A DNA stretch of 64,000 nt from Microcyclospora pomicola (taxonomy: Eukaryota > Ascomycota > Dothideomycetes > Capnodiales): NCBI GenBank assembly GCA_002786065.1, contig NHNY01000045.1, forward strand, positions 1 through 64,000. The letters run 5' to 3'. This document shows positions 1 through 64,000 of the stretch, piece after piece (position 1 is the stretch's first letter; the number at the start of each line of letters is the position of its first letter). The notes beneath the pieces are model-generated. The model worked only from the letters and a program-made list of their open reading frames with translations. It was not told where the DNA came from and did no database searches. The position numbers and the translations under genes were made by a program.

Positions 1-1781
1 GGGTGTGAAATGCCAGATTCCAAGCTGCCACCTTCAATGCATGATAACTTCATAACCACTTAATGAAAAGGCTTGATTCTTGGTTTATATGATAGCTAAG
101 AGCTGTGGCAATAGCTGTTTACAAGATCTTCTGGTGTGGCCTTGTGTGTGGCATGTGGTGCATGTTGGTGCCTTTCTGGCTGGCTTTTCAACTTCTGGTT
201 CTCCCTCAACTTCTACCAATTGAGTAGGCATGTTTGATACCTGTTCAACTGACAGTGGAATGTCTGATCTGATTGGGCCTCTCTTCCTCTTCTTTCTGAT
301 GTGAAAGGCCTCATTAGCCTGTTGTAGATCATGGACCTGTGCCTGGAACAAGGCAGCTGTTGTAGCCATAATTGTGGCTCCCTTTGACAACTGCTCAATC
401 ATGTCATATATGGGGGTTGGTGAGCTACTTTGGTGCCTCTGGAGCCTGTGTTTAATGCTTGTAGTCTGCCTAGTGACTTGCAATGCATTATGTGGTGTCT
501 GGGGCTGCCATGAATGGCTTGATGACTGACTTGATGGCAGAGATATTGGCAATGGATCAAGCCTAGCTAAAACAACCTCTGGATTGAATGGATTGATGCC
601 TGCTCCTCTGAAACCTGCTTGGATGTTGGCCTTGGTAATTGCCTGTGTATGTGCCATATAGAAACTGTGGATAAATGCCAGTTTATCTATGTGGAATATG
701 TGCCTCTGGATCAGGCCCTGGTTCTGTTTTGAAAAGGCCTGTTTCAATGGACCAAAACAACCAACATCCATAGGCTGTAATATATGAGATGAATGTGGTG
801 GCATCCATAACAATATGATGCCTTGATCCTCACAGAATTGCCTAAATTCTGAGGTGGTATGGCTACCATGATTATCCAGAATCAGTAGCCTCTTAGATCC
901 AATTGTATATGCCTTTGTATGCCTGTCAAAGTGCTGGATCCACTGATATCCAATTTGATCTGTTGTCCAGCCATTTGGGCTCACACTGAATACCCAGTCT
1001 GGTGGTAGGCCTTCAAACCATGCCTTGTTGTATTCCTTGCCTTTGAAGATGATAAATACAGGTATGGCTCTGCCAGTTGCACTGCCACCTTGTATGAGGG
1101 TGATCCACTCAGTATTAGTTGGCTTAATCTGCTTAGGTCTCCCTTCTCCCTCTGTGGCAGTGACTACCTTGGAGGCAGATATCTGGCCCATTTGAAAGCC
1201 AGTTTCATCAAAGTTGTAGATGTCTTCATTCTGGATGCCATACTTGTTGATTGTGTTCCTCACAAGGTCAAACCAGCCTTGTATGATCTGTGGTTGCTCA
1301 CATAGCCTTCTCTGGCATTCATATGCCCTACCAAGTCTCACACTGAGCTGTGGTGTCCTTTTTATGAATGTATTGGCCCATTTCATGCCAACTGGTGGTG
1401 CACCTTTGGCCTGGCATATTGAGTCTGCCATGCCTTTGATTATGCCAATTGATGGGGATAATCCCTGCCTATCCAGTTCCAGAATCTTGTTTATTATCAC
1501 CATCTCTTCATGTAAATCCAGCCTCTTGTTTTTGACCTTGTAATCTGCCTTTGAAGGTGTTCCATTGATTCTTCTCCAGAGTGTGGTTACAGGGACTTGG
1601 TAGGCAGCTGCACAGGCATTGATGGACTGAAATTGGCCTTGCTTGAAAGCCTGCATTGCAAGGAGAATACTACCTTCTTTTGAGGCCATAATGGATGAAA
1701 TTGGTGGTGTTTTGATGGATCAAAGGTGGTTGATGGTATCTACAGAAATCTGGCATTTCACACCCCCGTCCATTTCACACC
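1..1781 (-). mobile_element. Fot1/pogo-type DNA transposon, left end cut by the window edge
   Basis: Cut-and-paste Tc1/mariner-superfamily element. The window opens with GGGTGTGAAATGCCAGATT and the exact reverse complement of these 19 bases ends at 1765, so the two termini are inverted repeats flanking one transposase gene. On the right the last 15 bases of the terminus occur a second time just outside (about 1753-1767 and 1770-1784), so the true repeat is probably longer and its left copy starts before base 1. The TA target duplication expected for the family cannot be checked because the left junction is missing. The transposase frame is unbroken and not AT-enriched, which suggests a recent insertion that escaped RIP. 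Confidence 0.85.
85..1689 (-). CDS. Pogo/Fot1-type transposase (DDE_1 family)
   Basis: Transposase of 534 residues in one uninterrupted frame, starting at the ATG at 1689. Order of domains: an N-terminal psq-like helix-turn-helix (about residues 8-42), a CENP-B-type DNA-binding domain (about 57-128), then the DDE_1 catalytic domain. The three catalytic acidic residues are visible as NFDETGF (D161), LILDNHGSH (D272) and LQPMDVG (D308), which gives DD35D spacing as in pogo relatives. The C-terminus (about 510-525) carries a CCHC zinc knuckle, Cx2Cx4Hx4C, a possible extra nucleic-acid contact. All catalytic residues are present, so activity is plausible. The gene lies between matching terminal inverted repeats. 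Family assignment is secure; activity is inference. Confidence 0.93.
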   Translation of the reverse strand: MASKEGSILLAMQAFKQGQFQSINACAAAYQVPVTTLWRRINGTPSKADYKVKNKRLDLHEEMVIINKILELDRQGLSPSIGIIKGMADSICQAKGAPPVGMKWANTFIKRTPQLSVRLGRAYECQRRLCEQPQIIQGWFDLVRNTINKYGIQNEDIYNFDETGFQMGQISASKVVTATEGEGRPKQIKPTNTEWITLIQGGSATGRAIPVFIIFKGKEYNKAWFEGLPPDWVFSVSPNGWTTDQIGYQWIQHFDRHTKAYTIGSKRLLILDNHGSHTTSEFRQFCEDQGIILLWMPPHSSHILQPMDVGCFGPLKQAFSKQNQGLIQRHIFHIDKLAFIHSFYMAHTQAITKANIQAGFRGAGINPFNPEVVLARLDPLPISLPSSQSSSHSWQPQTPHNALQVTRQTTSIKHRLQRHQSSSPTPIYDMIEQLSKGATIMATTAALFQAQVHDLQQANEAFHIRKKRKRGPIRSDIPLSVEQVSNMPTQLVEVEGEPEVEKPARKAPTCTTCHTQGHTRRSCKQLLPQLLAII

Positions 1782-1789
1782 CCCGACCT

Positions 1790-2676
1790 CCGCGTTACCG
1801 ATTTAAATCATCCATGATCTCTCCATATTCCATGTTTGCCCAGCATGCGTCTTCTCGTCATCCTTTGCCATTACACGCACACAGGCACACGGACGCTTTC
1901 ACTTCACTCTGGAGTGTACGTGTATGTGTACGTGTACGTACATACTGAACTGTTGGCTACCTAGCGTTCCGTTGCCTCGCTCAGTCCTGTACTCAAGGTC
2001 GCACAGATATACCACAAATCCGGTAAACAGCCGCACACAGCAGCACGCACACACGCACGCATGCACTGTATCTCCTCAGGCTTCTTGGAACCCTTCTAGA
2101 GTCAGCCTGATATTCATCGACGTTGGCATCCGTAGGCTCGATTGCTTGTCATGATGCTGCTACGGTTGTTCTCGTCGTTGTGTTGTCTGGCACTCGGCTT
2201 TCAGACGGGTACGAACCATCTCACCAACGCCACGTCTGCGTGGTGCGGTTCGTCGTTCTGGGAGCAGACGTCGTGTTTCCATTCTCTTTCTCAGTCTGGT
2301 GGGCATCTCGCTATTGGAATTTGAAGGGTGCGTGGCGCCTGACATCTCGGGCAGGACACTTGCATTGGGCGGGACGAAGCAGCAGAGATGCGAGGTGAGG
2401 AGACATATATCGTTTAAAGGCTCGACGGGGGAGAAAGAGAAGGTGAAGAAGAAGAAGGTGCAAAGCTCGCACTTCTTGGGTATCCATTATGTAAACATTA
2501 TAAGTCGGGAGGTGAAGCAATGATGCATATAGTGAGAAAAACCGAGACATTCTTGAAAAGTCCTCCGCCCTGCTGTCTTCCTCCACAGCTTGTCGCGACG
2601 AACATACCAACGCCGCACCGCAAAACGCTCTTCACTAGGAAACGAGAAAAAATTGGAAGAGGAAAGCACCGCCCGG
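1790..2676. other. Intergenic stretch, no gene seen
   Basis: Between the transposon and the 3' end of the wall-protein gene. It holds CA/GT-rich simple sequence around 1875-1945 and 2035-2065 (alternating acac/gtgt). Short open frames exist on both strands, but none resembles a known family or has fungal splice structure. Confidence 0.5.
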
Positions 2677-3329
2677 TTACAGCAACAGCGCAGCGAGCGC
2701 GCCGGCGCCGACGAAGAGACCGGCGGCCTGCACGGATGATCCGGCGTTCGTGGTGGCGGATTGGCTGGGGCTGACGACGGGGGCGGCGGTGGTCGACGAT
2801 GGACTGGGGACGGAGTAGGTGGCGGGGCCGGTGGAGTAGACAGAGGGCATGCTGCCGGACGACACGCCGGTCCATGCGACTGGGATGCTGGATGATGGAG
2901 CGCTGGCGCTGAGGGACGTTAGATGTTGGATATGAGCGGGGAGGGAAGGCAGCAAGGGACGTACCAGGATGTCACGACAGAGGAGCTGACGGGCTTGACG
3001 ATGGTGCAGGGGCAGTTGGTGATGGTCACGGTGGAGGGCTGTAGCGGAGAAGAAGTCAAGTGTCAGCCGATGCCTCGTTGCATTTGTAGATCGATTTGTC
3101 CTACCTCAGTCACGGTGTAGGTGATGCCGGCGTGGGTGAGCTCGGTGGCCTCGGGGCAGAAGGTGGTGTAGGCAGTGACGACCTGTTCACGGATGGGATC
3201 AGTATACCGCTGAGAGCGCCATTACGCAGTGCAAGCCAGGCCTACCTCAGTCACGTAGGACGACGCCCAGGTGCCATTGGAGGCGGCAGAGGCAACACCA
3301 GCCAGGGCAGCGATGGTAGCGAAACGCAT
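2677..3329 (-). CDS. GPI-anchored Ser/Thr-rich cell-wall protein (CCG-6-like)
   Basis: Small secreted wall protein of 155 residues from four exons: 3329-3246, 3182-3105, 3038-2965 and 2908-2677. All introns are 56-66 nt with GT...AG ends and the joints keep the frame. The product starts with a signal peptide (MRFATIAALAGVASA), then a conserved Cys/Tyr/Thr segment reading YVTEVVTAYTTFCPEATE and, after the next joint, STVTITNCPCT, then a Ser/Thr/Pro-rich stalk. It ends in a hydrophobic tail (GLFVGAGALAALLL) preceded by small residues, as expected for GPI attachment. This layout matches the CCG-6/clock-controlled wall-protein family of Pezizomycotina. The family name is from memory of the motif; the GPI-anchored surface location is well supported by sequence. 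Confidence 0.8.
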
Positions 3330-4359
3330 CTTGATGTGTAGATTGGCGATTGTTTGGTGGGAGAGTCTGGTTGATGTGTATGGGTGGATCACTCAAATCT
3401 CAACTTCTTTCTGCGCAGGATCAACGAATGAATGCGGTGCGAGACCGGGGTATGGATTCCTGTGAGTTGGATGTGGGATGAAGAGAGCGTACGGCGAAGG
3501 AAGAAGAGGACTGTAGTAATAGACCGCCTACCTGTGACTACTGGAGATACAGCCATACTGGACTGAGCAAGACCGAGGGATCAGAGGATGGGGTAGACCG
3601 TAGAGCAGCGGTTCCCCAAATTACACACAGCGATCAACGGTCGACTTGACCGTGTTGATCTTGGGTTGAGAGGCGAAGACAGCAGAGACGAGGCCAGGGG
3701 TGGCATCGAGTCGCGCGGTGGTGAAATTAGACGTTGCTGGCGCCGGGTCAAGTGACCAGTCGCAAACAACTCCTTCGGGCCTAGACCGAGCTTCAGGTCT
3801 GTTGCTTTGTGTTGGTCGTATGAACAACAGTCTTTGTCTGTCGTGATATCGACATCTCAGTACTTCATAATGTGTTGCATGTGTTCTCCTGCTCTGGAGA
3901 CACTTCCAGATCGACAAGATCCAGTCGTAGGTGTTCCTGATGTTTGGCGTTACGTACTGGCTAATTTTGACAAGGTTTGGAGTTAAGCTTGTTCTGGCTT
4001 CATCCTCTCGCGGTTAGGGCGTTTAGCAGTGTCCCGGTCTTCACACAACAGAGACCGTCGACCTGAGAACACTGAGATGATGTGGACAGCATGCGATTGC
4101 AATACAGCCGTCTATCCTCGCGGGTATGGTTTGCGATCGAGGTGAAGCGAGCACTTTGAAAGGACAGCGAGGCTTCTGATTGGTATAGCCATGAAACTGC
4201 TTGGCTGGAAAATTACGTGCAGCTTGAACCGCAATTGTCGCTGTGCGATCTCGCAGCGATTGTATAAATCGTCGTGTAGTAGAGTCGACACTGTGATCGC
4301 AGTCAATGCACTCCAATGCACCACAGGCTCCCAAGCAGGACGGTGAGTTGTGTACACAT
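3330..4359. other. Intergenic region upstream of the wall-protein gene
   Basis: About 1 kb between the wall-protein start and the MFS transporter stop. It must contain the promoter of the wall-protein gene and the 3' end of the transporter transcript. I see no further gene. Confidence 0.5.
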
Positions 4360-6074
4360 CTACAAGACATAGCGATACATCGGCCCGTAATTTTCCGTCG
4401 CCACATTCGAAGCAACCTCGCCGGCAGCATCTGCTCTCGCACGCTGTGTTTCGAGGGTACCGTACTTCTTGTCGAGCTTTCGATTCTCCCATGCCAGCAG
4501 TGTTCGCAGACTGAACGCCAGAATAGTCGTGAAGAACATAAACCCCGCACACACGCTTTGACCCTTGACGTAACGTGGGCCTTCGCCGGCGGGATACAAT
4601 CTCGTGCCCAGTAGAGGCCCACATTGCCCGATCAGGTTCAGCATGATAAGACCGACACCACGTCCTGTGTCGCTTCCTTGGTTATTGGTCACCCAGGGGA
4701 GGATGTTGGCAATACATGGGAAGATCCCACTGGCTGCAAGAAAAGTGCCGGCATATCGGGCCCCAACGGACTTCGTCGTGGCAAGCATTAAGTAGCCTAC
4801 GCCTCCGATGACCGACATGATCATGATCATCAGACCTCGCTGCTGCGTGCGATCTGCGATCCACGACGAGGCGATGGTGACGAGGAATGCGAGGAAGTAT
4901 GGTGGAGCGCTGAGACCTTGCGCTGTGACACCAGAAAAGCCTAGCTCTTCTAAGATGGTGGGTAGGTAGACTGGAAGCGAGGCAAAGGAGACGTTGCAGG
5001 AGAAGTACATGAACGCCGTAAACCAGGGTTTGAAGTCCTTGAAGGTGTGCAATGTATCCTTGAGGCTGATGCTACCGACCCGCGATCCAGATCCTGCTTG
5101 TCGGACGCCTCGTGCAAGAGCAACTTGCTGCTCCTCCTCGCTCAGGAACCGCGCCTGGTGTGCGGAGTCTGGGCAGAAGAAGAACGAAACCACAGCCATG
5201 GGAAAGATCACGGGCAATCCTTCGACTAGGAATAGTAACTTGATAGGCAGGTCAGCACAGTCCTGCTGTGGAGACATAACAACAACTCACCCTCCAGTTC
5301 GCGATTGAAGCATGTCCTGATGTAATGCCATATGCTAGCGCGCCTGCAAAACATGTCGCTAGAGGTGCTGCTGCCAGAAAGATTCCTTGTCGAAATCCCA
5401 CTTCATGTCTCAGGTAGAAGAAGCTGAGGAAATAGGTTATACCGGGTCCAAGAGCGGCCTCGAATATCGCGAGGAGAAATCGACACACCATCATGCCGGC
5501 CCAGCTCGTGGTAGCAGCTTGGCATGCTGCGACAGCTCCCCACCCAAAGACAATGAAGGAGAGCCAGATATGAGGCGGGAACACCTTCCATCCGATAATG
5601 CCAAATTCAAATATAATGTAAGGGATATAGAAGATAGTCAGTAGCCATGCATATCGGCCGTCAACGCCAAGATTGAGGTCTTCTTTCTGTTGGTCGGTAA
5701 GACATTACTTGATCAGCAGATGTCTTGCACCCTCTCCCGAATTCGTCAAGTTGACTGCTTACCATGCCAGCAATCTCCGCATTGCCAATATTTGATCTAT
5801 CCAGGAAAGCCAGTAGATCTAGGGAATCGTCAGCATTCTTCAGGCCTGGGTTTTAGGTTGCACGAGTGATCTCACACAACGCAAAGAGAAGGCTTAACAG
5901 ATTGCGATCCAGTTTCCTCACCACACGTCTTTCGATGATGGGATCAATGATACTCTGGCCGTGGAGAATCTTATCATCTCCATCTCGCATTGCAGGTACA
6001 GCATCATTCTGTGTGCCTTTTTTGACACCTCCGTCCAAGGAACCGCCAGATGATTTCTTGTGGAATAGCTTCAT
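4360..6074 (-). CDS. MFS transporter, anion:cation symporter (Dal5/allantoate permease-like)
   Basis: Plasma-membrane carrier of 509 residues from four exons: 6074-5876, 5818-5763, 5686-5291 and 5238-4360. The second exon restores YLLAFLDRSNIGNA, the conserved first-helix motif of the anion:cation symporter family (Dal5, Tna1 and relatives). The third exon codes WLLTIFYIPYIIFEFG and GPGITYFLSFFYLRHE. The last exon codes the second six-helix half and ends ENYGPMYRYVL, close to the usual tail of the family. Length is normal for 12 membrane segments. Substrates in the family are organic anions such as allantoate, nicotinate, pantothenate or carboxylated sugars; the sequence does not tell which. 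No catabolic gene sits beside it. Confidence 0.9.
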
Positions 6075-8524
6075 TGGACGAATATTATCTTATATGTTGC
6101 TGCAACTAGACCATAGATAACATGCTTTCCGCTGCGTGGATGCTAGTGTGTTGGGCAACAACTTTTGAGCGCCCGACGTCTCGTCGTGTCAGGATCTGAA
6201 GCGATTGTAGGACACCATGCCCACGATGATTGCTATGGAAGTGTGACATCAAAAACTAGCAGGCCGGTCTGCCGTGGTTAGTAAGCGATCTATAGCTGTA
6301 CTCGAGTGCCAAGCCAATCCTAGAAGTCAATGCGGAGAATTAAATAAATTGGGGGAAGGATCAGTGGGAGCTAGCAGAATTGCCTATTATGGCATTTGCA
6401 AACTGGACCATGCTTCTGTCGATTGGACGCGGTTCTCTACCTATGATGAGGTTAACACAGCATTTGCAGTGCTCTTGTGACATACTGATCGCCACATTCG
6501 ACTGCTATGGCACTCAATCAGCAGTCCGGTATCGACAGTGATGTCAAGGTTCGACCTTGGGTGCGACGTTTCGTGGAAGAACATCAAGATGGCAGCGTGG
6601 GGTTACGCAGTCTTTGGGGATCCGACTGTGTAAAGCACAATGAGGACCTGGAACAATGCCTGTTCAGGATAGACAACATATGCGGCCTGTGGAAAATGCT
6701 GTCTTCCCATCACTATCACAGCGCTTCCACCTCGAGCTTCAGCTGTCACGGTGAAGAGTGCTGTCTTCCTGGGTAGCGTCGCGACTTCACCCGACGACAA
6801 TCCAGTCCCCAGTCTTGGTCGGTCAGGTGGATTCGGGAACACCTTTATCGTCTCGTTCGGTGACAGCTTCTATTGCGACAATTCGTCCTGTCAAGACGAG
6901 TACGGATTGAACGCCCTCTTTCAGTGATGCTGCAACAATGGAGCAATCAACCGCCAGCGTCACGGATAGCCCGGACTCGACCGTATCAGGCCAATTCGAT
7001 GCCTGCTTTACACATGAACCTGCCCCAAGCACTGGTCTATGACTCCGAACATGATTCCCACGAGCTCAAACGCAGGCGTGCTATCCACGAATTCGTGCTT
7101 TGACGATGAGACTGAAGGTTACCCAGCGGTGGGCATTGATGTCGCGACCGTGTTCAGTTTCCGCCGGGCAGGCGTGCTCTTGCCTGTTACATCCTGATCC
7201 ATGGATCTCACCACGATTGATAATTGCGACAGACTGCTCAAGTACGGCGACTAGACATATGCTGCGTTGCTGCATCCGTAGCATGACGATACGCAGCGTT
7301 TGCTCGTGTTCTGATTCACCTGCAGTCCTGACATCGGTCAAGCCGTGAACGAGGTGAGTCTACAGAGATTCGTGGAATCGTCGAGAAGCTAGGATTTCCA
7401 GGCGATCGCCTCCCTAGCTCATGCCCAGTATGCATCGAGCAGGAGCGACTGCGAGAGCGAAGCTGGGTCTCCCCTGCTTGTCGAGCTTCGAGTGCCAGGG
7501 CGTACCCCCGTCTTTTTCACGATATGTGATGTCCGGCATGCAGTAAGATGTCTCGCCCCAGCGGCAGCGTCCTGATATGCCCTACATGGTGCTGCTTGTT
7601 GCATGATAGCGAGCTAGCAGAACCGAACCGAACCGAACCTCACGGTAAATGCATGCATATATCCTGCCAGCATCAGAGAACGAGCACGCAGGCTTGGTGC
7701 GACTCGCTAGTGACATATGTTGCAGCGTCAACGTGTAGGCAATATCTCGTATCGAATCGTTCAGATACGTCATGAAAAGTATGCCAGCATGAAGTCACAT
7801 CAGCGTGGATAAGCACATGTCTACTCCAGTGGGTAGACACACACTGTCGTATTTCCATTTCGCGTTATTGCATCCATATGTACTTTCTCGGACCACCGAG
7901 TGCCACTACCGAGCTGCACATTGCCTATGTGTAGTCAGGATGCGAGTCTCGTCTTGGTCCGATTTAGGTTCACAATAAGAGGTCGAAGGCCGCTTTGGAT
8001 CGATCTTCTTCCCGTCATCATCACTCAAGAGAACTTGCAGCTCACACGAACCATATGCTGTAACAACATGGAGTTTGATATCGATGTTGGCGACCTCGGT
8101 CTCGGATCATCATCGCTCGCCACATGTACGCGGCATGGCGGGCCGATGCATGCACCCCATGTCGATCCTGCACTCGGGTCTGTTCGAGGCTCAAATACGA
8201 GGAATGCGAGGCCCTGCCCTCCCTTGGACGGGGTCTCGGGACTGCTATACGCACACGAAATCCTGCTGCATATGCTCGTCAGTCGTAACTCGACAGGCTC
8301 GCACAAGAATACGACGCCGGCGGCCGCGTTTTCTAGCGGGAACTTGGACGCAGGCTGCTGGATGATGATGGATCGGCTTCTTTGCCTTGCCAACCCCTCC
8401 TTTGCCAATGCTTTATCTATTGTCACCACAGTAGGAAACTAGTTGTCCTTCTTCTACTCGACCTTACTCTTGATTCATAGTGATACAGTGTTGTGTTTAT
8501 CAAGACTGTACACGATCCATCATC
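6075..8524. other. 2.4 kb gap without a supportable gene
   Basis: Between the MFS start and the P450 start, and thus containing both promoters. The GC content and several overlapping open segments (minus strand about 6603-7341, plus strand about 7360-7530) look code-like, but I could not join them with fungal introns or match a family. They may be a decayed gene or chance frames. A short direct repeat of the pattern gaacc (aaccgaaccgaaccgaac) lies at about 7620-7638. Confidence 0.4.
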
Positions 8525-10253
8525 ATGCTGTCACTCGAACAGACTATCGCCTGGGCGAGAGGCCTCCCATTGACCATCCAGGCACTGATGGTTGGTCTCT
8601 CGGCTTTCATCATCTACTGCATAGCAACCATCCAACGACCGTACAAAGGCAGTATGTCGATCTTCATGGGCGAACACAGGCTACACCGCTGCATGTACGC
8701 TGCTGACCATTTTTGCAGTTCCCATCATCACGGTCGAGCAGAAAGGCCTCCGCAGACTGATGCCCAGCAGTTTCATCTGGTGTGTCCAAGCCCAGCAAAT
8801 CCTGGACAAGGGTCGTCAAGAAGTCACCGGCTGCTTCCAAGTCCTCACTCTCACCGGCTACAAGATCGTCGTGCCTAACCGCTATGCCGAGGAGCTGCGC
8901 AACCACCCGCATCTCAACTTCAATGAGTTCTTCTCCAAGGATCTGTTCATTGACTACCCGGGGATGGAAGGTCCTCGTGCGGGCCTCAAGTACGACACGT
9001 TCATCCAGGAGGTCGTCCGGGTGAACCTGACGCAATCGCTGGGCTTGATCACGGACGACTTGGTTGACGAGACTGCCGCCAGCTACAACGACATCTGGGG
9101 CGGCTCGACGCAATGGTCGACCCGCCGTCTGCGAGATGATATATTGACCCTGGTCTCCCGGCTATCCGCTCGGGTCTTCCTGGGCAAAGACCTCTGCCGT
9201 AATGAAGAGTGGCTCGAGATCTCCAAGGAGTACACCATCAACGTCTTCGTCGGCGCGCAGGTCCTCCGCATGATCCCCGGCCCGCTTCGACCACTCCTGC
9301 ACTGGTTCGTCCCGCAGTGCAAAGCCAGCCGCAAGCAGGTCGCCGCCGCGAACAAGCTGATCACGCCCGAAGTCGAGCGTCGCGTGAAGCGGGCACAAGC
9401 CACGCTCGCCAACGGCGAGAAAGTCGACAAGACCGCCGACGCGGTGGGCTGGATGGTGGATTGTGCGCGTGGTCGCCAGATCGACTTTGTCGCCGCGCAG
9501 CTCGCGCTGTCCATGGCCGCCATCCACACGACGTCAGAGAACCTGTGCCGATGCGTGATGCAGTTCGTGCTGACGCCCGAGATCGTGCAGCCGCTGCGTG
9601 ACGAAGTCGTCGAGGTGCTCCGCGCGCACGGATGGGACAAGGCATCGATGCCGAAGATGAAGCTGATGGATTCGTTCCTGAAGGAGATCCAGCGGACTGC
9701 CAACTTGTCTTCGAGTGAGTGTCTCCCCGCGTCCTCCCTTCCCCACCCCTACCTCATCAACAATCAGCACCCCACTGACCCTTCTCCAGCCAACATGAAC
9801 CGCGTCGTCAAAGCCGCCACCACGCTCTCCGACGGCTTCACCCTGCCGGCGGGCTCGAGCATTTTCGTCGTCGACGACCGCGTCCACGACCCAACCCTGT
9901 ACGACGAGCCCGCACGCTTCGACGTCGGCCGCTTCATGCGCATGCGCCAGCGCGCCGGCGAGGAGCACCGCCACCAGTACGTCAGCCTGGCGCCGTCGCA
10001 CCTCGGCTTCGGCTATGGCGCCCACGCCTGCCCCGGCCGCTTCTTCGCGTCCAACGAACTCAAGATCGCGCTCGCGTTCATGCTGTTGCAGTATGAGTTC
10101 CAGGCGGTGCCCGGGGAGGTGAAAGGGGATGGCGAGAAGGGAATGCCGTCGCCGTTCATTGAGTTTGAGACCGCGCAGAGCTTCCGGCCCGATGTCGAGA
10201 TTCAGGTCCGCGCGAGGAGGGCGGAGGTGGATCCTGTGTCGCCGAAACAGTAG
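8525..10253 (+). CDS. Cytochrome P450 monooxygenase (ent-kaurene-oxidase-like class)
   Basis: ER-anchored heme monooxygenase of 528 residues from three exons: 8525-8651, 8719-9714 and 9790-10253. Residues 1-40 form the membrane anchor. The I-helix segment reads AAIHTTSE, where the usual A/G-G-x-D/E-T-T is partly changed. The ExxR of the K helix is EIQR, and the heme site is FGYGAHACPGRFFA with Cys455 as the iron ligand. The overall pattern resembles fungal P450s of the ent-kaurene oxidase, GA14-synthase and CYP68 group that act on terpenoids or other secondary metabolites. The second intron is 75 nt, a multiple of three, and open in frame. No terpene or polyketide synthase lies nearby, so the substrate is unknown. 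The gene is tail to tail with the acid phosphatase. Confidence 0.92.
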
Positions 10254-10628
10254 GTGTAGTGCACGAGATGTCACAGCCAAAGGGGAATGTGTACGAGGCT
10301 ATGAATGATATTTGATCGCCCTGCAAGCAACATTGCGCGAGCATTCGATCGATCGTCGAGATCTGCTCAGACTGCATGATAGCTATATATGACTGTTGAG
10401 AAATATTAACGATTACGACTTGAGTGAACAGATACGCCAAGCTTCCATGTGCCTGCTGGAATTCGAGCAGGCTCGATACATGTACGGTAGCGCTGAAATC
10501 GTAGCATATCCTTGCCTTTCTATATACACAGTGCACTCGAGATACTACGAACCCTCAACCATCAATCATTCCACATACTCATATATTCATGCCTCCAAAT
10601 GTCGCACTCCACCTTCATTCGTGCAGCC
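10254..10628. other. Convergent intergenic region
   Basis: 375 bases between the stops of the P450 and the acid phosphatase. It contains the 3' ends of both transcripts. No gene seen. Confidence 0.5.
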
Positions 10629-12395
10629 TTACACCCGGCTATAACCATACGCGTTCCGGATCGCATACACGTTACTGCCGAGTGTCTGGCCGACGTTGGT
10701 CGCATACTGGGGTCCCCAGGGCTGGGCGTAGAACGCACAGCTCGTGCCGGCACTCACGCCGTTGCGGAACTCGTTGTAGACGACGAAGAAGTCGCAGAGG
10801 GCCTTGGCGTTGCACGCCTTGGCGCACTGGCTGGGGTTGAAGGCGTCGGCGGCGAAGAGAGCGGAGCCGAGGTACGCGGCGGGGGCGACGATGGCGCCGA
10901 CGAGGGGCACGGCGGGGGCGTAGCCGGGCAGGACGTAGTTGTTCAGGACGGTGGAGGGGCAGGCGCGGGCTTTGTAGAGGGTGGCGGAGTCGAGGACGGC
11001 GTTGCTGGAGGAGTTGACGAAGTCGTGGGTCAGGTGGGTGCAGTTGTGGAAGGTCAGGCGGGACCAGCCGTAGGTGGCGTTGGGGAGGGAGAGGCCGTAG
11101 GCGTGGTAGGCGGAGATGTTGCCGAAGTTGTCGAGGCCGGCGTAGTGGCCGCCGAGGCCGTTGATGATGTACCAGGGCGCGGAGGGGTTAATGAGGCCGG
11201 CGGGGTCGACGGTGCCGTTCAGGCCGACCGGGTTGTTGCGCTCGTAGACGTGGAAGTGGCCGGTGATGACCAGGTCGACGCCGTACTGGTCGATCAGGGG
11301 CTCGAAGGCCGCCTGGCAGGTCGTGCACATGCTGCCCGAGGTGTACCACGGTCGGTGCATGGCGACGATGATCCAGGGGGTGATGGTGCGGTTGACGGCG
11401 GCGAGGTCAGCCTGGAGCCATGCGAGCTGAGCACCAGGAGCACCGAACGGGCCGGCAGGGTATCCAGTATCGGGAGCGCCGGCGAAGTCGGTCTCGGTGT
11501 CGAGGATGGTGTAGTGGACCATGCCCTGGTCGAAGGAGTACCACATGTTGGTGTTGCCGAAGTTGTTCGTCGCCTGGGTGGCGACATCGCTGGGCATGCG
11601 GAAGTGGTTCTCGTAGCCCGTGAAGTTCTCCTGACCCGGCATGCACAAGGGGCTGGCTTTGTTGACGCAGTTGGCCTCGTGGTTACCCGGCGCCACCATG
11701 TACGGCTTCTGCGTCGTGATGGTGGTCAGCTCGTCGTAGAAGTCGTCCAGAATGCTCTCGTATGCCTTGTAGCCCTCGGCGTAGGTGGCGTTGCCATCGA
11801 GGAACCCCTGGTTCGTCTCGGTGAGCCAGGTGTCAGCGTACGCCAGATCACCGGGATGCAGGACGAAGTCGAACGTTGACTCGAGGCTGGTTATGCTCTG
11901 GATGGTGTTTTGTTCACCGGGCATCAGGATATCCTGCGACGGCACTCCGGTACCAGCGCTCGTGAACAGACCCTCATCACCGATAGCGCCCATGTCGACG
12001 ACGACGGCCGTGGAGTACGGCGTGGCATCTCCCAATGGCCGGCTGGTCACAAACGTGAAAGGCTGCGACACATTCTCCGACCCGGCGATCAACGCGGTGG
12101 GAAGATAGTAGTACTGCATGTTCGGCAGCAGATCCTGCAGGACGACATGGTTGTTGTACGTGAGCGAGGTGTTGTAGGTGGTCGACTGGGTCGAATTGGC
12201 CGAGAAGACCAACGACTTTGCGGTGTATCCGTACTTGACCGTCGGGTTGGCGAGCTGGTCGTAGGTGTTCCAGCTGATGGTCATGCCCGTCGAGCCATGA
12301 TATGCCGAGCGGACTTGAGAGTTCAGCGACTTGTTGTAGTTGAGAGCGAGGGCGACGCTGGCCAAATTGGCTACCAGCAACACACTGGATAACAT
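10629..12395 (-). CDS. Secreted purple acid phosphatase with a C-terminal Cys-containing domain
   Basis: Metallophosphoesterase of 588 residues, intronless, start ATG at 12395. It has a signal peptide (about 1-17) and a fibronectin-like N-terminal purple acid phosphatase domain. The metal ligands of the family are in order: VVVDMG (D134), GDLAYAD (D183, Y186), GNHE (N238, H239), MHRPWY (H347) and GHFHVYER (H380, H382). Many N-x-S/T sites support secretion. The enzyme should release phosphate from extracellular esters. After the catalytic fold there is an extra domain (about 510-588) with C-x3-C, a further C and FFVVYNEFRNG...CAFYAQ, which looks like an apple/PAN-like module seen on other secreted fungal proteins. 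The function of this tail is unknown. Confidence 0.92.
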   Translation of the reverse strand: MLSSVLLVANLASVALALNYNKSLNSQVRSAYHGSTGMTISWNTYDQLANPTVKYGYTAKSLVFSANSTQSTTYNTSLTYNNHVVLQDLLPNMQYYYLPTALIAGSENVSQPFTFVTSRPLGDATPYSTAVVVDMGAIGDEGLFTSAGTGVPSQDILMPGEQNTIQSITSLESTFDFVLHPGDLAYADTWLTETNQGFLDGNATYAEGYKAYESILDDFYDELTTITTQKPYMVAPGNHEANCVNKASPLCMPGQENFTGYENHFRMPSDVATQATNNFGNTNMWYSFDQGMVHYTILDTETDFAGAPDTGYPAGPFGAPGAQLAWLQADLAAVNRTITPWIIVAMHRPWYTSGSMCTTCQAAFEPLIDQYGVDLVITGHFHVYERNNPVGLNGTVDPAGLINPSAPWYIINGLGGHYAGLDNFGNISAYHAYGLSLPNATYGWSRLTFHNCTHLTHDFVNSSSNAVLDSATLYKARACPSTVLNNYVLPGYAPAVPLVGAIVAPAAYLGSALFAADAFNPSQCAKACNAKALCDFFVVYNEFRNGVSAGTSCAFYAQPWGPQYATNVGQTLGSNVYAIRNAYGYSRV

Positions 12396-13007
12396 GTTTC
12401 TTGAGCTGATTGTATTCTTGTGAGGCTGGTCAAGCAGTCAGCTACATCCGTGAGCGACCATTCGTTCTCTCATCCCATCTTATACTTCCACATGGCCAGA
12501 AAACCCAACATTACGCTGAGCTGCAACCCGATGCACGTGTTCGGCAGCGTCAAAGTCAATTGGGTTGCCACGAAGGATTCAGATACACGTGCGATCGACA
12601 CGCACAAGCTTTGCATCGCTTGCTGCGTGATGGCGTTTGGACGCTGTCACTGCCGCTGTCCGATTTGTTGTAGCATCGTCGGTGGTTCGCTGCGTTGTGC
12701 TGTTCGAGTTCCACGTTGCTCGATCTCGACCCTCCGCCGCCGGGGTGCGCTGCATATGTGACTACATGCAGTGGCGACTGGTGTCGAGAACGTTGATCAG
12801 ACTACATACTTATGCTACCACTAGAACTGCTGCGTGCCGCGTATCGCGGGCAATCAATGCCACTTCAAGCTCGCAATAACTCGGTCCAAACGAGTGACGA
12901 ATTCGTCTCCAAAAGAACGCTGCGAGCATTCTGTCCTTCCCGGTCGTGGTCTCATCATATCATCACCTAGAACCCAAACCAACCCATCCCATGCTACCCA
13001 CACCATA
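12396..13007. other. Intergenic, promoter of the acid phosphatase
   Basis: 611 bases between the acid phosphatase start and the VID27 stop. No gene seen. A CACGTG core (gatgcacgtgttc) at about 12535 lies some 140 bases upstream of the phosphatase start. This is the kind of E-box bound by Pho4/NUC-1-type factors in phosphate starvation, so phosphate control is possible but unproven. Confidence 0.4.
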
Positions 13008-15476
13008 CTAGTACGGCGAGTTCACAATCTCGTTCCTCCCCAAATAGCTTCCTCGACCATTGCTCCGGCGAGGCGTGGCTGGCGGCGCCATAATACTTTC
13101 TCGTGTTGGGCGCTGCAAAGCGCGACGTGCAACCATGTCTACATTCTGCGGGAGTGCGACGATGATGTTCTTGTCCGATCCGAACTTGAAGTTGTCCGCC
13201 TTGATCTCCTCGGTATACCGCTTGATGCTGTAAGGATCCTTGCGACCGGCGAGCACTTTCTTCATCGACCACGTCACCACGAACGGGCCGGTAGCGGTGA
13301 CGATGGTCGTCTCGTCCTTATCCTCGCCGACGTTGAATTTGGCGGGCGTGAAGGATAGTGGTGCTTTGGTCTCATGCTGAAATTGGGCGACATGTGATGG
13401 TGTGAGACCGAGACGCTTCGGCGCCGGCTTCTCGTCCTTGGCGAAAGCTTTCTCGAACCCGAGCTTGCCCGCCCACTTGCTGTCTTCCTTGTGCGAGTTG
13501 TCGATCAGTAGTAGATAGGTGCGTGTCGTTGCGAGAACCCAACGACCGTCCGCCGACACATCCAACCCAATGATCGGATCACCAAGCGCTGGGAGAGCTG
13601 TCTTGGCATTGATACCGAGACGATCGAACATGCGAATGTCTCCTTTGTTCGATGCAACAGCGATGTAGCCTTTCTCAGTGGTAGCAGCGGCAGAAAAGTC
13701 GTTCTTGCTTGCGTACTGCTTCAATTCCGAGTCCACAAGCTTGTTGCCGCCGAGACGAGGATCGATGCGGTACAGCGCGTTGCCCGACAGACCCAAGAAG
13801 GTTTGCTCGTCTGTGCGTTGGGCGTATTTGTTCTCTGGTGCGAAGATGTTCACGGGAATATCGTCATGCACTTTCCACTCATCCACCACCTTTCCGGTCT
13901 CCATGTCCATGCGGAAGAGACTGTTCGGATCTGTGCCGGACTGCAAGACCATGTTGCGATCGCCGGCGTGCAACATGACCTTGGTCGGCGCCAGTTTCTT
14001 GCCATTCGGCGTCATCATCTTGTTGATGGTGGTGGAGAACTCAAGCTGGTTGTCTGCGGTATGCTTGAACACACCAATTCTGTCACCACGCACGACGAAC
14101 GACCTGTCCGTTTTGGCACCGACCGCCAGTTGATTGTTGACGTAGCCGTCTTTCTCTTCCTCCTCTTCAACATCGTCCTCTTCATCTTCGTCGTAATGCG
14201 TTCGGGTCTGATGGCGCGTTTCCTCAGCATCCTCATACTCTTCGTCCTCATCCTCCTCTGCTGCCTCAGCTTCACGGAGGTCGTCAGCCGTAGTATCATC
14301 CTCCAACACCAGGTCGTTGAACGCATCCAACACATAGTCCCTATCAGCGTCGTTGGCAGCTTTCAGCCAGCTAGTTCCATGGGCATGTTCCCACAGTGCC
14401 TGCTGCAGTCCTTTCTGGAACGTCTCAAGTGTCTCCCTCTCCTTGAAACGCAACAGCCAAGAGTATGCTGATTGATCCTCCGTGTAGTGATTGAAGATGA
14501 AACTCAGGTACTCGAAGTTGAAAACAGGGTTGATGTCCGCCACCACCTCCTGTCCTAACCACTGTTGCGTCTCACCAGTGAGCTGTAGCCAGTACTTCCA
14601 ACCTCCTACGTCCATGACTATCGCCTGAACATCCTCGTCTTGCAGCACAAAGGAGCCTGAGTTGAAATCGAACAGGTGTAGTTCCGCAGTCACCTTAACT
14701 AGGATCTTTCCACTGTCTGGAGCTTTCCGAGAAGTAGGAGCTTTGGTTGGGGTGGCCTCAATAGCTTTCCCCGGCGTCGCCGCCTTCTTTGACGATTCGC
14801 GAACCATGGTTGTGTTGTTGTATTCGTCGTCAAGATTGCGAATATCGTTAAGGGAACGGATGATCGACGGAGAGGGCGTGAGTGCGGGCGATCGAGACGA
14901 GGATGGGCTTGCAAGTGGACTGGCGGTAGGGATCGCCGGTTCGTCCTCGAACGAAAACTCCTTGAGATCGTCGTCGGTGGCGTGCTCCCGGGACTTGCGA
15001 TACTTTCGTTCGTACTGACACTGCGCCGCGACCACTTCGAAAGTCGTGGCTGCTTCCGGGCGGGTGGATGGGTCGCAGACGAACTCGTATACGTCTCCTT
15101 CGTCGCCGGACAGATCTCGCCACGCTAGGATGGTCTCTCCGTTCTCGTTCAGATCAACTCGGAAATGTAACTCCTCGTCGAGGGGGAATGTCTTCTCGTC
15201 CTTATCGCCCAATCCGGCTACCGTTCCGTCTTGTTGACCCTCTTCCTCGAGAAGCTCAGCCTCGCCTTCCTCGTACGCGCGTTGGACGACAAGCTGGTAG
15301 TGGAAGTCCTGTCCCGTGCGACGAATGTACGCGGCGGAGTCCTTGAAGATGAGTTCGCTGTAGCCTTTCGGGCTCCGTGGGCGGACGATGAAGAAGAGAC
15401 CTTGGGGAAGCTCGACGATGGTTTCTTTGTTGTCGTCGCCGAAAAGATACTTGGAGAGGCTCTTAATCGCGAACAT
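13008..15476 (-). CDS. VID27: Vid27 family protein
   Basis: Cytoplasmic protein of 822 residues, intronless. The start is the ATG at 15476 (MFAIKSLSKYLFGD), the first ATG of the frame and the conserved N-terminus of the family; the frame is open further upstream but without an ATG. The N-terminal Vid27 domain includes the ELPQGLFFIVRPRSPKGYSE segment; a PH-like middle part follows. Then comes a very acidic linker (DEDEEYEDAEE and DEDEEDDVEEEEE), and the C-terminal half is the beta-propeller-like VID27 domain (GLDVSADGRWVLATT). Yeast Vid27 is linked to vacuole import and degradation of fructose-1,6-bisphosphatase, but its molecular role is unclear. Length fits the family. Confidence 0.95.
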   Translation of the reverse strand: MFAIKSLSKYLFGDDNKETIVELPQGLFFIVRPRSPKGYSELIFKDSAAYIRRTGQDFHYQLVVQRAYEEGEAELLEEEGQQDGTVAGLGDKDEKTFPLDEELHFRVDLNENGETILAWRDLSGDEGDVYEFVCDPSTRPEAATTFEVVAAQCQYERKYRKSREHATDDDLKEFSFEDEPAIPTASPLASPSSSRSPALTPSPSIIRSLNDIRNLDDEYNNTTMVRESSKKAATPGKAIEATPTKAPTSRKAPDSGKILVKVTAELHLFDFNSGSFVLQDEDVQAIVMDVGGWKYWLQLTGETQQWLGQEVVADINPVFNFEYLSFIFNHYTEDQSAYSWLLRFKERETLETFQKGLQQALWEHAHGTSWLKAANDADRDYVLDAFNDLVLEDDTTADDLREAEAAEEDEDEEYEDAEETRHQTRTHYDEDEEDDVEEEEEKDGYVNNQLAVGAKTDRSFVVRGDRIGVFKHTADNQLEFSTTINKMMTPNGKKLAPTKVMLHAGDRNMVLQSGTDPNSLFRMDMETGKVVDEWKVHDDIPVNIFAPENKYAQRTDEQTFLGLSGNALYRIDPRLGGNKLVDSELKQYASKNDFSAAATTEKGYIAVASNKGDIRMFDRLGINAKTALPALGDPIIGLDVSADGRWVLATTRTYLLLIDNSHKEDSKWAGKLGFEKAFAKDEKPAPKRLGLTPSHVAQFQHETKAPLSFTPAKFNVGEDKDETTIVTATGPFVVTWSMKKVLAGRKDPYSIKRYTEEIKADNFKFGSDKNIIVALPQNVDMVARRALQRPTRESIMAPPATPRRSNGRGSYLGRNEIVNSPY

Positions 15477-15851
15477 AATTTGGCTTGAACCGTCGACTGA
15501 ACATGCTGGAAGGATGTGGGTTGGGGGGTCGAGATTTGAATGTGATCGACGGTGGGCGCTTTTGTTGTGCTTGCGATCTAGCTGTGGCGTCACTGATAAT
15601 CACGCGCCACAATAGCACCAACGTGGAACAGCGTGGGCAGCTGCCTTGATCTGCCTGCAGGCAGCAAGCCACATGCATCATGTGGGAGCGATGCAACAAT
15701 CAAGATTGTGAACATGAAGCATACCACATGCAGAGAACAGGATCAGGCAATTCAACAGAAAAGACTTGAATCTGGATCGTTTTGCAGTGTTCACCAAGTA
15801 TTCACTTATTCAAACTTCTAAATTTCAGATTGCAGCTCAACATCCACGATC
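15477..15851. other. Intergenic, VID27 promoter
   Basis: 375 bases between the VID27 start and the TLS1-like stop, both on the minus strand. No gene seen. Confidence 0.5.
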
Positions 15852-16823
15852 TTACTTCTTCTTCACTCCGCCTTTGTTGGCTTCCTCTATCGCTTTCATC
15901 TTCTCCCTCTGAGCTCGACTACCTCCGAGCTTAGGCCCCGAGGACACTGCAACGGCACCTTTGCCTGCGGGCAGCGGTGGCGGTCGTCGTCTCTGCTGCG
16001 CTTCCTGCTGTGCCATATACTGAGCTTTGAAAGCTTCCGCGGCAGCCGTATCGTTGTCCTGCTCGTCTTCATCGCTGCCGTCTCCTCTCTTGAACTGCTG
16101 CGTTGGTTGTGAGAGATCATACAGCGTGACCTGTGACTCTTTCATGATCTGGTCCACGAGCGCATCTCGTGCGACATCGCCTTCACCGCGAACGGGTTGA
16201 CGGCGGCGCGGCCTGGCCGTCTGTCTGGTATATAGCCCAGTCCTTCCCCTTGGGTTCTTGGAGGAGACCACGACCTCTTCGACATCGCCATGTACCGCAC
16301 GATTGACAGTCTTCTGCGGCTGCTCGATCCTTCTGTCTCCGTCACGACTCTGTGATTGCTGTCCTGCATGTGCATCCGAAGATCGTAACTCAGCCAGCTT
16401 GGAATCTACATATGCCACCCTACGTTGTTAGTACTGCACTTTTGTGTCTGGATGCAGATATCTTGATACGTACATATGTTTGTCTTCGACCACCCCGGCG
16501 TTGCCTATTGGTTTCATAAAGCGCTCAAGTTGGACTTGGTCTGCTACATCTTGAGTGAACGGTACAATTGCCACTTCCTCAGAAGTGCTGCTCGGGATTG
16601 GTGTGCCATTCCCTCGAGGCGTGGTCGAACAAGTGACACCAGTGTTCCTGATCACTGGTCGTCGCTTTGCGACAACGGGTGTCGGGTCGTTGTCCAGTCC
16701 CGCATTGCTCCCTCTGCTTTCCTCCTCGGAGTCGCTGGCCCGTTTCCTGAAAACCTTCCGACGTTTCGCAGACCTGAACACCGGCTCAGCGGCGACCATG
16801 TTCACCTGAGCGTCGTCGCTCAT
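15852..16823 (-). CDS. TLS1: TLS1/C9orf78 (HCA59) splicing-factor family protein
   Basis: Nuclear protein of 305 residues from two exons, 16823-16474 and 16419-15852, with a 54-nt intron. The joint restores the family signature around VVEDKHMVAYVDSKLAELR, typical of the Hep_59 domain. The N-terminus has a basic, nuclear-localisation-like part (AKRRKVFRKR). The C-terminal half contains RRRQPVRGEGDVARDALVDQ and a lysine tail. Fission yeast Tls1 and human C9orf78 associate with the spliceosome (Brr2) and affect telomere and heterochromatin genes through splicing. Divergent from the FrnE-like gene over 527 bases. Confidence 0.88.
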
Positions 16824-17350
16824 CGTTGGAGAAGATGGTGATCAACATGAAGTGGGACAGTTCTGAAGTTATTCTGAAGGCAAAGCCATGCTTTCGTCAT
16901 GGCACGTGCACTGTCCATGTACGAGAGCGCCAGCCTTCTGGTCTTTCGCTCCAACATCATCCGATCGGACATAACATGACATTCGCCCATAGAAAGCATG
17001 ACCCCATTTTCACAACGACGCACGTCACAAATCCTGGATAAATACAGCCGCCCGGCCCATTTTGTCAAGCTGGAGATACATACCGTCGGAGCATGTCCGG
17101 TCCTCACCTGGAGATGTATTAATAATCCATTCTCGCCTTTGATCACCAATTCAGGATATGTCGGCATTGCCACAAAACAGCACAACTCGAGCTTGATGCG
17201 ACAACTTATACAAAACCTAAGTGACCTCCTATTCCTTCACACTATCCAAACTACATTCTTCTGCTCCCCTTCACGTTCTGTTGTTCAAATTGACGTACAT
17301 CTCCCCGCGGTACAAGAAACAAACTGGCGTTCCGCGCAACAGCCCGCAAG
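16824..17350. promoter_or_regulatory. Shared divergent promoter region (TLS1 / FrnE-like)
   Basis: 527 bases between two head-to-head starts, so both promoters must lie here. A pyrimidine-rich stretch at about 17225-17285 precedes the plus-strand gene, typical of fungal transcription starts. The sequence GGCACGTGCAC at about 16900 contains a CACGTG core. No factor binding is proven. Confidence 0.5.
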
Positions 17351-18046
17351 ATGACCGCCTACAACATCGACATTGTCTCGGACACCGTCTGCCCGTGGTG
17401 CTATGTGGGCAAGAATCGCCTCGATCTCGCAATTGCACAACATCAAGCCTCCAACCCTTCCGATACGTTCACCACCAAATGGCATCCTTTCTACCTCAAC
17501 CCCAAAGCCGGACGGAGCATCGACAAGCAGTCGCACTACGAGTCGAAGTTCGGCGCCGAGCGTACAAAAGTGATGCAAGGCCATCTCGCCCGCTTAGGGA
17601 AGCAGGTCGGCATCGATTTCAGCTTCGGCGGCAAGACGGGCAACACCCGTGACAGCCATCGCTTGATCCAGTTGGGCTTGTTGAAGGGCGAGGAGATGCA
17701 GACGAAAGTCGTCGAGCAACTGTTCAACGCATACTTCGAACAGGAAGAGGACATCACAACTCCCGAGGTGCTGATCAAGCGAGGCGTGGCGGCAGGACTC
17801 GATGAGGCGGAAGTGAAGGATTGGCTGGAGAGTGACAAGGGAGGAGCCGAGGTTGACAAGGAGTGGCAGCAGGCGCAGATGAAGTTCATCGGAGGCGTGC
17901 CAAACTTCACCATCAACGGAAAGTATGAGGTGCAGGGCGCAAATGAGCCTGATGCCTTTTTGCAAGTGTTTGACGAGATCAAGGAATCCATGGACGGCGT
18001 CACTTCGTCGAATGCCACGAATGGAGCCAACGGCATTACATGCTGA
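17351..18046 (+). CDS. DsbA-family (FrnE-like) thiol oxidoreductase
   Basis: Thioredoxin-fold protein of 231 residues, intronless, start ATG at 17351. The N-terminus reads DIVSDTVCPWCYVGKNRL, with the redox pair C14-P-W-C17, followed by the helical insertion of the DSBA subfamily. The cis-proline loop is FIGGVPNFTING. There is no signal peptide, so it is probably cytosolic. FrnE was first noted in polyketide (frenolicin) gene sets, and many fungal relatives act as glutathione- or thiol-dependent isomerases or reductases; the substrate here is unknown. The last 15 residues are an Asn/Ser/Gly-rich tail. Confidence 0.92.
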   Translation: MTAYNIDIVSDTVCPWCYVGKNRLDLAIAQHQASNPSDTFTTKWHPFYLNPKAGRSIDKQSHYESKFGAERTKVMQGHLARLGKQVGIDFSFGGKTGNTRDSHRLIQLGLLKGEEMQTKVVEQLFNAYFEQEEDITTPEVLIKRGVAAGLDEAEVKDWLESDKGGAEVDKEWQQAQMKFIGGVPNFTINGKYEVQGANEPDAFLQVFDEIKESMDGVTSSNATNGANGITC

Positions 18047-18790
18047 TTTCATGTCAGAGGAACGCTCATCAGGTTGGAATCCGTACTAGATTGGCATGGG
18101 TTTGCTTTACATAGCTTGTCCTGGTCAACAAACACGACGATATCATGACTGAACGACTTCATTTGTGGGTATATAACTTATGTAGCACCCTCGAATGCTT
18201 CGATTCCTCCATAATACTGTATGGCCTGGGCGACCAGCCAACGTGGTACTTGTACATCAAGCAGGTTCGAGCGTTGTGTGAAAGCACAACAAGCGCATCA
18301 AGGGTTAGAAGCAGTTCCAGCGATGCTAGCTATCCATGTCTGTCTCCTCAATTCCCGTCCCAAGGATTTTGTATCAGTCGGTTTCACGCCCTCGTTATCT
18401 TGGTGACGGTGGAACCGCAATAGCCGGCTACATCATTGTATTACTTAGGCCTGCCTACACATAGCTGTCCTAGCTGTTCGGTCACCATGGAGAGAGCTTT
18501 GTGATATAAGCTTTCTCGGCTAGCCGATGAGAAAAGGGATATCAAACTGGCAGGCAGCAAAATGACCACATTTCTGCAAGCAAGACCTGAACAGACACCA
18601 CCACGATGTGTTGAACTCGAGGAGTGTCTGCAAGCTCTAGTTCGCTCTGACTGACAACCACAACACGAGCTTCGATAACACTGCATACATCTGACAGCGT
18701 GTACGAGAAGAACCAAAGCTCCCCTCATTCTCAATCTCGTCGCAACATATCATACTCCACCGCACCACTCTTCCTACCGCCTTACTCACC
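18047..18790. other. Intergenic, no gene seen
   Basis: About 740 bases between the FrnE-like stop and the small plus-strand gene. The last 120 bases (18670-18790) are C/T- and AC-rich like a fungal 5' leader. Confidence 0.45.
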
Positions 18791-19114
18791 ATGGCCACCG
18801 TTGTACTGAACCTGCGGCACGGCGAAGCGATCGTCGTCCTGACCGTGCTCACCGAGAAATCGGAGCTGGTCCCTTGTCCGATCAAAGTGCGAGGTTCCGA
18901 CCTCCGAGGCCGACCGACCATCGACGTGACGTTGAAGAAGCGCGGCGGCACTCGGCGCGATCTGAAGCCGGAGTACATGGGCGGACGGATCACGTGCTTC
19001 AAGAATAAGGCAAATCATGAAACTGATCATTTCGTCTTTGAGTGGTTGGCGCCTCGGCCTCTTGTTGCTGGAGAAGTCGCTGGCACGGAGGACGATCTCA
19101 ATGACGTTGAGTGA
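18791..19114 (+). CDS. Small protein of unknown function (107 residues)
   Basis: One-exon frame of 107 codons. I do not recognise a family. Support for a real gene: the start sits in CTCACCATGG, a very good fungal context, after a pyrimidine-rich leader. Third positions are GC-rich like the neighbouring genes. The product has an ordered composition, beginning MATVVLNLRHGEAIVVLTVL, with a basic middle (DVTLKKRGGTRRDLKPEYMG) and an acidic end. There is no signal peptide or membrane helix. An overlapping opposite-strand frame is the likely shadow. Confidence 0.5.
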   Translation: MATVVLNLRHGEAIVVLTVLTEKSELVPCPIKVRGSDLRGRPTIDVTLKKRGGTRRDLKPEYMGGRITCFKNKANHETDHFVFEWLAPRPLVAGEVAGTEDDLNDVE

Positions 19115-19554
19115 GAGGGATTGTATCAATTTCACCGAACGTCATGTCAATACGCTGCCACCAAGGGATGGCGAGCGGGAATGACTTGGATGTGAACGGA
19201 CACATCGTGTCGCTTTTACCAGCTAGGATTGCTCGCCTGGCGACGGAGAGCTACTTTTTGCGAAACAGACAGTACATCGGTACGAAGGGACTGTGATCTT
19301 TGGCAAGCTGGACTTGGTGAGCGACTCGATGCATGGTCACAAGTCGCTATTGGACAGACGGGCACTGAGCAGAGGCTAGACGGGCGAGGCCTTGACGCTC
19401 CGACGGATAGGAAGGAACGGCGCGAGTCCGCGTTGCATACTTCAAGAAAGCATCGCGAGCACAGAGGCAAAGTTATGCGGACGAATCTTGACTGTGAATG
19501 CCAAAGCAGCATTTGGCAGATGATAGCACCCGACAAATACATATACAATGAGCA
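19115..19554. other. Intergenic, DPH7 promoter
   Basis: 440 bases between the small gene and DPH7. Nothing else recognised. Confidence 0.45.
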
Positions 19555-21084
19555 ATGACATCCGTCAGTTCCATCAAGACGTTCTTCCTTGGTCTTCCAC
19601 CAAGCTGTATTCAATTCTGTCCGTTTGCGCCGGATCATTTCATCGTCGGCACTTATCTGCTCCATACAAATGATGAAAGATCAAGGGAGGATGAGACGGC
19701 CACAGGCGTATCGACAGGACCGCAGAAAAGAAGCGGCAGTCTGATCGTCTATAGATTGAATGGCGATGATATGTAGGTACGCATTCCTGTAGTGCAACAG
19801 AGTCAATATCAAAGCGTTTCGACTGAACAGTGCCACAGTCTACATGTCACCACAGTCACCACTCCCACTTGCTCGATTCTGGATCTGCAATGGTGTCCGC
19901 ACTCTGGGCTAGGCAATGTTCTCGCCGTAGCCACCTCGACAGGATCTCTAGACTTCTACCACTTCACGCCGCCGTCAGCGGCCAGCACAGCAAGCCTGGA
20001 TCTCCTTTCCAGCCATCAGGTCACCGATGAAGATACCCTCGTGCTCTCCCTGCTCTGGCACCCCTCGTCACCTAACGCAATCGGCGTCACGCTCTCCGAT
20101 GGAAGCGTCTGCCTCTGCACGAGCAGCGCCAGTGACGGAAACCTTTGGACTCCCGACGACATAATCACCACGCAGCCCCTCACCGCCCACTCGCTCGAAG
20201 CATGGTGTCTGTCCTTCCTCCCAGCCCACGACGCCGTCCTCTCTGGTGGAGACGACGCCGTGCTAGCCCGCACGTCCCTCGCCGACCCCTTCACGCCGCT
20301 ACCGCAGTGGACAGATCGCAAAACGCACTTTGCCGGCGTCACGGCTATCCTGCCTCTGGACGGCCATGATGACCTGGTCGTCACAGGAAGCTATGACGAT
20401 CACATCCGGCTACTGCACGTCCCTGCGACCGGGCGACGACGTGTCCTCGCCGAGGCAGATCTCGGGGGCGGGGTGTGGCGGATCAAGATGTTGAGCTCAG
20501 AGGGAAGCGTGGGAGTGGCAGGCAGTAGGCAGAGGTATGTCTGTTCATTCTCAACCCCCTATCTCATGTTACCTCTTCTCCCTCATGTTAGGAGCAAAGC
20601 ATCGTACTGTCCCTCAGCGCCATATGGTCCTTTCTCTTGCCACACTCTCTGCAACGTCACATCCCTTTCCAACTTCCATTCCCGACCCTTTGTCTCCTGC
20701 AGCCCACTCCATTCTCAATACTTCCGGTGTTTACCACTGACTTCGAGTTTAACCACCTAACCTAACCACTCCCAACCTTCCAGCATCACCCTTCTCGCAA
20801 GCTGCATGCACGCCGGCGTGCGTATCGTGCGCCTCTCCACCTCCACCCCATCTCCCGGCACCAACACATCAGCAGAAGCAGAAGAAGCAGCCTGGACCTT
20901 CACCACCCTCTTCCGCTTCGAAGAACACACTTCCATGAATTACGGGAGTGATGTCGCGCCTGACCTCGATAACACCAATAAGAATGATGAAGCTGCTGCC
21001 GCCGTCCAAGACAAGAAGATAACAACAATTCTCAGCACGAGTTTCTACGACCGGCGCGTGTGTCTGTGGCGGGTGGCGCTGTAG
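19555..21084 (+). CDS. DPH7: Diphthine methyltransferase (methylesterase), WD40 protein
   Basis: WD40 protein of 404 residues from three exons: 19555-19772, 19839-20534 and 20784-21084. The first joint gives GDDILHVTTVTTPTCSILD and the second GSRQSITLLASCMHAGVRIV, both in frame. Blades are visible at SILDLQWCPH, LSLLWHPSSPNAIGVTLSDG, AWCLSFLPAHDAVLSGGDD and VVTGSYDDHIRLL. It ends ILSTSFYDRRVCLWR, the conserved last blade of the Dph7/Rrt2 family. Dph7 removes the methyl ester of diphthine on elongation factor 2 before the final amidation to diphthamide, in the cytosol. The second intron, 249 nt, is long for this window. Confidence 0.88.
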
Positions 21085-22464
21085 GTAGCACGGCTTGCGT
21101 GCTTTGATGGGGTAGGGATTGGGGGTAGAATTTATAGTTTGGAAGTCTCGAGTCCTAGAGTTTCGAGTCTCAGAGGCTATTGCCTTAGAGTCTGGAGTCT
21201 ATAGTCGACTTGGGTCATCATAATCACGATAGAAGTCAATCAAAGCATGGATATGGCTCAATCAGGGTCAAGGCATGGTTGGTTCAGGATGATGGCAGGG
21301 CAGGGCAGGGCAGATGTAGGCGTAGACGTACATCTGAACCACAGATCCCGGGCGAACACACGCAGAAGCGGGGACGAGGATCTGCTGTGACAGTACGGTA
21401 GTCAACCTGGCCGCGAGATACCTACCTTAGTCAGAGTAGGCTAAGGTAGGCAAGTTGTGTTATCTCTCATTTTCAAATCTTGATCAAGGGAAGGGAGTCG
21501 GTACATATCGTGTCATGCATGGTAAAGCTGACTATATGTATCATTGCCTTTAGACTTCTTGTGTCTTTTCTCATCTTATGCTATTCCGTCTGTCCTATTC
21601 CATCCCATCCTGTCATGCTCATGTCTAGCTCTACCCTTCTCTACCCAGACCCGTTGGGCTTGCCGTGCGTTCTTCGATTTCGACACAACCGAACATATCA
21701 TGTCTCGACGAGCTGGATCCTTACGGTCTGCTACATCGTTCTGCTCGGCGAGGGAACTTCCAGCGCCTTCCTTCTGCGTGAGATCCGCAGTGGCATGATT
21801 TGGTGGTGATGGACAACGTATTGTGCCTTCCCTCGCTTGAGGGGGTGGATACATCATGTACACATTCGAGTCGATAGGGGCTTTAGAGCGGATGCAAGTG
21901 GCGGGTTTCATCCTCGGTCGTCCCGCGTGGCGAGTTGAAGTCAGGGAAATGGTCGATGCAAGCATGCAATCTTCCGATGCTGCTGTGTGCTCGTTTTTCG
22001 TCAAATGCAATGCACATGACCACTCATTTTTTGGAGCTCTGCAAATCCCGAAATGAATCCGTGCAGGCGGTTCTTTGTTTTCGTGGCGTGCGACACGGTC
22101 TTCGGGTGATCCTTCTGGACAACCGCTCGGCACTGCAAGACCTCTATTCACAAGCATATACAGTTTGCGGACCTCCTGACAAATCGAGAGCGAGCTGTTG
22201 CGAACAGGTCTGTACTACCCGGACTTGACATCGACAATGTCTGCTGCAGCATACCTTGCCACGCGGCTGTACAGTCGAGGTTGTGACAGGTTTATTGACC
22301 TGTTCAATGATAATTCACGAGACGAGCTTTGCGTGAAAAGTGCCTTGACATAGACAGCCCTGGCTTCAAGAGACACTGGCATCTGCGAGCTGTTTGTTGA
22401 TGGATCATGAGGCGGCAGCACGAACGCATAGGCCCGTATTGCTTCGACCTTGAGTACTTCCGTC
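21085..22464. other. Convergent intergenic region with short repeats
   Basis: About 1.4 kb between the stops of DPH7 and the lipocalin-like gene. Near 21140-21210 there is a run of degenerate gagtc/ctcgagt words, and at about 21298-21310 a ggcag repeat. Otherwise I see nothing beyond 3' regions. Confidence 0.45.
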
Positions 22465-23481
22465 TCAAGGCTCCCCAGGACCACTGATTTTGATCTGTGG
22501 GGTAGGCGGTGGTGGTACTCCATTCGCGTTATCCCTCATCCGTCTCCATCGCAGGACTGGATTCCGTTTGTCACCCTGCACAAACTTAGTCAGCACATCA
22601 ATTCTCGTGTTGAGTGTTCACGACTCTTCGTATCGTGAACCACAATTTCTGTCCGAACTTCTCGGCCAACTCACCTTGATCTCCGTAGGTTCTTCACTCC
22701 CCAACTCCAGTACCAAGCCGTCCGCATCTTCAATAAATTTATGCGTCCGGATCTGGATGTCCCCCAGCCAACCGGGCAGGTTGCACACCTGAAACGTATG
22801 CCGCAACACCTCTCTCCTGCCCTCGCCCTCATCGGTGATATAGAAGGGTCCGCTGTATGCGAAGAAGCGTTTCCCGGCTTCCGCCCACTGTGGCTCCTCT
22901 CCTTCCCCACGCTTGAAGCTCTGCTGTCCCGGGATGAGCATCTGCGCAGACATGTAGCCGTCGGTAGTGTACATGATGAAGCCGGTCACGTTCTTGGTCA
23001 TGGGATATGTCGGGCGTTGGATCGGGGATTGTGGGGTTGGATAGGCAATGTAGGATTCGAGTTTCCAGGCGCCAGCGAGTCGTTGTCGAAGCGGGATGCG
23101 AGATGGTTCGGGAGGTGGGGGTGTTTTGGGTAGGGTGTAGGGTTGTTCCTCCAACAGGTCATCGTAATTTGTTCTGCCGGCGTCTGCAACCGTGACTGTG
23201 ACATGACCGTTGGTCAGGCCATTGCCGTTGGATTGGTGGGATTTGAATGCGGAAGAGCCATTCGCCATGTCCTCTTTTCTGATCGTCGGGTTGATCTTGC
23301 TCTCGGCGACTGGCGAGGGCGGGGACGGAGAGCGGATTCTCCGGGGAGATGGGGAGACGGCAAGCTCAGGTGTGGAAACGGTCGTCTCTTGAGGTCGAGT
23401 CCGCGAGCGCGAGCGGGATTTGCGACGATGTGGCAGGGCTTTCGGGACTTGCAAGTACTGAGGCGTCATAGTGGTGAGCAT
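22465..23481 (-). CDS. Lipocalin-like domain protein
   Basis: Protein of 305 residues from two exons, 23481-22675 and 22575-22465. The start is the ATG at 23481; a second in-frame ATG lies 12 bases downstream. The first ~125 residues are basic, Ser/Pro-rich and disordered (RRKSRSRSRTRP). From about residue 135 the lipocalin-like fold begins (RLAGAWKLESY), with GFIMYTTDGYMSAQM, the RFFAYSGPF strand and VLRHTFQVCNLPGWLGD. The second exon supplies the conserved end GDKRNPVLRWRRM. Lipocalin-like (Lipocalin_5) domains are eight-stranded barrels; in fungi most are of unknown function and some take part in secondary metabolism. No such cluster is visible here. Confidence 0.85.
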
Positions 23482-25200
23482 CTCCGGTTCGGTGAGGCGC
23501 AAGGTGGTGCGGGCAGCATTGGAGTGGGAATGTTTGACTGCAGAGTTGGAGACGAGGATTGTGGCTCAGCGGAGGTACCGAGAGAGTCAGCGGTAGCAAG
23601 GCAGGCAAGGAATGGTTGATGTCAAGGATGAGAAGCGGTCCGAGTGGCAGCAGAGCATGAACTCGTTTGGTGGAGGTCCAATATCATTGTGCGAAGAGCG
23701 GGTGCGAAGAAGAACGAGGTAAAAGACGAATAAGAACAAGAATATGATACATGACGAGTTTAGGTTCGGAGGTGGCAGTTGACGAGAGGCGCGCACCACC
23801 GTTGGTCTAGGAGTGATTAGGAGGTGGTGCCGGACGTTGCATTCATGCGGTTCATCGTTTCGGCTCACGATGCCGTTTGACCGGGTGCTGTGTGTGTGAT
23901 CAGAGATGATGTTCAGCCTCTTAGATATGCACTCGACGCTTTTGGTGGCCGAGTGGAGCGAGTCGTAGTGAGCGGACCAGGTTGCCTAGCTCGGGTCAGG
24001 TCAGGTCAGGTCATGTCAGCCGCAAGGGAAATCGATAGTCAGCTGCAGAGCACAGCTGCATCGCCCTTCTCACACTACCGCTCTCCTACAATAGTCATTG
24101 TGACGACTATGAAGATTTCATGCCAGCGATCGTGACGAGGAGTGATGATTGCAATCAGAAATACAGGCCTAAGAGGCAAGCAGAACGCCGCCCGGGTTCG
24201 GGTGCGCATATCCGGCACACAAGACTCGCCCGGACTGCTCATCTACCCGGCCCAGGAACAAGGCCTCCAGTTGGGCTCATAGGATCACGATCGCCCATTG
24301 ATCAATGATTTCAGGCACAATAGCGTAAATCAGCGTGCGAGATGGTGTCCGATCATCGTTCTTAGCATCGCCAATCCGACCAAGCCGTTGCCCGTACCGG
24401 TGGAGGGTAGGAGAACTATGCGACAACATCCGAGGCCTGTTCGAATTCAATCCACACACACAACGAAAATACAAGTGGTGTTCTCTGCGGAAGACTCGTC
24501 AACGGCGAATCCATGAGATCAGCTTCAGCCCCGTTCTTTCTCCTGCTGAGTTTCAGCTGAGATGTTCCAACGCCAGCCGCCAAGCCGAGGACTTTGTGCG
24601 CTTGAACATGGTTTGCCCCTCCACATCCTTGTCCTCACCCGTCATCAATCCGCTATGAGCAGTCGATCGTGTCATGGTCGGAAGTCATGGCCCCGATTTA
24701 TCACCTGTCGTCCATATGAGCAATCAGTCTTCTGCTTGTCATGCCTCGATGATCTTGGGAACGAGGACCACTCAAGGATTGGCCTCTCTAGAAACACCCT
24801 ACGCCAGATTGCTGACGCTCCATCCGCGCGATTTCTGGCCTGACATTCTTTGACTCCGAGTGCATACGATCGATCATGATAAGATGTGCTACTTGTCATG
24901 CTGTGTGATATGCCTTCGTCTCGTACAGCATCATACATGCATTGGAAGAATCGCAAGATCAGATCTTGCTGCCAGGTCATCCACTCTTAGGCTATGGTTC
25001 TACCTACAAGCAACATGACAGCACACGTGGAGACTGATTACAAGACCCATCTGCATCACTAGGTTCATGATGATCGTAGGATCATCTATGCCCTGCAGAC
25101 CGATCCATGCCATCCATGGCTACGCATTACACGTATACAGGTCTGGTGGATACTGGATCAAGCTCCCCGCATGCAGCTCTGGTGGGGTGTGAGTATGAAG
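23482..25200. other. Intergenic, about 1.7 kb, no gene seen
   Basis: Between the lipocalin-like start and the THI4 leader. It contains a short tandem run of aggtc units (about 23994-24015). No frame resembling a family and no tRNA-like sequence was found by eye. Confidence 0.45.
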
Positions 25201-25402
25201 CTGTCTACTCAATATATCAACACCCTTATTTCTTATCGTTCATTCCTCTTCCTCTTTCTTCTTTCCGACAACGTGAACCTGCATCCAACTACCCATCAAG
25301 ACCATCAGAATCTCGTACAGCCCACGCAAGCGATTCCCCGCTGTGATTCCCATCCATCGAGTCACGAACTAACAAAACCCCTCAGATACCTCAACTCATC
25401 CG

Positions 25403-25730
25403 GTATGGCTCATGCCTACGCCATGATGCAGTTCCGATTCCATCCCGCGGTGGACTTGTCCAGAGACGATCAAGGTATATTGTCAAAACAGATGATGCAT
25501 GGCCGGTGGCTCTGTCGTGGCGATCTGACTGTTTCATCCACCCTGCGAGTCTCTTCCATAAGTGATCTGGCAGGAGATGAGACAGCAGGCCGTCCCGACA
25601 TTGTCCTGAGATTATACGGCTCGAACTTGATCTGGGCACCTCTGGTGACCCTCAGGATAATACCTGCGAAAGAATCATGCTCATCACAAGCACCCCTGCT
25701 TGCGTTGAGACACACCACTAACTCCCACAG
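25403..25730 (+). promoter_or_regulatory. THI4 5'-leader intron with alternative donors
   Basis: Leader intron that carries the TPP riboswitch. Candidate donors are GTATGG at 25403 and GTATAT at 25475; the acceptor is CCCACAG ending at 25730, with a CTAAC branch-like sequence 10 bases upstream. The far donor removes the upstream ATG at 25405. The near donor leaves it, and that frame then reads across the joint and ends at 25771, past the THI4 start. This is the layout known from Neurospora NMT1 and Aspergillus thiA. Donor use is inferred from sequence. Confidence 0.75.
25497..25680 (+). promoter_or_regulatory. TPP riboswitch aptamer
   Basis: Thiamin pyrophosphate aptamer in the THI4 leader. 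P1 pairs GCATG (25497-25501) with CATGC (25676-25680), the shared G at the P1/P2 border being flexible. P2 pairs GGCCG (25501-25505) with CGGCT (25617-25621). P3 is long and variable, as in fungi. The conserved CTGAGATTATACGG core begins at 25606, followed by GAACTTGATC and, after an insertion, ATAATACCTGCGAAAG. The pyrimidine-binding CUGAGA and the pyrophosphate-binding AUAAUACC-GCG are both intact. Known fungal copies control splicing of the leader intron. Unusual here is about 20 extra bases between P4 and P5. Confidence 0.92.
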
Positions 25731-25737
25731 TCACTGA

Positions 25738-28162
<2,425 letters not shown>

Positions 28163-30001
28163 TCACTTCGCCACACTTCGCTGCGCTCCGATTGCGCCAA
28201 ACCCATTCTCACCGCTCCCAGGAGACGACGCACCAAACTGAAGCTTATGATCCCAGGCACCACGACTTGTGGTGAAGTTCAACGGACCGCCACTCGACCG
28301 TGGGATAGCAACGGCGGTAGCGCCGACCACCTCGTCCATATCGAAGAGGTCTTGCTCTTCATCGATCTTGCTGACACTTGTGCTGCTTGCTCCGCGGTCG
28401 AGACTCGCGCGTGTGGTTTGGGAACCATTAGACAAAGAGCGGATCGGGACAGGTTTCCCAGTCGCGTGCTGGGATCGTACAGCATCCAGCTTCGTGCGCT
28501 GCAGTTCTTGAGTGAGGGCGCTCATACTGCTTTGTCGTGGCGGACTGCTGACTCCAGGAGACATGTCGCCGTTAGTCGTTTGTCGCTGGGACAACGAGTT
28601 CGAATAGGCGAAGCCGGAGTTACGCAAGGGAGATCCGACATGTCCAAAAGTGCCGAATCCTGGAAGTGTGCCGGTATATCGTGAAGGACTGTATCCGGTC
28701 GGGCTTCCTACTTGGCTGTGAGAGGGTGTGCCGTGACTTGAGATGGTCCTTCGCTGAGCCGCAAGGAACGCTGCTGGTGTCGAATCCTCTTCCAATCGTG
28801 TACGTGACTCGCGTCGTGAACGTCCCTCAGGGATCAGATCACGCAGACTTGCGGGGAGAAGATCTTCTTCCCGATCCGTGTGGTCTTCGTCATCATCATC
28901 ATCCGAGTATTCGAAAGCCTGTGTTGGCAAGCGCGTGCCAAGACTAGCTGAGACCATTCCCCTCGGTGCACGGAGTCGTTCCGAGTGAAGTGGTCGCTTA
29001 GCAAATGTGAACGGCTCATCTGTACCGCTGGGAGGGGAGGAACCCATGCTGGCTATCATTCCATCCATGCCCGGGTTGCCAAAGGCGGAATGGTGGAGAT
29101 CGCGCAGCGCTGTATTTCCCAGCTGTGACTTTTGCGGAAGTGATGAAGGCGGCGAGTCCAGACCAAATCTGACAGGAACAGACGATGCAAAAGGCCCATT
29201 TCTCGCGGCCATTGAGATTCCATTGCTATCGAATGAGTTCGGCAGCGGTACATCCAGTACTGAAAGCCCTTTCCGTGTTGGCGAAGCAGCAAATATGTCG
29301 TGTTGATTTGGTGAGCCATACTTTGGGGATGTCGAGTTGTATGCCATATCGATGGATGGGATATCGTGACCATTCCTCGTGCCGAAAGGATAACCCTCGC
29401 CATATTCTGCACCTTCGCCTCCATTCTGTCTTGCCTCGAGTGCATGAGCTTGCATGCTCAACAACCCTGGAGGTGGCTGGCTGTACTCGCCCGAGTGAAC
29501 CTGTCCACCATTTGTGTATCCTTGCTGTGAGTACTGCGGAGGTAGCATCCGATTCACCACCATACCGTCTGTTGTGATGTGAAGCAGTGCGCACTTCCTG
29601 CCGAACTTGCAGCCACCCTTTGCGAAATACTTGCACGGCGTTGGGCGTGTTGTAGACTCGATGTCGTGCGAGAAAGGGCAGGTCTGACCAGCTTGACACT
29701 GGCCTTGGAGAAAGAACTTGCAGGGAACATGTTGAGTATCTGGAGGATATCATTAGCAGCCGAACATGTCCCATATCCTAATATTCTCCAACTCACTCTT
29801 GCTTTTGGGCGGACTTCTGGCTGCTAGCCCGCCTGGACCCGCTCTTTGCGCTGAAGCTCCTCCTACCGGTAACGCCGCGGTCCGGCTTTGACCTGGAGGC
29901 ATCCTCGAGTCCGCAACGCCAGCAATCGAATGTCTTTGGTGGTGTGTAGAGGCTTTGGCGCTTCGAGGAGCTGGTTGTTGATTGTAGGATTGCCCGTTCA
30001 T
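28163..30001 (-). CDS. CCCH zinc-finger protein (Lee1/Cps3-like)
   Basis: Protein of 593 residues from two exons, 30001-29797 and 29739-28163. The joint produces NTQHVPCKFFLQGQCQAGQ, which starts two adjacent zinc fingers of the form C-x7-C-x5-C-x3-H (C75/C83/C89/H93 and C104/C112/C118/H122). Such pairs bind RNA. The arrangement, two fingers near the N-terminus with a long Ser/Pro/Gly-rich disordered rest, matches yeast Lee1 and fission yeast Cps3. The tail has acidic DDDDDEDHTDREED and low-complexity regions. Likely a post-transcriptional regulator; targets unknown. Divergent from the Ser/Thr-rich gene. Confidence 0.85.
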
Positions 30002-31567
30002 CGTGTCGCGTGCGGCGGGGTAAAGGCACACTAAAGGTGGGAGATTGTGATATTGGCAAGATTATCGCGAGTGAAACTTCAAGACAGGCAGCTGAGTTGC
30101 TTTGTAGGTGGAAAACGTGCAAAGAATCCACTCCAAGTCCCCGACACCAGCACGAAGCAGCGTAGAAGTAGCAAATGCGGTGTCTGAGAGACTGAAATGA
30201 GGACGAATATCAAGGCCGACGATAAGCTTGATTAGATCAGCAATCGCGAGAGTCTTGACCCGTTTGAGCTTCTTTGGAGCGATAGGAATTCTGATGACAA
30301 GGTGGAAGAAAAAGATGACCAAGTGAAGATGCGAATGACTGCAATAAAAAGAGTGCTCGTGAGTAATAAGGAGAAGGCTGATGCTGTTCACATGATGCGA
30401 AAGATGAGGCAACATCAGGCGCAGCCAGCCAGGTAAGTGTCATGTCAGGCTGAGAGGCAAGCAGACCGCACGTTACATGTCCCGGTATCCTCGACGGCAT
30501 CAATTGTGTGATATGAGCAGTAACACCTCCCATATGTGAGTTACTTCAGAAAATGGCGAGGTGGAAGAACGGTCCTCGTATTGAAACCAATAGCTTACGC
30601 TGACAGATTCAACTCATAGCTGTCCGATTCTGTCCATCATTCAAGCAGCCTGGCTCTTACACTCGTCCGATGACAGTCCGTCTGTGAATGGGCGCGCTCG
30701 TACATCACATCTGCAGCTTTCTCCGGTCCTCGGGGCTTCTCCTAATGGCATTGACCATCGGGTGTCACCCGTTGGTGTGGCACAATGCCATGTCTGGCTT
30801 CCAGTTTGTCGACTTTCTTCTTGAGATGCTGCTCAAAATGTAACGGACCTAGACTGCTGCAATCCTGAATCGCATACCAACAGAAGTGTCTAGGCCTGTT
30901 CCTGAGGAGTCTCCACACAGCAGGTCAATTGTTGACCGTCCAGTACTTGTGCTTTCACAGCCAAGCTCTTGGGCAGGGAGTTACATTCTGCTAGGAAGAT
31001 ACGAGTGCCAGTGCTACAGGACACTGCAGTCTCCGTTGATGTTCTTCTCCGGCCAGTAGCGCGTGGTTGTGCCTCCAACCTGGATCCAGTAAGTCCTTAC
31101 CTGCCAGCCACGGAAAGGATTGCCTGGTGCAGATAGTTGGTCGTCTCGTGGTACTGCAATTTGCTGCACATGTCCGCGCGCCCTGTCGATCTCATAAGAG
31201 CGGTCCGACCTCACTTTTGGAATTGGGTGAATTGGTTGAGTGTCGTAGTGGCGACTCGAGATGACTTTCACATGTGAGTCCCTGGGTGCTGTTGTTGTTG
31301 CTGTTGCTGTTGCTGTGCCTGCTCCACCACCACCACCTCCTTTGTCAGGTGACACAAACTTTCACCGCGCACGCGTCTATCGCTTCAATCCTCGCTGCCC
31401 CCTTCCTCGTCTCTTCCTCTTCTTCCTGCTCCATCGACTACAGTCTCTGTATTCGTTCACCTCACCTTCGTTTGTTCGTACCCACCGTCCTTACCACCAC
31501 CTTCATCCACGTTCGATCTTCATCCGCCAAACCCCCCATTACCATCACCGATCTCCTCGACGATCCC
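30002..31567. other. Divergent intergenic region, 1.6 kb
   Basis: Holds the promoters of the CCCH gene and the Ser/Thr-rich secreted protein. From about 31285 to 31350 there is a (tgctgt)n/(caccac)n simple stretch, followed by a C/T-rich leader up to the start at 31568. No gene seen. Confidence 0.5.
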
Positions 31568-34500
31568 ATGAAGATGAAGCCGCACGTTTTCGCCACCATG
31601 GCGTTCGCCGCGTTGCTGTCAACTGCAACTGCTCAGTCGTAAGTCTTTCCATGCTTGCCTCGGCCCTCCTCCCATCACTGTTGCCATCACATCCATCACC
31701 TCCTGGCTTGTGACGATTCCGGACTTTCGGCCGCCATATCGACGATACTCAGACTGGCTACCTACACAGCCTCCATACAGCAGATGGAGCGTTCGAACAC
31801 GAGCAGGCGTCTGTACATACCATTTCACACAGTATAGCTCGTTGGCCGCTCACAGCTATGGCTCGCAAGAACAAGTGTGGAAGACGCCAACGGAGCAGAC
31901 TGTCAAGCGACCGCCACCGGTCACAAGCTGTCTCGGATCGTGTTCCAGAAGAAGAAGAGGATGGGGACTTTGCAAGACCCGCCCCGCCTTCGCCACCTCA
32001 ACCAAGGACCAAATCGACGTTCTTGGACAGCGTTGCCCCATGGCTGTACACCATTCAAGACAAGTTGATCGCCAAATCCGTCCCAGCGCGATCAGATGCG
32101 AGAGCAAGTGGCAACAACAATATACAGGCCTCGACGCCCCGCCGTGTACCGATATCACTATGGTCTCGTTGTGATCGTGCATTGTTCGGATAGGTTCCTG
32201 GGCGCCGCAAAGTCTACAACCTCTTATCATGCCTGCACTTACTCATTCTCTTGCTTCTCGTTGTCGGACCCTTGTACACCCTGATCGAATACTTACTTCT
32301 AGCTACTAGAGCTTCGGCATGCACTCCATCTACCGTCTACATCCCGGTCACTTCAGTCTCCACGGTGACGACTTGTCCGACTCCTGTGGCTCCCGTTCAC
32401 TCGTACGGCTTGACATCGACCGTCACAGTGACCAGCACCTCTACCTTCACCAATTACCTCACCACCACAGTCTCTCCAGACATTAGTGCTGCAGCTGTGT
32501 CGACGTCTTCTGGCGGTCCTGCCTACTACTACTCCGTCGTTTCGGGAACCACAAGCTGGCTCAACGGGATCAGCCCAAGCAGTGGCCAGGCTCTCACAAC
32601 TGCGACCACTTCGATCATCGTCATGCCGTTGTCTACGGTCACAGACACTACCATTCACCTGACGTCTACCCGGACATTGACACAGACAGTTACTGCTCCG
32701 GGGTATACATCGACGATCTACAGCTTCGCTCCCGTAGACCTCACCACTACTTCCTATAGCACGATCTTCACAACCATCTCGGTATATGAAGCTACTACAG
32801 TTTCAACTCGTCGATCTTCGTTTCCCAGCATCGGAGGCGGTGGTTGGAACACGACAAGCGTGTTCAGCGCCATGAGGTCTACAGGGTCGATGGTCAATGC
32901 TCCAGGTCAAACTGCTACCGTGACTGGTATCGTCTACTGGGGTTCTGGCTCGCAGACGACGTCCACGAGTACTCGCTTCATCACCACGACGCTCCATGAG
33001 ACTCGGACCACGACTCTGTGGACGGACAGCTCTACAGCCACAGTCAATCCGGCTAGCTCTGCCGAGACTTCATCCTCCGTGCAGACATCTGCTGCTCCCT
33101 CGACCTTTGCAACCTTATACCCTGGCACAGGTGGAATCTCTTCGAACTCCGTAGCGCCGGCGTCGGGGTCGAACCCAGCAATCAGCTCTGCATTCATTGT
33201 TGTTAGCCCTACAGATTATGCTGCTGCAGACACGAGCGAGAGTGTGGGTTACGGGTCTACGGTCACCGTGGATGGTATCAACGTCCCAGGTCCTATGACA
33301 TCTAGTCTTTCTGATCCTGCCCTCCCCACCCCGACCGCACTCTCCATTGTGCCATTCAACAACACAACTTCCGCTTCTCCGACCTATGGCATCCCAAGTG
33401 CTTTCCCAACCAATGGCTCGACCAATGTGTCCAGCCTGTCTGTGTCGGAGAGTTCAAACGCGCCAATCACTATTGCAGGCACTATCACCTCCTCGTCTAG
33501 TGTTGCAACGATTGGTGCAGCCGGGTTGGGTATTGGATCTTCCAACGCATCCTTGACGGGCTACTCCACGCCCGCGGTCATGTCTGTAGTGTCAGGCAGC
33601 TTTCCTATCTCGACTGGGGAATCAGCAAGCCTGCCCGCTAGTGATGCCCTTCCTGAGACGGCTGGGCCATCCAGCTTCTCTACAGTCAAGCAGAACACTA
33701 CCAACTCCAATTTCATGACGGCAGCAACCTCCATTCTGACCTCCACTGAGTTGGACTCACCACAGAGTTTGCCTACCTCCAGCTCTCTGGTAAGGTCGAC
33801 TCCTTCCAACTCGACTGTCTTGTCAACAACGATCTCGAGTGCTCGATCGCAGAGCTCACTGCCTGCGAACTCATCGCAAGCTGCGAGCACTGGATCTCTT
33901 ACGACTTCGAGCGTCAGCGCATCATTACCATTCCCACCGGCGTCTGCATCAGCTCAGCCATCGTCTTGCGGCGAGTCTGGAGCATTCACGCTGACGTTCG
34001 ACAATTTACCGAACTTCAACCCCACGAATCAGAACAACACGGACATTACTCAGGCGCCACCAATCCCCAACCCCTACAACCATCTCACTTTCAGTGATGG
34101 CTACATTTACGCTCCCCAGCCAAACGAATCCTACACGCCACGTTCTGCTCCCCATTTAGCTATTTTCTTGGCTGATGGGCGTGGCAGAACCACCAGCATA
34201 ATGCCGGATGGCGAGATCGCTGATGGCCCATACGAATCAAGCTCCGCGTTCTGGTTCGATGCCGACAGTGCCTGGTTGGGCTGTGACAATGTCGGCCCGC
34301 AAGACTGCACGATAGTCATGAACGGCTACACTTGGGATGCCGTCGTAGGCGACGAGGTTCTTTCCTACACGCAAAACACCACGATCCCTGCTTGTAGAAG
34401 CGTAGCCAACTGTGCACTTCAGCAGCGCACCTTCCCAACTTCATTTGCTGGTTTGACCGGACTTCAGATGCAAGCATACGTTGGCAGTGAGTCGCGCATG

Positions 34501-34581
34501 CTCTTCCTCGACGATCTGGCACTGTCATGGACGAACAACACCTGCGAGGCTGGCTTGATCAGGCAGACTCACCGTCGCTAA
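31568..34581 (+). CDS. Secreted Ser/Thr-rich protein with C-terminal DUF7371-like domain
   Basis: Surface protein of about 780 residues in a two-exon model: 31568-31638 and 32310-34581. The first exon encodes only the signal peptide (MKMKPHVFATMAFAALLSTA). The joint TC/A gives TAQSASACTPSTVYIPV in frame. The body is very rich in Ser and Thr with repeated TVT/STS words, as in heavily O-glycosylated wall proteins. The C-terminal ~200 residues are ordered: CGESGAFTLTFDNLPNF, DITQAPPIPNPYNHLTFSDG, ADSAWLGCDN, MLFLDDLALSW. This fits a domain common on fungal secreted proteins (DUF7371, from memory). The 671-nt intron is ten times the local norm, so extra exons may be hidden in it. No GPI tail. Confidence 0.75.
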
Positions 34582-35404
34582 GCTGCGTACGATGTATGTT
34601 GACCGCGAACACTCTCAACCATTGCTGTCGCGCAAGCGATGTGACTCCTGGAGTCTGTGCGATTTTGAATTCCGGGCGAAGGAGAAATGAGCTTTTCTAT
34701 GTATGATACCAGCAATCCAATGTTGCATTTTCCTTTTGTTACTTCGTAGCTTCTCTCTGAATGATAAGAAGCCGTACTACTCAACGCTTCCATGTCTTCT
34801 CGCAGGTACGCGATGTATCAAATGACATGTTCACCGGATCGCCCCAAATGTTTGCTGGCGATGCCCGAGTTGTATCGCCTTTGTTCGCCCTACCACTGTC
34901 CGCTATCAACTCATGGATATCGACATAACCATACATCCACATCCTACATCTCTCATAGTAATCACAAGGTAGCTCGCCAACCCGAGCGCGAATCTGTCCT
35001 CGCCATGACCAAGCGCCTATGTAGTAGCCAGAAGATCCCACTAGCCACTCAACGAGCTAACCATCTCCTGTTCAAGTCCCAAAGTGTCCCCATTCCGGAC
35101 CACCGGTGTCGTTGCTCGTAGGTGGGCGGATGAGGACAGGAATGGAGCGAGGGACTTCTTCAGGCTGACTGCGGTCTCTCTCTCGCTCATCCTTTCTTCT
35201 ACACCTTGTGCTCCTTGTAGGACAGTCGCTTGGGGTTATCTTTTGTCCTTGGGGACTCCGTCCTCTAACGAGGAAGAGAGGCGATTTCATCGTCGTCATT
35301 TGCTTGACTGCAGGCTTTTGGGAAAATCGCATTTGATTTACTGACCTGCGTCTCGGTCGGTCTGAGGATATTTACTGATCGCACGTTGACCACGAGGAGT
35401 GGCG
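34582..35404. other. Intergenic, no gene seen
   Basis: About 820 bases between the Ser/Thr-rich gene and the disordered-protein gene, both on the plus strand. Nothing recognised. Confidence 0.45.
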
Positions 35405-36709
35405 ATGGCAGCGACGATGATTGGAGATATCAATATGGGGAACGCAGCAGTGGCAGTGAACTCATCGTGCCAGACTGCCGTCTATGAACTTGAAGGAAGT
35501 GCTGTGGCAATCTGCGAACCTCAATATCAAGAGGGGGAAGGGGTGAAAAATGGGGAGGAAGACGAAGGCTTCGACATGCAGGGCCCAGGAAGGCAGCACT
35601 CTGCCGAGTGCATGGCAGAGCTCGAGTCATTGCTCGCAGACGAGCCGCGCGATGATATATCAGAGGAGGTGAAAGCCTACTATCGCCTCGGTTTCGCTTA
35701 CCCTCTGGAAGCAGACGGCAGCACGACCGCCAGCACGAGCGGCGGCGGCTCCGAGAAGAGCAGGCCGACACATGCCACGGCTTCGACGGATCCGACTTCG
35801 ATGGCATCTGTGCAGCATTCTCCTAACCTCGCTTGTGCATCGCAGGATGCCACTGGAGGAGGGAAGGGAACCGACTCTGATGATGTCTCGCCCAAGACGC
35901 TCTGGGCTTGGATCCAGGCTGGGAATCTTGCGAGTCACCATACGGATCCGGATGGGAATCTTGAGCGCAGGCGAGCGGCTTATGACCGCCGCCGCAGCCC
36001 GGATGAGGTGATGGCTGAGAGCTTCGGTCTGCGCGGAGGACCTGGCATTCTAAGCTACGCTGGTGGCGATAGTCTCGTGCCGTCACCGCTGCGTATCCGT
36101 AAGGCGCAGTCTGCAGGTACCGTGCTGGGCGATCGGGCAGCCGGGTGCTTTCCAGCCCACGCTCAGCAGGAAGTCGAGGACGACGACGTAGCGTCTCCTC
36201 GGACAGTCAGCGTACACAGCTGCAATGCCGATCTCTTCGAGCTGGCACCGCTCGCTCGCGTCGGAGATCACAGACAGCGCGCAGCTAGTGTGCCGCTGCC
36301 ATCCAACGCGGCCAAGGCAAGCTGGATGCAGAAGCTGAAATCTATAGTCCGGCGCAACTGGCATAACTCGTTCGGCGTAGGAGTGCAGATCGACCGTGAG
36401 GAGCGCGCAGCTATGAATGAGCAGATGAAGCAGCGCACCGACTCGGTAGTCCAAGTGAAGAGGCGTCGGTTCTCTAGCATGGGCGAGATTCGCGCTCGCC
36501 TTGCCACGAAGTTCTGCAGAAGCCAGACATTGGAGGTTGTCGATGCGCCGCTGGGCATCGCCGAGGACGATCCACTGTCCATTCGGTCGGTGGACGAGTC
36601 GATCCCGTGCTCGGCGGCTTGGACGCGGAGACTCAGAGTTGCTTTGCAGGAGGCGCTGGAAGAGATTGAAGGGAGGGATGGAGGAGATGATGGGGAAGGT
36701 TTATCTTGA
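35405..36709 (+). CDS. Disordered protein of unknown function (434 residues)
   Basis: Single open frame; the start ATG at 35405 is the first in the frame. I do not recognise a family. The composition is typical of regulatory, mostly disordered proteins: an acidic N-terminus, a Ser/Thr/Gly-rich middle and a basic region with SPLRIRKAQSAG, MQKLKSIVRRNWHNSFGVGV and VQVKRRRFSSMGEIRARLA. Several R-x-x-S sites could be kinase targets. The C-terminus has one helical stretch, AWTRRLRVALQEALEEIE. No membrane segment or signal peptide. GC-rich third positions and frame length support a real gene. Confidence 0.6.
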   Translation: MAATMIGDINMGNAAVAVNSSCQTAVYELEGSAVAICEPQYQEGEGVKNGEEDEGFDMQGPGRQHSAECMAELESLLADEPRDDISEEVKAYYRLGFAYPLEADGSTTASTSGGGSEKSRPTHATASTDPTSMASVQHSPNLACASQDATGGGKGTDSDDVSPKTLWAWIQAGNLASHHTDPDGNLERRRAAYDRRRSPDEVMAESFGLRGGPGILSYAGGDSLVPSPLRIRKAQSAGTVLGDRAAGCFPAHAQQEVEDDDVASPRTVSVHSCNADLFELAPLARVGDHRQRAASVPLPSNAAKASWMQKLKSIVRRNWHNSFGVGVQIDREERAAMNEQMKQRTDSVVQVKRRRFSSMGEIRARLATKFCRSQTLEVVDAPLGIAEDDPLSIRSVDESIPCSAAWTRRLRVALQEALEEIEGRDGGDDGEGLS

Positions 36710-37113
36710 ATGGCGGTCAGGTTGCTACCTTAAGGTACCTACGTTCTGATATCAGGACAGGTTCTGCCTGAGCATGGCCGTTGTCGAGGATCCGGCAGCA
36801 GAGGCGATGATCTTGATCATGTGCTGTACGTATTTGACTAGTAAAATTCTACATAGTCGTGTATTCTTGACTTTATATAAATGGATGTGGTGTACATGTG
36901 GAGAACGACAACAATGTCGACGGTTTGGCCATTCTGGACCCTGGAGAGACGTCCAAGAGGCTTCCTTGAGGATGTCACTGTCTAGCTCCATGAGGTCACA
37001 ACACTCCTCCACGCAAAGCAATTAATAACATCTACCCTCGGCACAGATCAAGACCATAACCTCATTCCATCGAAGCTGAACTGCAGTCGAAATACTGAAT
37101 CTGCATCGTGAAA
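36710..37113. other. Intergenic, no gene seen
   Basis: About 400 bases between two plus-strand genes. Nothing recognised beyond leader sequence. Confidence 0.45.
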
Positions 37114-37914
37114 ATGCCTCTCGCGACCCTTCATCTGTTGGCGCTGGCCAACACAGCCAAGATCAATGCCTACTTACGAGCACTCTTGTCAACCGGAATC
37201 AAGCCCCTCGTGGTATCTCGAGCGGTGCGCTGGATCATCAAACCAGAGAGCCTTTCCGTGCCGAAGCTGCTGGATACCAACTGGGATCTCCTGATTATCC
37301 TTCCCGTCACCGCGCCAATTCCATCTGCTTATCTCGGCAAAGACTGGGTCTCGTCACACTGGAGCATCACGGCCGGCGTGCCAAGCGGTCTGGTGAAAGA
37401 CTTCGACAGCAAAAACCGATCTCTACTTCGGCCAGCGGCCGGCACCAAGCAACCGCTCACGGGCAGCATGGACAAACCGCGGATGACATCATCGACACAA
37501 GGCCTGGAGTTGAACGATGAACTGCTGTCTTGGAGCAAGACCTTCCGACTGGGCCAGGAGGGCGCCGTTAGCATGCTGAACCTGCTCGCCTTCAAGCCGG
37601 GCAAAGAGGCCCACGCTAGCTATCAGGCGTACGGCAAGGCGTTTGCGGAGTCGATCGGCAGCCGACGTGGCGGAGCCGCGAAGATCGTGGGCAAAGTCGT
37701 TCCGGGCCAAGGTACGGATGGCGAGGATGGAGCGGGATGGGATGAGATCGCTCTGGCGCATTACCCGAGCATTCGGCACTTTGTAGACATGATCGCGTCG
37801 GAGGACTATCAGAAGGTCAACCATGAGTTTAGGTTGCCCGCGTTGAGGGATACTTGTATTCTGTGCACGACGGAGCTGGACTCGGAGCTGGTGGTTGACA
37901 AGGCGAAAATGTAG
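37114..37914 (+). CDS. DUF1330-like dimeric alpha-beta barrel protein
   Basis: Protein of 266 residues, intronless; the first ATG of the frame is at 37114 (MPLATLHLLALA). Two ferredoxin-like halves can be seen: residues about 3-110 with ATLHLLALANTAKINAYLRA, and about 140-255 with AVSMLNLLAFKPG, SYQAYGKAFAESIGSRRGG and EIALAHYPSIRHFVDMIASEDY. The second half is the usual DUF1330 layout, in which ..YPS...F..M..S.DY.. is diagnostic. These are small-molecule-binding barrels of unknown reaction. The stop lies only 41 bases from the stop of the opposing carboxylase gene, so the two transcripts must overlap. Confidence 0.75.
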   Translation: MPLATLHLLALANTAKINAYLRALLSTGIKPLVVSRAVRWIIKPESLSVPKLLDTNWDLLIILPVTAPIPSAYLGKDWVSSHWSITAGVPSGLVKDFDSKNRSLLRPAAGTKQPLTGSMDKPRMTSSTQGLELNDELLSWSKTFRLGQEGAVSMLNLLAFKPGKEAHASYQAYGKAFAESIGSRRGGAAKIVGKVVPGQGTDGEDGAGWDEIALAHYPSIRHFVDMIASEDYQKVNHEFRLPALRDTCILCTTELDSELVVDKAKM

Positions 37915-37955
37915 CGTTCATGATGTGAACTGAAGTATATATGTACATATCATGA

Positions 37956-39725
37956 TCATGCAAACGATGGTTGTAGCTTGCCACTCATCCTATGGATCAC
38001 CCGCTCCGGAAGCTCGCGCTCATACACCATCCTGCACCACTCCGCCACCAGACTTCTTGTCGAAGCGGGATCGATGATCTCCTCGATTGAGAACGTGTTA
38101 GCCGTCCTCACCGGGTTCATCAAGCGTTTGTACTCAGTCTCCAATTCATCGTATCGTGCCTTTCGAGCCTCTGCGCCCTTCTCCTTTTCGATCTTCCGTA
38201 ATTCACCCGCGTGGCCAACATCGATACCTCCTGATAGAGGGAGCGAGCCCCATTCACCACTGGGCCATGCGACGCGTGTATGCGGATCGCGGCACTCTGC
38301 CATCACCCCGCCAGCAACCCCGTACGCCTTGCGGACGATAACGCTGAAGATAGGTGTGGTGGTGGTGTAGTACGTCTTCCACAATTCCACACCCCAACGC
38401 ATGGTCGCTGTCTTCTCCGCCACGGTCCCGATCGCGTACCCAGGGACATCGACGAATTGCAGAATGGGAATGTTGAAGATGTCACAGAACTTCAGGTGGC
38501 GGGTGATTTTTTGCGACCCGGCGGCGTCGAGTGCCCCAGCAAGCATCTCGCAGTTATTTGAGATGATACCGATCGGCTGGCCGCCCATGCGTGCGAGGCC
38601 TACGATGGTCGTGCGACCCCAGAGAGCCCCAATCTCGAAGAAGGAGCCGGCGTCCACAATCGTTCGGATCATCTTGCGTGCATCGTACATGCGCTCTCTC
38701 TTCCGCGGGATCAGCGAACGCAGCTCAGGAGACTGCCGACTGACTGGATCGTCCGATGTGATGACTGGTGGGATCTTGGTCCCACAGTCTGGTAGATATG
38801 ACAGCACCGTGCGCAACTGTTCGAAGCACTCCGCCTCATTCGCGGCCAGGTTATCGATCGTTCCATTGGTACAGTGCACAGCAGGGCCGCCTAGATCAAT
38901 GAATGAGACGCCTTCCTCGAAAGTTGCGCCCTCCACAACCTTCGGGCCAGCGTTGAAGAGGGAGCCCACGTCGTTCGCCATGACCGAGAAATGACAGACG
39001 ACCAGTCTCGCAGCGCCCAGCCCGATCGCTGAACCACACGCAGCACCGAGATTGGGTATGCCTGCATTGACCTGCGCAATCACCTCGTGCGATCCATCTA
39101 GAGGTGGTACATATGCGAACCCATGAGTCTTGATGTGCGTCACGGATCCTCCTCCCGAGGATCCGTCCACCAGCTTGATGACCGGAATCTTGAGCTTCAG
39201 CGCCAGCTTCTCCAGGTATACGGTCTTTGCGAACGTCGAGCCATCGGAGTGTCCAGCGCGGATGGTGAAGTCATCAGCAGAGAACAGAACCTGTCGGCCT
39301 CGCAGCTTTCCGAATCCTTGAACATTGTTACTCGGCTGGAAGTCCTCGACCTCGTCTTTGGAGTAACTGAGCTGCTTCCACTTGACCTGACCCGTCACAC
39401 TGCCGATCTCACGCACCGAGCCCTTGTCGAAGAGTTGCTCAATGCGCTCCCGAACCCAGAGTTTGCCGGCCTGCTTGTGGTTGATGTAACCCCGGCTTTT
39501 CGCGTTGGGAGTTGCCGCGATTCTCTTGAGCGTCTCAAGCTGGCCGAGAATATCGCTATAGTCGGCAGGCAACTCGTCTTGCTTTGCTTTGCTCCGCCGA
39601 CGTCTTCCCGTGTTGGAGTCTTGCTGTGGCGAGAGATGCTCGGAGACTTGCGCTACACGGGCTGCTGCATTGTCTTTTTGCCCAGGCAGATCCTGCTTCT
39701 TTGATTCATTCTCGTCGCCCGGCAT
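37956..39725 (-). CDS. Acyl-CoA carboxylase beta subunit (carboxyltransferase, propionyl/methylcrotonyl-CoA carboxylase type)
   Basis: Biotin-dependent carboxyltransferase of 589 residues, intronless, ATG at 39725. After a charged N-terminus of about 60 residues, the two crotonase-fold halves follow. The N half contains DDFTIRAGHSDGSTFAKTVY, LVDGSSGGGSV and IGLGAARLVVCHFSVM. The C half contains FFEIGALWGRTTIVGLARMGG, DIFNIPILQFVDVPGYAIG and RKAYGVAGGVMAECRDPHTR. It transfers carboxyl from carboxybiotin to an acyl-CoA. The biotin carboxylase partner is not in the window. The exact substrate (propionyl-, methylcrotonyl- or other acyl-CoA) cannot be told from sequence, and no clear mitochondrial presequence is seen. 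Confidence 0.9.
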   Translation of the reverse strand: MPGDENESKKQDLPGQKDNAAARVAQVSEHLSPQQDSNTGRRRRSKAKQDELPADYSDILGQLETLKRIAATPNAKSRGYINHKQAGKLWVRERIEQLFDKGSVREIGSVTGQVKWKQLSYSKDEVEDFQPSNNVQGFGKLRGRQVLFSADDFTIRAGHSDGSTFAKTVYLEKLALKLKIPVIKLVDGSSGGGSVTHIKTHGFAYVPPLDGSHEVIAQVNAGIPNLGAACGSAIGLGAARLVVCHFSVMANDVGSLFNAGPKVVEGATFEEGVSFIDLGGPAVHCTNGTIDNLAANEAECFEQLRTVLSYLPDCGTKIPPVITSDDPVSRQSPELRSLIPRKRERMYDARKMIRTIVDAGSFFEIGALWGRTTIVGLARMGGQPIGIISNNCEMLAGALDAAGSQKITRHLKFCDIFNIPILQFVDVPGYAIGTVAEKTATMRWGVELWKTYYTTTTPIFSVIVRKAYGVAGGVMAECRDPHTRVAWPSGEWGSLPLSGGIDVGHAGELRKIEKEKGAEARKARYDELETEYKRLMNPVRTANTFSIEEIIDPASTRSLVAEWCRMVYERELPERVIHRMSGKLQPSFA

Positions 39726-40892
39726 ACTGATATCGGACCTGAATTCGCACAGAGCAGAGTTAGCTAGTGCACCCTACATATGTTTGATGTTCGCCAACAC
39801 TATATGTTTGGCCATTACACACATATAGTCGAGGGTACAGTAGTTCTATGTCTGTCTTAGGGACCTCGGCAATGCATGCAGTTGATCAGTCCATTTCAAA
39901 GCGCTAGAGTGCCTGCTGTACAAGAATACCACACAAGTATGTGCCCTATACGTATACATACCTAGGTACATATCCATTGAAGCACAAACCCATGGTCAAG
40001 TCATGTCTCGTGCCCAGACTGACGCGGTGCCAGGGCGTGAGAGAAGATGTAGGCTGTAAGTCACAGCGATGGACACTTTAACGACTTCGACTGAACATCT
40101 ACAGTCCGACCCGGCACCGATATCACGTATTGCACCTGTCATAAAAGTCTTGAAACGACGTGGAAACAAGACGATGTACAAGACGAGTCCATGAGACCGT
40201 GAGGCAACTCGCAGGATACGACTAGAAAGGTCTGCTTGAGCAATCTAGCATCGATGTAGTTCCGTCAGGCAGGGCACTCGTAAAACTCTCTTTATATGCA
40301 AGAGACCGTATTGCAATGCAGACTGGAGGATACAAACGAGATCGGACGACCGAGACATTCACGAGCTAGCAGTTCACGCTGTCCATCACCCTCCAGTATC
40401 CATTTCTTCATGCGTGTCTTTTTTCTCGCGGCTTCGAATCTTAGTAGTCGGTGTGGTACCGATCGATGACACATCCGAGTTCTTCGATCCAAGGTGAATG
40501 TTGTCCGTTAAAAACTCTACTTCGTGACCAAAACCACTTCTGACTTAGCAGGGTAACTCGATTAGAAGCAGTCCGGCAATGCGCAGCCAGACACGCCGAA
40601 AAAACAGACTTCCGTTTGACCAGAGTTGGAAATGTCCAAAGCAGCAGTTATCACATGCAGCGTTCAATCACGTTAGTAGACGCACAGTGCTGCAAAAGAT
40701 TTGTGGTGCGTGGGTCATGAGTCAACCGTGGTGTGGTATTTATGCGGTCCATAATTTCAACGCAGCTCGGATTTGTTTGCTACCATATGTAGTGCCCACC
40801 GGTGCGTGCGAAAACAATCGTCAACGCCAGAATGCCCATTCCATCTGACTCCCGCCAATGTACCACTCCACCTGGGACTCGTCCATGTGCAT
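39726..40892. other. Intergenic, 1.2 kb, no gene seen
   Basis: Promoter of the carboxyltransferase on the left and the 3' end of eL27 on the right. Contains tatacata/tacctaggtaca words near 39950-39970 that recur in other gaps of this window. Nothing else recognised. Confidence 0.45.
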
Positions 40893-41511
40893 CTAAAAAC
40901 CTGTTTGCGTCATCGTCAGTGCCTGTGTCCAACATACCAACACCGCATCTCTTGCAACTCACGTAATGGGGTGAAGAACCACCTGTTCTTTCCGCTAACA
41001 TATCGCTCCTCCAATGCCTTCTTGACCGTCTTCTTTGCCTCCTCGCGTTGCGATACTTCGGTGAAGGTCTCGTTGGTCACGGCGCCCTTGAGGCCTTCGA
41101 GTTCGAGGGTGTAACGTGTGGGCATGAGGTGGTTGTAGTTGATGACCTTAATGAAGGGCTTGACCTTGCTGCGCTTGGTGACACGGGCTTTGCTCATGCG
41201 GCGGGTGACTTGTGACGGGTATCGCTCAATGCCAGCGACGAGTGCGTGAGGGAAAGGGTGCTTCTTGCTGCCGGTGTCTTGTGGCGCAATGATGACAACC
41301 TTCTTGCCGGCATAACGACCGCGGGAGATGATGGCCTGCAGTGTTGAAAGTCGTGTCAGTGTCCACGAACAGAATTGAAGATTGCGCAGCACCACATCGT
41401 GTGCAGTGAATCCTGGGAACATGTGCGTACCACTCGGCCGACCTTGAGGACTGTACACGTTGTCAGTATCATCTCTCTCTCTCATCGTAGGCCATTATAC
41501 ATACACTTCAT
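40893..41511 (-). CDS. RPL27: 60S ribosomal protein eL27
   Basis: Ribosomal protein of 135 residues from four coding exons: 41511-41505 (7 nt), 41450-41431 (20 nt), 41335-40963 and 40900-40893 (8 nt). Joined, it reads [20 protein letters not shown] and ends WFFTPLRF, exactly as in eukaryotic eL27. The middle exon includes [19 protein letters not shown] and [20 protein letters not shown]. Donors are GTATGT, GTACGC and GTGAGT. The tiny terminal exons are forced by the conserved ends of the protein. Divergent from the coiled-coil gene. Confidence 0.96.
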
Positions 41512-42159
41512 CTCTGCTGTTGCGTGTGCGTGGATAATTCTCCAGTTAGAGTCGAAACGACACTTCTTCGAGACCCGATTTCACAGAAGTGTGCAGAGCT
41601 TGGCACGAAATTCGGGTAGAACCGAAGCCTGCCGCCACAGCCAATCAAATGCCAGCCCACTAAGTATGTAGTGATCAGAACCACAATAACACAACGCCGC
41701 CAGATTGATGTTTTGACAGAGCTTGGGATTGATTGCACCCTTATGAACACGAAGTCATCTTTGCATTTGGTCGCAAGGTCAGAATGGTGAGACATCTGAA
41801 GTGCAGTCACGTGACAGTTGGGCATGCTCAGCGTCATGACGTTAGCGCCGTTGCGTGTGTATTTGTTTACTGCGGCACGTCCCGAGCAAGCAACAACGTC
41901 AATCACTCAAAGGTACAAGCACTCATTTCATCCAGAATATATTTCCACACAAGTGAATACTGCACGAATTGAGGTGTACAGGAGTTTTGCGCGACCGCTT
42001 TCTTGTTCACATTGTCGCTTCGTAGTACAGCACTCACTCATCATACCATGCAATCGTCCACTTGGCGCGATCAGATCTGAAGCGCATTACAAGACGTGCT
42101 GTAGCGTTCTCACAACTCGAAAGCTGCGATAACAACACAGATACATCCACAGTCAGACC
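41512..42159. promoter_or_regulatory. Shared divergent promoter region (eL27 / coiled-coil protein)
   Basis: 648 bases between two head-to-head starts. A ribosomal-protein promoter must lie here. It includes agtcacgtgacag at about 41806, containing a CACGTG core inside the palindrome GTCACGTGAC. Confidence 0.5.
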
Positions 42160-45100
42160 ATGTCTACCTCATCAGAGAGAGATGGGTCGCGCGACCGGGA
42201 CGCTGGGCGTCACCACCAGCATTCGTTCTCGGAATGCAGCGGCAGATCCAGTGTACCCATGTGAGTAGCCAGCAGCGTATAGTTACAGACCAGTTGGTAC
42301 TGACCTGACATCGTCGCAGGTGGGATAGCTCAGACCCAGACCGTGCGCCACCACCTCTACCGCTCAATCCGGGATCGAACAGTCCTACCACTAAGCCCAA
42401 CACATCTGCTGGTATTGCCGCTGCTGCCAAAGCTATAGTGGAGAGAGCACGGGAGAGCGCGCCTCTATCATCCTATACCTCCAATGTCACCCCACAAGGC
42501 TCTCCAGAGCGCTCGCTCGTCAAGGGCGCACATCACAGGCGCCTGCAGTCACTCCAATCGGGCAATGTCAAAGATCTGAGGAGTTACTTGGACAACAACC
42601 GATCTCCGGAGCGATCTCCCGAGCGACCTTCGGAGAGAAGCTCATTGCTGTCTTTCTCTAGGCAAAGCAGTAGAGAAGATATTTCATCCCCAGAGAGGTG
42701 TTCAACACCCACTCCGCTTACACGCGAGCCTTCCAAGGAGGCGCCCGTTCTCAGGCCAACCACACGTCAACCACCTAGGTCGATTTTAGGGGAGAACACA
42801 CCTCCTTCAGCGACCATGCTCGCTCTACAGACGATGCAAGTGCCGGATTTACCTTTCACCGACATCACAAACGGCACTACCACACCCACCACGCCGCGAG
42901 TCAATACCAATTACGACTTCTCCCATCAGTTGTTCAATATCACCAACATTGCTACGAAGCTTGAGAAAGAAATGAACAGTTTGAGTAGGCGAAGCAAGGA
43001 CAATGCGACAGATCTGATCAGCCTCAAAGAAGCCACAAGCCAACGAGATGAGGATATCCGACGGAGCTTACGAGAACTTGCCAATCACTTCCAAAACTCA
43101 CCAGCGCTTCTGACAGCTGGTCAGAATGTCAGCTCTCGAAATGTGGGCACTCTTGGGGTCGGTTCTCTGGATATCAAGCCATTCAATTCACCACCTTCAG
43201 CGTCGAAATCATACAACCTGCCAAGAGCGGCCAGCGCACAATCGTTCTTGGACGACATGCGCATGCCTGGATCCCCATCACCATACTCGATCGAAGGTGC
43301 TGCCAGTGTTGCAATGCTGGAGAAGATCGTGCGCGAGATGGTTACCAAAGAGGGTCAAGACCGCCTTTTAGGAACGCTCTCTGAATTATTGGAGAAGTCA
43401 CGACAGGAGAATGGGGACGCTGCTAGAAAGGTTGAAGAGCTTGCAGAGTTCATCAAGGAGAAATCTCAGTCTCAAGCGCTTGTCCAAGTGGAACACACAG
43501 GAGCTCCCCCGAAGCTGGAGCTCAACTTTGAATCGCCGAGAAACCTTACCAGCATCGGACGAGGAACCAGTGCTTCGCCTCATGGTGATTCAAGCGACGA
43601 GATACTGAAGAATTTGAAGCGCATTACTGAGTCAATCAAGCATGCAGGCGGTGCCACCGGCGAGCTCAAGAACATGGTCCATGACGCTCGCGGACAGATT
43701 CTCGGCCAAGGACGCGAGCTAGGCGAGAAACTCGAGAAAATGCGCGAAGCTCAGTTGAACAACGCGCTGGACCGCTCGATCGAGGAACATTCTGTTCGAC
43801 TTGACGCTGATGATGTGCAGCGCATCGTGGAGGACAGTGTTGCACATCTGAAAGAGTACTTCTCCGCGACCCTCGCTGAGCGTGCTCAGCAAGACGACAA
43901 TACCTTTAAACAACTCGCAAGCACCAGCTCTGGTCCCGCGGCCGATGACTTGTACATGGCAGTGAAAAGTGCTTTGATTGACCATGGCGGCATTTCCGGA
44001 GACCACGATCGTGACATCCAAGCGATGGGAACTCTGGATCATGCAGGTGTTCTAGAGGCTGTCAAAGAAGGTTTGAAGGATTTCGAGCCAAACATTGAGC
44101 TGCAACAATTTGGTCTTGAGCGCGACGAGATCCTTGCAGTGCTTAAGGAAGGTCTTGAGGACTATCAACGAGAGCTGCCCAACCCACAAGTCCTTGGTTT
44201 GGCCAAGGGTGATGTGTATGAAGCCATGCAGGAAGCGATGAAGGACTTCCAGGCTCCTTTGGTACCTGAGACAATGGAACAAATCAAGGACGACATGCTG
44301 ACGAGGATACGCGAGATGCTTGCGGAACACAATCCTTCCTCGCCTGAAAGATCTGTACCCTTCGACGATGAGGTAGCACGAGCATCGATCGTTGAGGCGG
44401 TGAAAGAATGCTTGGTCAATCATGGTCCAGCCGCTCCTCGCGAATTCGAGATCTCACGCGACGATTTGTTCGATGCTGTCAAGGCAAGTCTGGATGGCTC
44501 CACCATACCCTTTGGTCACTTCGGTGAACAAGTCGTTCAACGTATGCAGGATCTAATCAACGGCATGCGCGGCGAGTTTCAGCAGTATTCGGCGGCAAAT
44601 GGTCGCGATACTGAACAAGTTCTTGATGCTGTCAAAGATGGCCTCGAATCCTTGCGCGCTGAAATTGAAAGTTATGTCGATCGTGCGCAGGACGTTACGG
44701 GCAAAGACGAGATCGTTGATACCGTACGGGGAGGACTGGAACAACTCCGTGTGGACATCCAGGGCTACTGCGCGCAAGGCCCAGAGCATGATAGCGGCAA
44801 AGCGGAAATGCTTGAATACATCAGGACCGAGTTCGAGCATCTTCACGAAGCCTTGGACTCCCGAGGACCCTCTCGAGAACTCAACGAGAATCACCAGAAA
44901 CACACTGCTGAAATTATTCTCGCGATCAAGGAAGGCATGGAAAATCTCAAAATTCATGTTGGCGACGGCCAGAGCAGGAGTTTCGTTGACGAAGTGGGCG
45001 GTCCAGGCGAAGAAGTTCTCGAGGCCATGAAAGAGGAATTCGAACAACTCAAGGCTGCTGTAATCAATGCCAATGCCGCAGACAAGGACGAGCTCATAGA

Positions 45101-48100
45101 GACCATACAAGACAGTATGGGCGCACTCCATTCCAAGCTTGGAGCCAGCGATGTCAGCGGCATGTCCGGCGGCATGACAGAGGAAGTCATTTCGGAGCTT
45201 CATGCCGAATTCGCGTCCCTGAAAGAACAATTACATGCTATGGTCGATGACGTGGACCGGAATTCGAGTCTTGCTAGCCTTCAGCAGTGTATCGATGATC
45301 TGCGAGAACAGCTGCGTTCGACCCATGGCAGTGAGTCAAGCAAAGCCTCAAACGAGTTTAGAGATGAGCTTGAGCGATTCAAGGAGTCATTTGCTACTTC
45401 CATGGTCATTGGTGGTGGCTCGTCCACGGACTACAGCGAACGTCTCGAGTCGATCGAGACCGGCATCAACGAGCTTAAGCATGCTCTTGCCGGTAAGGAT
45501 TCAGTATCAACCATCCCAGAAGAGCTGATCGAGGCAATGCGTGGTGAGTTCGAGCATTTGCGAACCTCCATTGCATCGTCCAAGGTCGGAAACAATGGTT
45601 CCAACGATGAAGTACTCGATGCCGTACGTCTGGGTCTGGATGACCTCCGATCTCATCTGGAACGAAAGCTTGATAGTCCTGATCGTAATGCTTCACAGCA
45701 AAGTGAAATGCTCGACATTATCAGCGACGGACTGGAAAGCTTACGGGCCGATGTTGTCAAGACTTTGGACAAGCCACTGGATATGACCGTCAACTACGAG
45801 ATTTTAGACACTCTCAAGGACGGCATGGCAGGGTTGCGCTCCGATCTTGACGCCCTGAAGAAAGCGGATCATCGCCCGGGTACAGCGAAAGGTGGCGAGA
45901 TTGTGCTTGCTGATAGCGGTAGTTTTGACGGCACGCGCGAGCTTGGTGCAGACCATGCGGCTACCTCTGGTGTTTCCTCTGGTGCCAAACGAGCTGACGT
46001 GGCGGGTATGGAAGTCTTGCTCGCTCAGCTTCAAATCAAAATCGAAGCCATGGAGTCAACTGTCCACGATCTCCCTTCAATGCATTCGACACAACCTGCT
46101 TCCGGTGTTGCCATGAAGGAGGATCTGGCTGAGTTGGAAGTACTCATCAGAGAAGTCCAAGCTACCATGGCTGTCCTGAGTGCTAAAGCAGTGTCAGGAG
46201 GCACACCCGATGGTGTGGCTAGAAAGGAGGACACCGATGCCATTGAGACTCTCTTACGCAACACGAAGTCACGTCTGGATGAGATAGTCGCACCTGATCT
46301 CGCCAACGTTGTTTCCAAAGAGCATCTGGACCAAGTAGAGGCTGTGGTGAGGCTCACAAATGAAGCAGTAGATGGTCTGGCCGATAAGCTGGAAAACAAC
46401 ACCGCAGCCAAGGCAGACGTTGCAGTGGTAGAAGTGCTTGCGCAGGACGTGAAGACGCTTCTCGAAGAGCTGAAGGATCGCATCCCTCTTCCATCCGACC
46501 AAGACAAAACTGAACTGATGACCAAGCCGGATCTTGATGTCTTGGGCGTCCTCTGCACTGAGATCAAATCGCGGGTCACCGAGATGAACTTCGAGGAGGT
46601 CTCGTCCAAGACTGACATCGAGCAACTTCAAAGCTTGATCATGGACTTCCGTGAGAGTCATGATAAGCTGAAAGACAGCTATGAAACCGATATCGCCGTC
46701 ACCGCCAAGGCTTTCGACGATCGGAAGAAGGAATTCGAAGATACCGTCCAAGAAATTGCCAGCGTCAAAGAGTCTCTAGCAGATATCAAAGACGAGCTGA
46801 TCACGAAGATGTCTGATGGAGAGCTCAGCATCAACACCCTCGGAGAGACTTTGAAGGAGTTAGAGAAACAGACTGGCAACCACGAACCAGTCATCGCCGA
46901 AGTCACCGAAATGATCGAAGCTTTCAAGGTAGAATTCGAACGAGCACATGACGCTCTGGAGGCGATCAAGGTTGATCAGCTGCAGTCTACGGAGTCGACC
47001 CTGGAACGACAAGCTGAACACAAGACTGCAACTGTCAGTGAGATTACCGAAAAGCTTCAGGCGCACTTCGACGGTCTTATGACCAAATATGACGATGCTC
47101 AGCTTGCATCGGAAGAGAAGGTCAAATTGATGGAAGAGCAAGCGATCCAGCAACAGGAGCTCCTCTCTGACACGAAGGCTATGACTGATGACCTCAAGCT
47201 ATCCATCGACACTCTCGGCACCGCGTTGACAGCATTCACAACGTCATACCCAGAGCATGCAGAGAAGATGGCCGAAGAGTCGAAGACTGTTTTCAATCGC
47301 GTGGACGACACTTTTAACAAGCTGGATGAGACGTCACGAGACTTGAGGAACGAGCATAACGTCACGCGCGAAGAAGTGGCCAGAGTGATGCATGCAATCG
47401 ATGCTCTGCATGGCGATGTCAGCGAGCACAACCCACGCTTCCTCGTGACGCTGCAGGAAGTCCAGGCCCTCATCGGACAGCATTACAATCATGCCCAGAA
47501 AGCGACCGAAGCTGCTGCAGAGCATCATCAAGCGCTGCGGGATCTGCAATCTCAGCTCAAGAGCGGGTTTGAAGACACCAAGATGCATCACGAGTCTCAG
47601 ACTGAAGCGTGGAAGACCGCTTTGCCTAATCTCCTGCCACCTCCAATCGAGGCGGCTCCTGCTGCTCCGTTGGTTGACAAGTATGATGATACACTTCTGC
47701 ACGAGAAGCTGGACAAGATTATTGGTCATGCTGAAGATCCGGGTGACTCTGTTGTCCAGCTTGAGCGTCTTGACCAGATCCACGAGAGAGTCATGGCTAC
47801 AGCTGTCGAGGTCTCCGCTTTTGTCGCTGCGCAGGCAAAACAGACTCTCGAAGAGCACGTCAACAAGGAGAAGGAGGCCGAGGAGGTCGCTCTGCTTCTT
47901 GAACGCCGTATGGTGCAGAAAGACGAGATCGAGACTGACATCACCGTCCTGAACGAAGAAAAGGAATCACTGCGTCATGCAGTGGAGGCACTCAGGGCTG
48001 AGAAGGAGGTGCTCGCCGCGCAAAAATCCCGTATGAATGCCGAGGTGGCCTCTTTGGAGACTGCGTTACGCATTCGTCGTGATGAGCTCCATGAAATGGA

Positions 48101-49088
48101 CATCAAAGCCGAAACTATCGAACGCCGTATGCTGGAGGGTGTCATGAACCAGTCACGCATGCTGCTTCTGTCAAAGGGGCCTAGATCCGCACCCAAGAAG
48201 AAGCCACAGCAAGGTCGTGATCTACGCATCCCTAGCGATGCCTCAGCCATGTCCGCGCATACAGTGACTTCATCGGTACCCTCGTTGAAGCCGAATCATT
48301 CTCTTGCCATGAGGTCACGTCCGCCCATGCAGCGTACCACTCCGAACACTGCAGAGCGACGTATCATGTCACTCTCCCAAATCAACCGCAATGTTCCGAC
48401 TGGCGCTCAAGCTTTCAATTCAACCTTACCCAGTCTGGTGGCCACTGGTCCGCAACCCCTGAAGCGCAGTCACTCGGTCAAGACCGACTTTACGCGCAAA
48501 GGCTCGCTAAACATCAAGCGCAAGGTCAGTCTCTCGACGCACAACAAAGAGAATGAGACGCTGTCCGAAGAGAATGAAGACGAGCTAGATGATGCTGGGC
48601 TTGTTCATATCGACGATGGCAACAGCGACACGGCTACCGAGCGTCGTCACAGCTATCTCAGCGGCACGGACAGCAGACTCACCTACGACGACGAAGAATC
48701 CGCCGACGACGCCACTCCACTCAGCGAGAATGGCCGACGCATCAACTACGGTACCAGTGAGATGTCCTACGGCACAGGAAGCTACATGACGGGTAGCGAG
48801 CTGGATGGTCGTGACAGCCTGGACAGCTCCGCCGATGGTGTGCTTGGCACCCATTCCGAGCATCCAGCGGAGGAAGAGGAGGAGGAGAGTGAGGAAGAGG
48901 AGGAGTTCGCGGATGCTCAGGGTGCCGCTCTTACGACTCCCGAGACCCAGGCCGCCGAGCACGCCCTCGCCCGAACGCAGCTGAAGCACTTCTACGCCCC
49001 TCCTAGTGATAGCGGCTTAGGAACTGAACTGCCCACGGCGACCTTTGGCGGCAGCGAGAGAGACTATTTCCGCACTTCGCGCGGTTGA
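42160..49088 (+). CDS. Giant repeat and coiled-coil protein of unknown function (2289 residues)
   Basis: Two exons, 42160-42260 and 42320-49088. The joint AT/G gives SSVPMWDSSDPDRAPPPLPL in frame. Layout: a disordered Ser/Pro-rich N-terminus (about 1-230) with SPERSPERPSER phospho-site-like runs; a helical segment near VMLEKIVREMVTKEG; about 17 degenerate amphipathic repeats (about residues 570-1217) of the type VLDAVKDGLESLRAEI; further helical repeats (about 1270-1850); a strict coiled coil (about 1877-1971) with LEEHVNKEKEAEEVALLLER; and a disordered tail with an acidic run. Relatives in filamentous ascomycetes are often labelled chromosome segregation ATPase, but no Walker motif is visible, so that label is not supported. 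Likely a structural scaffold; location unknown. Confidence 0.85.
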
Positions 49089-51069
49089 TCAATGGGCATT
49101 GTTAACGCCCGACCTGATCCAGAGGAATGTGCGGTCACATTAACAAAGTCAGCAACTGGACAGTCCTGGGGCCAGGTGGATGTATTCGATCGTTCGCACG
49201 CTCATCCTTTGCCGTGGCTCTCGGTCTTTCTCCTGCTTGGAACATTGTGTTTGGCTGCTTGTTCGTTGTTTGCAATTCGTCCTGCGCTCATTTCACGAAG
49301 AGCGCCAATTTGTTAGATGCAGCTTGATGACTGATGACCTCTTTCACTCGGTGGAGTTTGAGATTTGGGAATCGGGGAGGTTCCCAAAGGCGTTTGGCTG
49401 ATCAGTTACATAGCACAGCTTAGGCGTAAATAGGTGTCGATAACATGCTCGCTACGCTCATTGTCTCACGGTGAGGTATGTGACATTGACTTGAATGGCT
49501 TACTACTGTGCCTTGGCCTGTTCGTGAATCAGCCATGTGGCATCTCGCAACAGTAAGGTCGCATCACATAGGTACTTGTCCTGCGCCCCTCGATCGTGCC
49601 ATCCCGATCCTCCAACTCATCATCGTCCGTCCTCTCGTACAAGGATGCTCGGTCAACATATCGAGTGCATACCTCAAGGTACATGATGATGAGCCGCGAC
49701 TGGCTTTCGGACGTTCGGCGCCCGGCGTCGCTGCTCTCACATCCCTACCTTGTACTTATATCCCTGCTCCACCTCCTGTCGTCTTCGTGTCACAATACAC
49801 CCACCTCCTGACGTGCTTCGTGCAACCAGGAAGCTGTGACGACGAGATGCACGCACAATAAGGTCATCGTACCCCAATTCCGGAGTTATCTCCATCGCTA
49901 CCTCCGGCGAGCGATCGACGTTTCGCGGCAGCCATGACTTTGTCTCGTGTATACCGCTATCGCTAGAATCTCGCTGTGGTCCCCGCCGCTTGCGTTGTAG
50001 AGTCTCCATGGAATAGCATCACATTACATTGCATGGCAGCTTCCTTTAAGGTAAGATAGCATCGCATGACAGTATAGCATAGAGTACCGCAACCACCCAG
50101 AGCCTTCATTCTGCTGTCCAGTACAGTATACTGCAGTACATGGCATTGCATTGTGGTACCAGATGACTACCTACCGCTACTAAGGTACCTTGACGTAACT
50201 ACCTAGTCACCTTCCCAAATGCTCTGTAAGCAACCCTAGGTCTCCTCACGTACCTACCTATTTATGCACAGCTCACACCTTATACATACCCATGCACACG
50301 CACAGCATCGACGATCTCGCGCTGTGCTTTGCCGTGATGTGCGAGGGCATCTGTACTGTGAAGTGATGTGCTGATGACGGATATCTACGGATGGTCCTTG
50401 TGACTCTGCAGTTAACACGCCTTTTCCTCGGGTGATGTTGACGCCTTGGAGCCGGGGATAGAAAAAGAAGGTATCTACATATCTTTATGCATGCATGGTA
50501 TGAAATAGGCGCTGGGGCAGGGGACGACATGTGGAGTAGGCATTGGGTACTGTGCTGTTCTTGGGTTCTTGAATGCTGGGTTGTGGGAGTGGGAATTAAG
50601 GTTCGTGTAGTGGAGATGAGGTGAGGGAGGAAGGAGATGGGTGAGGTAGGGAGATTTACATGTACGTGCGTGGGCAAAGGGCGGTGGGTTGGGAGAGGAT
50701 GGAAAGTCATTCATGCGGTGAGGAAGAGGAGGTGAGGTGGCATCTGTATGGGATGGGACTCAGAGAAGAAGGGAGGAGCTTGGTGAGATGTAAAAAAGAT
50801 TGAGTCGTTGATTCATACACTCATGATTGACGTGACTTCGACGTTATTGATGACCTGTTGACACCCCCTACCTGCTGCAACGACGATACTCCGAGAGCAC
50901 TTCTCTCTCTCGGATGTAAAGCTCGACACCCTGCTTCAGTGTGACTGAGCTGTAAGCCTGGATATGATACACATTGCCCTAGGGCACATGGCGGAGTCTC
51001 GTCAGTTGCCGCTATTCCAACTCGGCCGCCTGCTGCAGCATTCCATCCTCAGCTCTCAACTGTTAGCCC
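49089..51069. other. Intergenic, 2 kb, no gene seen
   Basis: Between the coiled-coil gene and the stop of the 2EXR gene. Contains repeated taccta/aaggta words (about 50165-50260) and catt/gcat-rich sequence near 50020-50150. No frame resembles a family. Confidence 0.45.
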
Positions 51070-51966
51070 TCAAATCCCGAACGATCCCAACACCCCGCGT
51101 ATGTTCGGACCTACGTTAGCCATCCGCGCAGCCATCATACCATTTCCCGATGTGGGTACGCTGCCCATCGCTGAACCGTTCCGTGGCGCCGACGTGGTAA
51201 GCAGCGCCTGCATTTCCTCGGCCCGAGAACGCAAAGCCGCAAGCGAGTGACGGAGCCGTGCCAGCAGCCGCATGTCACGCTCGTACGCCATCTTGCCATA
51301 GTCGTGCAGGACCTCCATGAGGTACCGGAGCTTCTTGCGACTGAAGGCTGAGCATCCCTCGTCGGTGATGGCCTTGATGCGGGCCCGAGCATCGCGTACA
51401 GCGTTGTTCTCCTCCGCCGTACCGATGGAGATCTGTAAGTCGAACTCGTGGCTTTTGCCAACATGGAGAGTTGGGGTCCAGTTGACGAGTCGTGCATCAG
51501 AGACACAAGCCCAGGTCACCCGGAGATGCAGGTTGAGCCCGTAGGTGTCGAGGTTGAAGTGGTTACAGGTGTAGTAGATGGGAGCAGCTTCCTTGCGGAT
51601 CTGTGAACAGACCTGCAGCAGTGCTGGTGGTCGATGGTCCGGTGAGCACTCATTCATCGTGATCACAGCGACGGGCCGGCGGAGCAAGGCCAGTTCGTAA
51701 ATGGAGTTGCGCAACTCTGGTGGTAGTGAAAGAAACCCGCTTTTCCCATTGTTGCTATTGTTTTTCTGTCGTAATCGAGGACTGGCGCGGCAGGGGGTGA
51801 GGTAGTTCCTGGTCCGTGGTATGTATGATCGTCCGGTGTTGATCGCCACCTGCTGCGACTTCACTCGCTTGGCAGATGGTTCTTCGGCGGCATCTAGACC
51901 GAACCTGCGTTTGCTTCGTGTATGCATGTCGACGATGTGCTGTGGATGATATTGCAAGTTCGGCAT
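51070..51966 (-). CDS. 2EXR/F-box-like domain protein
   Basis: Protein of 298 residues, intronless, ATG at 51966; a second in-frame ATG 39 bases downstream (MHTRSKRRFG) is also possible. The N-terminus is basic and disordered with an RSKRR cluster. The domain begins at FLSLPPELRNSIYELAL (about 78-94) and continues ALLQVCSQIRKEAAPIYYTCNHF, the hallmark of the large fungal family of F-box-like/2EXR proteins. C-terminal helices follow. Such proteins are numerous and lineage-expanded in Dothideomycetes; a role in ubiquitin ligase complexes is assumed from the F-box resemblance and not shown. Confidence 0.75.
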   Translation of the reverse strand: MPNLQYHPQHIVDMHTRSKRRFGLDAAEEPSAKRVKSQQVAINTGRSYIPRTRNYLTPCRASPRLRQKNNSNNGKSGFLSLPPELRNSIYELALLRRPVAVITMNECSPDHRPPALLQVCSQIRKEAAPIYYTCNHFNLDTYGLNLHLRVTWACVSDARLVNWTPTLHVGKSHEFDLQISIGTAEENNAVRDARARIKAITDEGCSAFSRKKLRYLMEVLHDYGKMAYERDMRLLARLRHSLAALRSRAEEMQALLTTSAPRNGSAMGSVPTSGNGMMAARMANVGPNIRGVLGSFGI

Positions 51967-53411
51967 GTTATGGGTCCCGTAGTACTGGTGAGGGAATGCT
52001 GCTGTAGATATGGTCCAAGAACCTGACAGGTCGAGGACGGTGAAGACAGAAGTGCCGCAGCAGAGGGTAGATGGATGATCGGTCTATTTCCCACGTCACA
52101 TGGTGTGACCAAGGGCACATATCGGGCAATTCACTCGACACACGCTCCTTTCGGAGTTCTGACCTCGTCTTCACCTTTCCGTCCTCGACTGGCGACCGCA
52201 AATCACAAATGCTCCGGCCCCGTCACCGCCGCAGGCCCGACATGGGCTCGGGGATGCCTGCAATGCATGCAGGGAGACCCTGCCGACCGCCCGGACGTCC
52301 AGGACCTTCACACTCGCTGCATTATTTGACGCGCAGTACATCACTGCAGCCCCCCATGATACTTTCCGCCCCCATCGCCCGGAGCTGCATTTCGACGGTC
52401 TTGGTTGGTGCTGGTGGAGGTCTTGCAGATCTTCGTGTGGTGTACACCTGGACTCGTTGCGTCTCCTCCCAGAGCATGGCAGTGCATGGTCGTCTGTCTG
52501 ACTCAAATCTCACCTCCGATCCGCAACTCTATGAGCCGCGACATCTAAAGGATTAACGTGGCTGCCTCAGCTCATTAGCCGGCCGTCTGGTCTGGATCGT
52601 CTCGGAATTGCGGCAAAAACAATATGGCTTGCTGTCCGCTGTCCGCACTCCCAATCCCCGGCTGCAGCAGTCTGGACAAATTCCCTAATGCGACTTTCGG
52701 AGTCTATACGGTGCCAGCCGGAGATTGGGGGCCGAATATGGGACGATCACTTGCATGCCTTTGCAATAGTCCGACGAAGATCACCGACACTTTCGAGATA
52801 TGCTGCAGCCTCCTGCGGCTTGCAAGCAGGGAAACTTATGCATTCTTGTAGCGGTGCTCACGAGGGGGTCACCCATTCATAATTCGCATGCATGATGCGG
52901 GCAGCACGGGCACTTTTTGCTATGAATGCCGAAGAAACAACCTATCTCTGAAGTTCGCTGTGGCTATGTGACATCGGCGAACAGCACCAGGGTACCCTCA
53001 TGCCGGCGCATTTCCTTGCGCGACATGGACATGGTACATATCCTAGGTACTGTCGAACCCGGACTTACGACGATGCCGCTCGCGCGCTGTAGCCACCACA
53101 ACCACCGCATTCCTACAGTGGTATTAAGCCTCCCAAACAGCCGATCCGTCGCTGAACCACCTTTAATAGCCACCTTTCGACCTGCGTGACTTGGGGACTT
53201 GACATGTTGAGGGAGCACAACATGAGCCCACACGTCGCCGATCATGCCGCAGTGGGTGACCTCGTCGAAGTCACCCACTGCGGCTCGTCGATTTCCCTCG
53301 ACCACCATCACGAAGTGTACCCTGCGATCCACACCACGCCTTTCCCATGTATTTTATGCCCTAGGGACCCACACATACCGGAGAGCATCCCATCACGTCC
53401 CACCCAGCCTC
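51967..53411. other. Intergenic, 1.4 kb, with a perfect inverted repeat
   Basis: Between the 2EXR start and the BOL2 stop. Apart from the hairpin at 53246-53284 nothing is recognised. Confidence 0.45.
53246..53284. repeat. Perfect 15-bp inverted repeat with 9-nt spacer
   Basis: The arm GCCGCAGTGGGTGAC (53246-53260) and its exact reverse complement (53270-53284) flank ctcgtcgaa. It lies 128 bases beyond the BOL2 stop in the direction of BOL2 transcription, so it could fold in that transcript's 3' end. Confidence 0.85.
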
Positions 53412-53824
53412 TCAGCTTTGCCCCTTCTTCTTCTCCCATTCCTCCGGCGTGAAGCACTTCGGAGTCCATGCATGAATCGCAGCGATTTCCGTTTTCAAAG
53501 CTCCGTTCACCAGCCGATGTCGTGCGAGCGTCGTCTTCTTGACGAATTGCGGAGACACGATGATCGCTTCGTACATCTGGCCACAACCTCCTGCAACGGG
53601 TACATATCAAGTCAGCCTTCTGATTCTTCCAGAGTGGGACGTGTAATCAGCGAGCATAAATACTTTCGCCGTCAAGGTACCACGAAGGACAGCGTACCTG
53701 AAAGGTCTGAAATGTCCACATGTGAGGCTTCCAGCTTCGCTTGAAGCATGGACGTGAGCGTTTCTGGCGTTATGCCGGAGGAGGCTTGAGTCTGTGCCGC
53801 TTCGGCATCGGTACGCGCGCTCAT
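53412..53824 (-). CDS. BOL2: BolA-like protein 2 (Fra2)
   Basis: Small protein of 101 residues from two exons, 53824-53698 and 53590-53412. The joint gives [20 protein letters not shown], the conserved BolA core, followed by [20 protein letters not shown] and [17 protein letters not shown]. The residues that matter in the family are the invariant His of RHRLVN and the Cys of GGCG. With monothiol glutaredoxin (Grx3/4) BolA2 binds a [2Fe-2S] cluster and signals iron status or delivers clusters in the cytosol. Divergent from NIF3 with only about 310-330 bases between starts. Confidence 0.95.
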
Positions 53825-54135
53825 TGTATAAGACTTTTATGGAGTAAAAAGATGCTTGAGGTTATCCGGAGATAGAGATGTGCCCGCGCTTCTAGATTGT
53901 CAATGACTGACGCAGTATATAATCTCAAGATCTGATTACAACTCTTTCCTTATCGATAGCTTTAGTACCTACCTAGTGTTGTGTCTCTGAAGCTCCCTGC
54001 TTCTTTGGTAGTAGCAGCTCTAATTGTTCGTCATTGATGGAAAATCACAACCCCATATAATCATTTGCTGTTCTAGAAGCATCGTGTAAGCGATTCTGCA
54101 TGTTCACTGCAACTACGAGAAGACTTGGTGCAAGC
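53825..54135. promoter_or_regulatory. Short divergent promoter region (BOL2 / NIF3)
   Basis: 311 bases between the starts of two conserved housekeeping genes. Includes a TATA-like gtatataatct at about 53915 and the word tatcgata at 53952. Confidence 0.5.
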
Positions 54136-55568
54136 ATGACCTCGCCGGCGGTCATGGCGCCATACAGCAGGGCTGTCGTGGACGCGATGCGTAAACTGTC
54201 AGTAGTACTCACTTAGCTAGCATCAATGACGAGTCGCAAAGAATATGGTTGACTGATTTTCGATCAATCTAGATATCCCGAAGCCTTAGCGGACAAGAGC
54301 TTCGATAACACTGGACGTATGTTCAGCTGAACCATACGGGAGTGTCCCAAAAGTGCAATATTGACGCCACCCATAGTACTTCTCGAGTCCCCTTTCGCTC
54401 CAGCACGACGACAAAAAAACTCGGTCTTGCTCACGGTAGACCTCACCAGAGCAGTGGCCGATGAAGCAATCAGACGCAAGGACTCGATCATTGTCGCCTA
54501 CCGTATGTTCCATTTTGAGACAAAACATGATGCGCTGGAGCCAATGCCTGACAGGACATGAAGCGTAGATCCGATCATCTTTCGCGGGCTGAAAAGTCTG
54601 ACGCTGAAGGATACGCAACAGCAGAGTCTGCTGAGGTTGGCAGCCGAGGGGATTAGTGTGAGACGACGTCCCGGCATGTGGGAATGAGATGCAGTAGACT
54701 GACAAGTGTGTAGGTGTATTGTCCGCACACGGCTATCGATTGTGCACAAGGAGGGCTGGGAGATTGGCTCGCGGATATTGTGACTGGCGAACCTTCAGAA
54801 TCCACTTCAGGATCAGATATGGACTCTGCTACTGAGGACTCTGCTACTGAGGACTCTGCTCAGCGTTTTCCTGATGGGACAGAACCGAAACAGGATGCAG
54901 CAAATTCCACCGGCCAAAGCCGACCGACCCACTTACTACAACATCACCCATCACAGCTCTCCCTTCAAAACAAAGCATTCAGTCTGGGCGCGAAAAAGCA
55001 CCAACGCAAACCCATCGTCCCCACGAAAGTCGAAGGCCATTCCCACGGCGGCGGCATGGGTCGTATCGTGCGTTTTGCTGCTCCCGTGCCCCTGACCGAG
55101 ATCATCGATCGCATCGGACTCGGCCTCGGCAACCCAAAGGGCTTTCCGATTGCCATCCCACAAGGCAAAACTGCTGAGGACATGATGATCTCGAGCATCG
55201 CCCTCTGCGCCGGGAGTGGCGGCCACCTATTCGCCGAGGCCGAAAAGCATGGCGAGGACGTCGATCTGTACTTCACCGGCGAATTGTCGCATCACGAGGC
55301 CTTGGCGGCGATCGAGAAGGGGAAATGTGTGATCTGTCTGTTCCATTCGAACACGGAACGTGGGTTCTTGCACACTGTGTTGAAGGCCCAATTGAAACAT
55401 GCAATCGGAGAGGAATGGGAACGGATCAGAGCAGAGGAACTTGAGGAAGAAGGGTCGAGTGCGGAATCGCGAGAGGCCCTGAGCGACGACACTGTTGAGG
55501 TGCATGTCAGTGAGGTGGATCGTGATCCGTATGGCATCATGGTGAGCAAGACGAGGGCGCAGGGCTAG
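54136..55568 (+). CDS. NIF3: NIF3 family protein
   Basis: Five exons: 54136 (or 54154)-54197, 54273-54316, 54377-54502, 54569-54657 and 54714-55568, giving 391 or 385 residues. Two in-frame ATGs are 18 bases apart; the second (MAPYSRAVVDAMRKL) fits the usual family start. The joints produce YPEALADKSFDNTGLLLESP, DSIIVAYHPIIFRGLKSL and AAEGISVYCPHTAIDCAQGG, all family signatures. The C-terminal half has FTGELSHHEALAAI and CLFHSNTERGFL. The conserved His/Asp/Glu residues form a di-metal site; the biochemical role is unsettled. An unusual acidic insert (about 120-150) contains SATEDSATEDSA, encoded by 15-base tandem copies. Confidence 0.93.
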
Positions 55569-56477
55569 ATGCGTTGTGTGGTTATATATGATGTTACCGT
55601 CTGCTCAGGGGCTTGTATCATATCTAAGACGGGTTGGCCAGCATCACAATTTACACTGGGACTAAAGAGAACGATACGCTTCACCAACGCTCCGCTTTTC
55701 ACATTGAACACTTGTGAAGGATACTTTCTGCTTCGGTTGGTTCTTGGTTGAAAACGATCATTTTTCATGGTGCTTCCAACCTGCCTGACTTGCAAGAAAC
55801 TGTACATATGCTTCAATGCATCGTATCATAACAGAGGCATGATAGATAATGTCTTTTCTTTGGTCTACCTCGACTGTTCGCCTGCTCGCCTTGTGTTTTA
55901 ATAAACTCGCGTCCACAACGACCGTCATTCATGTTTGCATTTTCCAACCCAATGGCGTGTTCGTCGTTTTATGCAATGCGCTTTGCCAATCTTGATGTTT
56001 ACATGATCAATGCTCACGACTATTAAGTACCACATCTTTCCGCCCAAACACATCGTCATCAACATCTACTGAAATCTGGCCAACACAGGACTCTTGTCTG
56101 AAGAACAGAGCTGGGACTGTGGACGATGGAAACAATAAAAACACGCAAACCTGAAGCACCCAGACGTCTGAAGTCGCGGCAGCGCACGAGCCAATGCCGG
56201 CGCAACCGCTACCAAGTTCGGCGGCTTTGCAACATCCAAAAACGAGCCAGGCCAGGCTATAATCCGGCAGGCCGAGATGGTCTGCAATTCTGCAACAGGA
56301 GACCACACCTCTCATCTAACGTTGTCTGCATGTTATCACTAACCGCGGTCTATGTATGTGATAAGGCAACAGAAGATGTTCCTCTGGTAGGTGATATCGC
56401 TTCCTTTGCACGTTCTGCACCATACATTCCCTTCATTACTGCACCGAATCATTCTTTCTGTTGTCCACGGAGCAATC
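55569..56477. other. Intergenic, no gene seen
   Basis: About 900 bases between NIF3 and the SRPBCC gene, both on the plus strand. Somewhat AT-richer than its surroundings at 55560-56050. Nothing recognised. Confidence 0.45.
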
Positions 56478-57178
56478 ATGACCATCATCGACGAATCAAT
56501 CGAAATTGCACGTACGCCGGCCGAGGTGCGCGCGGTGGTAAGTACACTGCGAATGTTTCCAGCCTCAAAAGCCCCCTGACCTTCGCGTTGTGCGCTGGGT
56601 GAGAACAAGGCGGGTATACGATTGAATGGTCACTGAGTCGTATCGCGCAGGTGCTCGACTTCGCGCGCATGCACGAATGGCACACGAGCTTCCTCAAGGT
56701 CATGAAGCCGCTGCCCGAAGGCAAGACGCCCCTGGAGATGGCGAAGGGCGACGACATGTACCTGAAATTCCTGCAGGTCGGGTCCAAGGTCAAGATCGTG
56801 GTAAGTATCTTTTCGTCCTTGGTCGCTTTCGTGGGTTGCTATGCTCCTGTGCGAGAGTGCAATCGATCTGCGTCACGAGCCGGCACAACGCGGGTCTTTG
56901 GTACTGAGATCTGATTTCATCGATAGGAGAACAGCGAACATGCGTTGACCTGGGAGGGTGGACCGGCGTTGCTGTTCCATGGCATCCATTCGTTGACGTT
57001 CGAGCCGCTGGACGGAGGCAAGGCGACAAAGTTCATCAATGGCGAGACATTCACCGGCATCTTCGGCATGGGCGCGGGTCTACCGGGCATCAAAGGGAAC
57101 GTCGCATCGTTGTATGCGGGTTATAACCGCGATCTTAAGAAGCGATGTGAGGAGACTTCTCAACAGGCACGATTGTAG
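56478..57178 (+). CDS. SRPBCC (START-like) domain protein
   Basis: Protein of 153 residues from three exons: 56478-56537, 56651-56800 and 56927-57178, all with phase-0 joints. The start ATG is at 56478. The product begins IIDESIEIARTPAEVRAVVL, the typical beta-strand/helix opening of the polyketide-cyclase/SRPBCC fold. WEGGPALLFHGIHSLTFEPL and FINGETFTGIFGMGAG follow, and a helix near the C-terminus (SLYAGYNRDLKKRCEE) closes the cavity. These proteins bind hydrophobic ligands; no enzymatic role can be assigned. The first two donors are both GTAAGT. Confidence 0.85.
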
Positions 57179-57846
57179 ATTTCAGCGAGCTCGATTGTAT
57201 GAAATGGAAATGATCTCGATGATGCAGGGTTCATGTTTTTGGTTTGACTATGTGGCGACTATCCAGGTCTGGATCGCAATTTCTTATATACCACTTCTTG
57301 AATTGGCTTCCCTCGTTTTACGGTGATAGGAATGTTTTGGGTTGTCACGCTGTGAACACATCTCTTTGCTACTTACTCTTAAACCGAACAGGCATGTATC
57401 GTTGAACAGGCCTTTGCATCGGATCTCATGGCCCTAGCACGGCGGGCCGTTGACGGTAGATCCGGGAGCCTGTCTGTTATCCCGCGAGGTACCTATAATT
57501 AACAGATAGTCGATTCAATGATAGTACATAGCTGGCAAACTGCGCCTTTGGTCAACTCTGGGACCCAGTCCATCGTATCATCCGGGCAGCGTGCGCTTCT
57601 CATCAATTCCTCTTCCATGCGTCGAGTTGCTGACGTTGTTCGCTTTGCGTGAAGTTGCTGTATCAAGATACGCCGAGGTCGAAAGCGCGAGATTACAGGC
57701 TGAGACGCTAGGTATACTCTAAAGTGTTCAGGGACGCCATCAGAGACGACCTTCGCCACGGCCAGTGTCCGCCTTGATCCGTCATCCTCGATAGTCAAGG
57801 TCCATCCTTGCGACGACGAGCCGACTGGGTGCTACACGTCCTCGCA
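57179..57846. other. Intergenic, promoter of the FKBP-STIMATE gene
   Basis: About 670 bases; no gene seen. A frame in phase with the fusion gene is open upstream of 57847 but has no ATG. Confidence 0.45.
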
Positions 57847-59785
57847 ATGCTCTCCAGCCAACTCCTGTCGCTCGGGTTCGCCACCCTGTGCGCCGCGGCC
57901 ACAACGCTCGACAGCGGACTGATCATCGACACGACCACCGCGGTGAAATGCAGCCGACCCACGAAAGAGAACGACCGCGTCGCAGTCCACTACAGAGGCA
58001 CGCTCGAAAGCGACGGCAGCGAGTTCGACGAGTCGTACAAGCGCGGCAGCCCTTTCATGTTCGTCCTCGGCGCAGGACGCGTGATCAAGGGATGGGACCT
58101 TGGGTTGCTGGACATGTGTCCGGGAGAAGCGAGGAACTTGACCATTCCTCCTGATCTCGCGTATGGGAGGAACGGAGCGGGGTTCATACCGCCTGACAGC
58201 ACGTTGGTGTTCGAGACATTGCTGGTTGACATTGTGGGGGTGAAGCAGGAGTTTGTTTCAACTATCGTGGCTACGTCTACGTCGACATCTGCGCCGACGT
58301 CTGCGCCTACACCTACGCTTGCGCCTACAATTGCGCCTACACCAGCGATAAACGCGACCATGACCACGTCTGCGAATGCGACAGCTGTGGAATCAGAGGC
58401 GATGTTGTCCATTGCTACAGCTCCATCGATGCCAGATGACCCTGATGTCAAAGATATGGAGCAGGCATCGGATGCTGACTTGCAGAAGGAGTTGGAATCT
58501 GAGATGATGGAGGAGTTGGATCCTGAAATGATGGAGGGATTGGATCCTAACATGGCGCAGGGGTCGGAGTCTGATATGACGGAAGAACTGCAGACTGATG
58601 TGACCGAGGAGGAGGATACCGATGTGATGGAAGAGGTGGATACTGACATAATAGAGGACCTAGATCCTGGCATGAAGGAGGATTTGGACCCTGACATGAA
58701 GAATATTGGAGACATCAACAGCATCGAAGATCTGAAGGCTATCGAAGATGTGGAAGGTGACGAGGGTGGAGCGATATTCGAGCCGCCACCACCACCACCC
58801 TTGGCTGGACACGATGGCCCAAAACACCCTGGCAAGCAAGCAGAGTGCCATCTCCTCGGACCGTTCGCCTTGATTGTGCAAGCTGCTTTGGGCGGCATGG
58901 CCTTGTTGACTCTGGTCTGGAAGCGATACCGTGAGACACCCAAGCGGCCGTGGAAGATCTTCTTCTTCGACGTCAGCAAGCAAGTACTCGGTTCGATGCT
59001 TACTCATGTTCTAAACTTGGCCATGAGCATGCTCTCCAGTGTGGCAATCGTCAATCAGATCAGCAAAGCAGCCGCCGATGACCCCGACAGGTTCATGAGC
59101 GCAGATGGTCGGATGCCAAACCCTTGCTCATACTACCTGCTCAACTTGGGGATTGATGTAAGCCCAAAGTTGCAATGATGATTCGCGTTATACTGATCCA
59201 TTCTCTCAGACGACTATTGGTATTCCAGTGTTGTATGTGCTTCTCAAGGTTCTACATGCGCTCGCGTTGCGAACTCCTCTGGCTCGTCCAGCTCAATCGA
59301 TCAAGTCTGGCAACTATGGTCAACCTCCATACAATACCACCTGGTGGCTCAAGCAGCTCCTCATCTACTTCATCGGCCTGGTAGGCATGAAGCTCTTCGT
59401 CTTCTTTCTCTTCCAGGCCCTGCCATGGCTTCCTTGGGTGGGTGATTGGGCGTTGCGATGGACCAAAGGCAACGAAGCGCTGGAGGTGACGTTCGCCATG
59501 TTCATCTTCCCGCTCGCCATGAACGGCATCCAATACTGGGTCATCGACAACTTCATCATGGAGAAGAAGGGCAAGGACGAGAGCAAAGGCGATTATGCCG
59601 CGGTGCACGACGACGAGGACGACGTCTACCGCGTTGGTGGAGATGCTGGGGCCGAATTTGACGATGAAGACGATCACGATAAGAATGGCCCTCTGACGGA
59701 GGTGAATCCGACGCCGATCCCGGTTTATGACAACGATGGCAGCAGAGCGGGATCCGCCAAAGATTCAGACAGGAAGCTGCGATAG
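57847..59785 (+). CDS. FKBP prolyl isomerase fused to a STIMATE/TMEM110-type membrane protein
   Basis: Protein of 628 residues from two exons, 57847-59157 and 59210-59785. Parts in order: signal peptide (MLSSQLLSLGFATLCAAA); FKBP domain (about 45-131) with VHYRGTLESDGSEFDESY, AGRVIKGWDLGL and IPPDLAYG, most like the secretory-pathway FKBP2 type; a Thr/Ala/Pro-rich linker; nine acidic octads (217-288); a polyproline run; then, from C334, the membrane domain of the STIMATE/YPL162C family (CHLLGPFALIVQAALGG, NPCSYYLLNLGIDTTIGIPV, WWLKQLLIYFIGLVGMKL, FPLAMNGIQYWVIDNFIM). The FKBP, octads and first membrane segments share one exon with no stop, so the fusion is not a splicing artefact. Human STIMATE acts at ER-plasma membrane contacts in calcium entry. 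An acidic tail ends the protein. Confidence 0.88.
58495..58710 (+). repeat. Nine tandem 24-bp units coding acidic octads
   Basis: 216 bases, exactly 9 x 24, inside the FKBP-STIMATE gene. Unit products include ESEMMEEL, DPEMMEGL, ESDMTEEL, QTDVTEEE, DTDVMEEV, DTDIIEDL and DPGMKEDL; consensus D-[PT]-[DE]-[MV]-x-E-[ED]-[LV]. The unit length is kept although the sequences have diverged. Confidence 0.85.
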
Positions 59786-60469
59786 TGCGAGCACTCGTAC
59801 TGTCAACGATGGGAGCTGTTCGTCATCTCTATGATATGTATACATATTCTCGTGCCTCCTTATATAGACTACATGTGTATGCTTCGCTCGTGCACGCGCA
59901 CGCGTGCAGATACCGATAATGATAACTCGAACTCTGGCATTTACGGCCACCAAATCATTGAACTCGAACACAATCGTCCGGCTCACAGGACGAACATGTC
60001 TCTAGGCTCAAGATAGTTCTCACTCTGCATTGTCTTTGCGCTGCTGGCCAACATCACAACTCCACGTCTCGCCGGAAGATAGATTACCAGCGCAGCTTCA
60101 GTCGAGCTCTCAACGATCGCAGCCCCGCCAAGTCGCATCAGCTTTTCGATGCAGGCTGACTAGTGCATGCAGCATGCAGCATGCAGCATGAAATGCGAAC
60201 ACTCACGGCCCGAGTCACAAGCAGTTGATGGAGTTCGCTGGCAGATAAAATGATGGGGGCCTGGCCTCCCCCGCATGGAACGACTGCTGTCTTTGCATAA
60301 CACCTCTTTTACAATCGATTGAGGAATATTCTGTGGCGTACACTCCAATTCTCCGCCGCCGAAAACAGCCCAGATCGCGCGGTATTCCCTGCTATCTTGC
60401 TGGGCTTTGCGTTGCTTTGCTCGCTTGCTTGCTTGCTGTCAGTGATATATGAATCGAGCGATTCTCACC
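59786..60469. other. Intergenic, no gene seen
   Basis: About 680 bases. Holds a tandem heptamer, gcatgca repeated almost four times, at 60165-60190. No gene recognised. Confidence 0.45.
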
Positions 60470-61790
60470 ATGCCGTCCTCCCACTCCATCAGCTCGCAGC
60501 TGCAGATCGATGTAAGTCGCCCCGCGACAATGCTGTGTACGGAGACACATCCGAAGAGAGGAATCCGCTCTGTGTGTGAATGAGATGTCGTCGGTTGACC
60601 AGCCTGCGGACTTCTAGAGAGGCGATGACAATGACTCGGACTCGACGCTCGGCGACGATCGATATACGTACGATTGCCTAGGTCTCTTTCGTCTGCATAC
60701 ATGGGATGGGACGCTGACGTGTTCGATAGCATTACTACATCGCTATCTCCTTCGGTCTTGGACTTTCGACATGAGAATGGGAGACGGTATCACTCGTTTC
60801 AGGAGGATGCGTACTTCCTGCCGAATGATGTGAGTGTGGAGTGATGCAATCGTGGTTGTGTGCAGATGGTTGACTGTTCGATCAGGAAGTCGAAGCGGCA
60901 CGTCTAGGTATTGCCTGTCATGCTGTGACGAGTGTGCATCTGTTACTGACGTCTCCTAGACCTCCAGCATCACACCTGGAAGCTGACATTCGACGGCGGA
61001 TTCGGTCGCGTTCCTCTAGATGAGAAGATCAAGACGGTCTTGGACGTAGGCACCGGGACCGGCATCTGGGCTATGGAGCTCGCCGAAGCGTTCCCACACA
61101 TGAAGGTCTACGGCACAGACTTATCACCCATCCAGCCCAATTTCGTGCCCGCCAACTGTCAGTTCATCGTCGATAACGCCGAGCTGGACTGGGCGTTTGA
61201 CTACAAATTCGACTACATTCACGCCCGCATGCTGACGATGGGCATGCACGACTGGCCGCGGTTCTTCGAGCAATGCTGGACCCACCTCGAGCCGGGTGGC
61301 TGGCTCGAAACGCTGGAGGTGCTCTTCCCTGCCACGCGCATGGAGGATGATGACACGCCCGTCTCGCCATTCATGAAGTGGGGCGAATATTGCTACGAAG
61401 CGGCGAAGAAGGCAGGCATCGATGCCCGAGCGTCCGAAACGTTCACCGAGACGTTGCAGTCCCAAGGCTTCGTCAACGTTGATCGGGTCGATGTGCAATG
61501 GCCGATCCGACCTTGGGCTAAGGGGCAGAAAGCCAAGGTCATGGGCCGGCTGGTGTATGAAAATACCAAGCAGGCGGTGCCTGCGGTGTGTCTGGCCCTG
61601 TTCACCGGACAGCTTGGCTGGACCAAGGCGCAGGCCGACGCGTTCATCGAGGTAGCATTGAAGGATGTGGATGATAAGAACAAGCACTTCTACTGGCACA
61701 TGTGAGTTGGCTGAACTCTCCCACTGGCACGAGACTAATAAATACTGATCTTTGAATAGGGTGCTGCACCGGGCACAGAAACCGGCGTAG
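60470..61790 (+). CDS. SAM-dependent methyltransferase (LaeA-like / TAM domain)
   Basis: Protein of 328 residues from six exons: 60470-60511, 60618-60667, 60730-60829, 60886-60907, 60960-61701 and 61760-61790. The joints rebuild the usual N-terminus of this family: DSTLGDDRYTITTSLSPS, NGRRYHSFQEDAYFLPND and EVEAARLDLQHHTWKLTFDG. The SAM-binding motif I is VLDVGTGTGIWAMELAE; FPHMKVYGTDLSPIQP follows with the acidic post-I residue, and HDWPRFFEQCWTHLEPGGW is the later motif. Members include the secondary-metabolism regulator LaeA and many small-molecule methyltransferases; this one cannot be placed more exactly. The exon structure is rich in short exons, but every joint is in frame. Confidence 0.88.
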
Positions 61791-62239
61791 ATGAGATTGT
61801 TGTAAGACGTGAGGATTCAGTATGCTAATCGCGCGAGCCTTCTGTTGTCCGTCTTTTACCCCGTGCCTATAGAACGATGGCTTCCCGAGAGTATTTTCAA
61901 GATGATGCTCGCTGCTTCGCCCGGACGACATGATAAACCCGCCTACCCAATCCTTACAAGTTGCCGTTGATCGATCGTGGCATAAAGCCTGAGGCTTGTG
62001 CACACTTCGGGTCTCTCCCATCAGCGGCCCGCCTTGGTGCGCCCCGGGGCGTACCTCTCCATCATTGAACCTACCTGCGAGATACGGTGGGTCATAACGG
62101 ATTTTGGGCCACATCGCTTTTAGGTTCACTACTTCCTGTTGGCGTCTCGCTTACCATATTCCACCCACCCCCTTGGTGCTACGTAAGCATCTGTACAAAA
62201 CACCACTATCATTCTGCTATACGTGACGTGTTCCTAGTG
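61791..62239. other. Intergenic transition to AT-rich DNA
   Basis: About 450 bases of normal composition after the methyltransferase stop; composition changes sharply near 62,240. Confidence 0.5.
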
Positions 62240-64000
62240 TATACCCTCTATATATAGACAGTAGATTTGCGCTATAGAGCTAAAGCCAACATTGATCTAT
62301 TAAAATCATTAGCGACTCTTTTTACTACGTGTACAATTAGTAGGTACAAGGTAAGCGTCTATATCAAAGCTAAAAGTATCCTCTTTGCGCGCTAGTAAGA
62401 TAGTTAGTTCCGATATAGAGCGTTTGTGTAATTTATAAGGCGGAGTATTCTAGATATAGGTTAGTATATTAAATAATAGTTGAAAAGTTGTATAGCTCGA
62501 ATACCTGTTTAACAAATAAATCAACAGCTAGAAAATCGGCTAAAGGGCTCTTATTTAAACTAAATATAAACTCTTAACTTAGTTTAGCTTTAACAACAGC
62601 GTTCTATAGCAAATGTATTAGTAACGAACGCAAACACTCGATTGCAAATTGTACATATACATTACTTTCTTGTTTAACTAGTCGGCTAGATACGGACTTC
62701 TTTTTAGGCTTTGCCTTTAACTTTGAATTCTAGTCCTTTTTCGAAGCTTTTGTAGTTACTAGCTTTTGTTTCTTATTAGGCTTAACTTCTGCCTTATTAT
62801 ACAGTACGTTTCTAGGCTCTAGTCGCTCGCAAAAGATCTAGATGTTATAGTTCTTCTTTCTGTTAGTCTTAAAGTCGTGCTATAGAAGCTCTAAGAGGGT
62901 AGTATCCCTAAACGCTCTCTCTTAGACTCTAATCGGTTCTAGTTACCTCCCCCCTAGATTGTACGTAAGGCTTACGAAGATTCGACTGTTGTCTTTATAG
63001 TGTACAAAGGAATAGAGATCGAATTCCTTTAATATCGTGTCTAAGAAATATCCCTAGTTATAGGACTTAAAGTCTTTAATGCTACCTATTTTAGCAGTGT
63101 CTAGTATTGTATAGTAGTATTTAGTAATAAGAAATGTCTTAAACGAAGGCAGAGTTCTAAGTAACCTTACTATGTCTAAACTAATTGTAAGTCCTACAAC
63201 TGTTAACATCTTCGGAATCTATATTGTAGCATCTAATAAAGCAATATACAGTCAAATTTAGCTTTAACATTGTTGCTAAAGGCTCGAAAGCTAGTCTTTG
63301 CGTTTGCTAAGACACTAGTGCAGCGCTAGCATCTAAAATCGTCTTTTTAGTAGTATTTGCACGATTGCGATACGTAATTATATTATAATTGGATTGTACA
63401 GCCGATTAGTTTTAAAGCAAACTTGCTAATCCGCCTTAATAAACTTGCTAGGCTAGTCTAGACTCTAGTATGTCTTCGTTATCGTCTATAAGATTGATCA
63501 CATCTAAGTGAACAAAAGACACTGTCCCTAGCGTTATATTCTGCTTTGGTTTTTGTATACGCTTGTTTAGTAGTAGAACCGGATTGCGAAGTCCACAAGC
63601 TAGACATTAGTCTATTATAAAGAAATAAGTGCTATAGTTATCAATCTTAGGATTTACCTTGTAGGTAATAGTCGGACACTAGAATTTTATGATTGTAGGG
63701 CTGTTTTTGACGTGTACAAAGTATCAGAATAGGAAACCTGTTTCCTTTACATAAAAAAAAGCTTTTAAAAAGAAGGTACTGAATTCTAGAGTACTATATA
63801 TCTGATCGATTAGGTAGCATCCTAAAGGCTTAAGCGCTATGTAGGGCTCGTATAATCTTATTATATACTGCTATTACAGGCTCGGATACTATACCCTATA
63901 TCAATCCTCTATATAGAGCTCTAGTCTCTATTAAGGGTACTGTCGGATTGTGTAGCACATAGTCTATAAGCGCCTCTTAGAGTATACGAAACACATATTC
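62240..64000. repeat. AT-rich, RIP-like repeat-derived block
   Basis: From about 62,240 to the window end the DNA is AT-rich, full of TpA steps (ctata, tagta, ttaga) and poor in CpA/TpG, the signature of repeat-induced point mutation. No frame of 60 codons or more is open on either strand, in contrast to the rest of the window, where chance frames are common. The original repeat is not identifiable by eye, and I assign no family. Confidence 0.7.

What the first reader, a model, noticed from the sequence alone, without database searches (positions are those of the whole stretch)
57847..59785. FKBP prolyl isomerase and STIMATE-type calcium-entry regulator in one protein
Seen: one 1311-nt coding exon runs without a stop from a signal peptide through an FKBP2-like domain and acidic repeats into the first part of a STIMATE/TMEM110/YPL162C membrane domain, completed by a second exon. 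Known: STIMATE proteins are multi-pass ER membrane proteins that help STIM at ER-plasma membrane contacts, and FKBPs bind and tune calcium channels. Inference: a lumenal isomerase tethered to a contact-site membrane protein could couple folding or calcium sensing to that site. I am not aware of this architecture being described.
Basis: partly seen in the sequence, partly recalled or inferred. Interest (0 to 1): 0.8.

Follow-up and report, generated by a model that had tools for sequence, protein, structure and literature searches.

The report
Membrane-tethered prolyl isomerase of Dothideomycete fungi
One fungal gene really does join a protein-folding enzyme (FKBP) to a multi-pass membrane protein (STIMATE family), and many related fungi share the joint, although the animal calcium-entry role suggested for it is not supported.

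Summary
Exon 57847-59157, a 52-nt GT-AG intron and exon 59210-59785 encode 628 residues with FKBP_C (36-126) and STIMATE (427-554) domains. It is no assembly accident: the 120 homologues listed (of 372 found) all carry both domains, FKBP first. Those named as fungi are Dothideomycetes (by recall) plus one Arthoniomycete; STIMATE-alone proteins are listed from Eurotio- and Sordariomycetes. A tree of 56 STIMATE domains separates the two sets (SH-aLRT 96; only 57 in a 237-row FastTree), so one fusion event is likely. A soluble, ER-type FKBP2 persists beside it.

Best reading: an active FKBP2-type isomerase held on the lumenal face of an internal membrane by STIMATE (N-lumenal, five helices, C-cytosolic). 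The STIM/contact-site idea is weakly grounded: yeast Ypl162c sits only at the vacuole rim (PMC8176713), the cytosolic tail is acidic, not polybasic, and many tails carry a YxxPhi-type motif. The vacuolar membrane is my first guess for location, the ER second. Ten searches of an open-licence library found no description of the architecture. Location and activity are untested.

The parts
57847..59785 (+). whole gene: FKBP-linker-STIMATE protein, 628 aa, two exons
   Evidence: translation of the spliced exons; two Pfam domains
57847..59157 (+). exon 1, 437 codons
   Evidence: one open frame, ATG to GT donor
57847..57900 (+). likely signal peptide, residues 1-18 (cleavage site guessed)
   Evidence: hydrophobic N-terminus by inspection and hydropathy; no dedicated predictor run; 1.99, just under the 2.0 rule used
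57952..58224 (+). FKBP_C domain, residues 36-126; the cysteine pair C35/C91 lies at and inside its edge
   Evidence: Pfam; pocket residues and cysteines counted in 120 relatives
58255..58845 (+). linker, residues 137-333, S/T/P-rich then acidic
   Evidence: 27-222 aa in relatives; net charge -43
58487..58699 (+). acidic octad tandem array (24-nt unit, 8.9 copies)
   Evidence: Tandem Repeats Finder
58846..59157 (+). first part of the STIMATE membrane module, C334 to D437 (TM1, TM2, start of TM3)
   Evidence: homology to stand-alone STIMATE proteins
59158..59209 (+). intron, 52 nt, GT-AG
   Evidence: splice restores a conserved motif
59210..59785 (+). exon 2: rest of the membrane module and the tail, with stop codon
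59594..59605 (+). YAAV, a YxxPhi-type motif at residues 566-569 in the tail after TM5
   Evidence: read from sequence; YxxPhi in 75 of 118 fused tails (window included) against 7.9 in shuffles

Best explanation
This is a real, conserved gene fusion, probably made once in the dothideomyceta lineage. A second FKBP2-type prolyl isomerase, made with a signal peptide, was joined to the N-terminus of a STIMATE-family membrane protein (shown: architecture, order, conservation among the proteins listed). The STIMATE module crosses the membrane five times with its N-terminus in the lumen and its tail in the cytosol, so the isomerase hangs on a flexible S/T/P-rich and acidic linker on the lumenal face (inferred from the charge of loop 1, the FKBP2 cysteine pair and a model). 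The isomerase is probably active, since its pocket is kept (inferred). The membrane module takes the place of the KDEL-type retention of soluble FKBP2 and sets the address. The likeliest address is the vacuolar membrane, reached through the ER; residence in the ER is second. There it would isomerise or hold prolyl peptides of lumenal or membrane clients, or of STIMATE's own partners. It is not a STIM/Orai calcium-entry regulator in the animal sense.
Against: No RNA, localisation or activity data. The vacuolar address rests on one distant yeast protein and a short motif. YxxPhi is missing in 43 of 118 tails, among them 5 of 6 Botryosphaeriales rows looked at, Bathelium and Chrysothrix; related sequences are not independent, so shuffles overstate it. 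Loop 3, placed in the cytosol, is little more basic (2.6 K/R) than lumenal loop 2 (2.2). In a 237-row FastTree the clade holding all fused rows has support 57 and takes in 13 records without an FKBP match. The FKBP tree does not recover the fused domains as one clade (three changes, 0 of 200 bootstrap trees; one clade not rejected, p-AU 0.171; P0106 and P0308 out of place), so repeated capture of FKBP domains is not formally excluded. Mean pLDDT of the fused model is 75.4 and the linker is below 50 in part.
Confidence: 0.7

Rival explanations
1. ER-resident version: the fused protein stays in the ER membrane, where the FKBP domain acts on newly made secretory or membrane proteins, much as membrane-anchored human FKBP11 is thought to do beside the translocon.
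Against: EL endings in 59 of 74 soluble relatives but 1 of 120 fused. The yeast family member is on the vacuole rim. A soluble ER-type FKBP2 is already present.
Confidence: 0.33
2. One reading: the protein works with a STIM-like partner at ER-plasma-membrane junctions and couples lumenal folding or calcium sensing to calcium entry.
For: STIMATE Pfam family; the mammalian member interacts with STIM1 (PMC7889955, PMC8944985, passages). Acidic lumenal octads could bind calcium weakly (inference).
Against: Tail acidic: net -18 to -5, median -12 in 116 fused relatives, -11 in the window; a stretch with 6 K/R in 12 residues in 8 of 117 tails, not in the window; tails listed as STIMATE alone are alike (median -12, 9 of 115). 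No Orai-1 or SOAR match here, without a ringing control. Yeast member vacuolar. The linker is not acidic in general: median of the most acidic 40-residue stretch is 0.23 D+E in relatives, 0.47 in the window and in P0021.
Confidence: 0.07
3. Two products: an internal start or separate transcript yields STIMATE alone, and the joined frame is minor or a by-product.
For: 13 records without an FKBP match fall in the clade that holds all fused rows. This window's linker has many Met codons.
Against: At least six of the 13 (P0122, P0125, P0193, P0207, P0224, P0231) hold, before the linker, residues like the last FKBP strand, and six of the 13 lack a starting Met, so most look like cut gene models or contig ends. 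61 of 121 joined proteins have no Met in the linker.
Confidence: 0.05

Closest known systems
FKBP2 / FKBP13 (yeast Fpr2, soluble ER FKBP)
   Same: N-terminal signal peptide, single FKBP domain, conserved cysteine pair, complete FKBP pocket
   Different: soluble, usually ended by xxEL (59 of 74); the fused form carries a linker and a five-helix membrane module; the tree keeps it apart from the 21 Dothideomycete soluble FKBP2 sampled
STIMATE / TMEM110 family (PF12400), in fungi 'vacuolar membrane protein', yeast Ypl162c (family link from the finding and recall)
   Same: whole membrane module, with many residues at least 97% identical over fused and stand-alone proteins
   Different: stand-alone records have a median of about 48 residues before the module and no FKBP; the mammalian protein has a polybasic tail and interacts with STIM1 (PMC8944985, passages)
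Neurospora FKBP22 / NcFKBP3 (secretory FKBP with a C-terminal extension)
   Same: secretory FKBP with an extra charged C-terminal part (PMC1618848, passage)
   Different: ends in HNEL, no membrane module; proteins that look alike by my reading (P0263, P0287, P0322) have no STIMATE match
Human FKBP11 (membrane-bound lumenal FKBP at the translocon)
   Same: a lumenal FKBP domain held at a membrane (9n9j title; single-pass anchor recalled)
   Different: one membrane span (recalled), no STIMATE module, translocon partner

Membership tests
FKBP family (PF00254) | FKBP_C domain above the curated cut-off | tested here: met
FKBP family (PF00254) | pocket residues for isomerase activity and FK506 binding | tested here: met
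   positions listed are kept in the window; 110-120 of 120 in relatives; residue list recalled; activity itself not tested
FKBP2 / FKBP13 subfamily | conserved cysteine pair | tested here: met
   C35 and C91; 119 and 120 of 120 fused, 70 and 73 of 74 soluble
FKBP2 / FKBP13 subfamily | N-terminal signal peptide | tested here: inconclusive
FKBP2 / FKBP13 subfamily | soluble form with C-terminal KDEL-type ER retention | tested here: not met
   ends RKLR after a membrane module; 59 of 74 soluble relatives end in EL
STIMATE family (PF12400) | STIMATE domain above the curated cut-off | tested here: met
   143.5 bits against 22
STIMATE as STIM/contact-site regulator | polybasic C-terminal tail | tested here: not met
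   window tail net -11; not among the 8 of 117 tails with 6 K/R in 12 residues
STIMATE as STIM/contact-site regulator | STIM/Orai partners encoded in the genome | tested here: inconclusive
   no Orai-1 or SOAR match, but no control genome rang
STIMATE as STIM/contact-site regulator | location at ER-plasma-membrane junctions | not testable with these tools
   needs microscopy

The most novel reading that the evidence does not exclude
Dothideomycetes and Arthoniomycetes built, once, a prolyl isomerase fixed to the lumenal face of the vacuolar membrane: an FK506-type enzyme in a compartment where, to my knowledge, no FKBP has been placed. The STIMATE module of fungi would then be a vacuolar scaffold for protein maturation or repair.
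Probability: 0.4. Interest if true: 0.65.

Novelty: new variant of a known kind. Interest (0 to 1): 0.5.

Why it matters
STIMATE-family proteins occur in animals and fungi, but I know of no described job outside STIM signalling. A conserved fusion is a natural clue: it suggests that this membrane protein works next to a lumenal prolyl isomerase and fixes its N-terminus in the lumen. Topology, location and partners then become directly testable in a tractable black yeast, and the joint may be a trait that marks the dothideomyceta clade.

Full report
What is there. The window lies on contig C40 of a 23.4-Mb, 58-contig genome. The gene runs from 57847 to 59785 on the plus strand. Exon 1 (57847-59157) is open for 437 codons, a 52-nt GT-AG intron follows, and exon 2 (59210-59785) completes 628 residues. 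Pfam finds FKBP_C at 36-126 (109.1 bits) and STIMATE at 427-554 (143.5 bits). The splice restores a motif in which D437, T438 and T439 are at least 97% identical in 236 relatives. The acidic octads are a 24-nt array at 58487-58699.

Is it real. A search with the whole protein found 372 proteins at E 0.001 or better among the 7996 candidates scored, and listed 120; all 120 carry both Pfam domains. My own profile search placed FKBP before STIMATE in 121 of 121, window included, with linkers of 27-222 residues (median 59) against 193 in the window. In 61 of 121 the linker has no Met, counted from three residues after the FKBP match, which argues against a conserved STIMATE-only product from an internal start. 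A Pfam scan of the 120 members of A1 (74 from the fused list, 24 from the STIMATE list, 22 from the FKBP list) gave STIMATE in 98 and FKBP_C in 96, the totals expected if each of the 74 has both.

Where it occurs. Named fused proteins come from Dothideomycetes by my knowledge of the names; I looked up only Acrodontium (Mycosphaerellales) and Chrysothrix, an Arthoniomycete of the clade dothideomyceta. Two are filed under cork oak, Quercus suber, at 79% and 58% identity to the window, and are probably fungal contamination. A search with the STIMATE part alone listed 120 of 1332 hits, with lengths held to about 430 residues, so full-length fused proteins could not appear. Four of those 120 are short or partial fused proteins. 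The rest carry no FKBP label, and the named ones are, by recall, Chaetothyriales and Sordariomycetes apart from Macrophomina. A quick tree of 56 STIMATE domains puts 33 fused and 3 short records on one side of a branch and 20 stand-alone ones on the other, SH-aLRT 96. With all 237 rows in a FastTree, rooted on a Trichoderma protein, the smallest clade with every fused row has support 57 and contains 13 records without FKBP. At least six of them show residues of the last FKBP strand before the linker, and six lack a starting Met, so most look like cut models. Because 252 of the 372 hits were not shown, I cannot say where the fusion stops.

Which FKBP. The genome has four FKBP matches. L001 looks like the acidic nuclear type, L004 like a split small cytosolic type, and L003 is a secretory FKBP2 whose frame ends SKEL (types named from recall). 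So the fusion exists beside a soluble FKBP2. Eight species that I matched by name have both, and the eight soluble forms end in EL. In a tree of 67 FKBP domains the 21 Dothideomycete soluble ones form one side of a branch (100/99). The fused ones need three changes in the best tree and are one group in 0 of 200 bootstrap trees, but holding them together is not rejected (p-AU 0.171); there are few columns, P0106 is a long branch, and a Pezizomycete FKBP2 (P0308) falls among them.

How it probably works. FKBP12-type pocket residues are kept in the window and in 110-120 of 120 relatives, so activity and FK506 binding are likely, not shown. The cysteine pair C35 and C91 is that of FKBP2 (pairing recalled). 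After TM1 comes a strongly basic loop (7.2 K/R on average), while loop 2 has 2.2 and loop 4 has 1.1; loop 3 has only 2.6, so it adds little. With five helices this gives a lumenal N-terminus and a cytosolic tail. C334 and C427 then both fall on the lumenal side and may pair. A model of relative P0059 shows the FKBP domain at high confidence and five long helical regions, with part of the linker below pLDDT 50. The STIMATE-only model matched no solved fold convincingly.

Address. Human STIMATE is an ER protein with a polybasic tail that interacts with STIM1 (PMC7765462, PMC7889955, PMC8944985; passages only). [quoted passage not shown] that Ypl162c belongs to this family is from the finding and recall, not from a search here. 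Fused tails are acidic (116 relatives: net -18 to -5, median -12; window -11), and a stretch with 6 K/R in 12 residues occurs in 8 of 117 tails; tails from the STIMATE-alone list are alike (median -12; 9 of 115). A YxxPhi motif lies in the first 25 residues of 75 of 118 fused tails, window included (7.9 expected in shuffles), against 8 of 116 in the STIMATE list, which includes one fused piece, P0121 (1.4 expected). It is missing in 5 of 6 Botryosphaeriales rows, Bathelium, Chrysothrix and others. Relatedness inflates such counts. I put vacuole ahead of ER, at roughly 0.55 to 0.35; this is judgement.

What is in print. None of ten full-text searches listed a description of the architecture. 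The 2006 survey of sixteen fungal isomerase sets (PMC1618848; abstract, outline and passages) names no Dothideomycete, and its tables for the two Aspergillus species show one ER FKBP of 14.6 kDa each. Databases do hold the fused proteins, some under the name 'FK506-binding protein 2', with both Pfam labels. So the architecture is visible there without, as far as I found, having been studied.

Verdict. A real, conserved and apparently undescribed domain architecture; a new variant of known kinds. The calcium-entry reading is unlikely. Interest is moderate: clear evolutionary novelty and a testable location and role, but no functional data.

Noticed in passing
P0001, P0002: Two proteins filed under cork oak (Quercus suber) are close relatives of this fungal gene (79% identity over 53% of the query, and 58% over 100%); probably fungal contamination of the plant assembly.
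   Followed up: no
P0122, P0125, P0193, P0207, P0224, P0231: STIMATE records without an FKBP match that begin with, or contain before the linker, residues of the last FKBP strand; probably cut gene models, Macrophomina P0122 among them.
   Followed up: partly
tails of P0121-P0237: The STIMATE-search set carries an acidic dileucine motif in 25 of 116 tails, fused tails in 0 of 118, where YxxPhi is common: a possible swap of sorting signals.
   Followed up: partly
window 59690-59719 and relatives: The tail motif NPT, seen here in LTEVNPTP, occurs in 68 of 118 fused tails and 2 of 116 of the STIMATE-search set; function unknown.
   Followed up: no
window 54714-55568 and 60950-61705: Flanking plus-strand frames: a DUF34/NIF3 protein upstream and a methyltransferase downstream.
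   Followed up: partly
window 51070-52083, minus strand: An open frame with a weak 2EXR-family match, E 2.9e-07.
   Followed up: no
P0004 (813 aa, Meristemomyces frigidus): One fused record also carries an FtsJ methyltransferase label (PF01728); probably a merged gene model.
   Followed up: no
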